Source: Chloroflexota bacterium (GTDB lineage Bacteria > Chloroflexota > Limnocylindria > Limnocylindrales > CSP1-4). Taken from it: 49,933 nucleotides of DNA. The stretch lies in contig JAJZRQ010000012.1 of NCBI GenBank assembly GCA_021802585.1, positions 1 to 49,933 of the forward strand. The letters are read 5' to 3'. This document shows, in pieces, positions 1 to 49,933 of the stretch (its first letter is position 1; every line of letters begins with the position of its first letter). The translations under genes and the position numbers were made by a program. The notes below the pieces were generated by a model. That model was not told the origin of the DNA. It worked only from the letters and a program-made list of their open reading frames with translations, and did no database searches.

Positions 1-127
1 GGCGGTCATCGCGGCCGGCGCCCAGGGGACCGGGTCGAGCAGCGCGATCTTCACCGCCGCCGATCCTTCCTCGATGCTCGAGGCCATGATCCGGTCCGTG
101 CGACGCGCCTGGGACCGGACGCACTGA
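1..127 (+). CDS. C-terminal end of an unidentified protein (partial)
   Basis: The reading frame starting at base 2 is open from the window edge to a TGA at 125-127, giving about 41 residues that end in ...SVRRAWDRTH. The frame sits 11 bases before the next start codon, whose Shine-Dalgarno-like GAGGAG overlaps this stop, so the two genes are probably co-transcribed. I see no diagnostic motif in such a short tail and do not assign a function. Codon third positions are G/C-rich as in the neighbours, which supports real coding sequence. Confidence 0.6.
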   Translation, partial: AVIAAGAQGTGSSSAIFTAADPSSMLEAMIRSVRRAWDRTH

Positions 128-138
128 GGAGCCCCCCG

Positions 139-633
139 ATGCCCGTTCGCCACGCCTCGTTCACGATCCAGTCGGATCGGCGTCCCACGTTCCACGACGT
201 CACGGCCCAGGTCGAGGACGCGCTCGGAGGGTCCGGCATCCGCGATGGGATCCTCCTCGTCTACTCGCAGCACACGACGTGCAGCGTCCTCATCCAGGAG
301 GCGTCGGACGACACCGACTACTGGGGGACCGAGCTCCTCATGCAGGACCTCGTGACGATCCTCGAAGGGCTCGTGCCGACCTGCCGGACCGAGGGCCAGT
401 ACCGGCATCCGGGCCCCCGGCACATCGCCGCCGCCGCCGGTCGCGACGAGCTGCCGTCATGGTCGCTGAACACCGACGCCCATCTCCGGTCGGTCATCCT
501 CGGCCGGTCCCAGGCGGTGCCGGTGGTCGACGGGCGGATGACGCTCGGGGAGTTCGGGCGGATCTACTTCGCGGACTTCGACCAGGTCCGCGCGCGCGAG
601 CGGACGGTCCGTGTCCAGATCGTCGGCGAGTGA
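139..633 (+). CDS. yjbQ: YjbQ/UPF0047 family protein (secondary thiamine-phosphate synthase-like)
   Basis: This 164-residue protein carries the hallmark YjbQ stretch SQHTTCSVLIQE followed by acidic residues (about residues 54-70). The C-terminal half has WSLNTDAHLRSVILGRSQAVPV and GEFGRIYFADFD, which form the rest of the single beta-rich domain. Members of the family are usually 130-140 residues; here the extra length lies in the middle. E. coli YjbQ has weak thiamine-phosphate synthase activity, but the physiological role is unsettled, so the name should be read as a family label. The ATG at 139 has a GAGGAG 8 bases upstream that overlaps the previous stop codon. No thiamine gene lies nearby. 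Confidence 0.88.
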   Translation: MPVRHASFTIQSDRRPTFHDVTAQVEDALGGSGIRDGILLVYSQHTTCSVLIQEASDDTDYWGTELLMQDLVTILEGLVPTCRTEGQYRHPGPRHIAAAAGRDELPSWSLNTDAHLRSVILGRSQAVPVVDGRMTLGEFGRIYFADFDQVRARERTVRVQIVGE

Positions 634-685
634 CCGTCGGCCGGGCGGCCGCGGCGCGACGCCGCCGGCCCCGGAAGGAGCGAGC

Positions 686-1618
686 ATGACATCCGGGCAG
701 CACCCCGCCATCGGGTTCATCGGCCTTGGGATCATGGGCCGGCCCATGGCCCGCAACCTCCTCCGGGCCGGCCACCGGGTCGTCGTCCATGACGTCGTCG
801 CGGCCCCGGTCGAGGAGCTCGTCGGCGAGGGCGCGGAGCGGGCCGAGACGCCGCGCGACGTGGCCGCCGCCACCGATCTCCTCGTCACGATGCTCCCTGA
901 CTCCCCCGACGTCGAGGCCGTGTACGCGGGCCCGGCGGGGGCGCTCGAGGCGGCCCGGCCGGGCTGGCTGGCGATCGACATGAGCTCCATCGCGCCGCGG
1001 GTCGCCCGGGAGCTGGCAGTCCGCGCGGCCGCGGCCGGCGCGGAGATGCTCGACGCGCCGGTGAGCGGCGGGGACAAGGGGGCGATCGCCGGCACGCTCT
1101 CGATCATGGTCGGCGGCTCGGACGCCGGCTTCGATCGGGCGCGCCCGATCCTCGGCGCCATGGGCCGGACGATCGTCCACGTCGGGCCCTCGGGGGCGGG
1201 GCAGGTCGCGAAGGTCTGCAACCAGGTCGTCGTCGCCGTCGTCATCGAGGCCGTCGCGGAGGCCCTCGTCCTGGGGGCCAAGGCCGGCGTCGATCCCGCC
1301 GCGATCGCCGACGTCCTCCAGGGCGGGCTGGCCGCGACGAAGGTCCTGGAGGTGCGGCGCGAGAACATCCTCGGGGGACGCTTCGAGCCGGGCTTCCGCG
1401 CCCGCCTCCACCTCAAGGACCTCCGCAACGCGCTGGAGCTCGCGCGCGAGGCCGGCGTCCTCCTGCCCGCGACGGCCGAGGTCGAGCAGATGATGCAGCG
1501 GATGCGGATCGCCGGGCGCGGTGACGACGACCACTCGGGCCTCGTCACGGTCCTCGAGGACCTGGCCGGCATCCGAGTCTGCGACGCGGTCGGTCGCGGC
1601 GCGACGCCGACGGCCTAG
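686..1618 (+). CDS. NAD(P)-dependent beta-hydroxyacid dehydrogenase (3-hydroxyisobutyrate / tartronate semialdehyde reductase family)
   Basis: This 310-residue cytosolic oxidoreductase opens with the Rossmann glycine motif IGFIGLGIMGRPMARNLL. It then has the family substrate-binding segment DAPVSGGDKGAIAGTLSIMVGG and the catalytic-lysine region GQVAKVCNQVV. The length matches GarR/MmsB enzymes (about 290-300). These enzymes oxidise 3-hydroxyisobutyrate or reduce tartronate semialdehyde; the sequence alone does not decide which. The frame is open further upstream, but the ATG at 686 is chosen because GGAAGGAG lies a few bases before it and the Rossmann fold begins at once. The gene just downstream on the other strand is a decayed SMP-30 lactonase, so a sugar-acid substrate is plausible. 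Confidence 0.88.
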   Translation: MTSGQHPAIGFIGLGIMGRPMARNLLRAGHRVVVHDVVAAPVEELVGEGAERAETPRDVAAATDLLVTMLPDSPDVEAVYAGPAGALEAARPGWLAIDMSSIAPRVARELAVRAAAAGAEMLDAPVSGGDKGAIAGTLSIMVGGSDAGFDRARPILGAMGRTIVHVGPSGAGQVAKVCNQVVVAVVIEAVAEALVLGAKAGVDPAAIADVLQGGLAATKVLEVRRENILGGRFEPGFRARLHLKDLRNALELAREAGVLLPATAEVEQMMQRMRIAGRGDDDHSGLVTVLEDLAGIRVCDAVGRGATPTA

Positions 1619-2027
1619 CATCGCCCCGGGCGCCCGGGCACCCGCCGAACGGCGTCGCCAGGTGCCCGGCGACGCCCGGCCGCAGGAGGAAGAGGCCGCC
1701 GGCCGGTCGCGCGGCCGGTGGCCGGGTCGTCGTCGAGGACGTCGCCGCGGTGCGTCGCCGAGTCGATGAAGGACATGAGGCGATCGTCGGGGCTCCACGC
1801 GATCCCGTTCGAGATCGCGAGATCGCCGAGCACCCGCTGCGGCGCGGCGGCGACGTCGAGGCGGTCGAGGGAGCCCGCGCGGGGCCGCGCGTCGTGGGCC
1901 ATCGACGGATGAGGCACGCGTCGATGTCGACCCAGCGAAGCCGCCCCGTCGCGGGGTCCCACGACGGGCCCTCGCCCAGCTCGTTGCGGCAGTCGACCGC
2001 GAGGGTCCAGGCCGGCGCCTCAGCCAT
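1619..2027 (-). pseudogene. Decayed SMP-30/gluconolactonase/LRE family gene
   Basis: Reading leftwards from the ATG at 2027, the first about 42 codons give a good SMP-30 N-terminus (NELGEGPSWDPATGRLRWVDID). Recognisable homology then moves to another frame, where ISNGIAWSPDDRLMSFIDS and DVLDDDPATGR appear. These are the conserved SMP-30 middle motifs, normally about 90 residues further into the protein. The intervening region and the whole C-terminal half with its metal ligands are absent. The remnant therefore shows at least one frameshift plus internal and terminal deletions. Its ATG overlaps the end of the upstream HAD gene by 8 bases, so it was once the last gene of that operon. An assembly error would not easily explain both the frameshift and the shortening. 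Confidence 0.8.
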
Positions 2028-2904
2028 CGTCGGCCGCCGACCGCGCCCGGGCCCCTCGGGCGCGCGGGACGCCGGCCGCCGGCCCGTGGAGTGCGTCGGG
2101 AACGGTCCGCCCGGGACCCCAGGCCTCCGGGCCGCAGATGAAGTCCGGGCGCAGCGGGCGGTGGGCGGCGCGCCAGGCGGGGAGGTCGGCGGCGGTCGCG
2201 GGAAGCCGCCCGTCGGCGAGGGCCGCCTGGAACCACGCCTCGATCTCCGCGAAGCGGTCCCACGCCAGGAAGTCGCGGCCGGTCGCCCGCGCCCAGTCGA
2301 GGAGCGCAGCCTTGGCGAACACGACGTCGGCGTGGTGGGCGGCGTAGCGGTCGCTCTGGCCGTCGCCGACGAAGACGACGACGCGCCCCCCGGCCTCGTG
2401 AGCGCGGACGCGCTCGCGCTTGCACGTGCCGCAGACGAAGCACGCCGGGTGGCCGTACGGGAACGCCATGCCGGCGCCCCCGTCGACGTCGTTCTCGTTC
2501 GTCGCGACCGGGATCGCGGCGAGGGCCGGGTCGAGGCGGGCGAGGTTCGAGGCCACGTAGAAGCCGAGGCCGTCGCTCACGACCTCGATCGTCGCGCCAG
2601 CCTCGCGGACCGCGCTGACGAACGAGGGAAACGTCTCGTCCTGCGCGATCGAGGCGGCCACGGCCCGCAGCAGGTCCCCGTCCCGGGGCAGCACCTCCAT
2701 GTCCCACTGCATGAGCTCGCGCGACCCGGCCCGGCCGGCGTCGTAGTCGGCGTCCTTCGCGACGACCACCGCCTGGGGCACGCGGGCGTGCTCCGCGAGC
2801 AGGACGTCGCCGATGTCGCGCCGCGACACCGTCCCGTCGTAGTCGACGAGGACGCTCACCGGGGCGCCGCGACCGAAGACCGGGTTGAGCGGGGCCCGCG
2901 CCAT
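2020..2904 (-). CDS. HAD-superfamily phosphatase, MtnX-like
   Basis: The protein has 294 residues. HAD motif I is DYDGTVS with D21 and D23, which makes it a phosphohydrolase of the PSPase-like class. The C-proximal motif VVFVGDGQSDRYAAHHADVVFAK is the motif III/IV region of MtnX and related phosphatases. A CFVCGTCKRER segment before it adds a CxxC pair that could bind metal. MtnX dephosphorylates 2-hydroxy-3-keto-5-methylthiopentenyl-1-phosphate in methionine salvage, but no other salvage gene is present here, so the substrate is open. The ATG at 2904 follows the EamA transporter stop by 5 bases, so the pair is probably one transcript. The C-terminal about 40 residues are Arg/Ala-rich and run into the lactonase remnant. 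Confidence 0.82.
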   Translation of the reverse strand: MARAPLNPVFGRGAPVSVLVDYDGTVSRRDIGDVLLAEHARVPQAVVVAKDADYDAGRAGSRELMQWDMEVLPRDGDLLRAVAASIAQDETFPSFVSAVREAGATIEVVSDGLGFYVASNLARLDPALAAIPVATNENDVDGGAGMAFPYGHPACFVCGTCKRERVRAHEAGGRVVVFVGDGQSDRYAAHHADVVFAKAALLDWARATGRDFLAWDRFAEIEAWFQAALADGRLPATAADLPAWRAAHRPLRPDFICGPEAWGPGRTVPDALHGPAAGVPRARGARARSAADDG

Positions 2905-2909
2905 CGTGC

Positions 2910-3956
2910 TCAGGCCTCGAGGAGCGGCGGCGGCTCGGGCGTGGGCCGGCGGCCGGGCGGGGGGCCGAGCGGGGCGCGGCGCGAGACGAGGATCCCGGCC
3001 ACGATCACGAGGCCGCCCCCGACCTGACCGGCCAGGATCGGCTCCCCGAGGGTCGCCGCGGCGAAGAGGACGGTGAGGGCCGGGACGAGGAGCTGGAGGT
3101 TCGCCACCCGGCTCGGCCCGACGAGCGCGATCGCCCGGAAGACGAGGACGTTCGCGAGGCCGCCGGCGACGATCCCCGCGTAGGCGAAGGCGACGAGCGT
3201 GCCGGGTGCGATCCAGGCCGGCCCCGCGCTGACGAGCTGGACGAGGCCCGGCCCGGCCATGACGGCGGAGCCGGCGAGGATCGCCCAGGCGGTGAGCCGC
3301 AGCGGCGAGAGTGACGCCAGGAGCGGCGCCGACAGGGCGAGGTACGTGCCCCAGCTGATCGCCGCGACGAGCGTCAGGAGATCGCCGACCCCGCCGCCCC
3401 CGAGGTCGAGCCCGCGGGCCGCGACGACGATCGCAACCCCGCCGAAGCCGATCGCGGCGCCGGCGAGGCGGGCCCGGTGCGCCATCTCCGTCCTCATCGC
3501 CACGGCGACGAGAGCCGTCCAGATCGGCGTCGTCCCCACGATGAGCGCCGAGGTGCCGGCCGTCGTCGACGACAGCGCAGTCGCCCACAGGACCTGGTAG
3601 ACGCCGAACCCGAGGGCGCCGAGGAGGGCGACCCGGAGCGCGAGCGCGCGTGGGATGCTCACCGAGCCCTCGCGCAGGCGGAGGATGGCGAGCAGGACGA
3701 GGCCGGCGAGGAGGAACCGCACGAAGGCGAAGCCCACCGGGGGGACGACCGCGATGATCCCCTTCACGACGACGAAGTTCGCCGCCCAGGCGACCATGAC
3801 GAGGAGCGCCCCGGCCTCCGCGAGGCGGCGGGCGTCGCCGCGGGGGCGCACGCCGGCGATCGCGCGCGCGAGGACGTCCCGGCCGGCGGGCACGGGTGCC
3901 GCCCACCCCGCGGCCGGCACGTACGGCGCCGTGGGCGGGCTCACGTCCCCGGACAC
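2910..3956 (-). CDS. EamA/DMT-family transporter
   Basis: This 348-residue inner-membrane protein has about ten hydrophobic helices arranged as two EamA repeats. The first begins LLVMVAWAANFVVVKGI and the second begins near DLLTLVAAISWGTYLALSAPLL. The pattern GEPILAGQVGGGLVIVAGILVSRR close to the end is the usual C-terminal EamA helix. DMT transporters export metabolites or amino acids, and no substrate can be read from the sequence. The GTG at 3956 is used; an in-frame GTG at 3944 is an alternative and neither has a clear ribosome site. The N-terminal about 45 residues before the first helix are not conserved in the family. It probably forms an operon with the HAD gene that follows 5 bases later. 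Confidence 0.85.
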   Translation of the reverse strand: MSGDVSPPTAPYVPAAGWAAPVPAGRDVLARAIAGVRPRGDARRLAEAGALLVMVAWAANFVVVKGIIAVVPPVGFAFVRFLLAGLVLLAILRLREGSVSIPRALALRVALLGALGFGVYQVLWATALSSTTAGTSALIVGTTPIWTALVAVAMRTEMAHRARLAGAAIGFGGVAIVVAARGLDLGGGGVGDLLTLVAAISWGTYLALSAPLLASLSPLRLTAWAILAGSAVMAGPGLVQLVSAGPAWIAPGTLVAFAYAGIVAGGLANVLVFRAIALVGPSRVANLQLLVPALTVLFAAATLGEPILAGQVGGGLVIVAGILVSRRAPLGPPPGRRPTPEPPPLLEA

Positions 3957-4011
3957 GGGAACGGCCCCGGCGGCCGCCTGCGGCGCCGGGGCCGTGGTCT
4001 CGGCGATGAGA

Positions 4012-4167
4012 TCAGACGCCTTCCTGCTCGAGCTCCAGCGCCTCTTCGTCGCTCTCCTCGGTGAGCTTGAGCCACACGAAGAGCCCGGCGAGGACGACGA
4101 GCGGGATGACGACGGCGGCCGCGAGGAGGATCCCCAGGATCGTCGCCATGGTCTTGAGGGCTTTCAT
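4012..4167 (-). CDS. 51-residue single-pass membrane peptide with acidic tail
   Basis: A short frame starts at ATG 4167 and ends with TGA at 4012. It has a basic N-terminus (MKALKTM), one hydrophobic helix at about residues 8-34, and an acidic C-terminus (TEESDEEALELEQEGV). A GGAGG lies 7 bases upstream of the start, one of the best ribosome sites in the window. The charge asymmetry predicts an N-in helix with the acidic tail outside, but topology is not proven. It follows the 167-residue gene by 19 bases and belongs to the same transcript as the ABC export module. I recognise no family. It could be a small accessory subunit of the exporter or of the 167-residue protein. Confidence 0.7.
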   Translation of the reverse strand: MKALKTMATILGILLAAAVVIPLVVLAGLFVWLKLTEESDEEALELEQEGV

Positions 4168-4186
4168 CCGCCTGCCTCCTTGTGCG

Positions 4187-4690
4187 TCACGCCGGGTGCC
4201 GGAGCTGCGGCGCTTCCGCGATCATCGTCTCGAGGTCTTCCTTCGTGAACTCGGCCAGGTTGTGGTGCGCGCCGGCCTGGCCGACGACCTGGAGGCGGAC
4301 GACGTACGACCCGCCCTGCTCGAAGAAGAAGATGTCGTGCGGGCGCTGGCTGTCGATCCAGCGCCCGAGGACGCGGAACGACTTCTCATAGTAGCCCGCC
4401 TTCGACCAGTCGGGCGCGGCGGCGGCCTCGGCGCCGCGGCGCGCGACCGCCTCGTCCATGAACCGGGCGATGTCGTCGTCGAGGAACGTCAGGGTCTCCT
4501 TGACCTGGTGCCCGACCGCCTCCGACCACGTCCCCTGCTGGCCGCCCTCGACGACGAGGCCCTGGACGATGAACCCGTCGGGGGCCTCGAGGAGGAGCAC
4601 GTCGCGCATCCCTCGCTGGTCGAGGAACGCGCCGATGGAGCGCAGGACCTCCTCGAAGTCCTGGCGAGGGCTTCCCTCGTAGATCCGCAT
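4187..4690 (-). CDS. Uncharacterised 167-residue protein with an internal repeat
   Basis: The ATG at 4690 is preceded by GGGGGAGG at good spacing, so the longer GTG start at 4711 is not used. The protein is soluble and acidic. Two segments of about 35 residues look like diverged copies. The first, near residues 17-48, runs IGAFLDQRGMRDVLLLEAPD then GFIVQGLVV. The second, near 104-135, runs LGRWIDSQRPHDIFFFEQGG then SYVVRLQVV. Each predicts helix, turn, strand, strand. Between them lies a helical linker with WSEAVGHQVKETLTFLDDDI. I do not recognise the family. It lies between the ABC-2 permeases and a small membrane peptide and is probably co-transcribed with both. Confidence 0.75.
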   Translation of the reverse strand: MRIYEGSPRQDFEEVLRSIGAFLDQRGMRDVLLLEAPDGFIVQGLVVEGGQQGTWSEAVGHQVKETLTFLDDDIARFMDEAVARRGAEAAAAPDWSKAGYYEKSFRVLGRWIDSQRPHDIFFFEQGGSYVVRLQVVGQAGAHHNLAEFTKEDLETMIAEAPQLRHPA

Positions 4691-4732
4691 CACGCCTCCC
4701 CCGGCCCGCACGGGCGGGACGATCCCCGGCCC

Positions 4733-5647
4733 TCAGCTGCCGGTCGTCTGGTCGATCAGGCCGCGTTCCCGCGCGATCCGCTCGAAGACGCGGAAGACCG
4801 CCCAACTCCCGAGTGTAAGCACGGCAGTGGTCGCGCACAAGGCGAGAAGGACGCCCGCGTCGGGGATGGACCCCAGGACGCCCGGCGTGGGAACCCCGAG
4901 GAGGGCCCGCCGGACCCCCTCGAGCCACCATGTCGTCGGCAGGACGAGGGCCAACGGCCGGATCGCGGCGGGCAGGACGTCGAGGGGGAAGATCGTGCCG
5001 GAGAGGAGGTAGAGGCCGCCGGCGATCGCCTCCGGGTAGTTCCACGCCTCGCGGCGGATCGTCAGGCAGAGGCCGGCGACGGCAAGGCCGAGGGCGACGA
5101 CCGCGCCGAGGCCGAGCGCCATCGACGCGCCGAAGAGCGGCCAGTCCACCCGGCCGACGTCGATCCGGACGCCGAGGAAGACGACCCCCACGAGGAGGGT
5201 GACGAGGAATCCCGCGGCCGCGGCGAGGAGCTGGGCCGACGCCCGGCCGAGGAGGAACGGCAGGAACCGCGCGGCGCTGACGACGATGTACTTCAGCATC
5301 CGGTAGCGCTCGCGGTCGTCGAGGACGGCCCACACGAACCCGGACATCCCGCCGCCGACGAACGTCCAGCAGGCGCTCCCGACGACGAGGAACGCGAGGT
5401 AGTCCGGCCGGGCTCCGCCCGACACGATCCAGACGATCGCGACGAGGATGAGCGCCGCGCCGACCGGCCGGGCGACGGAGTAGACGGCGAAGAGGAATGG
5501 GTCCGCCCAGTTCGACTCGATCGCCCAGCCGAGCCGGGCGCCCGTCGTGAGCGAGCGCCAGGAGGCCGTGATCCGGTGGGCGGGCGGGGCGTGCTCGCCC
5601 GGCATCCCGGGCCGGTGCCCGTGACGGTCGACGACACGCGCCGTCAC
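4733..5647 (-). CDS. ABC-2 type transporter permease (second subunit)
   Basis: This 304-residue integral membrane protein has about six hydrophobic segments and the ABC-2 signature near the C-terminal third, LYLLSGTIFPLDVLPAAIRPL followed by LPTTWWLEGVRRALLG. Its long cytosolic N-terminus ends in the amphipathic helix that usually contacts the ATPase. The GTG start at 5647 lies 10 bases after the stop of the first permease, so the two are translated from one message and probably form a heterodimer. Length is normal for the class. ABC-2 systems export drugs, lipids or polysaccharides; nothing here fixes the substrate. A 42-base gap separates it from the 167-residue protein. Confidence 0.87.
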   Translation of the reverse strand: MTARVVDRHGHRPGMPGEHAPPAHRITASWRSLTTGARLGWAIESNWADPFLFAVYSVARPVGAALILVAIVWIVSGGARPDYLAFLVVGSACWTFVGGGMSGFVWAVLDDRERYRMLKYIVVSAARFLPFLLGRASAQLLAAAAGFLVTLLVGVVFLGVRIDVGRVDWPLFGASMALGLGAVVALGLAVAGLCLTIRREAWNYPEAIAGGLYLLSGTIFPLDVLPAAIRPLALVLPTTWWLEGVRRALLGVPTPGVLGSIPDAGVLLALCATTAVLTLGSWAVFRVFERIARERGLIDQTTGS

Positions 5648-5657
5648 CGTCCGCCCC

Positions 5658-6605
5658 TCACTGCCAGCGCGCCATGAGCCGGCCCTCGGCGCGAGCCTTC
5701 CGCTCGAAGTACGCGAGGGCGAACCGGGCCAGGACGAGGAAGACGGCGCACATCGCCACGAGGATCGCCGCCTCGGCGGCCGGCGGGAGGACGCCGATGC
5801 CGGTCACCTGCGAGAACGTGAGCTGGCGGATCGCATCGAGGCCCACGGCGAGCGGCAGAAGGCCGATGGCGAGGCCCGCCAGCGGCCCGAGGACCTTCAC
5901 CGGCGCGTAGAGGCCGCCGAGGAAGTAGACGGGCTCCTGGAAGAGGTTCGCGAGGTGCCATGCCTCGCGGCCCCAGAAGAGGAAGAGGCTTGCCATGAGC
6001 ATCCCCAGGCCGTAGAGGGCGACGAGCGTCAGGAGGAAGACGGCCCCGAGGAGGAGCCACTGGTCGATCGCGTACTGGACGCCGAAGAGGATCGACCCGA
6101 CGGCGACGATGACGAGGGCCCGGGTGCCGGACAGGTAGAGGCCGCCGACCGCCATCCCGACGAGGATGCTCATGAGGCTGATCGGGGCGGTGAAGTAGAT
6201 CTCGAGGTTGCCCTCGCCGCGGTCCCAGTAGAGCTGGGCGCCCATCGCCCACAGGACGTTGAGCCAGAACGCGGTCATCGCGCCGCCGAGGACGGCAAAG
6301 CCGACGTACGCCTCGGGCGCCTCCAGGGCGCGGTAGACGAGGACGAAGGCGCACGTCGAGAGGAACGGGAGGGCGATCTCGAAGAAGACCCACGACTTCT
6401 CGCGGAGGCTCCCGCGGACGCGCGGATAGGCGCGCCCCACGATCCCTCGGAGGTTCGTCGCGAGGGTCCGGCGGGCGCTCCACGACGCCGCCTCGCGGGG
6501 GCCCGCGCCGGCGGCGCGGCCGCGAACGGCGGGGTCGGGCGGCGGATCCGGGGCGCCCGGCCGCGGCTCGGGCAGGTGCGGCGACGGCGCGCCCGGGGGG
6601 CTCAT
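5658..6605 (-). CDS. ABC-2 type transporter permease (first subunit)
   Basis: This 315-residue membrane protein has a Pro/Ala-rich, poorly conserved N-terminus of about 45 residues and then six predicted helices. The typical ABC-2 pattern VYFLGGLYAPVKVLGPLAGLAIGLLPL lies near residue 235. The ATG at 6605 overlaps the TGA of the ATPase gene by four bases, which couples their translation. A frame open far upstream through the ATPase on this strand is a shadow of high GC content and is not part of the protein. With the ATPase and the second permease it would form a full exporter. Confidence 0.87.
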   Translation of the reverse strand: MSPPGAPSPHLPEPRPGAPDPPPDPAVRGRAAGAGPREAASWSARRTLATNLRGIVGRAYPRVRGSLREKSWVFFEIALPFLSTCAFVLVYRALEAPEAYVGFAVLGGAMTAFWLNVLWAMGAQLYWDRGEGNLEIYFTAPISLMSILVGMAVGGLYLSGTRALVIVAVGSILFGVQYAIDQWLLLGAVFLLTLVALYGLGMLMASLFLFWGREAWHLANLFQEPVYFLGGLYAPVKVLGPLAGLAIGLLPLAVGLDAIRQLTFSQVTGIGVLPPAAEAAILVAMCAVFLVLARFALAYFERKARAEGRLMARWQ

Positions 6606-7633
6606 CCTTCCTCCGCGGGCGGCGGCGCCTCGTCCGCCTCGTCGAGGCCGCGCCCGACGAGCTCGACGAAGACGTCCTCGAGGGTCGGCTCCGACTTCGC
6701 CAGGCCGCGGATCCGTGCCCCGGCCGCCGTCAGCGCGGCGATGACGGCGGCCAGGGCCCCGTCGTCGGCGAGGACGAGGCTCACCGTGACGCCGTCGGGC
6801 GCCGCCGCGCCCGCGCCCGCCGCCCCAAGGGCCGCGGAGCGCACGCCCGGAAGCCCGACGAGCGTCGCGGGCCCGCCGGGGAGCTGGTCGAGGGCGATCC
6901 GGAACAGCGACTCCTCCTGGACCCGCCGCTTCAGCTCGGAGGGCGTCCCGAGGGCGAGGATCCGGCCCCGGTCGACGATCGCGACGCGGTCGCACAGCTC
7001 GTCCGCCTCGGCCATGTAGTGGGTCGTGAGGAGCGCCGTCCGGCCCGGGACCGCCTCGCGCCAGCTCCGGAAGTGGCCCCGGATGTCGCGGGCCGCGCCG
7101 ACGTCGAGGCCGAGCGTCGGCTCGTCGAGGAAGAGGATCCACGGGTCGTTGACGAGGCTCCGGGCGACGTTCAGCTTCTGCCGCTGACCGGTCGAGAGCG
7201 AGCTGACGCGCTGGAGGCGCTGCTCTCCGAGGCCGACGAGGTCGAGGAGCTCGTCCGTCCGCCGCCAGCCCTCGCGCGTCCCGAGGCCGTAGAACTGGCT
7301 GAACATCCAGAGCTGCTCGCGGACGGTGAGGATTCCGTAGCCCGACTGCTCGCCACCGGCGACCATGTTCATGATCCGCCGGATGCGGACCGTCTCGGTG
7401 ACGACGTCGAAGCCGGCGACGCGGGCGGTGCCCGCGGTCGGGAGGAGGAGGGTCGTGAGGATCTTGATGAGCGTCGTCTTCCCCGCGCCGTTCGGGCCGA
7501 GGAGCCCGAACAGCTCGCCCGCGGGAACCTCGAGGTCGACCCCGTCGAGGGCGACGACCGGGCTCGGCTTCGCCTTGTAGACCCGGCGGAGGGCGCGGGC
7601 CTCGATCGCGGGGCCGGACGGCGCCGACGGCAT
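6602..7633 (-). CDS. ABC-2 system ATP-binding protein
   Basis: This 343-residue nucleotide-binding subunit has Walker A GPNGAGKTT (residues 46-54), a Q-loop near EQSGYG, signature LSTGQ (146-150) in place of the common LSGGQ, Walker B ILFLDEPT (catalytic E171) and switch histidine in TTHYMAEAD. The C-terminal about 100 residues form the extra domain usual for DrrA/CcmA-type exporters and end in PTLEDVFVELVGRGL. The ATG at 7633 is chosen over a GTG one codon upstream. It heads a minus-strand operon of ATPase, permease, permease and two uncharacterised genes. The family exports lipids, antibiotics or polysaccharides; no self-resistance gene is present to narrow this down. Confidence 0.92.
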   Translation of the reverse strand: MPSAPSGPAIEARALRRVYKAKPSPVVALDGVDLEVPAGELFGLLGPNGAGKTTLIKILTTLLLPTAGTARVAGFDVVTETVRIRRIMNMVAGGEQSGYGILTVREQLWMFSQFYGLGTREGWRRTDELLDLVGLGEQRLQRVSSLSTGQRQKLNVARSLVNDPWILFLDEPTLGLDVGAARDIRGHFRSWREAVPGRTALLTTHYMAEADELCDRVAIVDRGRILALGTPSELKRRVQEESLFRIALDQLPGGPATLVGLPGVRSAALGAAGAGAAAPDGVTVSLVLADDGALAAVIAALTAAGARIRGLAKSEPTLEDVFVELVGRGLDEADEAPPPAEEG

Positions 7634-7792
7634 CACCGGGCGGCCACGGCGATCGGAGCGGTGCTCGTGCCGCGGCGCGTCCCGAGAGACGCGACGAGGA
7701 CGACCGCCACGGGCGCGGCGGGCGCGGCGGGCGATCGACGACGGCGAGGCACGAGCGACTCCTCCGAGCAGGCGACGGGACGGGCCCGTCCG
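7634..7792. other. Intergenic region between the ABC ATPase start and psuG 3' end
   Basis: This 159-base stretch carries the upstream region of the exporter operon and the downstream end of psuG, both on the minus strand. It is rich in GGCGCGGCGGGC-type simple runs. I see no convincing hairpin with a T run and no clear TAnnnT box, so neither a terminator nor a promoter is called. Confidence 0.4.
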
Positions 7793-8764
7793 TCAGCCCC
7801 GGGCAAGGGCAGCGGCGAGGCGGCCGGCGACCCGGGCGTCGTTCACGATGAGGGAGGTGTTGGCCCGGATGGAACGACCATCCGTCAGGTCCGCGACGCG
7901 CCGGAGGACCCACGGCGTGAGGGCCGGCCCGTGGATACCGGCGGCCTCCGCCTCGCCGGTGGCGCGCGCGATCGCGGCGACCGCCTCGTTGCGCGGCAGC
8001 TCGTCCGCCGCCGGGACCGGGATACAGAGGAGGACGCCGCTCCCGACGAGCGCCAGGTGCGCCGCCGCGAGCGCGGCCGCCGCGGCCTCGTCGGGGACGG
8101 ACTGCGGAGCCGCGATCCCGGATCGCCGCGAGAAGAACCCCGGCAGCTCGTCCGTGCCGACCGCGACGACGGGGACGCCGCGCGTCTCGAGGACCTCGAG
8201 CGTCGCCGGGACGTCGAGGATCGCCTTCGGGCCGGCGCAGACGACGACGACCGGGGTCCGGGCCAGCTCCTCGAGGTCGACCGACACGTCGAGGCTCGGC
8301 GGCCGCGGTCGCCCGTCGGGCCCCGCCGAGGGCTCGAACGCGCCGGGGTGGACGCCGCCGATCCCGCCGGTGGCGAAAGTGCGGATTCCCGCCGCGTGCG
8401 CAACGAGCATCGTCGCCGAGACGGTCGTCGCTCCCCAGCCGCCGCTCGCGAGGGCGCCGGCGAGCGTGGGCCGGGCCACCTTGCGGACCCCCTCGGTCGT
8501 GGCGAGAGCCTCCAGGGCAGCCGCCTCGAGCCCGACGAGGATCCGGCCGTCGCGGACGGCGACGGTGGCCGGGACGGCGCCGCTCTCGCGGACCGCGGCC
8601 TCGGAGGCGGCGGCGACCTCGACGTTCTGGGGGTGCGGGAGGCCATGGCTGATGAGCGTCGACTCGAGGGCGACGACGGGCCGGCCGGCGGCGAGGGCCT
8701 CGGCGACCTCGGGCGCGACGTCGAGCCGGGCGCGGAGGGCGGAGAGGCGCGGGTCCACGATCAC
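7793..8764 (-). CDS. psuG: Pseudouridine-5'-phosphate glycosidase
   Basis: This 323-residue enzyme of the indigoidine-synthase-A-like family has the N-terminal motif VVALESTLISHGLPHPQN (E34), the central FATGGIGGVHPGA, and CAGPKAILDVP with K180, which matches the Schiff-base lysine of E. coli PsuG. It reversibly cleaves pseudouridine 5'-phosphate to uracil and ribose 5-phosphate. The product could enter the pentose-phosphate genes 6 kb away. No PsuK-type kinase is adjacent, although an unassigned PfkB kinase lies at 12.2-13.2 kb. The start is GTG at 8764, 6 bases after a TACGCT box, so the mRNA is probably leaderless. It is divergent from the S9 peptidase across only 38 bases. Confidence 0.93.
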   Translation of the reverse strand: MIVDPRLSALRARLDVAPEVAEALAAGRPVVALESTLISHGLPHPQNVEVAAASEAAVRESGAVPATVAVRDGRILVGLEAAALEALATTEGVRKVARPTLAGALASGGWGATTVSATMLVAHAAGIRTFATGGIGGVHPGAFEPSAGPDGRPRPPSLDVSVDLEELARTPVVVVCAGPKAILDVPATLEVLETRGVPVVAVGTDELPGFFSRRSGIAAPQSVPDEAAAAALAAAHLALVGSGVLLCIPVPAADELPRNEAVAAIARATGEAEAAGIHGPALTPWVLRRVADLTDGRSIRANTSLIVNDARVAGRLAAALARG

Positions 8765-8770
8765 GACGCC

Positions 8771-8776
8771 AGCGTA
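8771..8776 (-). promoter_or_regulatory. -10 box TACGCT of psuG (leaderless)
   Basis: On the minus strand TACGCT is followed by six bases and then the GTG at 8764. There is no room for a Shine-Dalgarno leader. This fits the pattern seen at seven other genes in the window. Confidence 0.6.
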
Positions 8777-8789
8777 CCAAGCCCCGGGC

Positions 8790-8795
8790 TACTGT
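8790..8795 (+). promoter_or_regulatory. -10 box TACTGT of the S9 peptidase (leaderless)
   Basis: TACTGT ends seven bases before the ATG at 8803. It lies within 20 bases of the opposing psuG -10 box, so the two promoters are packed back to back in a 38-base gap and may compete. Confidence 0.55.
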
Positions 8796-8802
8796 TCGTC
8801 CC

Positions 8803-10947
8803 ATGATGGCCCGATCGATCGCCCCAGCCACCCTCATCCGCCGCCAGGTCGTCCTCGAGGAGCACGACCCGCTGCCCGACGGGAGCGGCGCCGTCGTCGT
8901 GCGCCGCATCGTCCACGGGGACACGTACCGCTCGCACCTCCTCCTCGTCGACGTCGCGGCCGGGCGCCGGATGCGCCCTCCGCGCCCGCTCACGACCGGA
9001 GCCGTCCGCGACACGCGGCCACGCGTCGCGCCGGACGGCCGCCGGGTGGCGTTCCTCCGCTCCTTCCCCGGCGACCCGGAGCGGCCGGCCGCGGTCATGG
9101 TCCAGGCGCTCGACGGGGGCGAGCCGTGGGTCCTCTGGGCGCCGGAGCACGGTGTCACGGAGATGGCGTGGTCCCCCGACGGCCGCCGCATGGCGTTCGT
9201 GGCGGCGGCGCCCGAGGCGCCCTCGATCGTCGGGAGGGAGGTGAAGGGCCGGGTCGTGACCGCGCGCCGGATCGACCGGACGGACTGGCGCCGGGACGAG
9301 GTCGGGCATCACGACCGCTGGGATCACGTCTGGGCGGGCCCCGTCCGCCCCGACGCCCGGCCCCGCAGGCTGGCCCGCCAGCACGCCGACGCCACGGGGA
9401 TCGCGTGGTCGCCGGACGGTCGCTGGCTCGCCTTCGTCGCCGACCCGCGGCCCGCGGCCGACATCCGGCCGCTCCCCTCGATCTGGGTCGTGCCCGCGGG
9501 CGGCCCGGGCGGGCGGGCGCAGGGCGCGGCCGGTGGCGCCGCCGGTGGCGCGCCCCGCGAGGCCGTCCGCCTCGCCGGGTACGCCGGCGCGCCGGCCTTC
9601 TCGCCCGACGGCCGGTGGATCGCCTGCGTCGGGGTGGACGTGCCGGACCCACTGGACGCGGAGAGCCCCGGCGTCTTCGTCGCCCCGTTCGACCCGGCGG
9701 CGGGCGACCCGGCCCCGGCCGTCGCCCTCGCGCCGGACCTCGATCGGCCGGTCGGCGCGTGGTGCGACACGGACCTCAACGGCTGGATGGCGTCGTCCCG
9801 GCCCGGCCCGTGGTGGGACGGCCCGCAGGATCTCGTCGCCCTCGTGAGCGAGGCCGGCCGGGTCCGGCCGTGGCGCTTCCCGTTCGACCCGCGGACCGGC
9901 GGGCCGGCCGGCGCCGCGCAGCGCCTCGTCGACGCCGAGATGACCGCCTGGACGCTCGGGGTCGGCGGCGGGATCGTCTCCGTCGTGGCGACGCTCGACG
10001 ACCGGCCGATGGAGTTCCTCACCGTCGGCGGGGGCGCGGCGGGCGCGGATGCCGCGGGCGCGCGACGGGACGGGGCGCCGGAGCGCCGCCGGGCGCCGGC
10101 CCGCGCCACGGCGGTGCCGCGGACGACGGCCGGCGGCGCGTGGCGGCGCGGCCTCCCGTGGCCGGAGATGCGCCGGACGCTTGCGCCCGGGGCCGGCGGA
10201 CCGATCGAGACGGGGATCGCGTCGCCCGCGGGCGCCGGCGACGCTCCCCTTCCAGCCGTCGTCGACGTCCACGGCGGCCCCCTGGGGGCGTGGTCGCCGG
10301 CGCCGTCGCTCGAGCACGTCCTCCTCGCCGCGCGCGGCTACCGGGTCGTCCTGCCGAACATCCGCGGCTCGGCCGGCTACGGGCGGTCGTGGATCGCGCC
10401 GCAGCTCGGCGACTGGGGCGGCGTCGACGCCGCCGACGTCCTCGCCGCGGTCGACCACGTCGTCGGCCTCGGCCTCGCCGACCCGGCCCGGCTCGGGATC
10501 CTCGGCCTCTCCTATGGCGGATTCATGGTGAACTGGCTCGTCGGCGCGGTGCCGCAGCGGTTCGCCGCCGCGGTGTCCGAGAACGGCGTCACGAATCAGG
10601 TCAACGGCTGGGCGAACTCGGACTCCGGCCCCGAGTACTGCCGGATGGCGCTCCTCGGCGACCCCCTCTCCGAGGACGGGGTCGCGAAGCTGTGGCGCCA
10701 GTCGCCGCTGCGGCTCGCCGCCCGAGTCCGGACCCCCCTCCTCCTGCTCCAGGGCGAGGCCGACCTCCGCTGCCCGGCGGCCGACAACGAGCAGCTCTTC
10801 GTCGTCCTGCGGCACCTCGGACGCGAGGTCGAGTACGTCCTCTATCCCGAGTCATGGCACACGTTCGCGATCACCGGGCGCCCGGACCGCCGGATCGACC
10901 GCAACGAGCGGATGCTCGCCTGGTTCGACCGCTTCCTGAAGGCGTAG
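8803..10947 (+). CDS. S9 family peptidase (prolyl oligopeptidase / acylaminoacyl-peptidase type)
   Basis: The protein has 714 residues. The first about 450 form a TolB/DPP-like beta-propeller with repeated WSPDGR-type blades (MAWSPDGRRMAFV, IAWSPDGRWLAFV, AFSPDGRWIACV). The C-terminal alpha/beta-hydrolase domain starts near PAVVDVHGGPLGAWSP. The catalytic triad is visible as S570 in GLSYGGFM, D654 in LQGEADLRCP and H686 in ESWHTF. It should cleave short peptides in the cytosol; no signal peptide is present. The ATG at 8803 follows a -10 box by seven bases, which suggests a leaderless message. Length and domain order are normal for the family. Confidence 0.92.
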   Translation: MMARSIAPATLIRRQVVLEEHDPLPDGSGAVVVRRIVHGDTYRSHLLLVDVAAGRRMRPPRPLTTGAVRDTRPRVAPDGRRVAFLRSFPGDPERPAAVMVQALDGGEPWVLWAPEHGVTEMAWSPDGRRMAFVAAAPEAPSIVGREVKGRVVTARRIDRTDWRRDEVGHHDRWDHVWAGPVRPDARPRRLARQHADATGIAWSPDGRWLAFVADPRPAADIRPLPSIWVVPAGGPGGRAQGAAGGAAGGAPREAVRLAGYAGAPAFSPDGRWIACVGVDVPDPLDAESPGVFVAPFDPAAGDPAPAVALAPDLDRPVGAWCDTDLNGWMASSRPGPWWDGPQDLVALVSEAGRVRPWRFPFDPRTGGPAGAAQRLVDAEMTAWTLGVGGGIVSVVATLDDRPMEFLTVGGGAAGADAAGARRDGAPERRRAPARATAVPRTTAGGAWRRGLPWPEMRRTLAPGAGGPIETGIASPAGAGDAPLPAVVDVHGGPLGAWSPAPSLEHVLLAARGYRVVLPNIRGSAGYGRSWIAPQLGDWGGVDAADVLAAVDHVVGLGLADPARLGILGLSYGGFMVNWLVGAVPQRFAAAVSENGVTNQVNGWANSDSGPEYCRMALLGDPLSEDGVAKLWRQSPLRLAARVRTPLLLLQGEADLRCPAADNEQLFVVLRHLGREVEYVLYPESWHTFAITGRPDRRIDRNERMLAWFDRFLKA

Positions 10948-11044
10948 GAGCGGCCGGCGCCGTCACGCGGCCCGGCGCGGAACGGCCCGGCGGACCGTCC
11001 GGGGGCCAAGCCGACCGCGCCGCCGGCGACGCGGACATCGAGCG

Positions 11045-11050
11045 TACGAT
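11045..11050 (+). promoter_or_regulatory. -10 box TACGAT of the ferritin-VIT1 gene (leaderless)
   Basis: TACGAT is followed by six bases and the ATG at 11057. The 109-base gap after the S9 gene shows no other feature. Confidence 0.6.
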
Positions 11051-11056
11051 GACGGC

Positions 11057-12202
11057 ATGCAGGAGCCCGCAGGCGCGCAGCGGCCCGACCCGACGGACAT
11101 CGCCCGGTACCGGGCGAACCTCCAGGGCGAGATCGACGGCATCGCCATCTACCGGGCGATGGCCGCGTCCGAGAAGGAGCCGGTCCTCGCCGAGCTCTAC
11201 CGCCGGCTCGCCGAGGCGGAGGTCCGCCACAGCGAGGTCTGGCGCCGGCGCCTCGACGATGCCGGCGTGGCGACCGCGGGGATGGGCCCCTCGTGGCGGA
11301 CGCGGGTCCTCGTGTGGGTCGCCCGCCGCTTCGGGGCGGGCGCGGTCGTCTCGACGATCGCGGACCACGAGGCGGCCGACCAGCAGATGTACGACGACCA
11401 GCCGGAGGCGCTCGCCGGCATGCCCGGCGACGAACGCTCCCACGCCCGGCTGCTCCGCCAGCTGGCCCACGGCGGTGGGCTGAAGGGGGGCACGATCGCC
11501 CGCGTCGAAGGCCGCCACCGGATGAGCGGCGGCAACGCGCTCCGGGCCGCCGTGCTCGGCGCGAACGACGGCCTCGTCTCGAACCTCAGCCTCGTCATGG
11601 GCGTGGCCGGCGCCTCCGGCGGCGGCGCCGCGGTGCTCGTGGCGGGGCTCGCCGGCCTCCTCGCCGGCGCCCTCTCGATGGCGATCGGCGAGTGGCTCTC
11701 CGTCCAGAGCGCCCGCGAGCTGTACGCGCACCAGATCGCGGTCGAGCGCCAGGAGCTGCTCGAGGTCCCCGAGGAGGAAGAGGAGGAGCTCGCCCTCATC
11801 TACCAGGCGAAGGGCCTTGCGGTGGAGCAGGCGGCGGCGACCGCCCGCTCGATCGTTCGCGGTGATGCCGGCCGGGCGCTCGACACGCTCGCCCGCGAGG
11901 AGCTCGGGATCGATCCCGAGGAGCTCGGCGGCTCGGCGTGGGTCGCCGCGGCGACCTCGTTCTGCCTCTTCGCCCTCGGGGCCGCCGTGCCGCTCCTGCC
12001 GTTCTTCGTCTCCGGGGGGACGCCGGCCGTCGTCGCCTCGGTGATCGTCAGCACGGGCGCCCTCCTGGGCGTCGGGGCGGCGATCACGATCGTCACCGGG
12101 GCGAGCGCGCTCCGCACGGGCGCGCGGCAGGTCGTCCTGGGCCTCGCCGCCGCCGCGATCACGTTCGGCCTCGGCACCCTCGTCGGGGCCGCCATCCACT
12201 AG
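11057..12202 (+). CDS. Ferritin-like domain fused to VIT1/CCC1 iron/manganese transporter
   Basis: This 381-residue fusion has an N-terminal rubrerythrin-like four-helix domain (about 1-140) with the full diiron ligand set: E25, E55-x2-H58, E105 and E126-x2-H129. A VIT1/CCC1 membrane domain follows from about residue 155, beginning GGNALRAAVLGANDGLVSNLSLVMGV and containing about five helices. The cytosolic loop EVPEEEEEELALIYQAKGL is rich in acidic residues as in VIT metal-transfer helices. Related fusions (MbfA in alphaproteobacteria) export iron and protect against peroxide. The protein should oxidise ferrous iron at the N-terminal domain and move metal across the membrane. It ends 18 bases from the convergent PfkB gene. 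Confidence 0.9.
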   Translation: MQEPAGAQRPDPTDIARYRANLQGEIDGIAIYRAMAASEKEPVLAELYRRLAEAEVRHSEVWRRRLDDAGVATAGMGPSWRTRVLVWVARRFGAGAVVSTIADHEAADQQMYDDQPEALAGMPGDERSHARLLRQLAHGGGLKGGTIARVEGRHRMSGGNALRAAVLGANDGLVSNLSLVMGVAGASGGGAAVLVAGLAGLLAGALSMAIGEWLSVQSARELYAHQIAVERQELLEVPEEEEEELALIYQAKGLAVEQAAATARSIVRGDAGRALDTLAREELGIDPEELGGSAWVAAATSFCLFALGAAVPLLPFFVSGGTPAVVASVIVSTGALLGVGAAITIVTGASALRTGARQVVLGLAAAAITFGLGTLVGAAIH

Positions 12203-12220
12203 GCCGAAGCGCGCGGTCGA

Positions 12221-13213
12221 CTACCCGAGCGGGAGCTCCGCTCGCGGGGCGGCGATCTGGCGGGAGGCCGCCCGGTGGCCGGCGACCACGGCCCGCCGGA
12301 GGGCCGCCGGCGCGGTCGAGCGGTCGAGCGCGAGCCAGGCCGCGAGGAATCCCGCGTCGAACGCGTCGCCCGCGCCGGTCGTGTCGGGGACGGCGAGCGG
12401 GCGGGTCGCGACGTCGAAGCGGAGGGCGGGGCGGCCGGTCGCGCCGCCGCCGCCGCCCCGGGCGAGCGCCGTCGCCCCGCCCGCACCGCGCTTCACGACG
12501 ACGACCGGTGCGATGTCGAGGAGGCGCTCCAGGCGCCCCTCGCCGAGGAACGCCACCGCCTCGGCCGCGTTCGCGAAGAGGAGGTCGGGCCCGGCTGCGC
12601 GGATCGTCCCGTGCGCCGCCCGGCGGCCGGCGGCGAGGAGCGGGGCGGCCGAGGCGAGGTCGACCGAGACCCGGGCCCCGGACGCCCGGGCGATGGCGAT
12701 GGCGCGGGCCGCAGCCTCGCCGAGCGGCGCGCCGATGAGGGAGTAGGCCGGCAGGTGGAGGACGCCAGCCCCCGCGAGCCACGACGGCTGGAGGTCGGCC
12801 GGCGCCAGCCGGTCGGCGGCTCCCCGGTCCGCGACGAAGCTCCGCTCCCCGGATGGGTCGACGACCATCCCGATCCGGGCGGTGCGGGCTCCGGCCGGCC
12901 GCGCCGCCCGCACCTCGACCCCCGCGCCGCGGAGGGCGGCCACGAGGGCCCGGCCCGGGGCGTCGCGCCCGACGGCGCAGACGAGCGTCGAGCGGACCCC
13001 GAGGCGGGCCAGCCAGCGTGCGGTGTTCGCCGCGGAGCCCCCCTGGTGGATCCGCACCGCGCCGGGGACGTCGGTGCCGTGCTCGAGGAATCGTGCGGGG
13101 GCGAGGACGACATCGAGCGCGAGGTCGCCGAGAACGACGGCGCGGGGCGCCTCGCGCGGTCGTCGCGGGCGGCGGGCGGCGGGCGGCGACGGAAGGCGAG
13201 GCGACGGCGGCAC
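12221..13213 (-). CDS. PfkB/ribokinase-family carbohydrate kinase
   Basis: This 330-residue sugar kinase has an N-terminal PfkB region ([14 protein letters not shown]), the first signature [15 protein letters not shown], and the second signature [17 protein letters not shown] with catalytic D283 in the GAGD anion hole. The substrate is not determined; ribokinase, adenosine kinase-like or pseudouridine kinase roles are all possible. PsuG lies 4 kb away but in a separate transcript. The GTG at 13213 is chosen because TATCCT lies six bases upstream and no alternative start has a ribosome site. The first about 25 residues are Pro/Arg-rich and outside the fold. It is divergent from transketolase. 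Confidence 0.87.
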
Positions 13214-13219
13214 GCGGCG

Positions 13220-13225
13220 AGGATA
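13220..13225 (-). promoter_or_regulatory. -10 box TATCCT of the PfkB kinase (leaderless)
   Basis: On the minus strand TATCCT is followed by six bases and the GTG at 13213. This both supports the start choice and adds to the leaderless set. Confidence 0.6.
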
Positions 13226-13320
13226 CGCCGGACGGCGGCCGGCCCCGCGTCCCCGCGCGCTCGTGCGGCCACCGCCTCGCGTCCCGGCGCGGCCGCGGCC
13301 GTGGATCGCGAGGCCCCGCC

Positions 13321-13326
13321 TACAAT
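13321..13326 (+). promoter_or_regulatory. -10 box TACAAT of the tkt operon
   Basis: TACAAT is the closest match to the classical TATAAT in the window. It lies 35 bases before the tkt ATG, leaving a leader of about 28 bases with a GGGA near the start. It heads the central-carbon block. Confidence 0.6.
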
Positions 13327-13361
13327 GGCGGCACTCCACCCTGCCCGCACGGGAGCCCGCG

Positions 13362-15449
13362 ATGACGACCCTCTCTCCCGAGCAGCTCGATCGGCTCGCG
13401 ATCGACACGATCCGCACCCTCGCGATCGACGGCGTCCAGCAGGCGAACTCGGGTCACCCCGGCGCCCCGATGGGGATGGCGCCGATGGCGTACACGCTGT
13501 GGACCCGCTTCCTCCGCCATGCGCCGACGCGCCCCGACTGGCCGAACCGCGACCGGTTCGTCCTGTCGGCGGGGCACGCCTCGATGCTCCTCTACGCGCT
13601 CCTCCACCTGACCGGCTACGACCTCCCGCTCGAGGAGCTGAAGCGGTTCCGGCAGTGGGGGTCCCGGACTCCCGGCCACCCCGAATTCGGGATGACGCCC
13701 GGCGTGGCGGCGACGACCGGGCCGCTCGGCCAGGGTGTCGCGAATGCCGTCGGGATGGCGATCGCCGAGCGGCGCCTCGCCGCGGAGTTCAACCGCCCCG
13801 GCCACGAGATCGTCGACCATTGGACGTACGCGATCTGCTCCGACGGCGACCTCCAGGAGGGGATCGCGTCGGAGGCCGCGAGCCTCGCCGGCCACCTCCG
13901 GCTCGGCAAGCTCGTCATGCTCTACGACGACAACCAGGTCCAGCTCGACGGACCGACCGCGCTGGCGTTCTCGGAGGACGTCCTCGAGCGCTTCCGGGCC
14001 TACGGCTGGCACGCCCTCCGCGTGAAGGACGGGACCGACGTCGGGGCGATCGAGGCCGCGATCCGGCTCGCCCGCTCCGACGAGCGTCCGTCGATCATCG
14101 CCGTCCGGACGGTCATCGGGTACGGCTCGCCCCACAAGGCCGGGAGCCAGAAGGCCCATGGCGCGCCGCTCGGCGTCGAGGAGGTCCGCCTCACGAAGGA
14201 GGCCTACGGCTGGGACCCCGACCGCACGTTCTTCGTCCCCGACGCCGCGGCGGCCCTCTTCTCGCGGGCGATCCCCTGGGGCGAGGAGCTCGTCCGTCGC
14301 TGGGACGCCGCGTTCGAGTCATACCGGGCCGCCTGGCCGCGCGAGGCAGCCGAGCTCGAGCGCCGCCTCGACGGCGACCTCGCGGCCGGCTGGGACGCGG
14401 CCCTGCCGCGGTGGGAGGCCGGCGCCGAGGTGGCGACCCGGAACGCGAGCGCGGACACGATGAACGCCCTCGCGGCCGGCGTGCCCGAGCTGTTCGGCGG
14501 CTCCGCCGACCTCTCGGAGAGCAACCTCACCGACCTGCGGGGCGGCGACGACTTCACCGCGGACCAGGCGGGGCGGAACCTCCGCTTCGGGGTTCGCGAG
14601 CACGGGATGGGCGGGATCGCGGGCGGGATCGCGTGCCACGGCGGCTTCCGACCCTACGCGGCCACGTTCCTGACGTTCTCGGACTACATGCGCGGCAGCG
14701 TCCGGATCGCGGCCCTCGCGGGGCTGCCGGTGACGTACGTCTGGACCCACGACTCGGTCGGGCTCGGGGAGGACGGGCCGACCCACCAGCCCGTCGAGCA
14801 GTACGCCGCGCTCCGGGCGATCCCGAACCTGTGGTTCGTCCGGCCGGCGGACGCGAACGAGACGGCCGCCGCCTGGGCCCTCGCCCTCGAGAGGACCGCC
14901 GGCCCCACGGCCCTCGCCCTCACGCGCCAGAAGCTCCCCGTCCTCGCGGCGACCTCCGCCGGCGCCCGGGAGGGCGTGCGACGCGGCGCGTACGTCGTCC
15001 GGGCCGCCTCGAGCGAGGCGCTCGGCGTGCTCCCCGACCTCGTCGTCGTCGCCACCGGCTCGGAGGTCCAGCTCGGCGTCGCCGCCGCGGAGACGCTCGA
15101 GGCGGAGGGGATCGCGACGCGGGTCGTCAGCCTCCCCTGCTGGGAGGCCTTCGAGGTCCAGGACGCGGCCTACCGGGAGGCCGTCCTCCCGGCAGCGGCC
15201 CGCCGGCGGGTCGCCGTCGAGATGGGCGTGTCGCTCGGCTGGGAGCGCTGGGCCGGCGACGAGGGCGCGATCGTCGCGCTCGACCACTTCGGAGCCTCGG
15301 CACCGGCGGCCACGATCCTCGATGCGTTCGGCTTCACCGCGGCCCACGTCGTCGAGGTCGGCCGGCGGGTCGTCCGCGACGGCCTCCGCGGCCGTGTCCC
15401 GGCGCCGCCGTCCCCCCATCCCGGCGCCGGGCCGGGCGGTGCCCGCTGA
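13362..15449 (+). CDS. tkt: Transketolase
   Basis: This 695-residue thiamine-diphosphate enzyme has the N-terminal substrate/cofactor region [20 protein letters not shown], the ThDP-Mg motif CSDGDLQEG followed by DDNQVQLDG, and the pyrimidine-domain motif [21 protein letters not shown]. It transfers two-carbon units between sugar phosphates and links the pentose-phosphate pathway to glycolysis. Length and domain order (PP, Pyr, C-terminal) are normal; only the last about 20 residues (Pro/Gly/Ala-rich) are unusual. The stop TGA shares one base with the rpiB ATG (TGATG), so translation is coupled. No transaldolase lies next to it, unlike in many actinobacterial clusters. Confidence 0.96.
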
Positions 15450-15901
15450 TGCGCGTCGCGTTCGCCGCCGACCACGGCGGGGCCGAGCTGAAGGCGGAGC
15501 TCCTCCGGCGCCTCGCCGGCGCCGGCCACGAGCTCGTCGACCTCGGCGGCGACGGCTCGGACCCGGACGACGACTACCCCGACTTCGCCCGCCGCATCGC
15601 CCACGCGATCCGGGACGGCAAGGCCGAGCGGGGGATCCTCGTCTGCGGCTCGGGCATCGGCGCGAGCGTGGCGGCGAGCAAGGTCCGCGGCGTCCGCGCG
15701 GCCGTCGCCCACGACACGTACTCCGCGCGACAGGGCGTGGAGCACGACGACATGAACGTCCTCTGCCTCGGCGGCCGGGTCATCGGGCCGGAGCCCGCGC
15801 TGGACTGCGCTCGGGCCTTCCTCGACGCGCGGTTCTCGGGGGCCGAGCGCCACCGCCGCCGCCTCGCCAAGATTCTCGCGATCGAGGCCGAGGAGCGCTG
15901 A
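15449..15901 (+). CDS. rpiB: Ribose-5-phosphate isomerase B
   Basis: This 150-residue RpiB/LacAB-family isomerase has an N-terminal phosphate-site DHGG (residues 8-11), catalytic C66 in GILVCGSGIGAS, and the segment HDTYSARQGVEHDDMNVLCLGGRV. It interconverts ribose 5-phosphate and ribulose 5-phosphate, next to transketolase in the same pathway. The ATG overlaps the tkt stop by one base. The C-terminal SGAERHRRRLAKI is the usual dimer-arm end. Length is normal. Confidence 0.95.
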   Translation: MRVAFAADHGGAELKAELLRRLAGAGHELVDLGGDGSDPDDDYPDFARRIAHAIRDGKAERGILVCGSGIGASVAASKVRGVRAAVAHDTYSARQGVEHDDMNVLCLGGRVIGPEPALDCARAFLDARFSGAERHRRRLAKILAIEAEER

Positions 15902-15988
15902 TCCGCGGCGCCCGCGAGGGTGGCGGCCCCGCACCCGCCCCGCGCTGCCCCGCGCTCGCGAGCATCACCGGCGGAGCCCGCGGATGGG

Positions 15989-15994
15989 TATCCT
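15989..15994 (+). promoter_or_regulatory. -10 box TATCCT upstream of the sugar-binding protein
   Basis: TATCCT lies in the 176-base gap after rpiB and would start a transcript of the ABC uptake genes with a leader of about 75 bases. The leader contains no riboswitch fold that I recognise. Confidence 0.45.
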
Positions 15995-16077
15995 GCGAAC
16001 CAGCGCGGCGGGCGGCCTGCCCGCTCCGGTCGTGGCGTCCCATGGCATCCCCGACGAAGGGAGAGGAGATGCACCCG

Positions 16078-17364
16078 ATGACCACCTCGTTCACCTGTCG
16101 ACCGCCGGGGCGACGCCTCAGCGCCCTCGTCGCAGCCGCGGTCCTCGCGGCCGCGTGCGGCGGCGGCGCCTCGCCGAGCGCCGGGCCGGTCACCCTCAAC
16201 GCGCTCTTCATGAAGCAGGCGGCCTACTCCGAGGACAACGTCACCGAGATGACGAAGGCGTTCGAGGACGCCAACCCGAACGTCACCGTCAACCTCGAGT
16301 TCGTCGCCTACGACGCCCTCCATGACAAGATCGTGACCGACCAGGTCGGCGGCGCCGGGAGCTACGACACCGTGCTCCTCGACGCGATCTGGCCCGCCGA
16401 GTTCGCCAAGGCGAAGATCGTGCGGGACATCACCGCCAACGTCCCCGCCGAGTACAAGAACGACGTGTTCCCGTCCGCCCTCGCGGGGGGCCAGTACCAG
16501 GGCAAGTTCTACGCCGTGCCCTGGATCAACGACACGAAGTTCCTCTTCTACAACAAGCAGATGCTCGCCGCCGCCGGCTTCTCCGACCCGCCGGCCACGT
16601 GGGACGAGCTCCTCGCACAGGCCAGGGCGATCAAGGACAAGGGCATCGTCGACTACCCGATCGTCTGGTCGTGGAGCCAGGCCGAGGCGGCGATCTGCGA
16701 CTGGACCCAGCTCGCCGCGGTCATGGGCGGCGCGGACTTCGTGGACGACGCGGGCAACGCCCGCTTCGCCCAGGGAGGCCCGCTGGCAGCCCTCGAGTGG
16801 ATGAAGAAGACGCTCGACGACGGCCTCTCCAACCCGGCCTCGACCGGCTTCCTCGAGGAGGACGTGCGGAACACGTTCTCCGCCGGGGGTGCCGCCTTCG
16901 CGCTGAACTGGACGTACATGTACAACCTGGCGAACGACCCCCAGCAGTCGAAGGTCGCCGGTCAGGTGGGCGTCGTCGCGAGCCCCGGGATGGGCGGCGT
17001 CCAGACGAGCGGGGTGAACGGCGGGATGGGCATCGCCGTGACGTCGAGCTCCAAGCATCCCGACGAGGCGGTCGCGTACGCCCTCTGGATGGCGAGCAAG
17101 CCGATGCAGGACAAGTTCGCCCAGCTGAGCCTGCCGATGTGGAAGTCGTCGTTCCAGGACGCGGCGATCACGAAGACCGCGCCGGAGCTCTTCGCGGCCG
17201 CCAACGTGGAATTCACGAACCTCGTCATGCGCCCGGTCGTCCCGTACTACACCGCCCTCTCGAGCGCGCTCCAGGTCGCCCTCCAGGAGGCGCTGACCGG
17301 CAAGAAGCCGGCCGCGCAGGCCCTCGGCGACGTGGCGGCGAAGCTCCCCGAGATCCAGAAGTAG
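16078..17364 (+). CDS. Sugar ABC transporter substrate-binding lipoprotein
   Basis: This 428-residue family-1 (MalE-type) extracellular solute-binding protein has a lipoprotein signal peptide: a basic n-region, a hydrophobic run ALVAAAVLAAAC and C27 as the lipidated cysteine, followed by a Gly/Ser linker. The mature part has the family pattern (EMTKAFEDANPNVTVNLEFV, WDELLAQARAIKDKG, GGMGIAVTSSSKHPDEAVAYALW). ATG 16078 is preferred because GAGAGGAG lies about 9 bases upstream; ATG 16069 is in frame but directly abuts the purine run. It is followed by two permeases. Codons such as AAG and AAC give it a somewhat lower GC content than its neighbours, common for exported binding proteins. Sugar or amino sugar is the likely ligand. 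Confidence 0.92.
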   Translation: MTTSFTCRPPGRRLSALVAAAVLAAACGGGASPSAGPVTLNALFMKQAAYSEDNVTEMTKAFEDANPNVTVNLEFVAYDALHDKIVTDQVGGAGSYDTVLLDAIWPAEFAKAKIVRDITANVPAEYKNDVFPSALAGGQYQGKFYAVPWINDTKFLFYNKQMLAAAGFSDPPATWDELLAQARAIKDKGIVDYPIVWSWSQAEAAICDWTQLAAVMGGADFVDDAGNARFAQGGPLAALEWMKKTLDDGLSNPASTGFLEEDVRNTFSAGGAAFALNWTYMYNLANDPQQSKVAGQVGVVASPGMGGVQTSGVNGGMGIAVTSSSKHPDEAVAYALWMASKPMQDKFAQLSLPMWKSSFQDAAITKTAPELFAAANVEFTNLVMRPVVPYYTALSSALQVALQEALTGKKPAAQALGDVAAKLPEIQK

Positions 17365-17389
17365 GAGCACCGGAGGCTCGTCCGGGCCG

Positions 17390-18307
17390 ATGGCCGGGCT
17401 GACCGCGGCGCGCCGCCGGCTCCGCCCGGCGGCCGTCTCCGAGGCGTGGGTGGCGGGGGCCTTCGTGACCCCCGCCGCTCTCGTCATCCTCCTCGTCGTC
17501 GCCTACCCGCTCGTGCGGGCCCTCTGGCTGAGCCTCCACGAGGTCGTCCTCACGCGCCCCGGCGAGGAACCGTTCATCGGGCTCGCGAGCTACGCCCACG
17601 AGTTGGCGAATCCCGACTTCTGGGCTGCGGTCGGGCGCTCCCTGTCGTTCACGATCGCCTCGACCGCGCTCGAGCTCGTCCTGGGTGTCGGGCTCGCCCT
17701 CCTCATGGACCAGCCGCTCCGCTTCCGCTGGCTGCTCCGGTCGCTCGTCATCCTGCCCTGGGCGCTGCCCACGATCGTGAACGCCCTGATGTGGCGCTGG
17801 ATCGACAACGCGGAGTACGGCGCGCTCAACGCCCTGCTCCTGCAGGCCGGGATCATCGACTCCTACCAGCAGTGGCTCTCCAACCCGGCCACCGCGATGT
17901 GGATGGTCATCCTCGCCGACGTGTGGAAGATGACGCCGCTCGTCGCGATCCTCGTCCTCGCCGCGCTCCAGGGGATCAGCCGCGAGCAGATCGAGGCGGC
18001 CCGCGTCGACGGGGCGGGGCCGGTCTCCACGTTCCGCTACGTCGTCCTGCCGCTCCTGACGCCGACGCTCCTCATCGTCCTCGTCCTCCGGACGATGGAG
18101 GCGTTCAAGGTCTTCGACATCATCTGGATCATGACGAACGGCGGGCCCGCGAACGAGACGCAGACGATCGCCATCTATGCGTACCAGACGGCGTACCGAG
18201 CCTTCGACTTCGGGCGCGGCGCCGCCCTCGGGTACCTCATCGCCCTCGCGATCATGCTGCTCGCCGCGATCTACCTCCGGCTCCTCGGCCGGGTCGGGCG
18301 GAGCTGA
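17390..18307 (+). CDS. Sugar ABC transporter permease (MalF/UgpA type)
   Basis: This 305-residue membrane protein has six predicted helices. The conserved EAA loop reads EQIEAARVDGAGPVSTFRYVVLPLLTP, which contacts the ATPase. The first helix follows a short Arg-rich start. The gene starts 25 bases after the binding-protein stop and ends one base before the second permease GTG, consistent with one operon. No MalK/MsmK-type ATPase is present in the window, so the system must borrow a shared ATPase from elsewhere. Confidence 0.93.
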   Translation: MAGLTAARRRLRPAAVSEAWVAGAFVTPAALVILLVVAYPLVRALWLSLHEVVLTRPGEEPFIGLASYAHELANPDFWAAVGRSLSFTIASTALELVLGVGLALLMDQPLRFRWLLRSLVILPWALPTIVNALMWRWIDNAEYGALNALLLQAGIIDSYQQWLSNPATAMWMVILADVWKMTPLVAILVLAALQGISREQIEAARVDGAGPVSTFRYVVLPLLTPTLLIVLVLRTMEAFKVFDIIWIMTNGGPANETQTIAIYAYQTAYRAFDFGRGAALGYLIALAIMLLAAIYLRLLGRVGRS

Positions 18308-18308
18308 C

Positions 18309-19178
18309 GTGGCCGGGTCCGCGCGCCGGCCGCGACGCCTCCTGCGGGCGACGATCCTCTACGGTGCCATGATCGCCGCCCTCGCGGCGATCCTCGCACC
18401 GTTCGCCTGGCTCCTCATCAGCAGCGTCTCCCGGCCGGTGGACCTCCTGGCGAAGCCGCTGTCGTTCATCCCGACCTCGATCAGCTTCGACCGGTACGCG
18501 GCGCTCACGATCGCGGCGAACCCCGATTCGGCGGCCGTGGGGTTCCGGGCGGCGACGATGAACAGCCTCGTCGTGGCGTCGGTCGTGACCGTTGTCGCCC
18601 TGGCCGTCGGGATCCCCGCCGCGTATGCCTTCGCCCGCCTCCGGTTCCCCGGTCGCGGGTGGCTCGTCCTCGCCTTCATGGCGACGTACATGCTCCCGCC
18701 GATCGCTCTCGTCATCCCCCTCTACCAGATCATGAGCGGCCTGGCCTGGCTCGACCGCCCGATCGCCCTCATCGTCATCTACTCCTCGTTCGTCACGCCG
18801 TTCGTCATCTGGCTCATGCGCGGCTACTTCGAGTCGATCTCCCCGGAGCTCGACGACGCCGCCCGCGTCGACGGCTGCTCGCGCCTCGGCGCCCTCGTCC
18901 GCGTCCTGATCCCGGTCTCGACGCCGGGCATCGTCTCGACCGCCCTCCTCGCATTCCTTCTCGCGTGGGACGAGTTCTTCTACGCCCTCATCATGACCCA
19001 GACGAACGCCGCGAAGACCCTGCCGGTGGCCCTCAACGACTTCATCGGGCGGCACGGGATCGATTTCGGGATGCTCGCCGCCGGCGGGGTGATCGCGGCG
19101 ATCCCGCCGGTGCTCATCGCCTTCGTCTTCCAGCGCTACCTCGTCGCGGGCCTCACCGCGGGCGGGGTCAAGGGATGA
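18309..19178 (+). CDS. Sugar ABC transporter permease (MalG/UgpE type)
   Basis: This 289-residue membrane protein has six helices and the EAA loop ELDDAARVDGCSRLGALVRVLIPVSTPG. The GTG at 18309 lies one base after the stop of the first permease; the longer open frame upstream overlaps that gene and lacks a family match. Its TGA overlaps the ATG of the SIS-domain gene by four bases, which couples transport to an intracellular sugar-phosphate enzyme. It is the partner of the preceding permease. Confidence 0.92.
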   Translation: MAGSARRPRRLLRATILYGAMIAALAAILAPFAWLLISSVSRPVDLLAKPLSFIPTSISFDRYAALTIAANPDSAAVGFRAATMNSLVVASVVTVVALAVGIPAAYAFARLRFPGRGWLVLAFMATYMLPPIALVIPLYQIMSGLAWLDRPIALIVIYSSFVTPFVIWLMRGYFESISPELDDAARVDGCSRLGALVRVLIPVSTPGIVSTALLAFLLAWDEFFYALIMTQTNAAKTLPVALNDFIGRHGIDFGMLAAGGVIAAIPPVLIAFVFQRYLVAGLTAGGVKG

Positions 19179-20350
19179 CCGGGGCCCGGGCGGCGGCCGG
19201 CCGCCTCGCCGGTCTCGGGCCGGCCGGCCCCGACGAGATGGGACGCGAGCTCGCCGAGGGCCCGGCGGCCGTGGAGGGGACGCTTGCCGAGGCGCGCCGG
19301 CTGGCGCCCGACCTCGCGGCGGCGTGGGAGGCCGCCGGACGCATCGTCCTCCTCGGCACGGGTGCGTCCCTCGCGATGTCCCGCGCAGCCGAGCCGGTCC
19401 TCCGCGTCGCGGCCGCCCGGGATCGCGCGCGGCCCGTCCTCGTCCGTGAGTCCTCCCACGCGGTCCTCGGCGCCCCGGACGGCGAGGAACTTCGCCCGGA
19501 CGACCTCGCGATCGCCGTGTCCCAGTCGGGCGCGAGCCCGGAGACCGTGGCCGCGGCGCACGCTGCCCGCTCGGCCGGGGCGCGCATCCTCGCGGTGACC
19601 GCGGACGGCAGCTCAGCGCTCGCCTCGACGGCCGACCTGGTTCTCGTCACCCCGAGTGGGCACGAGGAGGGAGCGGCAACGAAGAGCGAGCTCACCGCGC
19701 TCGCGGCGCTCCTCGCGCTGGCCGGGGCCCTGCCGACCCACCCGGCGGCGGTGGCCGGCCTCCGCGGCGCCCTGGAGGCCCTCGTCGCCGACACCGGGGG
19801 AGCGCTCCCCGCGGGCGGCGTCCTCGGTCGCGCCCGGCGGGCATGGATCGTCGGCTTCGGGACGGGCCTCGGCCTGGCGATCGCGACCGCGACGCTCCTC
19901 CATGAGAAGGCGCTGCTCGCGGCGATCGCCACGACGCCGAGCGAGTTCCGGCACGGCCCGATCGAGGTGGCCACCTCCGACGATGTCGTCGTGCTCGTGG
20001 AGACGGACGCCCCCGACCCCCGGCGGGACGCGTACCTCGGGCGGCTGGCGGCCGAGCTCGGGCAGATCGGGACGCCGCTCGTCGTCACGGGCGCGATGGA
20101 CGTCCCGCCCATGGCGATCGCCCTCCCCGCCCCGGCGCCGACCGCGACCCGCCCGCGGAGCGGCGTGCCGCCGCCCGGTCGCGCCGGGGTCGCCGGGGGG
20201 CCGGCCCCGGACGCGGCGATCCTCCTCACGACGCTCCTCCGACTCCAGCAGGCGGCGCGCGTGGCCGCGCATGCGCGGGGAACGTATCGGGACGGCTTCC
20301 GGATCCTCCGGGACATCGTGCTGGCGGCGGACCTGGCGGGGGCTCCGTAG
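19175..20350 (+). CDS. Double SIS-domain protein (aldose-ketose isomerase / glucosamine-6-phosphate deaminase-like)
   Basis: This 391-residue cytosolic protein contains two SIS domains. The first has IVLLGTGASLAMSRAAEPVL and SQSGASPETVAA; the second has WIVGFGTGLGLAIATATLLHEKALLAA followed by TTPSEFRHGPIE. This is the isomerase half of GlmS without the glutamine amidotransferase domain, the layout of NagB-II, AgaS and FrlB deaminases. It could convert imported glucosamine-6-phosphate or a similar amino sugar phosphate to fructose-6-phosphate. The four-base ATGA overlap with the sugar permease and the pgi gene downstream support that use. A Pro-rich linker (about residues 310-335) near the C-terminus is unusual. 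Confidence 0.85.
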   Translation: MTGARAAAGRLAGLGPAGPDEMGRELAEGPAAVEGTLAEARRLAPDLAAAWEAAGRIVLLGTGASLAMSRAAEPVLRVAAARDRARPVLVRESSHAVLGAPDGEELRPDDLAIAVSQSGASPETVAAAHAARSAGARILAVTADGSSALASTADLVLVTPSGHEEGAATKSELTALAALLALAGALPTHPAAVAGLRGALEALVADTGGALPAGGVLGRARRAWIVGFGTGLGLAIATATLLHEKALLAAIATTPSEFRHGPIEVATSDDVVVLVETDAPDPRRDAYLGRLAAELGQIGTPLVVTGAMDVPPMAIALPAPAPTATRPRSGVPPPGRAGVAGGPAPDAAILLTTLLRLQQAARVAAHARGTYRDGFRILRDIVLAADLAGAP

Positions 20351-20403
20351 GCTGAGCGCGGCCGGTCGCGGGGCTCGCGCCAGCGCCCGTCCCGCGTCCC
20401 GCC

Positions 20404-20409
20404 TAGACT
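20404..20409 (+). promoter_or_regulatory. -10 box TAGACT upstream of pgi
   Basis: TAGACT lies 27 bases before the pgi ATG. It is followed by AGGAGG, the strongest ribosome site in the block, so pgi can be transcribed independently of the ABC genes. Confidence 0.5.
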
Positions 20410-20430
20410 CCGAAGCGCAGGAGGTTGGCC

Positions 20431-22221
20431 ATGGCCGAGACCACGCTCCCATCGTTCGCCCCGGGGACGCTCGACGCGCGGGTCGAGGACCCCGCGCTCG
20501 CCGCGGCCGTCGCCGCCACCCTCGACCGCGCCGACGAGGAGCACTGGAGCGACCGCCTCCGCGAACGCGATGCGACCCTCTGGTCGAGCGACCCCGCGGT
20601 CCAGGCGAAGATCGCGAACCGGCTCGGCTGGCTCGACCTCCCCGTCGACTTCACGGAGCAGATCCCGGCCCTCGAGGGGTCCGGCGAGGCGATCCGCGAC
20701 GCCGGCTTCACGACGGCGATCGTCGCGGGGATGGGCGGCAGCAGCCTCGCCCCGGGCGTGATCGCCGACGCCTTCCGCGACGTCGAAGGCTGGCTCGAGG
20801 TCCGCGTCCTCGACTCCACCGACCCCGCCGCGGTCCGCGCTGCGTGGGAAGGCCTCGACCCGCTCGCCACGCTCGTCATCGTCGGCAGCAAGTCCGGCAC
20901 GACGACCGAGACCCTCGCCTTCCAGGCTGACGCCTGGCAGCGGATCCACGACGCGCTCCGGGCGCACGGGGCTCGCACCGAGTCGCCCGGCGAGTTCATG
21001 GTCGCCGTCACGGACCCGGGCCGGTCGCTCGCGGCGATCCCCCACCAGGACGAGATGCGGGGCGTCTTCCTCAACCCGGAGTCGGTCGGCGGCCGCTACT
21101 CGGCCCTCAGCTACGTCGGCCTCGTGCCGGCCTCGGTCGCCGGCGTCGACCTCGACCCGTTCCTCGCCTCCGCCGCCGCGATGCACGCGCGGTGCGCCGC
21201 CGCGGACCCGGCCGCGAACCCGGGCGTCGCCCTCGGCGCGACGATCGGGGCGCTTGCCGTCGCCGGGCGCGACAAGCTCACGTTCGTCGTCGACCCGGCG
21301 CTCGGGCCCCTCGGGGCGTGGCTCGAGCAGCTCGTCGCGGAGAGCACCGGCAAGCTCGGGACCGGGATCGTCCCGATCGACCGCGAGCCGCTCGGAATCC
21401 CGGCGTCGTACGGCCCGGATCGCGTCTTCGCCCGGATCGCCCTCGACGGCTCGGCCCCGCCCGCGCCCGCGCCCGACGGCACCCCGGCCGACGCGCTCCT
21501 CGATGCCCTCGCCGCCGCGGGCCATCCGATCCTCCGCTTCACCCTCGCCGACCCGATCGACCTCGCCGGCGAGTTCCTCCGCTGGGAGGTGGCGACGGCG
21601 ATCGCGGGGATCGTCCTCGGCATCAACCCGTTCGACGAGCCGAACGTCACCGAGTCGAAGGAGAACACGAAGCGGGTCCTCGAGGAGCTCGAGCGCCGCG
21701 GGTCGCTCCCGGCCGAGGCGCCGCTCGCCACGGGCAACGGCCTCGCCCTCCACGGCGACACGCCCCTCCGCCTCACCGCCGGCGACGGGACCGTCGTCGG
21801 GGAGCTGCGCCGGCACCTCGAGCGGGCCCGCCGCGGCGGCTTCCTCGCCGTCACCGCGTTCGTCGCGCCGACAGCGGACCGGGCCGCGGCGATCGACCGG
21901 ATCCGGGCCCGCCTCCGCGACGGGACGGGGCTCGCGACGACCGGCGGCTTCGGGCCGCGGTACCTCCACTCCACCGGGCAGCTCCACAAGGGCGGCCCGG
22001 CGATCGGCTGGTTCCTCCAGCTCACCGCCGACCACCCGGCGGACGTCCCGGTCCCGGGCCGCCACTACACGTTCGCCCAGCTCATCGACGCGCAGGCCCG
22101 CGGCGACTTCGAGGCCCTCGAGGCCCACGAGCTGCCGGTCCTGCGGGTCCACCTCGGCGCCGACGTCGACGCCGGGCTGGCGGCGCTCGAGGCCGCCGTC
22201 GCGGCGGCCCTCCCCCGGTAG
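20431..22221 (+). CDS. pgi: Glucose-6-phosphate isomerase
   Basis: This 596-residue protein has PGI sugar-phosphate sites: IVAGMGGSSLAPGV, VGSKSGTTTETLAF, and GGRYSALSYVGLVPASV. The C-terminal part GFGPRYLHSTGQLHKGGP is typical of the PGI half of transaldolase-PGI fusions. Here the transaldolase half is absent and the protein starts directly with the PGI portion, so it is a stand-alone isomerase of the fusion-derived subfamily. It interconverts glucose- and fructose-6-phosphate. The ATG at 20431 follows AGGAGG by six bases; an ATG two codons upstream is rejected for spacing. It heads pgi-gnd-zwf-opcA-pgl. Confidence 0.92.
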   Translation: MAETTLPSFAPGTLDARVEDPALAAAVAATLDRADEEHWSDRLRERDATLWSSDPAVQAKIANRLGWLDLPVDFTEQIPALEGSGEAIRDAGFTTAIVAGMGGSSLAPGVIADAFRDVEGWLEVRVLDSTDPAAVRAAWEGLDPLATLVIVGSKSGTTTETLAFQADAWQRIHDALRAHGARTESPGEFMVAVTDPGRSLAAIPHQDEMRGVFLNPESVGGRYSALSYVGLVPASVAGVDLDPFLASAAAMHARCAAADPAANPGVALGATIGALAVAGRDKLTFVVDPALGPLGAWLEQLVAESTGKLGTGIVPIDREPLGIPASYGPDRVFARIALDGSAPPAPAPDGTPADALLDALAAAGHPILRFTLADPIDLAGEFLRWEVATAIAGIVLGINPFDEPNVTESKENTKRVLEELERRGSLPAEAPLATGNGLALHGDTPLRLTAGDGTVVGELRRHLERARRGGFLAVTAFVAPTADRAAAIDRIRARLRDGTGLATTGGFGPRYLHSTGQLHKGGPAIGWFLQLTADHPADVPVPGRHYTFAQLIDAQARGDFEALEAHELPVLRVHLGADVDAGLAALEAAVAAALPR

Positions 22222-22311
22222 GCGAGGACGCCCGCCGGCCGCCATCTCCGTCAGCAGCTATGAACGGTTCGTCGGCGCCGACGGTTCGGCGCGCAGAAGG
22301 GGGCAGCACGC

Positions 22312-23208
22312 ATGCGCATCGGCTTCGTCGGTCTCGGGCGGATGGGCGCCAACATGGTCCGCCGCCTCGTGCGCGACGGGCACGAGGTCGTGGCGTTCAA
22401 CCGGACGCCAGAGAAGACGCAGGAGATCATCGCCGAGGGCGCGGAGGGCGCCTTCTCGCTCGACGAGCTCGTGGCGAAGCTGCCGGCGCCGCGCACGGTG
22501 TGGGTCATGGTCCCGGCCGGTGACGCCACCGAGGCGATGGTGGTCGATCTCCTCGGGCTCCTCGCCGCGGGCGACGCGATTGTCGACGGCGGCAACACGA
22601 ACTTCCACGACGACGTCCGGCGGCACGCGATGGCCGCCGCGAAGGGCGTCCGGTACGTCGACGCCGGCGTCTCGGGCGGGATCTGGGGCCTCGAGAACGG
22701 GTACTGCCTCATGGTCGGTGGGGACGGCGAGGCGGTCGCGCCGCTCGAGCCGGCGTTCCGGACCCTCGCGCCGCCGGACGGCTACGCCCACGTCGGCGGG
22801 CCGGGCGCCGGGCACTACGTGAAGATGGTCCACAACGGCATCGAGTACGGCCTCATGCAGGCGTACGCCGAGGGTTTCGAGATCATGCACGCGAGCGCGT
22901 ACGACCTCGACCTCGCGGCGATCGCCGGCATCTGGCGCTACGGGTCCGTCGTGCGGAGCTGGCTCCTCGACCTCCTCTACGACGCGCTCGGCAAGAGCCC
23001 CGAGTTCGCGGGGATCAAAGGCTGGGTCGCCGACTCCGGGGAGGGCCGCTGGACCGTCCAGGAAGCGATCGACCGCGACGTCCCGGCGCCCGTCATCACC
23101 CTCGCCCTCCAGGCCCGCTTCCGCTCGCGACAGGACGAGAGCTACGGAGCGAAGGTCCTCGCCGCGCTCCGCAACGAGTTCGGCGGCCACCCGGTGAAGG
23201 CGGAGTAG
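22312..23208 (+). CDS. gnd: 6-phosphogluconate dehydrogenase (decarboxylating), short form
   Basis: This 298-residue enzyme has Rossmann motif FVGLGRMGANMVRRL, the substrate loop VDGGNTNFHDD (91-101), SGGIWGLENG and the catalytic segment HYVKMVHNGIEYGLMQAYAEG with K171 and N175. It is about 170 residues shorter than E. coli Gnd, as expected for the YqeC/GntZ-type short class, which often uses NAD. It oxidises 6-phosphogluconate to ribulose 5-phosphate, CO2 and reduced cofactor. GAAGGGGG precedes the ATG. zwf begins 8 bases after its stop. Confidence 0.95.
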   Translation: MRIGFVGLGRMGANMVRRLVRDGHEVVAFNRTPEKTQEIIAEGAEGAFSLDELVAKLPAPRTVWVMVPAGDATEAMVVDLLGLLAAGDAIVDGGNTNFHDDVRRHAMAAAKGVRYVDAGVSGGIWGLENGYCLMVGGDGEAVAPLEPAFRTLAPPDGYAHVGGPGAGHYVKMVHNGIEYGLMQAYAEGFEIMHASAYDLDLAAIAGIWRYGSVVRSWLLDLLYDALGKSPEFAGIKGWVADSGEGRWTVQEAIDRDVPAPVITLALQARFRSRQDESYGAKVLAALRNEFGGHPVKAE

Positions 23209-23216
23209 CGGTCGCC

Positions 23217-24916
<1,700 letters not shown>

Positions 24917-24932
<16 letters not shown>

Positions 24933-26245
24933 GCAACGAGGCGGCGCCGGACGGGCCGCCGACGACCGACGCCGTCGTCCCCTTCGGGGTCGCGGGGGCT
25001 CCCGGCGAGCCGACGCTCCGGTGGGCCGGCCACGCGACCTCGGTCGCGGGGATCGAGCAGGAGCTCGGGCGGATCTGGAGCCTCCCGCAGGCCCTCGCGG
25101 CGCGGGGCGGGGCCGGCGAGCGCCTCGTGGCCGCCCGCACGAGCGTCCTCAACCTCGTCGTCGTCGCCCGGAGCCCCGAACTCGGGGAGTGGGCGGCCTC
25201 GACGATCGCGATCGGCACCGGGCGCCACCCGTCGCGGACGCTCATCGTCGTCCCGACCGATCCCGACGGGCCGGCCTGGCTGCGGGCGGACGTCCGCGCG
25301 TACTGCATGGTCCCCCGCCCCGACGCCCCCGAGACGTGCGCCGAGCAGGTCTACGTCACGGCCGGGGGCGACGCCGGCCGGCATGTCGAGGCGATCGTCG
25401 CGCCGCTCCTCGTCCACGACCTCCCGGTGACGGTCTGGTGGCCGGGCGACCCGCCGTTCGGGACCGCGCCGGCGGAGGCCCTCGTCGGGCTCGCCGACCG
25501 CGTCGTCGTCGACGGCTCCCGCTGGACGGGGGACGGGCTCGACCGGCTCCGGGCACTCGCCGCGCTCGCCCGGCCCTCGCTCCCGATCTCCGACTTCGCG
25601 CTCATGCGCCAGGCGCGCTGGCGCGAGGCGGTCGCCGCGATCTTCGACCACGATGCGTTCCTGCCGTACCTCCGCTCGCTGCGGCGGGTCGCGGTGACGT
25701 ACGCGACGCACGGCGGCCCGCACGCCGAGGCCGCCACGAACCTCGTGAAGCCGATCTACCACGTCGCGTGGCTCGCCTCGCGCCTCGAGCTGCGGGTGAC
25801 GAAGCCACTCGCCCGGGCGGGGCGGGCGACGGGCGGCGGGCGGGCCCGCCCGCTCCCGGGGGCAGCTCCGGAGCCGGGACGCGGGCTGCGGGCGCTCCTC
25901 GCGAGCGACCGCGGGCCGGACGTCGAGGTCGTCGTCCACCCGGTCGTGTCGGGGATGCCGGGCGGCACGACCCTCCGCGTCGAGCTCCTCGCCGAGCGCC
26001 GCGGGTCGGAGCTCCGGGCCGAGGTCACCGCCGAGGCGGACACCGTCCACGTCCGGGTCTGGCAGGACGGCGTCGAGGCGCTCGGCCGCGTCTTCCACGC
26101 GGCGCGGCGGACCGATGCCGACCTCCTCGCCGAGGCGATCGAGGCGGGCGGCCGGGACCTCGTCGCCGAGGGCACCCTCGCCGCCGCGGCGGCGCTCGCG
26201 GGGCCCCCGTCGGCCGCCCCGGACGCCGGCGAGGAGGCGGCATGA
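24917..26245 (+). CDS. opcA: Glucose-6-phosphate dehydrogenase assembly protein OpcA
   Basis: The protein has 442 residues. The N-terminal OpcA domain has AARTSVLNLVVVARSPE and the motif HPSRTLIVVPTDPDG; the middle has VTAGGDAGRHVEAIVAPLLVHDLPVTVWWPGDPP; the C-terminal domain is less conserved. OpcA assembles or redox-activates G6PDH in cyanobacteria and is linked to zwf in actinobacteria and some Chloroflexota. A GTG at 24917, inside the last codons of zwf, gives a start that preserves the whole domain, and it overlaps zwf by 16 bases. The stop overlaps the pgl ATG by four bases. Confidence 0.88.
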
Positions 26246-27153
26246 GCGGGCGGGGGACGTCCGGCGGTGGCACAGGCGGGCGGCGGCGCGTCCCCGCGCG
26301 GCTCGCCGGACCACCGGGGCCCGCGCGCGGTGCCGGCGAGCCGGCGATCGTCGTCCTCCCCGACGCCGACGCCGCGGCGGCGGCGGCGGCCGGGCTCCTC
26401 GTCGACGCCCTCGCGGCGGCGGCGGCCCGGCGGGGGCGGGCCGACATCGCCTCGACGGGCGGGTCGAGCGCCCCGCCGATCTACCGGGCCCTCCTCGCGG
26501 AGCCGCTCCGCGGTCGCGTGCCCTGGCTCGCGCTCCACGTGTGGCTCGGCGACGACCGGTTCGTCCCGCGCGGCGACCCCGCGAGTAACCTCGTCCCGAT
26601 CGACGGCGTCCTCCTCGCCGGGGATGCGGCCCGCGGGCTCGTCCCCGCGCCGCTCGACCCCGCCCGGGTCCACCCGTGGCCGACGGACGCGTCGCTCGCG
26701 GCGGGCGAGGGGGCGGCGGCCTGTGCCGCCCGGTTCGAGCCGGTCCTCCGCTCCGAGGTCCCGGCCGACGCGGCCGGGCGCCCGGCTTTCGACGCGATCC
26801 TCGTCGGGGTCGGGCCCGACGGACACCTCCTCTCGGTCTTCCCGGGGAGTGCGGCGTTCGACGTCCCGGGGTGGACGACCTGGGCCCCCGCCCCGACGCA
26901 CGCCGAGCCGCACGTCGACCGCGTGACCCTCACCCCAGCCGCGCTCGACGCCGCGGGCGCGCTCGTCGTCCTGGCCCTCGGGGCGGGCAAGGCGGCGATC
27001 GTCGGCGCGCTGCTCGGCGCCTTGCCCGCCGGCCGGGACGAGGACGAGCGCCGCCTGCCGGCGCTCCGGGCCCGCCGGGCCGGGGCGACCTGGGTGCTCG
27101 ACGCCGCCGCCGCGGGGGCGCTCTCGGCGGCCGACCCGCGCCGCGTCGGCTAG
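26242..27153 (+). CDS. pgl: 6-phosphogluconolactonase
   Basis: This 303-residue DevB-type lactonase has the glucosamine-6-phosphate-isomerase-like fold with STGGSSAPPIYRALL, LHVWLGDDRFVPRGDPASN and the signature VGVGPDGHLLSVFPGS. It hydrolyses 6-phosphogluconolactone between zwf and gnd. The ATG overlaps the opcA stop by four bases. The N-terminal about 35 residues are Gly/Arg-rich and not conserved, and make it longer than the usual 240-260. Low-complexity Ala runs occur in the first helix. Confidence 0.93.
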   Translation: MSGRGTSGGGTGGRRRVPARLAGPPGPARGAGEPAIVVLPDADAAAAAAAGLLVDALAAAAARRGRADIASTGGSSAPPIYRALLAEPLRGRVPWLALHVWLGDDRFVPRGDPASNLVPIDGVLLAGDAARGLVPAPLDPARVHPWPTDASLAAGEGAAACAARFEPVLRSEVPADAAGRPAFDAILVGVGPDGHLLSVFPGSAAFDVPGWTTWAPAPTHAEPHVDRVTLTPAALDAAGALVVLALGAGKAAIVGALLGALPAGRDEDERRLPALRARRAGATWVLDAAAAGALSAADPRRVG

Positions 27154-27156
27154 GAT
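27151..27156 (+). promoter_or_regulatory. -10 box TAGGAT at the pgl stop codon
   Basis: TAGGAT begins with the TAG stop of pgl and ends eight bases before the ATG of the 44-residue peptide. The peptide could therefore have its own leaderless transcript. Confidence 0.45.
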
Positions 27157-27164
27157 CGCCGGCG

Positions 27165-27299
27165 ATGGACCGTTCGACGCCGGGCGCACTCCTCTTCGGC
27201 CTGCAGCTCGTCCTCCGCGTCGCCGCGGGCCCGGTGCTCCTCGGCGGAGCCCTCGTCGTCGTCGCCGCGGCCCTCCTCGAGGCGCTCGCCCGGTCGTAA
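27165..27299 (+). CDS. 44-residue hydrophobic peptide
   Basis: A short frame from ATG 27165 to TAA 27299 encodes a peptide with a polar start (MDRSTPG) and one long hydrophobic stretch (LLFGLQLVLRVAAGPVLLGGALVVVAAALLEAL). It has no Shine-Dalgarno site but follows a TAGGAT box by eight bases. TAA is a rare stop in this window. It sits alone between pgl and citrate synthase. I know of no family; a small single-pass or re-entrant membrane peptide is the natural reading. Confidence is limited because the frame is short in GC-rich DNA. Confidence 0.5.
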   Translation: MDRSTPGALLFGLQLVLRVAAGPVLLGGALVVVAAALLEALARS

Positions 27300-27331
27300 C
27301 GGCGCGCGGGTCGGGCGCACCCGGCGCGGAG

Positions 27332-27337
27332 TACGAT
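27332..27337 (+). promoter_or_regulatory. -10 box TACGAT of citrate synthase
   Basis: TACGAT lies 49 bases before the chosen ATG at 27387. The ATG that overlaps this box (27336) is in frame with the gene but would lie upstream of the transcript start, which is a reason to reject it. Confidence 0.5.
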
Positions 27338-27386
27338 GGACGCTCCCCGTCACCCGGCCTCCGGCCCCTCAGAGGACACGCCCCCG

Positions 27387-28538
27387 ATGCCCGCCACGCC
27401 CGACCCGGATCCCGCCGCGCAGCCCGCCGCCCCTGCCGCCCCCGTCGCGGACGGCCGGCCGTACTCGCCGGGCCTCGAGGGCGTCCTCGCCGCGGAGACC
27501 TCCCTCGGCCTCGTCGACGGGGCGAACGGGCGCCTCATGTACCGCGGCTACCGGATCGGCGACCTCGTCGCCAACGGCACGTACGCCGCCGTCGCGAATC
27601 TCCTCTGGACCGGCACCTGGGACCCGCGGTCCCACATGGCGGCCGGAAGGGTCCCGTCGGCCGTCCTGTCGGCCCTCCGGGCCCTCCCGAGGACGACGAA
27701 GCCGATGGACGCCCTCCGGACGGCCGTCTCCGTCTGGGGCGCCACGCAGGTCCTCGACTGGCCCCCGAGCGAGGTCCACGCCCGCGCGATCACGGCGTTC
27801 TCGCCGTCCGCGCTCGCCGCGTTCGTCCGCCTCCGCCAGGACCTCGAGCCGATCGACCCGGATCCGCGGCTCGACCTCGTGTCGGGCTTCCTCTTCCAGC
27901 TCACCGGCGAGCGGCCCGACCCGGCGACGGCCCGGGCGCTCGACGCGTACTTCATCGTCGGCGCCGAGCACGGCCTCAACGCCTCGACGTTCGCGGCGCG
28001 GGTCATCACCTCGACCCGCTCCGACATGGCCTCGGCCGTCGCGGGGGCGATCGGAGCGATGAAGGGCCCGCTCCACGGCGGCGCGCCGTCGGAGGTCGTC
28101 GAGCAGATCCACCGGGTCGGCTCGCCGGAGCACGCCGAGCAGTGGGTCCGCGAGGCTCTGGCCCGCGGCGAGCGCCTCATGGGGTTCGGCCACCGCGTCT
28201 ACCGCGCGTACGACCCACGGGCCACCGCGCTGCGGACCGTCGTCGAGGCGATGCCGACGAAGCCCGACTGGCTCGAGCTCGCGATCAAGGTCGAGGACGT
28301 CGCCCTCCGGGTCCTCGAGGAGAAGCACCCGGACCGGCCGCTGAAGACGAACGTCGAGTTCTACGCGGCGGCGGTCCTCCAGGGCGTCGGCCTCACGCCG
28401 GACCTCTTCCCGGCGACGTTCGCCCTCGCCCGCCACGCGGGCTGGACGGCCCACGTCATCGAGCAGGCGTCCGCCAACCGGCTCATCCGGCCGGACGCCC
28501 GGTACGTCGGCCCCGGCGAGCGCGACCTGCCGGCATAG
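27387..28538 (+). CDS. gltA: Citrate synthase
   Basis: This 383-residue type-II citrate synthase/2-methylcitrate synthase has the substrate segments GLNASTFAARVITSTRSD, GAMKGPLHGGAPSEV (catalytic His) and MGFGHRVYRAYDPRA (second His), and the C-terminal DLFPATFALARHAGWTAHVIEQ with the usual active-site Arg further on. It condenses acetyl-CoA with oxaloacetate. The start at 27387 follows AGAGGA by about 10 bases and is the first ATG downstream of the -10 box. The N-terminal about 22 residues are Pro/Ala-rich. No other TCA gene is adjacent. Confidence 0.93.
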   Translation: MPATPDPDPAAQPAAPAAPVADGRPYSPGLEGVLAAETSLGLVDGANGRLMYRGYRIGDLVANGTYAAVANLLWTGTWDPRSHMAAGRVPSAVLSALRALPRTTKPMDALRTAVSVWGATQVLDWPPSEVHARAITAFSPSALAAFVRLRQDLEPIDPDPRLDLVSGFLFQLTGERPDPATARALDAYFIVGAEHGLNASTFAARVITSTRSDMASAVAGAIGAMKGPLHGGAPSEVVEQIHRVGSPEHAEQWVREALARGERLMGFGHRVYRAYDPRATALRTVVEAMPTKPDWLELAIKVEDVALRVLEEKHPDRPLKTNVEFYAAAVLQGVGLTPDLFPATFALARHAGWTAHVIEQASANRLIRPDARYVGPGERDLPA

Positions 28539-28615
28539 GGCGGGCGCGACGCGCGAGGAGGGGCAGCCGGATCCGGAGCGCGTGCTCGTTCGCCGCCGAA
28601 ACGCCGGCCGCCGGC
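28539..28615. other. Short gap between convergent citrate synthase and MFS genes
   Basis: The 77 bases hold a small CCGGATCCGG palindrome but no hairpin with a T run. I call no terminator. Confidence 0.3.
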
Positions 28616-29953
28616 CTACCGCCGCGCGGCGCGCCCGAGCGCGACGATGATCGCGAGGCCTCCGCCGAGGAACACCGCCCCGGCCGTGTAGAAGGGGGCG
28701 GCGACGCCGCCGATCCCCGCCGCGACCGCGCCGATCGCCGGACCGACGATCCCGGCGAAGTAGAGCGGGAGGAGGACGAGGTTGAGCGTCGCGGAGCGCC
28801 GCTCCGGGGCGACCTCGACGGCGACGAGCCCGAAGACCATCGCCTGGGTCGCCGCCTGGAGCGCAGCGTAGACCACGGCGACGCCGGCGAGCGCCGCCAC
28901 CCCGGGGGCGAGGGGCATGAGGAGGAGCATCGCCCCCGCGCCGAGGGCCGAGGCCCCGAGGATCGGCCGGAACCCGACCCGGTCGCCGAGCGGCCCGGCG
29001 AGCGGCGAGATGAGGGCGCCGAAGAGCGCGGCCGTCCCGGCCACGAGGCCGATCGCGGAGGCGAGGTTGCCCGCATCGCCGTTCGCGACCTCGACGAGGA
29101 GGGGCACGTACGGGCGGCTCATCTGGTTCGCCAGGATCGCCACGCCGAAGATCGCGAAGATCCGCCGGACGGCCGGATCGGCGACGACGCCGCCGACCGC
29201 CCTCCGGGCGAGCGCGATCGCCCTGCCCTTCGGCACGACCGCCGGGCGGATCTCCCGCGACCCGGCGAGGAGGAGTGCCACCGACCCGAGCGAGAGCGCG
29301 GAGCCGAGCCAGAAGACGACGACGAGCGGAAGGCCGAGGCCGTCGACGACGACGGCGCCGAGCACCGGTCCGAGGGCGAACCCGAGCGGCCCGGTCGCCC
29401 CGAAGAGGGCCGTGGTGGTCCCCACGCGACGCCGCGGCGTCACGTCGCGGAGGGCGGCGAGCATGACCCCCGTGTTCCCGAGCTGGAGGCCGACGAGGAG
29501 GAGGCTCGCGGCGAGCTGCCAGGGCTCCCGGGCGAGGGCGACGCCGGCGAAGACGACCGCCTCGACGACGGCGCTCCGCACGATGACCGCGCGGCGGCTG
29601 TACAGGTCAGCCCAGACGCCCCAGAACGGCACGAGGAGGATCCCGAAGACGAAGATCAGGCTCGAGAAGAGGCCCGTGAACGTCGGGATCTGCGCCTCCG
29701 GCAGCCCGACCTCGCGGAGGCGGAGCGGGAGGAAGGCGAAGACCTGCGAGACGCCGATCGCCTCGATCGTCGAGACGATGCCGTAGACGACGAGGAGCGA
29801 GCGCCATCCCTGGGCCGGTCCCGGGGCCTGCCGCGGGGACGCCGGGGGGGCGGGCGACGTGGCGGCGGGCGATGGGGCGGCAAACGGCTCGGGCGCCGTG
29901 GGCGACTGGGACCCGGGCGCGCGGGCGCCCGGCTCCGCCGGTTCGGGGGTCAC
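28616..29953 (-). CDS. MFS transporter
   Basis: This 445-residue membrane protein has about 12 helices, two six-helix halves and a central cytosolic loop near SREIRPAVVPKGRAIALARR. The loop between helices 2 and 3 reads VPFWGVWADLYSRRAVIV, a relaxed version of the MFS A motif (GxxxDxxGRR). The first 48 residues are a Pro/Ala/Ser-rich cytosolic tail. The start is GTG at 29953, six bases after a TAGACT box on the same strand, so the message is probably leaderless. The substrate is unknown; drug or metabolite efflux is usual for this group. Confidence 0.86.
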   Translation of the reverse strand: MTPEPAEPGARAPGSQSPTAPEPFAAPSPAATSPAPPASPRQAPGPAQGWRSLLVVYGIVSTIEAIGVSQVFAFLPLRLREVGLPEAQIPTFTGLFSSLIFVFGILLVPFWGVWADLYSRRAVIVRSAVVEAVVFAGVALAREPWQLAASLLLVGLQLGNTGVMLAALRDVTPRRRVGTTTALFGATGPLGFALGPVLGAVVVDGLGLPLVVVFWLGSALSLGSVALLLAGSREIRPAVVPKGRAIALARRAVGGVVADPAVRRIFAIFGVAILANQMSRPYVPLLVEVANGDAGNLASAIGLVAGTAALFGALISPLAGPLGDRVGFRPILGASALGAGAMLLLMPLAPGVAALAGVAVVYAALQAATQAMVFGLVAVEVAPERRSATLNLVLLPLYFAGIVGPAIGAVAAGIGGVAAPFYTAGAVFLGGGLAIIVALGRAARR

Positions 29954-29959
29954 GGACGG

Positions 29960-29965
29960 AGTCTA
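29960..29965 (-). promoter_or_regulatory. -10 box TAGACT of the MFS gene (leaderless)
   Basis: Minus-strand TAGACT, six bases, then GTG. It forms a divergent pair with the GNAT promoter 25 bases away. Confidence 0.6.
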
Positions 29966-29989
29966 CCGGCGCGGCGCCGCGAGGCATGG

Positions 29990-29995
29990 CACGAT
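29990..29995 (+). promoter_or_regulatory. -10-like box CACGAT of the GNAT gene (leaderless)
   Basis: CACGAT differs from the common TACGAT by one base and lies exactly six bases before the GTG at 30002. It is called mainly because of the spacing. Confidence 0.45.
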
Positions 29996-30001
29996 CTGCA
30001 G

Positions 30002-30508
30002 GTGACCGAGCCTCCGGCGCCCCCGAGCGTGCCCCGCGGACGCCTCCGCGTCCGTCGCGCGACCCGGGCCGACCTGCCGGTCGTCCTCGACCTCCGTCTC
30101 GCGTTCGACCGGGAGCTGCTCGGCGGCGACCTCCCGCCGGACCGCGTCGGCCCGCACCGCTCGCAGGTGGCGGACTACCTCGCGACGCACGTCGACGGCG
30201 AGGCCTACCGCCTCTGGGTCGCGGAGGACGGCGGGCGGATCGTCGGGATGGGCGGCCTCGTCGTCGTCGACCGCCCGCCGCACGCGCGCTCCCGGCGGTC
30301 CGCCGAAGGGTTCATCGTCAACGTCTACACGCTGCCGACATGGCGGGGCCGGGGCGTCGGGCGGGTGGTGATGGACGCCCTCGTCGCGGACGCTCGCACG
30401 CTCCGCCTCCGGCGCGTCTACCTGCGCACGTCGGATGCGGGCCGCGCCCTCTACGAGGAGATGGGCTTCCGCGACCCGGGGAACTACCTCTCACTCGACC
30501 TCGACTGA
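30002..30508 (+). CDS. GNAT-family N-acetyltransferase
   Basis: This 168-residue protein has the GNAT fold: an N-terminal strand RLRVRRATRADLPVVLDLRLAFDRELL, a central strand GFIVNVYTLPTWRGRGVGRVVMDALV that contains the acetyl-CoA pyrophosphate loop (R/Q-x-x-G-x-G/A as RGRGVG), and the C-terminal YEEMGFRDPGNYLSLDL. It acetylates an unknown small molecule or protein. The GTG at 30002 is used, with a -10-like box six bases upstream. Its last 25 bases overlap the end of the convergent kinase-like gene. Confidence 0.88.
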   Translation: MTEPPAPPSVPRGRLRVRRATRADLPVVLDLRLAFDRELLGGDLPPDRVGPHRSQVADYLATHVDGEAYRLWVAEDGGRIVGMGGLVVVDRPPHARSRRSAEGFIVNVYTLPTWRGRGVGRVVMDALVADARTLRLRRVYLRTSDAGRALYEEMGFRDPGNYLSLDLD

Positions 30509-31194
30509 TCGGGCGCCCGGGCCGCCACGTCCGGCGGCGGCGCCGCGGCCGCCCGCTCCACCCCCCACGGCGACGAGAGCGCACCGGTCGCCGCGAGCCA
30601 GTCGGCGACCCGGTCGGCCGCCCCCGCCACGTCGTCGTCGGAGACGTCGAGGTCGAGGACCGGGAGGAACGAGCCCGCAGCGAGCTCGCGGAGGAGGCCC
30701 TGCTCACGGACGAAGACAGCGAGGTCGTCGTACTGGTCGGGCCTGCCCGAGACCCTGAGCCGCTCCTCCCGCGCGGCGGCGAACGTCTCCGCGCGACGCG
30801 TGCACAGGACGACCCGGAACCCGAGCGGCCGGAGGCGCTCCTCGAGCCACCGGAAGTCGGGGTCGCGGCCGTTGAGCCGGCGCTGCTCCGCGCGTGTCGA
30901 GAGGTGGAACCGGTCGACGATCCAGCTGTAGTACGGGAGGAGCTCGAAGAGGCGCGCCCACGTGGCGTACGCCTCCATCGCCCGGGCCTCCTCCTCGGGC
31001 GCGTAGTTCACGAGGCCGCGGCCCCACGGGTGGTCGGTGAACCCGCACCACTCCGCCGACACGAGCGGCGACGGGTACACGTACTTCCGAGCCCCGACGA
31101 CCCGCGGGTGGCGGTTGAGAGCGAACGCGAGGTCGGTCTTGTGGGTGAGGCGGGTCCCCTCGAGGATGACCTTCGGCGTGAGCTTCGTCCCCAC
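30484..31194 (-). CDS. P-loop NTPase-like protein, degenerate nucleoside/thymidylate-kinase fold
   Basis: The protein has 236 residues. The N-terminus VILEGTRLTHKTDLAF resembles the P-loop of deoxynucleoside/thymidylate kinases, but the second glycine of GxxxxGK[ST] is His (G13-T-R-L-T-H18-K19-T20). The Lys and Thr that hold phosphate remain. The later segment LGFRVVLCTRRAETFAAAREERL has the position and polarity of the kinase LID region, and FLPVLDLDVSDDDVAGAADRVADWL matches the terminal strand-helix. It may bind nucleotide weakly or act as a non-catalytic homologue. The GTG at 31194 lies 11 bases after the lipoprotein stop, so the two share a transcript. The assignment is by fold impression only. 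Confidence 0.6.
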   Translation of the reverse strand: MGTKLTPKVILEGTRLTHKTDLAFALNRHPRVVGARKYVYPSPLVSAEWCGFTDHPWGRGLVNYAPEEEARAMEAYATWARLFELLPYYSWIVDRFHLSTRAEQRRLNGRDPDFRWLEERLRPLGFRVVLCTRRAETFAAAREERLRVSGRPDQYDDLAVFVREQGLLRELAAGSFLPVLDLDVSDDDVAGAADRVADWLAATGALSSPWGVERAAAAPPPDVAARAPDQSRSSER

Positions 31195-31205
31195 GGCCGG
31201 CCGCG

Positions 31206-31988
31206 TCAGGGCCGGATCATGAAGGACGTCGCGATGTCGGCGATCGCCTGCGAGAAGTCCGACGCGCGGGCTGGCGGCACGGCGAACGTCATGACGTACC
31301 CGCGCCCCGGAAGGACGTAGAGCACCTGCGTGACCGCGGACGAGCCGGTCTGGCCGTCCGGCCGGGTGATCGGGGCGAGGTACGCGAGCGAGTAGCCGCG
31401 GCCGGCCGTCAGGAGGACCGGGTCGAGCTGGACGTCCTTCTCGACGAGCTGCGCGACCTGGCCCTGGATCGTCTTCGCGAACGTCTCCAGCGACACGTCG
31501 AGGGGGAGTTCGACCTCGGTCACGACGAGTGTCACGAGGTCGCCGGCCTGGACGACCGACGGCGTCGCGTCGAACGCGACGTAGGTCGTCGACGCGGCGA
31601 GCGCGCCGAGCCGGGCGGCAAGGGAGTCGGCGAACGCTGGGTTGCGCTCCCGCATCGACGCCAGGAGCGCCTCGTGGCTCCCGGGGACCGGCACCTCGCG
31701 CCAGCCGCTCGGGAGGGTGAACGTGAACGCGCCGGCGGGGAGCGGCGTCGCGCCGGCGGCGGGACCGCCGGAGCCGGGCGACCCGGTCGGCGACGACGGC
31801 GCGGCCGGCGGCGAGCCCGTGGCCGACGACCCGCCCGGGGCGGACGAGCCTCCCGGATTGGACGAGCCGCAGGCGGCGACGAGGAGGGCCGCCGCGGCGA
31901 GGAGCGCGAGGAGCGCGGTGTGGCGGGCGAGACCGCGGCGCGCCGGGCAGGATCGGATGACGATGCCGTCGGAGATCACCTGGGCCAC
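31206..31988 (-). CDS. Secreted lipoprotein of unknown function
   Basis: This 260-residue protein has a lipoprotein signal sequence: an Arg-rich n-region, hydrophobic LLALLAAAALLVAAC with C40 as the lipidated residue, and then a low-complexity Gly/Ser/Pro linker of about 50 residues. The mature domain begins FTFTLPSGWREVPVPGS and includes long strands ending with YVLPGRGYVMTFAVPPARASDFSQAIADIATSFMI. That pattern resembles bacterial domains that carry a Trp near the start and fold as a PsbP-like sheet, but I cannot name the family with confidence. The GTG at 31988 has GGAGG six bases upstream. Expect an extracellular, membrane-anchored location. Confidence 0.75.
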   Translation of the reverse strand: MAQVISDGIVIRSCPARRGLARHTALLALLAAAALLVAACGSSNPGGSSAPGGSSATGSPPAAPSSPTGSPGSGGPAAGATPLPAGAFTFTLPSGWREVPVPGSHEALLASMRERNPAFADSLAARLGALAASTTYVAFDATPSVVQAGDLVTLVVTEVELPLDVSLETFAKTIQGQVAQLVEKDVQLDPVLLTAGRGYSLAYLAPITRPDGQTGSSAVTQVLYVLPGRGYVMTFAVPPARASDFSQAIADIATSFMIRP

Positions 31989-32021
31989 GTGGGTCCTCCA
32001 GAGCGAAACGGGTCCGCGCGT

Positions 32022-32027
32022 ACGGTA
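32022..32027 (-). promoter_or_regulatory. -10-like box TACCGT of the lipoprotein gene
   Basis: TACCGT on the minus strand lies 33 bases before the GTG. With the GGAGG downstream it fits a leadered transcript of the lipoprotein and kinase-like genes. Confidence 0.35.
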
Positions 32028-32073
32028 CCGCCGAAGCGGGCGACGCGCCGCCGGCGCCGCCCGTGGCGGCCGC

Positions 32074-32928
32074 TCAGCCCGCTCCGGTGACGAGGAGCGC
32101 GGCGATCGCCGCGGCGACGACGCCGGCCCCGTGGACCCGGCCCAGCGGCTCGCGGAGGATGAGCGCCGCGAGGACGACCGTGGCCACCGGGTAGAGCGAG
32201 CCGAGGGCGGCGGCGAGGGCGAGGCCCCCGCCCTGGGCGGCGAGGAGGAACATCGCGTTCCCGGCGAGGTCGAGGACGCCGACGAGGGCGACGAGTCCCC
32301 CGGCCGCGCGCTGCCCGCGGAGCGCCGTCGGGACGGGCGTCCGAAGCGCGACGACGACGAGGAGGGTGAGGACCGAGGAGGTCGCCCGGGCGACGGCGAG
32401 GGGCCCGAAGACCCCCTGCTCCACCTGCCCGACGCACGTGCTGTAGAGGCCGAAGGCCACGCCGGCCCCAACCGCGAGGGCGAGCCCGCCGCGCCCGGTC
32501 GTGCCGTCGTCGGCGATCGACACGAGGACGATCGCCACGAGGGCGAGGCCGAAACCCGCGAGGCGGACGGGGCCCGGCACGCCGGCGGTCGCGAACCCGA
32601 CGCCGACCGGGATGATCGCCGCGAGGAGGCCCGTGATCGGGGCGACGATCGCCATCCGGCCGTCCGCGAGGGCGCGGTAGAGGCCCGCGAGGCCGACCGA
32701 GCCGAAGACGGCGCCCGCCGCGGCCCACGCGGCGTCGCCCGGGGCCGGCAGCGCCTCGCCGGCGAGGAGCGCGGCGGCGACCGCGCCCGCCAGCCCGATG
32801 ACCTGGGCACCGAACAGGACGACGAAGACGGGGAGCCGCTTCGCGGCCATCCCTCCCCCGAAGTCGCCGGCGCCCCAGAGGACCGCAGCGACGAGGGCCG
32901 AGGCGGCCGCGAGGAGGTCGGCCGGCAC
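32074..32928 (-). CDS. EamA/DMT-family transporter (second copy)
   Basis: This 284-residue protein has ten predicted helices in two EamA halves. The first starts ALVAAVLWGAGDFGGGMAAKR and the second starts LALAVGAGVAFGLYSTCVGQ; the end has LREPLGRVHGAGVVAAAIAALLV. It is shorter than the copy at 2.9-4.0 kb and only distantly similar. The GTG at 32928 lies 22 bases after the SbcC-like stop, so it may be the last gene of that operon. Substrate unknown. Confidence 0.86.
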   Translation of the reverse strand: MPADLLAAASALVAAVLWGAGDFGGGMAAKRLPVFVVLFGAQVIGLAGAVAAALLAGEALPAPGDAAWAAAGAVFGSVGLAGLYRALADGRMAIVAPITGLLAAIIPVGVGFATAGVPGPVRLAGFGLALVAIVLVSIADDGTTGRGGLALAVGAGVAFGLYSTCVGQVEQGVFGPLAVARATSSVLTLLVVVALRTPVPTALRGQRAAGGLVALVGVLDLAGNAMFLLAAQGGGLALAAALGSLYPVATVVLAALILREPLGRVHGAGVVAAAIAALLVTGAG

Positions 32929-32950
32929 CGGCGCGGGGCGACGGGGCCGG

Positions 32951-35137
32951 TCAGCGGGCCGGAGTCGCGGGTTCCGGCTCCTCGTCGGCGCCGTCGTCGG
33001 CGGCCGTGGGGCCCCGGAGCTCCACGACGCGGTCGGCGGCGCCGTCGTACCGGTCGAACGTCGTCAGGTAGACGACCTGGAAGTCGGAGGCGAGCTCGCG
33101 GAGGAGCGCGATCGCCCGGGCGGCGCGCTCGTCGTCGAACGTGACGAACGGGTCGTCGAAGACGAGCGGCGGGCGGCGGTCCTGGGTCACGAGGCGGACG
33201 ATCCCGAGCCTCGCCGCGAGGTAGCCGAGGTCGAGGGTCCCCTGCGAGAGGTCGTCGAGGCGGACCCAGTCGCCGCGCTCAGGGGCGAAGACCCGGATGT
33301 CGAGCGTCGCGTCGTCCACGTCGACCCGACGGTACCGGCCCGCGGTGAGGCGCGCGAGGTCGGCCCGCATTCGCTTCTCGAGGTAGCGCGTCGCCGTCCG
33401 CATCGTCGAGCTCTCGGCCCGGCCGATCGCCTCGAACGCCTTCTGGTAGACGCGCTGGCGGCGCTGGAGGGAGGCAAGCTGCTCCCGCCACGCCACGAGC
33501 CGCTCCGCCTCGCCGGCCACCTTCTCGGCGTCCACCGGGCTCTGCTCGACCCGCGCCCGGGCCCCCGCCTCGTCGTCGCGGGCGCGCTCGAGGGCCGCCT
33601 CCTGGTCCCGGACCTCGACCTCGAGGCGCTCCCGGGCGCGGGGCTCCTTCGCGATCGGGCCGAGCGCCTCGAGGGCCGCCGTCTTCTGCTCGATCGCGAG
33701 CGCGGCGGCGTCGCGGATCATCGGGAGCGTCTCGACGGGCTCCTTCCCGACGAGGCCGTCGAGCTGGGCCGCCGCGCGCTCGATCGCCTGGACGTGGGCG
33801 TCCTCGCGGGCGAGGAGGTCCTCCGCCGCCGGCGGGTCCGGCACCGCGAGCGTCCCGAGCTGCGCGGCGACATCCGCCTCCCGGCGCCGCAGGTCGTCGG
33901 CGAGCTGGCTCCGTCCGCGGAGGCGCCGGGCGATCTCCTCCTCCCGGAGCTCCTTCTGACGCCGGAAGTCGAAGGCGGCCCGGCGGCGGGCCCGGGCAAC
34001 GAGCGCGAGGAGGAGGCCCACGCCGGCGGCCGCGGCGCCCGCGGCGATCGCGGCCGTGACGCCCGCCACGACGCCGACGGCCACTGCGGCGACGCCGCCG
34101 GCAGCGAGGAGGAGGGCGAGCCAGGCAAACGGGCGGTAGCGCGGCTCGGGGATGACGACCTCGTAGTCGACCGAGACGGGCTCGCCCTCGAGCTGGGCGC
34201 GCAGCCCGACGACCTCCCGGTCGAGGGCGCGGATCCGCTCGACGATCTGGCGGAGGACCGGGAGGGGGTTCGACGACGGGTGGCTCCCCTCGAGCTCCGC
34301 GACCCGGGCGGCGACGGCGACGGCCTGCCGGTACCGCTCGAAGCGCTCCTGGGCCGCGAGCCGCTCGGCGCCGAGCCGCTCGGCCTGGCGCGCCTTCTCG
34401 AGGAGGGCGCGCCGCTCGACGAGGGCGTGCTCGGCGGCGGCCCGGCGCTCGCGGGCCACCACGAGGGCGTCGCGGTCGCGCTCGAGCTGCGCCAGCTGCG
34501 CCTCACCCTGGGCGACCGTGGCGTCCGCGCGGGCGACGGCTTCCTCGGCGACCCGCAGGCGGCCGGGGTTCCGCTCGCCGCGCGCCTGGAGCTCGCGGAG
34601 GGCGCGGTCGAGGCGCCGCTTCGCGACGCTCGTGCCGCGGTCCGCGCCGCTGATCGAGGCCTGGAGGCGATCGCGGAGGGCACCCTCGTCGCGGGCGAGG
34701 TCGAAGACCTCGTGGTGGTGGATCGACGCCGTCGAGCGGTAGAACTTCTCACCGGGGATGCCGGTGAGGTCGGCGAGGACCTCGTCGGCGCGGGCGGGAT
34801 CCGTGATCGTCTCGCCGTCGAGCTCGAGCTTCACGACGCCCTTCGCCCCGCGGAAGTCCTTCTCGAGGTGGCCGGTCCGGGTCCCGTCGGGGTCCTCCTG
34901 GACGAAGTCGATCGCGACCCACGGGCGGCCGTCCTCGGCGGCGCCCCAGCTGCGGAGCCCCTCGATCTCGGCGCCGCCTGCCGTCACGCGGCGGAAGAGC
35001 GCGACCTCGAGCGCCCGCTGGATCGTCGTCTTGCCAGCCTCGTTCGGCCCGCGCACGACCGTCAGGCCCGGCGCGAGCTCGACGTCGAGGTCGCGATGGA
35101 CCTTGAGGTCACGGAGCCGGAGGCGGGTGATCCTCAC
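32951..35137 (-). CDS. SbcC/YhaN-like SMC ATPase with a central membrane hairpin
   Basis: This 728-residue ABC-type SMC-like ATPase has Walker A RGPNEAGKTT (29-38), a coiled-coil arm at about 180-315, two adjacent transmembrane segments at about 337-382 (WLALLLAAGGVAAVAVGVVAGV then a Gly/Ala-rich helix ending LLLALVARARRR), and a second coiled coil at about 385-575. The signature LSQGTLDLGYLA follows (629-640), then Walker B PLVFDDPF (657-664). In SbcC the arm is longer and soluble; YhaN-like proteins keep such membrane segments. It would pair with the adjacent SbcD-like nuclease and tether a DNA-repair complex to the membrane. The GTG overlaps the nuclease stop (GTGA). Confidence 0.85.
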   Translation of the reverse strand: MRITRLRLRDLKVHRDLDVELAPGLTVVRGPNEAGKTTIQRALEVALFRRVTAGGAEIEGLRSWGAAEDGRPWVAIDFVQEDPDGTRTGHLEKDFRGAKGVVKLELDGETITDPARADEVLADLTGIPGEKFYRSTASIHHHEVFDLARDEGALRDRLQASISGADRGTSVAKRRLDRALRELQARGERNPGRLRVAEEAVARADATVAQGEAQLAQLERDRDALVVARERRAAAEHALVERRALLEKARQAERLGAERLAAQERFERYRQAVAVAARVAELEGSHPSSNPLPVLRQIVERIRALDREVVGLRAQLEGEPVSVDYEVVIPEPRYRPFAWLALLLAAGGVAAVAVGVVAGVTAAIAAGAAAAGVGLLLALVARARRRAAFDFRRQKELREEEIARRLRGRSQLADDLRRREADVAAQLGTLAVPDPPAAEDLLAREDAHVQAIERAAAQLDGLVGKEPVETLPMIRDAAALAIEQKTAALEALGPIAKEPRARERLEVEVRDQEAALERARDDEAGARARVEQSPVDAEKVAGEAERLVAWREQLASLQRRQRVYQKAFEAIGRAESSTMRTATRYLEKRMRADLARLTAGRYRRVDVDDATLDIRVFAPERGDWVRLDDLSQGTLDLGYLAARLGIVRLVTQDRRPPLVFDDPFVTFDDERAARAIALLRELASDFQVVYLTTFDRYDGAADRVVELRGPTAADDGADEEPEPATPAR

Positions 35138-36309
35138 AGCGTCACCTCGCGGCCGTCGAGGAGGAGTCGCGCCAGGCGGAGCGCCTCCCGCACCTCGCGG
35201 GCCTCGTCGTCGCGGCCGCCCGCCTCGCGCTCGGCGATCTCGGCCTCGAGGTCCCGGACGAGGGCTCCGGCGATCGTATCCGGCGGCGGGAGCGGCCCTT
35301 CGGGCAGCGCCGCCGTCGAGGCGTCGCGCACCCGGACGCGGAAGAAGCGGGCGGCCACCTCGCGCTCCACCTCGTCGGGGGAGAGGTCGAGCTCGTCGGG
35401 ACGGACCCCCGTCACCCGGACATCGAGGACGAGGTCCGGGTCGGCCCGGGCGACGATCTGCTCGACGAGAGCCGGCTGGCCGGGGATCTCCGTCGCGGCG
35501 ACGTCCAGGCGCTCGAACCGCGTCCTCCCGACCCGGCGCTCCTCGACGGCGACGTGGCGGCCACGGTCGCGCTGCTCGAGGGCGACGAGGAGGACGTTCC
35601 CCGCCTTGTCCTGGTCGACCGCGACCGGCTCGGGGGCCCCGCTGTACGCCCACACGGTCGCCCCGGCGCGACCCCGCTGGGTGGAGTGCCAGTGCCCGAG
35701 CGCGAGGTAGTCGAGGTGCGAGCCGGCGACCTCGTCGCTCGTGAAGACGACCTCGTCGTGCTCGGTCCGCTCCGGGATGTGGAGCGAGCCGTGGATCATC
35801 CCGACGTGCCACGTCGCCCGGTCGTCGCCGGCGACGTCGAACCCCGCGAGGGGGCTCCGCGGCGCCCGCTTCGTGGCGAAGACCCGCCCGTGGACGGCGA
35901 GGTCGAGCTCGCGGATGACGACGTCCGGACGCTCCGGCGTGAGCACGACGATCCGGTCCGCGTCGGGCGGGAGGCCGGCGAGGGCCGCGAGGTCGTACGC
36001 CCGGTAGACGGACGCCCCGTCGTAGACGTCGTGGGTCCCGGGGATCACGACCGTCCGGATGGCGCCGTCGGCGAGGCGCCGGAGCTCGGCGGCGACGCGC
36101 TCCACCGAACGCCGCGGCTGGGTGTTCGAGTCGAAGAGGTCGCCGGCGACGAGGACGACGTCGACGCGCTCCGCGAGGGCGAGGTCGACGGTTGCCCGGA
36201 AGGCCGCGAACTGCCGCTCGCGCTGCGCGGCGGCCTGCTCGCCGAGGTCGGCGTGGCGGGCTCCGAGGTGAACGTCGGCCGTGTGGAGCAGGCGGAGCAT
36301 TGCGGGCAT
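35134..36309 (-). CDS. SbcD/Mre11-like metallophosphoesterase (DNA repair exonuclease)
   Basis: This 391-residue calcineurin-like nuclease has metal-site motifs HTADVHLG (D12, H14), GDLFDSN (D57), a third motif GTHD (91-94) in place of the canonical GNHD, MIHGS, and GHWHSTQ. The Asn to Thr change removes a usual metal ligand, although the flanking His is kept. The C-terminal half contains a capping domain with EVAARFFRVRVRD and a helical tail. The ATG at 36309 is used; an ATG at 36300 is also possible. It is upstream of and overlaps the SMC-like partner, the normal order for an SbcD-SbcC pair. Confidence 0.85.
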   Translation of the reverse strand: MPAMLRLLHTADVHLGARHADLGEQAAAQRERQFAAFRATVDLALAERVDVVLVAGDLFDSNTQPRRSVERVAAELRRLADGAIRTVVIPGTHDVYDGASVYRAYDLAALAGLPPDADRIVVLTPERPDVVIRELDLAVHGRVFATKRAPRSPLAGFDVAGDDRATWHVGMIHGSLHIPERTEHDEVVFTSDEVAGSHLDYLALGHWHSTQRGRAGATVWAYSGAPEPVAVDQDKAGNVLLVALEQRDRGRHVAVEERRVGRTRFERLDVAATEIPGQPALVEQIVARADPDLVLDVRVTGVRPDELDLSPDEVEREVAARFFRVRVRDASTAALPEGPLPPPDTIAGALVRDLEAEIAEREAGGRDDEAREVREALRLARLLLDGREVTL

Positions 36310-36628
36310 TGTGACAAATCGGGAGGGCGGCGGCGAGGTGCAGGCCCGGGCGGCACGACAGCCGCCGGGACGCGCCCCGGGCAGGCGTCCGGGACGCGCG
36401 GGCGGCAGGCCCCCGGGAGGCCGCGCGCACCCCGTCCTCGCGAGCACCCCGTCCGGGAGGCGGTGCTATCCTCCCCTCACGCAACCGGTGCGCGCCCCGA
36501 GAGGTCCGCCAGCACGTCACCCGGGTCGCGCGGCACCAGGCTCCTTCCGCCTTCCCCGCCGCCCCGCCGCGACGGAGGGCCATCCGGGACGACCGCCGGC
36601 GGCGAGCGCACGGACCTGGAGGAGCACC
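36310..36628. other. Divergent region between the SbcD-like gene and the zinc-ribbon gene
   Basis: This 319-base gap has no gene I trust; the open plus-strand frame here is high-GC background. It contains a TATCCT box at 36467-36472 and a leader of about 150 bases to the TTG start of the zinc-ribbon gene. The leader has a C-rich run but no riboswitch that I recognise. Confidence 0.45.
36467..36472 (+). promoter_or_regulatory. -10 box TATCCT upstream of the zinc-ribbon gene
   Basis: TATCCT in GCTATCCTCCCC context would give an unusually long leader of about 150 bases before the TTG start. The same core is used at the PfkB and RDD genes. Confidence 0.45.
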
Positions 36629-36967
36629 TTGACGTACATCGACCGAACGCTCACCTGCGTCGACTGCGGCATGAGCTTCACCCACACCGCGGCCGACCAG
36701 GAGTACTACGCCCAGAAGGCGTTCACGTCCGATCCGAAGCGCTGCCCGAGCTGCCGGGCGAGCCGGCGCGTCGCGCGCGGCGACGGGTGGGACGTGCGCA
36801 GCATCGGCGGCCCGCGCGGCTATGAGCGCGGAGGTGGGTCCGTCGACCGCGAGTACTTCGCCGTCACCTGCTCGCGCTGCGGCAACAACGCGCAGGTCCC
36901 GTTCAAGCCGCGCCTCGACAAGCCGGTCTACTGCTCCGACTGCTTCCGGGCGATCAAGGCCGGCTGA
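36629..36967 (+). CDS. CxxC-x17-CxxC zinc-ribbon protein
   Basis: This 112-residue soluble protein has two zinc-ribbon units. The first has CVDC near residue 10 and CPSC about 37 residues on; the second has CSRC and CSDC about 20 residues apart. It fits the CxxC-x17-CxxC type found in many uncultured bacteria. The middle is Gly/Arg-rich (RGDGWDVRSIGGPRGYERGGG), which suggests nucleic-acid contact. The start is TTG at 36629: GGAGGAG lies 5-6 bases upstream and the first Cys pair follows at once, while no ATG or GTG is in reach. This is the only TTG start in the window. The function is unknown. Confidence 0.82.
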   Translation: MTYIDRTLTCVDCGMSFTHTAADQEYYAQKAFTSDPKRCPSCRASRRVARGDGWDVRSIGGPRGYERGGGSVDREYFAVTCSRCGNNAQVPFKPRLDKPVYCSDCFRAIKAG

Positions 36968-36976
36968 GCCGGCCCG

Positions 36977-37732
36977 TCAGGTCCACTCGTCCGCCGCGCC
37001 GGCCTCGTCGGCCGGCGGCGGGATGGAGAGGCGGAACGTCTCGCCGGCGCGGTGGCGCGTCCGCCCGCGCCCGCGCCAGACCGTGACGCGGCCCGGGCCG
37101 CGCACCTGCCACGCCCCGTCGCGCCCGACGGCCGCCGTCTCCTCATCGATCCCGAGGACGACGGTGCCGCGGGGCGCCACGAGCACGACCGCGGCGGCGA
37201 GCGTCTCCGGGAACGCGTCGTAGTGCGGGAGCACGACGGTCCGCTCCACGAGGCCGAGCGCGTCGCGCCAGCCGAGGGGGAACCGGAAGAGGCGGCGGCC
37301 CACCCGGGGCTGGCGCGCGGCGAGGACCATCGCCCCGGCCGAGCACCCCGCGACGACCCCGCCGCGCTCGTGGACGGCCCACAGGGCCTCCTCCGCCGGC
37401 GAGCCGGCAAGGACGTCGAGGAGGTGGTCGGGCTTGCCCCCCGAGAGGTAGACGACGTCGGCCTCGCCGATCGCCTGGGCGCAGGCGCCGTCGAGCGCGT
37501 CCGCGCGCGTGCGAAGCTCCACCCCTTCGACCTCGGCCCCCAGCGCGGCGAAATGGGCCTCGCCCTCCGCCAGCCAGCGCTGGAACGTCTCCTCGCCGTC
37601 GGGCCACGAGGCGGTGGGGACGACGGCGACGCGCGGCCTCGCCCGGCCGGTGCCGGCGAGGAGCTCGCGGTCCACCGCCTCCATGGCGGCGGTGAACTCA
37701 CCGGATCCGACGAGGACGATGGGGCCGGGCAC
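36977..37732 (-). CDS. Peptidase S51 family protein (cyanophycinase/dipeptidase E-like)
   Basis: This 251-residue protein has a class-I glutamine-amidotransferase-like fold. The nucleophile elbow is GCSAGAM with S131, preceded by VVYLSGGKPDHLLDVL, the S51 substrate strand. The N-terminal PIVLVGSGEFTAAM is the usual first strand. S51 enzymes cleave Asp-containing peptides or cyanophycin; the exact substrate is unknown. The GTG at 37732 is six bases after a TAGACT box, another leaderless start. Its 3' end is 9 bases from the convergent zinc-ribbon gene. Confidence 0.85.
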   Translation of the reverse strand: MPGPIVLVGSGEFTAAMEAVDRELLAGTGRARPRVAVVPTASWPDGEETFQRWLAEGEAHFAALGAEVEGVELRTRADALDGACAQAIGEADVVYLSGGKPDHLLDVLAGSPAEEALWAVHERGGVVAGCSAGAMVLAARQPRVGRRLFRFPLGWRDALGLVERTVVLPHYDAFPETLAAAVVLVAPRGTVVLGIDEETAAVGRDGAWQVRGPGRVTVWRGRGRTRHRAGETFRLSIPPPADEAGAADEWT

Positions 37733-37738
37733 GGCCGC

Positions 37739-37744
37739 AGTCTA
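37739..37744 (-). promoter_or_regulatory. -10 box TAGACT of the S51 peptidase (leaderless)
   Basis: Minus-strand TAGACT, six bases, then GTG at 37732. The box and spacing are identical to those of the MFS gene. Confidence 0.6.
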
Positions 37745-37806
37745 GTGCGAATGGGCGGTGGGGCTGCCTGACGCACAGGGGGCTGTTCGCGGATGGCGCC
37801 GACGGC

Positions 37807-37812
37807 TATCCT
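37807..37812 (+). promoter_or_regulatory. -10 box TATCCT of the RDD gene
   Basis: TATCCT lies 88 bases before the ATG at 37901, giving a leader of about 80 bases that ends in GGGAGGAA. This is a normal leadered gene. Confidence 0.5.
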
Positions 37813-37900
37813 CCCCGCCATACGGGCACATGGTCCCGGAGCGCGCGCGCCGGGTGGGCGTTGCGCGCAGCCGTCGGCCGCCGCCCAGCAGGGAGGAACG

Positions 37901-38578
37901 ATGGAACCGACCGGATCGCCCGCGACCCCGCCTGACGAGGCGTCCGCACCGCAGGCAGCGCCGCCGCCCCCGCCCCCCGCGGCTCCCCCCGCGGCCGCCG
38001 CGGCGAGCACGTCACCGGCGTGGCTCGACAACATCACGTCGCAGCAGACGATCGCGGGGCCGGCCGGCCTCGTGTACGCGGACATCCCGTCGAGGATCTT
38101 CGCCTACATCATCGACGCGATCATCCTCGGCGTCGCGTTCGGGATCGTCTACGCGGTCCTCGCCGGCATCCTCTGGAGCTCGATCCTCATCGGGGGGTTC
38201 GGGTTCGTTGCGTTCGTCTGGCTCGTCGTCCTACTCGTCGTCTACGCGGCCGGGAGCGCCGTGTACTTCATCTACACCTGGACGAGGATGCGAGGCTCGC
38301 CGGGCCAGCGCGTCCTCGGCCTCGAGACGCTGAACGCCGCGGACGGCGCGGTCCTCACGCAGCCGCAGGCGATCCGCCGCTGGCTCTTCCTGTTCGGCCC
38401 GTTCGTCCTCGCCCAGGTGTTCGCGATGACCGGCTGGATCGGGATCCTCGGCTCGCTCCTCAGCTTCGTCGGGCTGGCCTGGGCGATCTACCTCCTCTAC
38501 ACGACAGCGAACAGCCCCTCCCGCCAGGGGTTCCACGATGTCCAGGCGTCGACGGTCGTCGTCAAGGTCAAGCGGTAG
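37901..38578 (+). CDS. RDD-family membrane protein
   Basis: This 225-residue protein has a cytosolic N-terminal tail of about 40 residues rich in Pro and Ala, then the RDD domain with IPSRIFAYIIDAIILGVAFGI (R-x4-D pair), and a last stretch typical of RDD proteins, QGFHDVQASTVVV. Four hydrophobic segments are predicted. The family is of unknown function; some members move small molecules or stabilise membrane complexes. The ATG follows GGGAGGAACG. A 12-base-pair hairpin lies 36 bases after the stop. Confidence 0.85.
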   Translation: MEPTGSPATPPDEASAPQAAPPPPPPAAPPAAAAASTSPAWLDNITSQQTIAGPAGLVYADIPSRIFAYIIDAIILGVAFGIVYAVLAGILWSSILIGGFGFVAFVWLVVLLVVYAAGSAVYFIYTWTRMRGSPGQRVLGLETLNAADGAVLTQPQAIRRWLFLFGPFVLAQVFAMTGWIGILGSLLSFVGLAWAIYLLYTTANSPSRQGFHDVQASTVVVKVKR

Positions 38579-38613
38579 CGCGCGGCCGGCCCAGCCGGCC
38601 ACCGCCGCAGCCC

Positions 38614-38640
38614 GACGCCCCGGCCCACGGCCGGGGCGTC
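38614..38640. terminator. Perfect 12-bp GC hairpin between convergent genes
   Basis: The left arm 38614-38625 pairs perfectly with 38629-38640 around a 3-base loop (CAC). It lies between the convergent RDD and carbamate kinase genes. There is no T run on either side, so it would act, if at all, as a bidirectional block without a U tract or with Rho. Confidence 0.6.
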
Positions 38641-38738
38641 GTCGTGGCTGGGGGCGGAACGTGGGACGGCTCCGGCGCTGGGCCCTTCCGTCGGCCGACC
38701 GCGTCCGCCGCCCGGATGCGGCCCCGCGCGAGCGGAAC

Positions 38739-39734
38739 CTAGCGCGTCGCGGCGGCCGCCTCGAGGGGCGCCGTGAACGGCGGGAGGCCGAGGCGCCCCG
38801 ACCCGAACCGCGTCCCGGCGCGGCCCCACGCGAGCGACGCGGCGTCCTCGAGGCGCCCGATCGCGGCGAAGCGGCCGCCCGATCGCACGAACTCCGCGCA
38901 GGCGCGGATCTTCGGGCCCATCGAGCCCGCCGGCCAGGCCTTCGCCTCGAGGCCGGCGAACGCCTCCTCCGGCGACATCCGGTGGACGGCCTCGGCGTCG
39001 GGCGTGCCCCAGCCGCGGTAGACCGCGTCGACGTCGGTGAGGAGGAGGAGCCCTTCCGCGCCGACGGCCCGGGCGAGGACGACGGCCGCGAGGTCCTTGT
39101 CGATGACCGCCTCGCGGCCCTCGTAGCGGCCGTCGGGCAGCTCGGCGACGGGGATCCCGCCGCCGCCCGAGGCGATGACGAGGACGCCGGCCTCGACGAG
39201 CGAGCGGATCGACGCCGCCTCGACGAGCCGGAGCGGCGCGGGCGACGGCACGACCCGCCGCCAGTGCTTCCCGTCGGGGGCGATCGTCCAGCCGCGCTCG
39301 GCGGCGTGGGCGTGGGCCGTCGCCTCGTCGTAGATCGGGCCCACCGGCTTCGTCGGGTGGGCGAAGGCCGGGTCGTCGGTCTTCACGACGACCTGGCTCA
39401 CGATGACCGCGATCTCGCGGGTGATCCCCCGCTCGAGGAACGCAGCGTGGAGGGCCTGGGCCATGAGGTAGCCGATCTGGCCCTGCGACTCGGCGCCGAG
39501 GACGTCGAGGGGCGGCGCCGGGACGACCTCGGCGGCCATCTCGGCCTCGATCGCGAGGAACCCGACCTGCGGGCCGTTGCCGTGGGTGAGGACGATCTCG
39601 GCCCCGCTCCGCTCGGCGAGGTCGACGAGGGCGCGGGCGGCGATCTCGAGGTTGTGGCGCTGGACGTCGGTCGAGCCGGGCTCGCCGCGACGGATGAGGG
39701 CGTTCCCGCCGAGGGCGACCGCGATGCGGGTCAT
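38739..39734 (-). CDS. arcC: Carbamate kinase
   Basis: This 331-residue amino-acid-kinase-family enzyme has the N-terminal MTRIAVALGGNALIRRGEPG, LTHGNGPQVGFL, the interface segment VVVKTDDPAFAHPTKPVGPIY, and the C-terminal IASGGGGIPVAEL then EAVIDKDLAAVVLARAVGAE. It makes ATP from carbamoyl phosphate, or the reverse. Its ATG overlaps the argF stop by four bases. It is the last gene of an operon with ornithine carbamoyltransferase and a GTPase-like gene, but no arginine deiminase is present. Confidence 0.95.
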   Translation of the reverse strand: MTRIAVALGGNALIRRGEPGSTDVQRHNLEIAARALVDLAERSGAEIVLTHGNGPQVGFLAIEAEMAAEVVPAPPLDVLGAESQGQIGYLMAQALHAAFLERGITREIAVIVSQVVVKTDDPAFAHPTKPVGPIYDEATAHAHAAERGWTIAPDGKHWRRVVPSPAPLRLVEAASIRSLVEAGVLVIASGGGGIPVAELPDGRYEGREAVIDKDLAAVVLARAVGAEGLLLLTDVDAVYRGWGTPDAEAVHRMSPEEAFAGLEAKAWPAGSMGPKIRACAEFVRSGGRFAAIGRLEDAASLAWGRAGTRFGSGRLGLPPFTAPLEAAAATR

Positions 39735-40672
39735 CCCAGGCGCGCCCCGAGCCGGTCGCCGGTGATGAGCGCGTAGAGGAGCGCCTGCTCCGTGTAGACG
39801 CGGTTCTCCGCCTGGTCCCAGACGCGGCTCCCCGGCCCGTCGATCACCTCGTCGGTGACCTCGTCGCCGCGGTGCGCGGGCAGGCAGTGGAGGAAGATCG
39901 CGCCGGGGCCGGCGGCGGCCATCATCGCCGCGTCGACGGTGTACCCGGCGAAGACGCGTCGGCGCTCTTCCCGCTCGTGCTCCTTCCCCATCGACGCCCA
40001 CACGTCTGTGTAGACGGCGTCGGCCCCGGCGACCGCGACACGGGGGTCGCCGACGACCTCGACGGCCCCGCCGCTCGCCGAAGCGTGCTCGCGGGCCGCC
40101 GCGACGATCGCCGCGTCGGGACGGTAGCCCTCCGGCGTCGCGACGACGAGGGTGAAGCCGAGGGATCCCGCGGCCTGGATGAGCGAGTGGGCGACGTTGT
40201 TCCCGTCGCCGACGAACGCGATGCGCCGGCCCCGCAGGTCGCCGAAGACCTCCTCGAGGGTCATGACGTCGGCGAGCGCCTGGCAGGGGTGGTGCTCGTC
40301 GGTGAGGGCGTTGATGATCGGGATCGTCGCGTGCGCCGCGAGCTCCTCGACCCGCGCGTGGGCGAAGGTCCGGATCGTCAGCGCGGAGAGGTACCGCGAG
40401 AGGACCCGGGCGGTGTCGGCGACCGTCTCCCCGTGGCCGAGCTGGAGCTCGTCCGGCCGGAGGACGATCGGGAGCATCCCGAGCGCCCAGGCGGCGTCCT
40501 CGAGGCTCACCCGCGTCCGGGTCGAGGGCTTGTCGAAGATCATCCCGACCCGCCCGCCGGCGAGGGCGCCGCGGTGCCGGTCGGGCTCGCGCTTGAAGCG
40601 GTGCGAGAGGTCGAGGATCTCCCGGACGCCCGTCGGCCCGAGGGAGTCGAGTGTGAGGAAGTGATCGGCCAT
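39731..40672 (-). CDS. argF: Ornithine carbamoyltransferase
   Basis: This 313-residue transferase has carbamoyl-phosphate motif PSTRTR (S50-R54), HPCQ (128-131), the ornithine-side SMG loop DVWASMG, and HCLPAHRG (262-269) with C263. It makes citrulline from ornithine and carbamoyl phosphate, or runs in reverse. The HCLP and SMG signatures mark a true OTCase rather than an aspartate or putrescine enzyme. The ATG at 40672 follows the upstream gene by 9 bases. Because carbamate kinase follows directly, a catabolic ATP-yielding direction is likely, but anabolic use cannot be excluded. Confidence 0.94.
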   Translation of the reverse strand: MADHFLTLDSLGPTGVREILDLSHRFKREPDRHRGALAGGRVGMIFDKPSTRTRVSLEDAAWALGMLPIVLRPDELQLGHGETVADTARVLSRYLSALTIRTFAHARVEELAAHATIPIINALTDEHHPCQALADVMTLEEVFGDLRGRRIAFVGDGNNVAHSLIQAAGSLGFTLVVATPEGYRPDAAIVAAAREHASASGGAVEVVGDPRVAVAGADAVYTDVWASMGKEHEREERRRVFAGYTVDAAMMAAAGPGAIFLHCLPAHRGDEVTDEVIDGPGSRVWDQAENRVYTEQALLYALITGDRLGARLG

Positions 40673-40681
40673 CGGTCCCTC

Positions 40682-42043
40682 CTACGAGTGCGGCGCGACG
40701 GCGCCGGCCTCGCGGGCGCGGTCGACGATCGGGGCGAGCAGGTCGGCGAGCGTTGGGGCATCCGGCTCCGGCGCCAGCTCCTCGAGCTCGTAGCGCACCC
40801 GGACCACCGGCTTGTCGAGGGTCAGGACCCGGGTGAGGTCGATCGGGTTCGCGGCGAGGATGACGTCGACCGGCATCGCGTTCAGCGTGGCCTGGAGCTC
40901 GTCCATCTGGCCCCGCCCATAGCCCATCGCCGGGAGGAGGCTCTCCAGGCGCGGGTACTTCGCAAGCGTCCGGGCGAGGTCGCCGACGGCGTATGGCCGC
41001 GGGTCCACGACCTCCGCCGCCCCGAAACGGCGCGCGGCGACGACGCCGGCGCCGTACGTCATCCCGCCGTGGGTGAGGGTCGGGCCGTCCTCCACGATCG
41101 CGATGCGCTTCCCGGCGATCTCGCCGCCGACGAGCTGGAGCGCCGACCGGGCGAGGACGACGTGGGCCCGCGGGTTGAGGCGAGCGACGTCCTCCCGGAC
41201 GGTCGCCACCTGCTCCGGGGTCGCGCTGTCGATCTTGTTGATGACGATCGCGTCGGCCATCCGGAAGTTCGCCTCGCCCGGGTGATAGCTCACCTCGTGG
41301 CCGGGCCGCAGCGGGTCGGCGACGACGACGAAGAGGTCCGGCCGGTAGAACGGGAAGTCGTTGTTGCCGCCGTCCCAGATGACGACGTCGGCCTCCTGCT
41401 CCGCCTCGCGGAGGATCGCCTCGTAGTCGACGCCCGCGTAGAGGACGCGCCCCGCGTCGAGGTGCGGCTCGTACTCCTCGCGCTCCTCGATCGTCGTCTC
41501 GTGGCGATCGAGGTCGGCGTACGTCGCAAAGCGCTGGACGCGCTGCCGGACGAGGTCGCCGTATGGCATCGGATGGCGGACGACGACGACGCGGAGCCCC
41601 TGCTCCTCCATGAGGCGGGCGAGGTAGCGGGTCGTCTGGCTCTTCCCGGCCCCGGTGCGGGTCGCCCCCGTGGCAACAACCGGCTTCGTGCTCCGGATCA
41701 TCGTGTGGACCGGCCCGAGGAGCTCGAAATCGGCCCCGCCCGCGAGCGCCCGGCTCGCCTGGTGCATGACGAGCTCGTGGGGGACGTCCGAGTAGGCGAA
41801 GACGACGCGATCGATCGCCTGGTCGGCGAAGAGCCGCTCGAGCTCGTCCTCGGCGACGATCGGGATCCCCGCGGGATAGAGCGGCCCGGCGAGCTCCGGC
41901 GGGTAGCGCCGGCTGTCGATGCCGGGAATCTGCGTCGCCGTGAACGCGACGACCTCGGTGGCAGGATCGTCGCGATAGACGACGTTGAAGTCGTGGAAGT
42001 CGCGACCGGCGGCTCCCATGATCACGACCTTCGTGCGATCCAT
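40682..42043 (-). CDS. Cyclic 2,3-diphosphoglycerate synthetase-like GTPase
   Basis: This 453-residue protein has an N-terminal Rossmann-like part (VVIMGAAGRDFHDFN), then a P-loop-like VVATGATRTGAGKSQTTRYL (126-135 as GATRTGAGKS), a Walker-B-like VVIWDGGNNDFPFY and a guanine-type NKID motif. It resembles archaeal cyclic 2,3-DPG synthetases, which join the 2- and 3-phosphates of 2,3-diphosphoglycerate with ATP. Bacterial homologues occur beside OTC and carbamate kinase, and their product is not established. Here it is the first gene of that operon. The ATG at 42043 is chosen because the Rossmann strand begins directly; GGAGG lies 11 bases before it. Confidence 0.72.
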   Translation of the reverse strand: MDRTKVVIMGAAGRDFHDFNVVYRDDPATEVVAFTATQIPGIDSRRYPPELAGPLYPAGIPIVAEDELERLFADQAIDRVVFAYSDVPHELVMHQASRALAGGADFELLGPVHTMIRSTKPVVATGATRTGAGKSQTTRYLARLMEEQGLRVVVVRHPMPYGDLVRQRVQRFATYADLDRHETTIEEREEYEPHLDAGRVLYAGVDYEAILREAEQEADVVIWDGGNNDFPFYRPDLFVVVADPLRPGHEVSYHPGEANFRMADAIVINKIDSATPEQVATVREDVARLNPRAHVVLARSALQLVGGEIAGKRIAIVEDGPTLTHGGMTYGAGVVAARRFGAAEVVDPRPYAVGDLARTLAKYPRLESLLPAMGYGRGQMDELQATLNAMPVDVILAANPIDLTRVLTLDKPVVRVRYELEELAPEPDAPTLADLLAPIVDRAREAGAVAPHS

Positions 42044-42694
42044 GAATCGTCCGCGCCTCCAGGCCGTCGGGGGAACGCTCACGCCCGGAGGTGCCTCACG
42101 GCGTCGGGGTGTGCCGCTGACGGCGTCGGCGGACGAGCCGGTTCCCGGCCAGGGCCCAGCGGTCGTCCAGTCCATCGAGTGTCGCGGCCCTGTCAAGCCG
42201 CGGGGAAGGGCCGACCGGCCCGGCCGCGCCGGGACGTTCGGGGGGCAGCCGACAGGTGGGCGGCGCCCGGCGGCGCCACCAGGTCGCGCCCGGCTGACAG
42301 CCCTGCTGGCGAGATTGGCCCGCACTGAGCGTCGGCCGAAGCTCGAACCTGCCCTTCGCGGAACACCTCGAGCACGATCCTTCGCAGTCCTGCCAACCTG
42401 GCTGTCGCGGGGCAGCAGCTTGGTGGACGAGCGGACAGAACGATCATGGTCGGCGAGATCCAGGTCGAAGGCGGAACGCTCCAGGGACCGGCGCGGATCG
42501 GGCGCGACAGCACCACGGTGAGTGGGCGGGCACAGCCCCCTGCAGGACCCGGAGGTCGCCGCCCGCGGAGGGCCGGTGCCCGGGGGGTGCTTGCCGCCAG
42601 CCGCGGAGGTCCCGGTGCCCGGGGGGTGCTTGCCGCCAGCCGCGGAGGTCCCGGTGTCGAAGCACGGACTCGGGGCGCCTCCGGTGGGGCCGGC
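42044..42694. other. Long intergenic region upstream of the cpgS-like operon
   Basis: This 651-base stretch has no gene I trust. It contains a GGCGCC-CGGC-GGCGCC hairpin near 42258-42273, where the sequence GCCGACAGGT also resembles the 40-bp repeat near selC, and a 39-bp tandem repeat at 42573-42656. Base composition is less extreme than in coding DNA. It serves as the promoter region of the GTPase-OTC-CK operon and the 3' end of the Sec-linked genes. Confidence 0.5.
42573..42656. repeat. 39-bp direct tandem repeat (two copies plus a short third)
   Basis: Copy 1 runs 42573-42611 and copy 2 runs 42612-42650, identical by eye, followed by the first six bases of a third copy (42651-42656). A diverged partial copy precedes them from about 42551. 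The unit length is a multiple of three, but the region is not coding. Confidence 0.85.
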
Positions 42695-43246
42695 CTAGCG
42701 GAGGCGGAATGCCTCCCCGTGACCCGGGATGACGATCTCCACGCCACCTTCGAGGAGTCGCGCCCGACCCTCCTCGAGCTTCTCCTGGTCCCACGCGAGC
42801 GGGTCGACGACCGGCGTGCGGTCGCCGCGCCACCAGAGATGGGTGAGGGCGTACACGGCGTCGTCGGCGCGCACGACGAGGGTCGCGTCCTCTTCGGTGT
42901 GACCCGGCGTCCGCCAGAGCTCCGCGTTCGGGGCGAGGAGGTGCCCATCGCCGTCGTGGTCGAGCCACTCGTCGGCCCGGTAGCGCGCCCAGAAGTCGAC
43001 GACCTCGGCATTCGGGAAGAGCGCGGCGTTCATCGCGTGGTCAGGGTGGTGGTGCGACAGGAAGACGTGGGTCACGTCAGCGGGGGCAATGCCGAGCGCG
43101 GCGAGGGGAGCGAAGATCCGCGCCCGGTCGGCCACCATGCCCGGATCCGCCACGATGAGCGCGTCGCCGTCGCGCACGAGGGTCACGCTGCTCGCGACGC
43201 GCTCGTGGGCATAACCGGCGGTGAGAGGGTGGACCGTCGTGCTCAT
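42695..43246 (-). CDS. Metallo-beta-lactamase-fold hydrolase
   Basis: This 183-residue MBL-fold protein has metal motif SHHHPDH (H65, H67, D69, H70), a later ligand in TPGHTEED, and PGHGEAF at the C-terminus as the last His. It is shorter than glyoxalase II and lacks its C-terminal domain. Possible substrates are a thioester, lactone or nucleotide. The ATG at 43246 overlaps the stop of the deazaflavin-type oxidoreductase by four bases, so the two are translated together and may share a substrate. Confidence 0.86.
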   Translation of the reverse strand: MSTTVHPLTAGYAHERVASSVTLVRDGDALIVADPGMVADRARIFAPLAALGIAPADVTHVFLSHHHPDHAMNAALFPNAEVVDFWARYRADEWLDHDGDGHLLAPNAELWRTPGHTEEDATLVVRADDAVYALTHLWWRGDRTPVVDPLAWDQEKLEEGRARLLEGGVEIVIPGHGEAFRLR

Positions 43247-43941
43247 CCGCGGCCCCCAACGGCCGGGCCGCCGGAGGGCGGCCGGGCCGCCGGGGCCGGC
43301 GTCGCTGGCGGAGCGTCGTCCGCCGCGGCCAGCACCGCCGGCTCGGGCAGCACCCCCGGCGCGAGGGAAGCCGACGCCCACGGGGCCCCGTCCGGCCTCG
43401 CCTCCGGGGCCGGCGCTGGAGCGGGGCTGAGCGGCTCGAGCCGGAAGAAGATGCCGGTCGCCGCGACGTGGCGTGCCGCGAGCCGGTACATCGCGTTCCC
43501 GGGGAACGGGTGCTGGCGGAACGTCGCCCGCACGACGGCATCGCGCTCGGACCCGGAACCGAGGAGCACCGCCCGGACCCGGGCCCGCGGCACGCGCGCC
43601 GCTTCGATCGACGCCGAGGCCGCCGCCCGGAGGTTGAGGGTCCACGCCGTGTCGCCGCTCGGATGACCGAGGTAGCGCCTCCCCCCGACGGTCAGGAGCC
43701 CGAGGGGCAGCGACCGCTCATGGCCCGAGCGGCGCCCGACCACGCGCAGGACGACGAGGTTCCCGAAGCCGGGACGGAGCGCGAGCCGCGCGAGGGGCGC
43801 GCCGCCGACCCGGAGGAGGCGGTACCAGCCTCGCCACCAGGCCCCCCACGCGCCGGTGGTGTGGGACGGCTCGGCGAACGGGCCGCGGGTCGAGGTCGTC
43901 AGGGGCGGCTCGGCGAACGGGCCGCGGGTCGAGGTCGTCAC
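43243..43941 (-). CDS. Nitroreductase-family deazaflavin-dependent oxidoreductase (Ddn/F420-type)
   Basis: This 232-residue protein of the PF04075-like split-barrel family has GFGNLVVLRVVGRRSGHERSLPLGLLTV and GHPSGDTAWTLNLRAAASA, the F420-binding pattern of Ddn. The GTG at 43941 is chosen: GGAG lies 4 bases upstream and a TATCCT box about 40 bases upstream. The first 26 residues consist of two copies of the 13-residue motif TTSTRGPFAEP(P/S)(L/H), encoded by a 39-bp duplication. The last about 70 residues are Ala/Pro-rich and outside the fold. It probably uses F420 or a flavin to reduce an unknown substrate. Confidence 0.8.
   Translation of the reverse strand: MTTSTRGPFAEPPLTTSTRGPFAEPSHTTGAWGAWWRGWYRLLRVGGAPLARLALRPGFGNLVVLRVVGRRSGHERSLPLGLLTVGGRRYLGHPSGDTAWTLNLRAAASASIEAARVPRARVRAVLLGSGSERDAVVRATFRQHPFPGNAMYRLAARHVAATGIFFRLEPLSPAPAPAPEARPDGAPWASASLAPGVLPEPAVLAAADDAPPATPAPAARPPSGGPAVGGRG
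43867..43940. repeat. In-frame 39-bp duplication at the Ddn-like N-terminus
   Basis: Copies at 43867-43901 and 43906-43940 are 35 bases long and identical, separated by 4 bases (period 39). They encode two copies of a 13-residue motif at the start of the protein. Confidence 0.85.
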
Positions 43942-43979
43942 GGCACTCCGCGTTCGGTCCCGCAACCGGGACCCCGGGG

Positions 43980-43985
43980 AGGATA
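43980..43985 (-). promoter_or_regulatory. -10 box TATCCT of the Ddn-like gene
   Basis: Minus-strand TATCCT lies between the mobA stop (43994) and the GTG at 43941. This lets the oxidoreductase-MBL pair be transcribed apart from the Sec genes. Confidence 0.5.
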
Positions 43986-43993
43986 ACCCGGTC

Positions 43994-44647
43994 TCAGGCC
44001 GGAGGCCGGCGGGGAAGGTCGTCCCGCGTGTCGACGTCCCGGAGCGAATCGCCCGCCGGGTCGAAGGCGCACCAGCGCTCCGGTTCGAGGACTCCCGCGC
44101 GGAGCCGGCCGAAGAGCCCGACGAGGCTCCGCGTGCCCCCGGCGAGCGCGACGGCAGCCGCCGGACGGGCCGTCGCGACGCGGAGGGCGACCGGCAGGGC
44201 CCGAAGGCGCCCGTCCTCCTCGAGCCCGACAACATCGAGGTCCGGGCCGCCGGCCGTGGGCTCGAGCCAGCGGAGGAGCTCCCCGAGGAGCGCCGGACGA
44301 AGGCTCGGCTGGTCGCCCCCGACGAGGACGGCGAACGGCTGCGACGCCGCCGCGAGGCCCGCCGCGAGGCCCGCCAGCGGTCCCTGGCCGGCGATTGCGT
44401 CGTGGGCGACGACGACGGGCACGACGACGTCGCACGGCGGCACGGGCGGGGGCACGCCCGGGGCGACGACGACGACGACCTCGGCCGTCACCTCGGCGAC
44501 CGCGCGGATCGCGCGGTGGAGGAGCGGCTGTCCGTCGATCTCGGCGGCCAGCTTGTCGCCGCCGAAACGGGTCGATCGTCCCCCGGCGAGGACGATCCCC
44601 GTCGCTCGCGCGGGGGCGGCCTTGTCGTCGCCGGGACGGCCGGTCAC
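43994..44647 (-). CDS. mobA: Molybdenum cofactor guanylyltransferase
   Basis: This 217-residue nucleotidyltransferase has the N-terminal motif GIVLAGGRSTRFGGDKLAAEI (LAGG 20-23, R27, K32) and VGGDQPSLRP as the metal-binding GD site. It attaches GMP to molybdopterin to make the guanine-dinucleotide cofactor of formate dehydrogenases and related Mo/W enzymes. The GTG overlaps the selB stop by four bases (GTGA). Its place directly after selB links the Mo cofactor with selenocysteine insertion, as expected if a Sec-containing formate dehydrogenase is the shared client. Confidence 0.9.
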   Translation of the reverse strand: MTGRPGDDKAAPARATGIVLAGGRSTRFGGDKLAAEIDGQPLLHRAIRAVAEVTAEVVVVVAPGVPPPVPPCDVVVPVVVAHDAIAGQGPLAGLAAGLAAASQPFAVLVGGDQPSLRPALLGELLRWLEPTAGGPDLDVVGLEEDGRLRALPVALRVATARPAAAVALAGGTRSLVGLFGRLRAGVLEPERWCAFDPAGDSLRDVDTRDDLPRRPPA

Positions 44648-46524
44648 CCCGCGGCCCGGGGCCCGCGCACGTGGCCGGCCGGCGTCCGCGCGAGGATCCC
44701 GCGCCGGCCGAGCTCCTCGAGGAGCGCCATGACGTACTTCCGGCTCGTTCCGGTGGCGTCCCGGAGGGCCGCCGGGGTGAGCGGGCCGGGGGTGGCGAGG
44801 TCGAGGGCCATCTCCTGCAGTCGCGCGAACGCGGGGGCCGACCAGGCGAGGTCCTCCTCGACGGGGACGATCCGGCCGGCGGCCTCGAGCGCCCGGATCC
44901 CGGCGGGCGGGCAGCCCGCCGCGCGCGCCGCGCCCGCGAGCGCGGGCGGCGCCGGCACGTCGAGGGCGACCGCGAGCCGGTCCATCGCTGCGAGGACGGC
45001 GGCGGGCAGCCCGACCGACCGGCCCGGCAGGTGGACGAGGTCGCCGGCGCGGGCCAGGCTGCCGGCGTCGACGAGCGCGGCGAGGAGCGCCGCCGCGGCA
45101 TCGGCGGCCGCCTCCGCCCCGATCGACGCGCGGCGGCGGAGGGCCCGCGCCAGGTGGTCGCGGAGCCGGGCGTGGGAGACCCCGTCCCCCGGCGCCGCCC
45201 GGACGACCGAGGTCGCCTCTGCCAGGAGGTCGGCCGCGACCCCGGGGGAGAGCACGACCCTGCCGGCTGGCACGGCCGCGCCAGGCGCCAGCCGGGCGAC
45301 CGACGGGTGGGCGCGGGCGAGGCCCCCGTGGAGCGCAAGGAGCGCCGCCCCGTGCTCACCCGGCGTGCCCGCGCGGGCCAGTGCGCCTACCGGCCCGGCT
45401 GTCGCCCGGCGCCACGGCGCCCCGGTCGGCGGACGCGGGTCGAGGACGCGACCACCCGCGAGCGGCTCCGGGGGCGAAGGCCGGCGGAGGACGAAGCGGT
45501 CCCCGGCCGCCGCGGCCACCGGCGCCGCGAGGCGGAGGATCGCCGTCGCCTCACCCCCCGGAAGGTCGTCGACGTCACGCCTCGACCGCCGCAGGACCCC
45601 CTCGACCTGCGCCGTGCCGAGGTGGAGCCGGACCTCCGTGCCGGCCGCCGGCAGCGGGCGACGTCCGCCGGCCGCAAGGTGCGCGGCCGGGTGCAGGGCG
45701 ACGAGAAGCCGGTCGGTCGCGACGACCGCCGGATCGTTCGTGGCGATCGCCCCCCGGGAGATCGCTGCCCGCTCCACGCCGGCGAGGTTCGCGGCGAGGC
45801 GGCCACCCGGGCCGCCGACCTCGACGCCGGCGCCGCGGACCTGGAGCTCGCGCGCCCGGACGACGCTCCCGCCGGGTTCGAGGCGGAGGGTCGTGCCGCG
45901 CGCCAGCGGCCCGCCGCGGAGCGTACCGGTCACCACCGTGCCGCGGCCCTTCACGCCGAAGACCCGGTCGACCGCCAGGCGGGCCGGCCCCGGCGCCCCC
46001 GCCCCATCGGCGCGAGCGCGGTCGCGGAGGTCGGCGAGGGAGGCGACGAGCCGGTCGATCCCCTTCCCGGTGATCCCCGAGACGGGGAGGACCGGCGCCC
46101 CGGTGAGCGTCGTCGAGGCGAGCAGGGCGGCGACCGCCATGCGAACCGCGTCGACCCGGCCGACGTCCACGGCGTCCGTCTTCGTGATCGCGACGACGGC
46201 GTGGCGGAGGCCGAGGGCGGCGAGGAGCTCGACGTGCTCGTGCGTCTGCGCGCGCGGCCCATCGTCGGCCGCCACGACGAGGAGCACGGCGTCGATCTCG
46301 CCCGCCCCGACGAGCATGTTGCCGACGAGCCGGTCGTGACCGGGAACGTCGACAAAGTCGACGACGTCGCCGTCGGGGAGCCGGAGGTGGGCGTATCCGA
46401 CCTCGATCGTCATCCCACGGCGGCGCTCCTCGGGGAGCCGGTCGGCGTCGATCCCGGTGAGCGCGCGGAGGAGCGTCGTCTTCCCGTGGTCGATGTGGCC
46501 GGCGGTGCCGACGACGACGGTCAC
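44644..46524 (-). CDS. selB: Selenocysteine-specific elongation factor
   Basis: This 626-residue translational GTPase has G1 [14 protein letters not shown] (6-19), the SelB-type effector [20 protein letters not shown]3 [13 protein letters not shown] and G4 ITKTD. The segment [19 protein letters not shown] begins the beta-barrel domain 2. The C-terminal about 250 residues form winged-helix domains, including [20 protein letters not shown], needed to bind SECIS RNA. It delivers Sec-tRNA to UGA codons. The GTG at 46524 begins 22 bases after the selA stop. Length is normal for bacterial SelB. Confidence 0.95.
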
Positions 46525-46546
46525 GGCCGTGCCCGGCCCAGGCGCC

Positions 46547-47914
46547 TCATCGGGCGCCCTCGGCCGCGACGACCGCCCGCTCGATCGCCGCGCGCAGCTC
46601 CGCGTCCTCGCGGGGCTCGACCGTCCGGAGGTCGAGGACCACCCGGCCGTCCTCGATCCGCCCGACGACCGCGGGATCGCCGCGCCGCAGGGCAACGAGG
46701 AGACGGTCGGCCGAGCGGGCCCCGAGGGCGAGCCCGAACGAGGGGAGCGTGGCGCCCGGCAGCGATCCTCCACCGGTCGCGGAGCGCAGCGGCACGACGT
46801 TCGCCCCGGACAGGCCGGCGGCGACGGCGTCGGCTCGGGCCCGCAGCTCGCCGGGGGTTGTCGCGATCATCCGCCACACGGGGATCTCGCGCGTCGCCAG
46901 CCCGGCGCGATGGAGGCCGAGGGTGGCCGCCACCGCGGCGAGCGTCGCCTTGTCGGGGCGCATCGCACGCGCGAGGGGGTCCCGCCGGAGCCGTGCGACC
47001 AGGGCGGCCCGCCCGACGACGAGCCCCGCCTGGGGCCCGCCGACGAGCTTGTCGCCGGAGAACGTCACGAGGTCGGCGCCGGCAGCCAGGCGCTCGGCCG
47101 GGGTCGGCTCGTGGGCGAGGCCGAAGGCCGCGGTGTCGAGGAAGGCCCCGCTGCCGAGGTCGTCGACGACGAGCGCGCCGTGACGGTGGGCGAGCGCGGC
47201 CAGCTCCGCGGGGTCCGGCGCCTCGACGAACCCGGCCATGGCGAAGTTGCTGGGATGGACCCGGAGGACGATCGCCGCCCGGCCGTCGCGGAGCGGCTCC
47301 TCGTAGTCCTCCACCCGCGTGCGGTTCGTCGTGCCGACCTCGACGAGCCGTGCCCCGGCGCGGCGGACGACCTCCGGGATCCGGACGCCGCCGCCGATCT
47401 CGACGAGCTCGCCGCGCCCGACGATGACCGCCTTCCGGCCGGCGAGCCCGACGGCGAGAGCGAGCGCCGCGGCGCCGTTGCCCACGACGAGCGCGTCCTC
47501 CGCGCCGGTGAGGGCGACGAGGTGCTCCTCGGCGACGCGGTAGCGGCGGCCGCGGCGGCCGGTCTCCCGGTCGAGCTCGAGGAGCAGCGGCTCGCGCGCG
47601 GCCGCCTCGGCGGCCCGGATCGCCGCCTCCGGCCACGGCGCCCGGCCCAGGTTCGTGTGGACGATCACGCCGGTCGCGTTGACCGCGCGCGACGGGAAGG
47701 CGTCGGCGACGTGGGCGGCAAGCCGGGCGAGCACCTCGTCGGCGAGCGCCTCGAGCGGCCGCGGGCGATCGCCGGCCGCCAGCCGACGCCGCTCGTCGCC
47801 GACGGCCGCGCGAGCCGCCGACACGAGGGCCTCGGGGGCGCGCGTCCCGGCGCGCGCGCGGAGGAGCGCGAGGACGCGTTCGACGCTCGGCGGCCGGGGG
47901 CGGGTCGGGGTCAT
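46547..47914 (-). CDS. selA: L-seryl-tRNA(Sec) selenium transferase
   Basis: This 455-residue PLP enzyme has [19 protein letters not shown] (76-94) and the PLP-lysine motif [18 protein letters not shown] with K289. Together these are the SelA signature, distinguishing it from other fold-I enzymes. It converts seryl-tRNA(Sec) to selenocysteyl-tRNA(Sec) with selenophosphate. The ATG at 47914 is 19 bases after the 3' end of the tRNA-Sec gene, so the tRNA and mRNA may be cut from one transcript. An open frame that reaches into the tRNA gene gives no better start. selD is not present in the window. Confidence 0.95.
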
Positions 47915-47933
47915 GGCATCGATGATCGCAGGC

Positions 47934-48030
47934 TGGCGGGAGCGCATGGGAGTCGAACCCACCCGGCCGCGTCACCCGCGACCGCACCGGTGTTGAAGAC
48001 CGGGGCCGCCACCGGGCGACAACCGCTCCC
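47934..48030 (-). tRNA. selC: tRNA-Sec (anticodon UCA), CCA encoded
   Basis: The minus-strand 97-base gene has acceptor stem GGGAGCG/CGCTCCC, discriminator G and encoded CCA. The D arm has 6 base pairs (GTCGCC/GGCGGC) and a 4-base loop. The anticodon arm is CCGGT-CTTCAAC-ACCGG with anticodon TCA at 47994-47996. The long variable arm GGTCGCG/CGCGGCC has a 5-base loop, and the T arm has TTCGACT. These are the features of bacterial tRNA(Sec). The eighth acceptor pair is G-G, where bacterial tRNA(Sec) normally pairs to give an 8+5 helix. A -10-like TACCAT lies 8 bases before the 5' end. Confidence 0.95.
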
Positions 48031-48038
48031 GGGACGCG

Positions 48039-48044
48039 ATGGTA
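48039..48044 (-). promoter_or_regulatory. -10 box TACCAT of selC
   Basis: Minus-strand TACCAT ends eight bases before the first base of mature tRNA-Sec. Transcription would start at or within a base or two of the mature 5' end, so little or no 5' leader processing would be needed. It probably drives selC-selA-selB-mobA. Confidence 0.5.
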
Positions 48045-48061
48045 GCGCGGGCGCGCGATGC

Positions 48062-48080
48062 CGGCCGACAGGTGTCGGCC
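48062..48080. other. Inverted repeat upstream of selC
   Basis: GGCCGACA and TGTCGGCC form an 8-bp inverted repeat almost without a spacer, at the edge of the tandem repeats. It could be a weak terminator for the solute-binding gene or a binding site. Confidence 0.4.
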
Positions 48081-48189
48081 GACAGGTCGCGGGGCGGCGG
48101 GATCGCCGGATCTGCCGGCCGACAGGTCGCGGGGCGGCGGGATCGCCGGATCTGCCGGCCGACAGGTCGCGGGGCGGCGGGATCGCCGG
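48076..48189. repeat. 40-bp tandem repeat, nearly three copies
   Basis: Copies start at 48076, 48116 and 48156 and are identical by eye until the third diverges at 48190. A short copy of the first 12 bases precedes them at 48062. There are no spacers, so it is not CRISPR. The array fills the 174-base gap between selC and the end of the solute-binding protein gene. Confidence 0.9.
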
Positions 48190-48204
48190 CTGGCACCCTC
48201 GGGA

Positions 48205-49395
48205 TCAGCGGCCGTTCGCGGCGTTCATCGCCGAGCAGGCGGTGCGGACCGCCTTCGGGGCGTTCGCCCCGCCCAGCACGACCTTCTCGACCGCCGTCCG
48301 GAACGGCTGCCAGTAGGCGTCGATCGCGCTGCCCGTCGGCCGGGTCCTGCCGGCCGCCACCGCCTTGGCGAAGTCGGCGCCGAGCGGGTCGGTGCTCGTG
48401 ACGAGCGCATCGGCGGGGACGTGGACGGCGTTCGTCGCCCACGTCCGCTGGGCGGCCCGATCCGAGAGCGCGAGGGCCACCTTCGTCGCGAACGCGGCGT
48501 TCGGTCGCCGCGCGTTGACGAACCAGCCGTCGAGGCTGACCATCGGCCGCGAGGCGCCAGCCGGGCCCGACGGGAGGAGGGCGAGGCCGAGGTCCGGGCC
48601 GACGGCCGCGCGGAGCTCGGCGCCGATCCAGTTGCCGTCGATGATCGCGTCCAGCCGGCCCGCCTCGAAGTCGCCCTCCATCTGCCCGTAGTGGCCAATC
48701 GTGTACGCCGTCGCGCCGTCGAGCTCGAGCCGGCGGAGGTAGGCGAGGGCGTCGGCGACGCCCGGCGTCCGATCGGCGACGCAGCGGTACGTCGAGTCGA
48801 TGATCCGGCCGCCGAACGCCGGGAAGAAGCCGGCGACGAAGTACGAGTCGGCGACGAAGCCGAGCCTGAGACCACCACGCACGGCCTCCAGCAGGGCGTC
48901 GGTCGTGGCGGGCACGGCCGCGACCCTCCCGGGGCGGTAGTAGAGCGCCAGCACCTTCGTGGACTCGGGGATCATGTAGAAGCGGCCCGCGATGCGCGCT
49001 CCTTCGCGGGCCCTCGTGGTCAGCGAGGCGACGCGCGACTCCACCGCCGCCGTCACGTCCCGGAGCAGGCCGGCGCGCACCTCCGTCCCGAGCCGATCGT
49101 TGCTCGAGATGAACAGGTCCGGGCCGTGCGCAGGATCGGCCTCGAACCGCGCGTACAGGTCGCCGAACGCCTGCCGCACGACGGTGAACCGCACGTTCGG
49201 GAACCGCGGGCGGACCGCGGCCAGCACGGTCTGGAAGGCCCACTCCTCGGCGGAGCCCGCAACGTAGTTGTGCCAGATCGTGAGCCGCGCGGAGCGCGCG
49301 TCGACGATCGTGCCGGCGGCGGGAGGCGGGCCGGCGCTCCCGATCGCTCCAACCGCGATCACGAGGGCCGCGGCCACGCCCAGGACCTTCCTCAT
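48205..49395 (-). CDS. Extracellular solute-binding protein (sugar ABC type), orphan
   Basis: This 396-residue protein has a Sec signal peptide ([22 protein letters not shown]) without a lipobox cysteine. The mature part follows the family-1 solute-binding pattern ([45 protein letters not shown]-like C-terminus). It resembles maltose-binding proteins with the usual two lobes. No permease or ATPase is adjacent, so it is an orphan binding protein, or its partners lie outside the window. In a bacterium without an outer membrane a non-lipid-anchored version would be free; this may be relevant to envelope type. AGGTGG precedes the ATG at 49395. Confidence 0.85.
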
Positions 49396-49566
49396 CGGGC
49401 CACCTCGCCGAGCGTCCCGCGACGGAGCGCGGCGACGTCGATCGGGGCAGGTCGGTCTCGCCAGTGGCTCCGCGCGGTCCCGGCGGCCGGTTCATGGCCC
49501 GCGCGTCGACGCCCTCCCGCCGGGCGGCACGATGGGCGGCGCCGCGCATGCTGGCGAGAGCCGAAC

Positions 49567-49635
49567 GGCCCCCGGCGCCATGGGGCCGTGCCGAGCGTCG
49601 TGGCCGTGCGCGGCCGCGCCCCGGCGCCACGGGGC
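49567..49635. repeat. Two copies of a CCCCGGCGCCA(T/C)GGGG hairpin element
   Basis: The core differs by a single base between copies at 49567-49587 and 49618-49635, which suggests a duplicated site that might bind a protein. Confidence 0.5.
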
Positions 49636-49725
49636 CGCGCCGGCCGCCGGACCGCGCCCGGCCGCCGCGGGCGCCCCGTGCCGGCCGTCGCGGCGCGAGG
49701 TCTATGCCCCGACGGCGGCGTCGGC

Positions 49726-49731
49726 TACGCT
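49726..49731 (+). promoter_or_regulatory. -10 box TACGCT of the terminal zinc-ribbon gene
   Basis: TACGCT lies 35 bases before the GTG at 49761, with a GGAGGGGAG ribosome site in between. This is a leadered gene. Confidence 0.5.
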
Positions 49732-49760
49732 GTCGCGGTCGGAGACGGAGGGGAGTACCG

Positions 49761-49933
49761 GTGATCTGCGCGAGCTGCGGCGCGGAGAACGATCCGGGGC
49801 GGAAGTTCTGCCTGGAGTGCGGCGCGCCGTTCGCCTCCGCCTGCGGGACGTGCGGGTCGCCGAACCCGCCGGCGGCGAAGTTCTGCGGCGAGTGCGGGAC
49901 GCGCCTCGGCGTGTCGGCCGGCGGCGCCGCGGC
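49761..49933 (+). CDS. Double zinc-ribbon protein, probably N-terminus of an adenylate/guanylate cyclase (partial)
   Basis: The gene runs off the window after 57 codons. The start GTG at 49761 follows GGAGGGGAG. Four CxxC pairs are visible in this order: CASC, CLEC, CGTC, CGEC. They form two treble-clef DZR ribbons, separated by NDPGRKF and NPPAAKF. In high-GC soil bacteria this N-terminus usually leads into a class-III cyclase with AAA and TPR regions, but that part is not in the window, so the full function is inferred. Confidence 0.75.
   Translation, partial: MICASCGAENDPGRKFCLECGAPFASACGTCGSPNPPAAKFCGECGTRLGVSAGGAA

Follow-up and report, generated by a model that had tools for sequence, protein, structure and literature searches.

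On balance, the two overlapping genes described here probably encode a membrane-tethered, two-subunit relative of SbcCD/Mre11-Rad50 with an altered nuclease metal site, belonging to a clade distinct from canonical SbcCD as well as from the YhaO-type nucleases. Both genes lie on the minus strand of a 49,933-nucleotide stretch of Chloroflexota DNA (hereafter the window). The first (35134..36309) encodes a 391-residue nuclease with a Mre11/SbcD fold, as judged from profile, motifs, an AF2 model and a structural match; the second (32951..35137), with a GTG start, encodes a Rad50/SMC-type ATPase of 728 residues, recognised from its open reading frame, profile and AF2 model. Profile searches place the nuclease in the Metallophos family and the ATPase in AAA_23/AAA_27. 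The nuclease stop and the ATPase GTG overlap by four bases. Many relatives of the nuclease begin at the Met equivalent to Met4 (36300). The SbcCD-like pair proposed in the initial annotation is thereby borne out. The best 80 of 261 relatives were examined at loci from named genomes (79 Chloroflexota and one Actinomycetota): the genes overlap or are adjacent in 75 of these 80 loci, the remaining five being truncated at contig ends, and the four-base overlap recurs in 47 of the 75 paired loci.

The AF2 model of the nuclease has a pLDDT of 92.3. Mre11/SbcD proteins make up all 50 of the Foldseek matches listed for it, and the best structural match is P. furiosus Mre11 (Z 26.4, rmsd 3.8, 288 aligned), which identifies the Mre11 fold. 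The metal motifs of SbcCD/Mre11-Rad50 are given in PMC3175470 as DXH..GDXXD..GNHD/E. The window nuclease contains D12-x-H14, G56-D57-LFD, G91-T92-H93-D94, H173 and G205-H206-W-H208, so that GNHD/E is replaced in this protein and most of its clade by GTHD (residues 91-94 in the window nuclease), but the remaining metal motifs and ligands are intact. Alignment confirms the substitution first read from the letters, i.e. Thr for the metal-ligand Asn at residue 92 (codon at 36034..36036, minus strand). Against the SbcD profile TIGR00619, the nuclease scores 70.2 bits (67.3 in the genome search), below the curated cut-off of 77.65.

This Thr is not one gene's oddity but prevails in a clade found in two phyla. 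It occupies the GNHD Asn position in 75 of the best 80 loci (of 261), the others having D, D, D, G and P and none having Asn; these motif counts include partial loci (L122 and L150 without motif I, and L149 cut short). Among 32 wider relatives, a set that shares L151 with the 80 loci and leaves out L221 (a Limnocylindrales member) and L222 (the same locus as L151), 31 have Thr. In the numbering of alignment A1, D9, H11, D54, H90, H170, H203 and H205 are kept wherever shown in these 32, and D91 is present in 31, with Glu in one. Against the possibility, raised in the initial annotation, that Thr is common in active SbcD, it occurs in 0/30 canonical SbcD proteins of the phylum (the 30 best of 72 above the SbcD cut-off), all of which have N. 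Drift or a pseudogene is rejected because Thr is clade-wide and both reading frames are intact. The position is not frozen, since L190, a clade member, has N there and some other members have D, G or P.

Residues 334-385 of the ATPase (33983..34138, minus strand) form a predicted membrane hairpin, in line with the two transmembrane segments placed between the coiled coils (about 337-382) by the initial annotation. The AF2 model (pLDDT 84.9, pTM 0.50) contains helices at 334-358 and 361 to about 385, joined by a two-residue turn at the coiled-coil apex (local pLDDT mostly 72-75), i.e. at the position of the Rad50 zinc hook. A motif scan of the window ATPase found no CxxC zinc hook, and in the model the hairpin stands at the apex instead; CxxC is also missing from many SbcC-type ATPases and is hence a weak discriminator. 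Mean hydropathy peaks at 2.51 over residues 335-383 and reaches 1.01 elsewhere; composition alone rarely yields the higher value, since the shuffled protein attains it 16 times in 2000. Mid-protein peaks of 2.23-2.96 occur in 25/25 aligned ATPases, and the hairpin was seen in 28 of the 30 wider relatives in which the ATPase is covered; L245 is truncated, and L246 has no hairpin in the covered part of its ATPase. The hairpin has 5.6 K+R and 1.1 D+E per 100 over 1308 residues. The side after the hairpin is basic (30.7 K+R per 100) and the N-terminal side is acidic (K/R 4.2 per 100), which does not appear to fit the positive-inside rule well on the latter side.

Taken with the model, these hydropathy values suggest that the hairpin appears to insert into the membrane. 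It is very unlikely, in our judgement, that the hairpin is instead a soluble or dimer-forming apex and not a membrane anchor. The Rad50 zinc-hook dimerisation site, the short turn and the acidic N-terminal flank would all suit such an apex, but a stretch of about 50 residues that peaks at 2.2-3.0 in hydropathy, carries few charges and is followed by the basic flank would not, and neither would the presence of the hairpin in two phyla.

The protein next to the nuclease is a Rad50-type ATPase, although in the structural search its modelled head has similarly good matches to Rad50 and to SMC/cohesin heads. Alignment reveals His141 (34715..34717, minus strand) at the Q-loop glutamine position and TTF at residues 692-694 (33056..33064, minus strand), where the ABC switch (H-loop) His is expected; relatives have TTS or similar. 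The switch histidine is absent in 67/67 loci among the best 80 of 261 relatives and in 7/7 readable loci among the 32 wider relatives, only seven being readable there because most Actinomycetota loci end inside the ATPase. Outside the clade, 11 of 16 readable membrane ATPases keep this histidine and L067, L197, L208, L209 and L216 do not. Its loss is therefore not unique to the clade, being shared with those five and with most readable DxQ-type pairs.

Three Limnocylindrales sublineages have lost additional nuclease residues and retain the gene pair: L056 (same residues as L148) with L057, L058 with L221, and L147, which is in neither tree and is assigned to the L055 lineage solely on its 66% identity. 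The ATPase hairpin, Walker A and the C-terminal nuclease columns remain in these sublineages. Part of the job may thus not need cutting. A rival reading is a nuclease-dead membrane tether, in which Thr already abolishes catalysis, an SMC-like clamp ties DNA to the membrane and the Mre11-like subunit serves as a structural dimer; the missing switch His would also agree with it. We take residue 97 of Rv0805, a distant metallophosphoesterase, to be the Asn corresponding to that of GNHD. An Asn-to-Ala change in Rv0805 is termed catalytically inactive in PMC3776917, which suggests by analogy that Thr could cripple the nuclease metal site. A complex dead throughout the clade is nonetheless unlikely. 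Across two phyla, the 32 wider relatives retain the other ligands, which would be unexpected of a dead site, and further ligand loss occurs only in lineages inside one family. Moreover, two ATPases in the losing lineages have changed as well (the signature Gly in L058 and the D-loop Asp in L056), so decay may touch the whole complex there.

For the membrane-tethered SbcCD relative that we favour, the fold suggests that two ATPase heads would bind the nuclease dimer via its C-terminal helices. The coiled coils would reach the inner face of the membrane, each ending in a predicted two-helix hairpin that replaces the zinc hook. By analogy with SbcCD, the heads would open and close as ATP is used, giving the nuclease access to DNA ends, hairpins and protein-blocked ends held at the membrane. 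Because its other ligands are kept, the nuclease most likely still depends on metal in most members, although Thr in place of Asn would leave the second metal site weakened or re-tuned; without the switch histidine, the ATPase probably has a slow turnover or follows another route. Both the function of the complex as a repair nuclease and its actual location in the membrane are inferred. More tentatively, it is possible that this membrane branch in Chloroflexota and Actinomycetota, with a hairpin for the hook, no switch His and Thr for a metal ligand that is elsewhere almost invariant, has ATP-gated DNA holding as its main job and cutting as an option. Mre11-Rad50 is usually regarded as a soluble complex that dimerises through its hook and needs a fixed set of metal ligands. 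The clade provides a natural set of comparisons for separating the parts of the machine that serve tethering from those that serve cutting, and it may show how bacteria without canonical SbcCD deal with blocked ends and hairpins.

We also analysed the genome and gene neighbourhood of the pair. Searches of the window's genome found no second SbcCD-like nuclease (a single match even at E 10) and no SbcD above the cut-off; it is 95.9% complete, so a missed SbcCD copy is possible. The other, weak ATPase matches in this genome are SMC, RecN and an ABC transporter. As the sole SbcCD-like pair found there, the window pair probably does SbcCD's work. An orthologue is present in 35/37 genomes of the window's family and in none of 19 small genomes of a neighbouring family. 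A divergent treble-clef zinc protein (zf_Tbcl) lies upstream in 66 of the 71 loci with room for it, and downstream genes include an EamA transporter in 42/62 loci and an S51-type peptidase in 32/62; these neighbours, whose synteny is mostly within one family, gave no function. Such stable neighbours and near-universality in the family are unlike patchy defence genes, and at E 0.001 the PADLOC search gave no match for the nuclease. We therefore regard a defence system against incoming DNA, in place of housekeeping repair, as highly improbable, even though a membrane place would suit DNA entry and the ATPase has weak PADLOC matches to LmuB and mad3 (48 and 60 bits). The pair does not qualify as Lamassu (LmuB): the 48-bit match covers partial stretches only, the partner is an SbcD-like nuclease and the distribution is not patchy.

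In the second of two trees, with the Thr site masked, the clade comprises 47 rows, 39 of them with T, and has a support of 96/84 from a bootstrap that had not settled. In both trees, neither with a B. subtilis YhaO row, it lies apart from canonical SbcD and outside the YhaO-type clade, whose rows we take to be marked by the DLHLDSPF motif and from which starred branches separate it. The first tree left out A_L147 and O_L194, which could not be trimmed or were too short, and used every second canonical SbcD; the second left out L211-L214, L217, L218, L235, L252 and any row shorter than 240 aa, and contained 16 rows from the named-as-A set and 6 canonical SbcD. L246, a T row, stands beside the DxQ group in the second tree, outside the clade. 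No description of this clade with its altered sites was found in the libraries or in a full-text search of open-licence papers.

The grouping with YhaO/YhaN in the initial annotation is not supported by these trees, nor by the missing switch His. An ordinary YhaO/YhaN (SbcEF) orthologue, i.e. the Bacillus system with one drifted residue, is decidedly unlikely. SbcE/SbcF (YhaN/YhaO) of B. subtilis does have the same plan of a metallophosphoesterase and a Rad50-like ATPase. SbcE reportedly has a membrane segment in mid-ATPase, so an ATPase of this kind with a membrane domain has a precedent; such a segment is also seen in YhaO-type pairs of Chloroflexota, as is predicted for the window pair. The role of YhaN had been called little known, which goes slightly too far, as SbcE/YhaN of B. 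subtilis is reportedly tied to competence and to the repair of DNA breaks (Krishnamurthy 2010). AAA_27 also exceeds its cut-off in the window ATPase (32.5 versus 22 bits). However, this match covers residues 1-48 only, whereas two YhaN-type partners score 60-66 bits over the whole N-terminal domain (1-191 and 1-194) and are longer (943 and 1133 aa versus 728). The window pair also differs in its separate nuclease clade, its Thr for Asn and its loss of the switch His, which is present in most of the readable membrane ATPases from outside the clade, and relatives with both pairs hold them as separate loci.

The nearest large relatives in the tree are the DxQ-type pairs (L059-L063, L192, L215, L219 and L220). 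Their nucleases keep GNHD (GNHE in L061), with DxQ in motif I and GDRH as motif V in L059-L063, L219 and L220. The DxQ-type ATPases seen have no mid-coil membrane hairpin; the switch His is absent in 5/7 readable (L059, L060, L063, L219 and L220) and kept in L192 and L215. Compared with SbcCD (E. coli)/Mre11-Rad50, the window pair differs in the predicted membrane hairpin in place of a CxxC zinc hook, T in GNHD, a score below the SbcD cut-off and the loss of the switch His; it shares with them the Mre11 fold, all ligands but one, a Rad50-type head and paired genes.

The nuclease gene (35134–36309, minus strand; 391 aa; Pfam Metallophos) is followed on that strand by the ATPase gene (32951–35137, minus strand; 728 aa, GTG start; Pfam AAA_23/AAA_27), with an overlap of four bases. 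No model for the pair among the NCBIfam models listed passes its cut-off, the nearest being SbcD (70.2 bits versus a cut-off of 77.65). The AF2 model of the nuclease (28 aligned rows, pLDDT 92.3) has an Mre11 fold: all 50 Foldseek matches listed are Mre11 or SbcD, and P. furiosus Mre11 is the best structural match (Z 26.4, rmsd 3.8, 288 residues). In the AF2 model of the ATPase (25 aligned rows, pLDDT 84.9, pTM 0.50), both chain ends form a Rad50/SMC head and long helices join them; Rad50 3qku (Z 28.6, rmsd 7.0, 334 aligned) ties with SMC (Z 28.0) and cohesin (Z 27.9). Gene pairing and residues are observed directly and the folds are predicted; the pairing and both predicted folds bear out the initial annotation of an SbcCD-like pair. 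Upstream of the nuclease, a treble-clef zinc protein (zf_Tbcl + zf_Tbcl_2; 36560–36967, plus strand) is divergently transcribed; a zf_Tbcl protein is present in 66 of the 71 loci with sufficient upstream sequence.

The ATPase contains a single strongly hydrophobic stretch (aa 335–383), with a hydropathy peak of 2.51 versus 1.01 elsewhere, a value reached by 16 of 2000 shuffled sequences. Here the AF2 model has one helix at 334–358 and a second starting at 361; a turn of two residues separates them, and they sit at the coiled-coil tip, away from the head. Sequence conservation of this hairpin is poor despite a hydropathy peak (2.23–2.96) in 25/25 aligned ATPase rows. Acid residues number only 1.1 per 100 within the stretch; its C-terminal flank is basic (30.7 K+R per 100) and its N-terminal flank acidic (21.4 D+E and 4.2 K+R per 100). 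A zinc-hook CxxC is absent from the window ATPase. Together, the hydropathy, modelled helices, basic C-terminal flank and CxxC absence make replacement of the zinc hook by a membrane hairpin well supported as a prediction. The membrane segments initially proposed between the coiled coils thus stand as a predicted hydrophobic two-helix hairpin, but the acidic flank means that a cytoplasmic location of the N-terminal side is less clearly favoured.

Mapped to Mre11/SbcD, the nuclease keeps D12, H14, D57, H93, D94, H173, H206 and H208, and T92 stands for the Asn of GNHD. SbcD family motifs are given as DXH..GDXXD..GNHD/E in PMC3175470. The best 80 of 261 relatives comprise 79 Chloroflexota-titled loci (including Candidatus Limnocylindrales and CSP1-4, with the window's own genus represented by G004; JARLHH010000073.1) and one Actinomycetota locus (L151); at this site they have T in 75, D in 3, G in 1, P in 1 and N in none. 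A wider set of 32 relatives (7 belonging to further Chloroflexota families; 25 being L151 and genomes of its phylum) has T in 31 and N in one; all other ligands are retained where the row covers them, except that the D of GTHD is E in one row. The Thr-for-Asn substitution was correctly noticed. Nor is Thr common in SbcD: canonical SbcD of the phylum (best 30 of 72 over the cut-off) has Asn in 30/30 and Thr in none.

We favour, on these residues, an active but altered site, since a dead one would be unlikely to remain intact across two phyla. Residue 97 of Rv0805, a distant metallophosphoesterase, is presumably equivalent to the GNHD Asn. Its Asn-to-Ala change (N97A) is called catalytically inactive in PMC3776917, so reduced or lost nuclease activity is, by analogy, a live alternative. 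A nuclease-dead tether, which that analogy would suit and retention over two phyla would not, nevertheless seems unlikely. Within the GTHD clade, the L190 nuclease (4570–5808) has GNHD, probably a reversion, and offers a natural T-to-N comparison.

Some Limnocylindrales nucleases have lost residues, counted here in positions of the 28-row alignment (A1). L056 and L148 share the same residues and are without T89, H90, H170 and H203; the related L057 carries D and G at positions 89 and 203, respectively. T89, H11, H90, H203 and H205 are gone in L058; T89, D9, H90, H203 and H205 in its relative L221; and T89, D9, H11, H203 and H205 in L147 (66% identity to L055 and L144). In L055 and L144–L146, T is replaced by D or G and everything else is retained. 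The paired ATPases still have Walker A and the hairpin, and C-terminal nuclease columns are conserved over the A1 rows (R371 nearly, L374 and L381 fully). This persistence despite ligand loss suggests that, at least in these sublineages, the pair does something without need for cutting; alternatively, the ligand loss may mean that the whole complex is slowly being lost there. The window ATPase and most relatives retain the Walker A, signature and Walker B motifs; the signature is altered in L058 and the D-loop in L056.

In a profile alignment to M. jannaschii Rad50, residue 141 of the window family falls at the Q-loop Gln and T/S at the switch His, site names that come from ABC ATPases. Position 141 is H in 69, Q in 5 and R in 1 of 75 among the 80 loci (best 80 of 261) versus Q in 22 and H in 8 of 30 wider relatives; by these counts, the Q-to-H replacement belongs mainly to Limnocylindrales. 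His occurs at none of three possible switch positions in the 67 ATPases reaching them (best 80 of 261 relatives) and in none of 7 wider relatives reaching the site, versus 11 of 16 readable membrane ATPases outside the clade. Its loss is, on this comparison, old in the clade though not unique to it.

An orthologue at E <= 1e-60 is found in 35/37 genomes of the window's family; G022 and G024 have other types only. The nuclease has no match in 19 small genomes (G037–G055; 0.8–1.2 Mb) of neighbouring family f2, which belongs to the same order. Of 400 genomes sampled from the phylum, 92 show a match at E <= 1e-15, and 7 that do not belong to the window's family reach E <= 1e-55; in the phylum of L151, 25 of 296 genomes match at E <= 1e-60, including that of L246. 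In the SbcD search, 72/151 genomes overall and 0/7 window-family members reach the cut-off. No further SbcD-like gene was found in the window's genome, where the remaining ATPase-profile matches are SMC, RecN and an ABC transporter.

The initial annotation had likened the pair to YhaO/YhaN. In a tree of 78 nucleases with the motif-III residue masked, GTHD-type nucleases form a clade of 47 (support 96/84; 39 T, 1 N in L190, 2 D and 5 other), and YhaO-type nucleases group with canonical SbcD across a 100/96 branch; an earlier tree of 76 rows agrees. The proposed grouping is supported by neither tree. The T label requires 6 changes versus 26.2 in shuffles. Two further T rows fall beyond the clade, L216 and, adjoining the DxQ group, L246, which implies that T either predates the clade or has more than one origin. 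L201 has a far SbcD-like nuclease (4731–6059) with GGTHD, a further Thr case outside the clade, beside a membrane ATPase of ~1300 aa (6082–10032) that keeps the switch His. DxQ-type nucleases are the nearest large group to the clade; this other SbcCD-like type (L059–L063, L192, L219 and L220) has DxQ in motif I and mostly GDRH in motif V, and the mid-coil membrane hairpin is absent in the DxQ-type ATPases seen. L059–L063 are located in genomes of the window's family, four of which also carry a window-type pair.

No paper or family model for the clade was found in the open-licence full-text literature and NCBIfam models listed. We lean slightly towards a membrane-tethered SbcCD-like complex with an altered nuclease metal site, separate from YhaO/YhaN. 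In such a complex, nuclease and ATPase would bind each other, the coiled coils would be anchored in the membrane, the heads would cycle with ATP, and the nuclease might work on DNA ends or hairpins located at the membrane. An SbcC-like ATPase with a membrane segment is already known: SbcE/YhaN. That the window pair is plain YhaO/YhaN is quite unlikely: the general plan is common to both, but the window nuclease falls in a separate clade and, in this reading of the sequences, the pair is not YhaO/YhaN.
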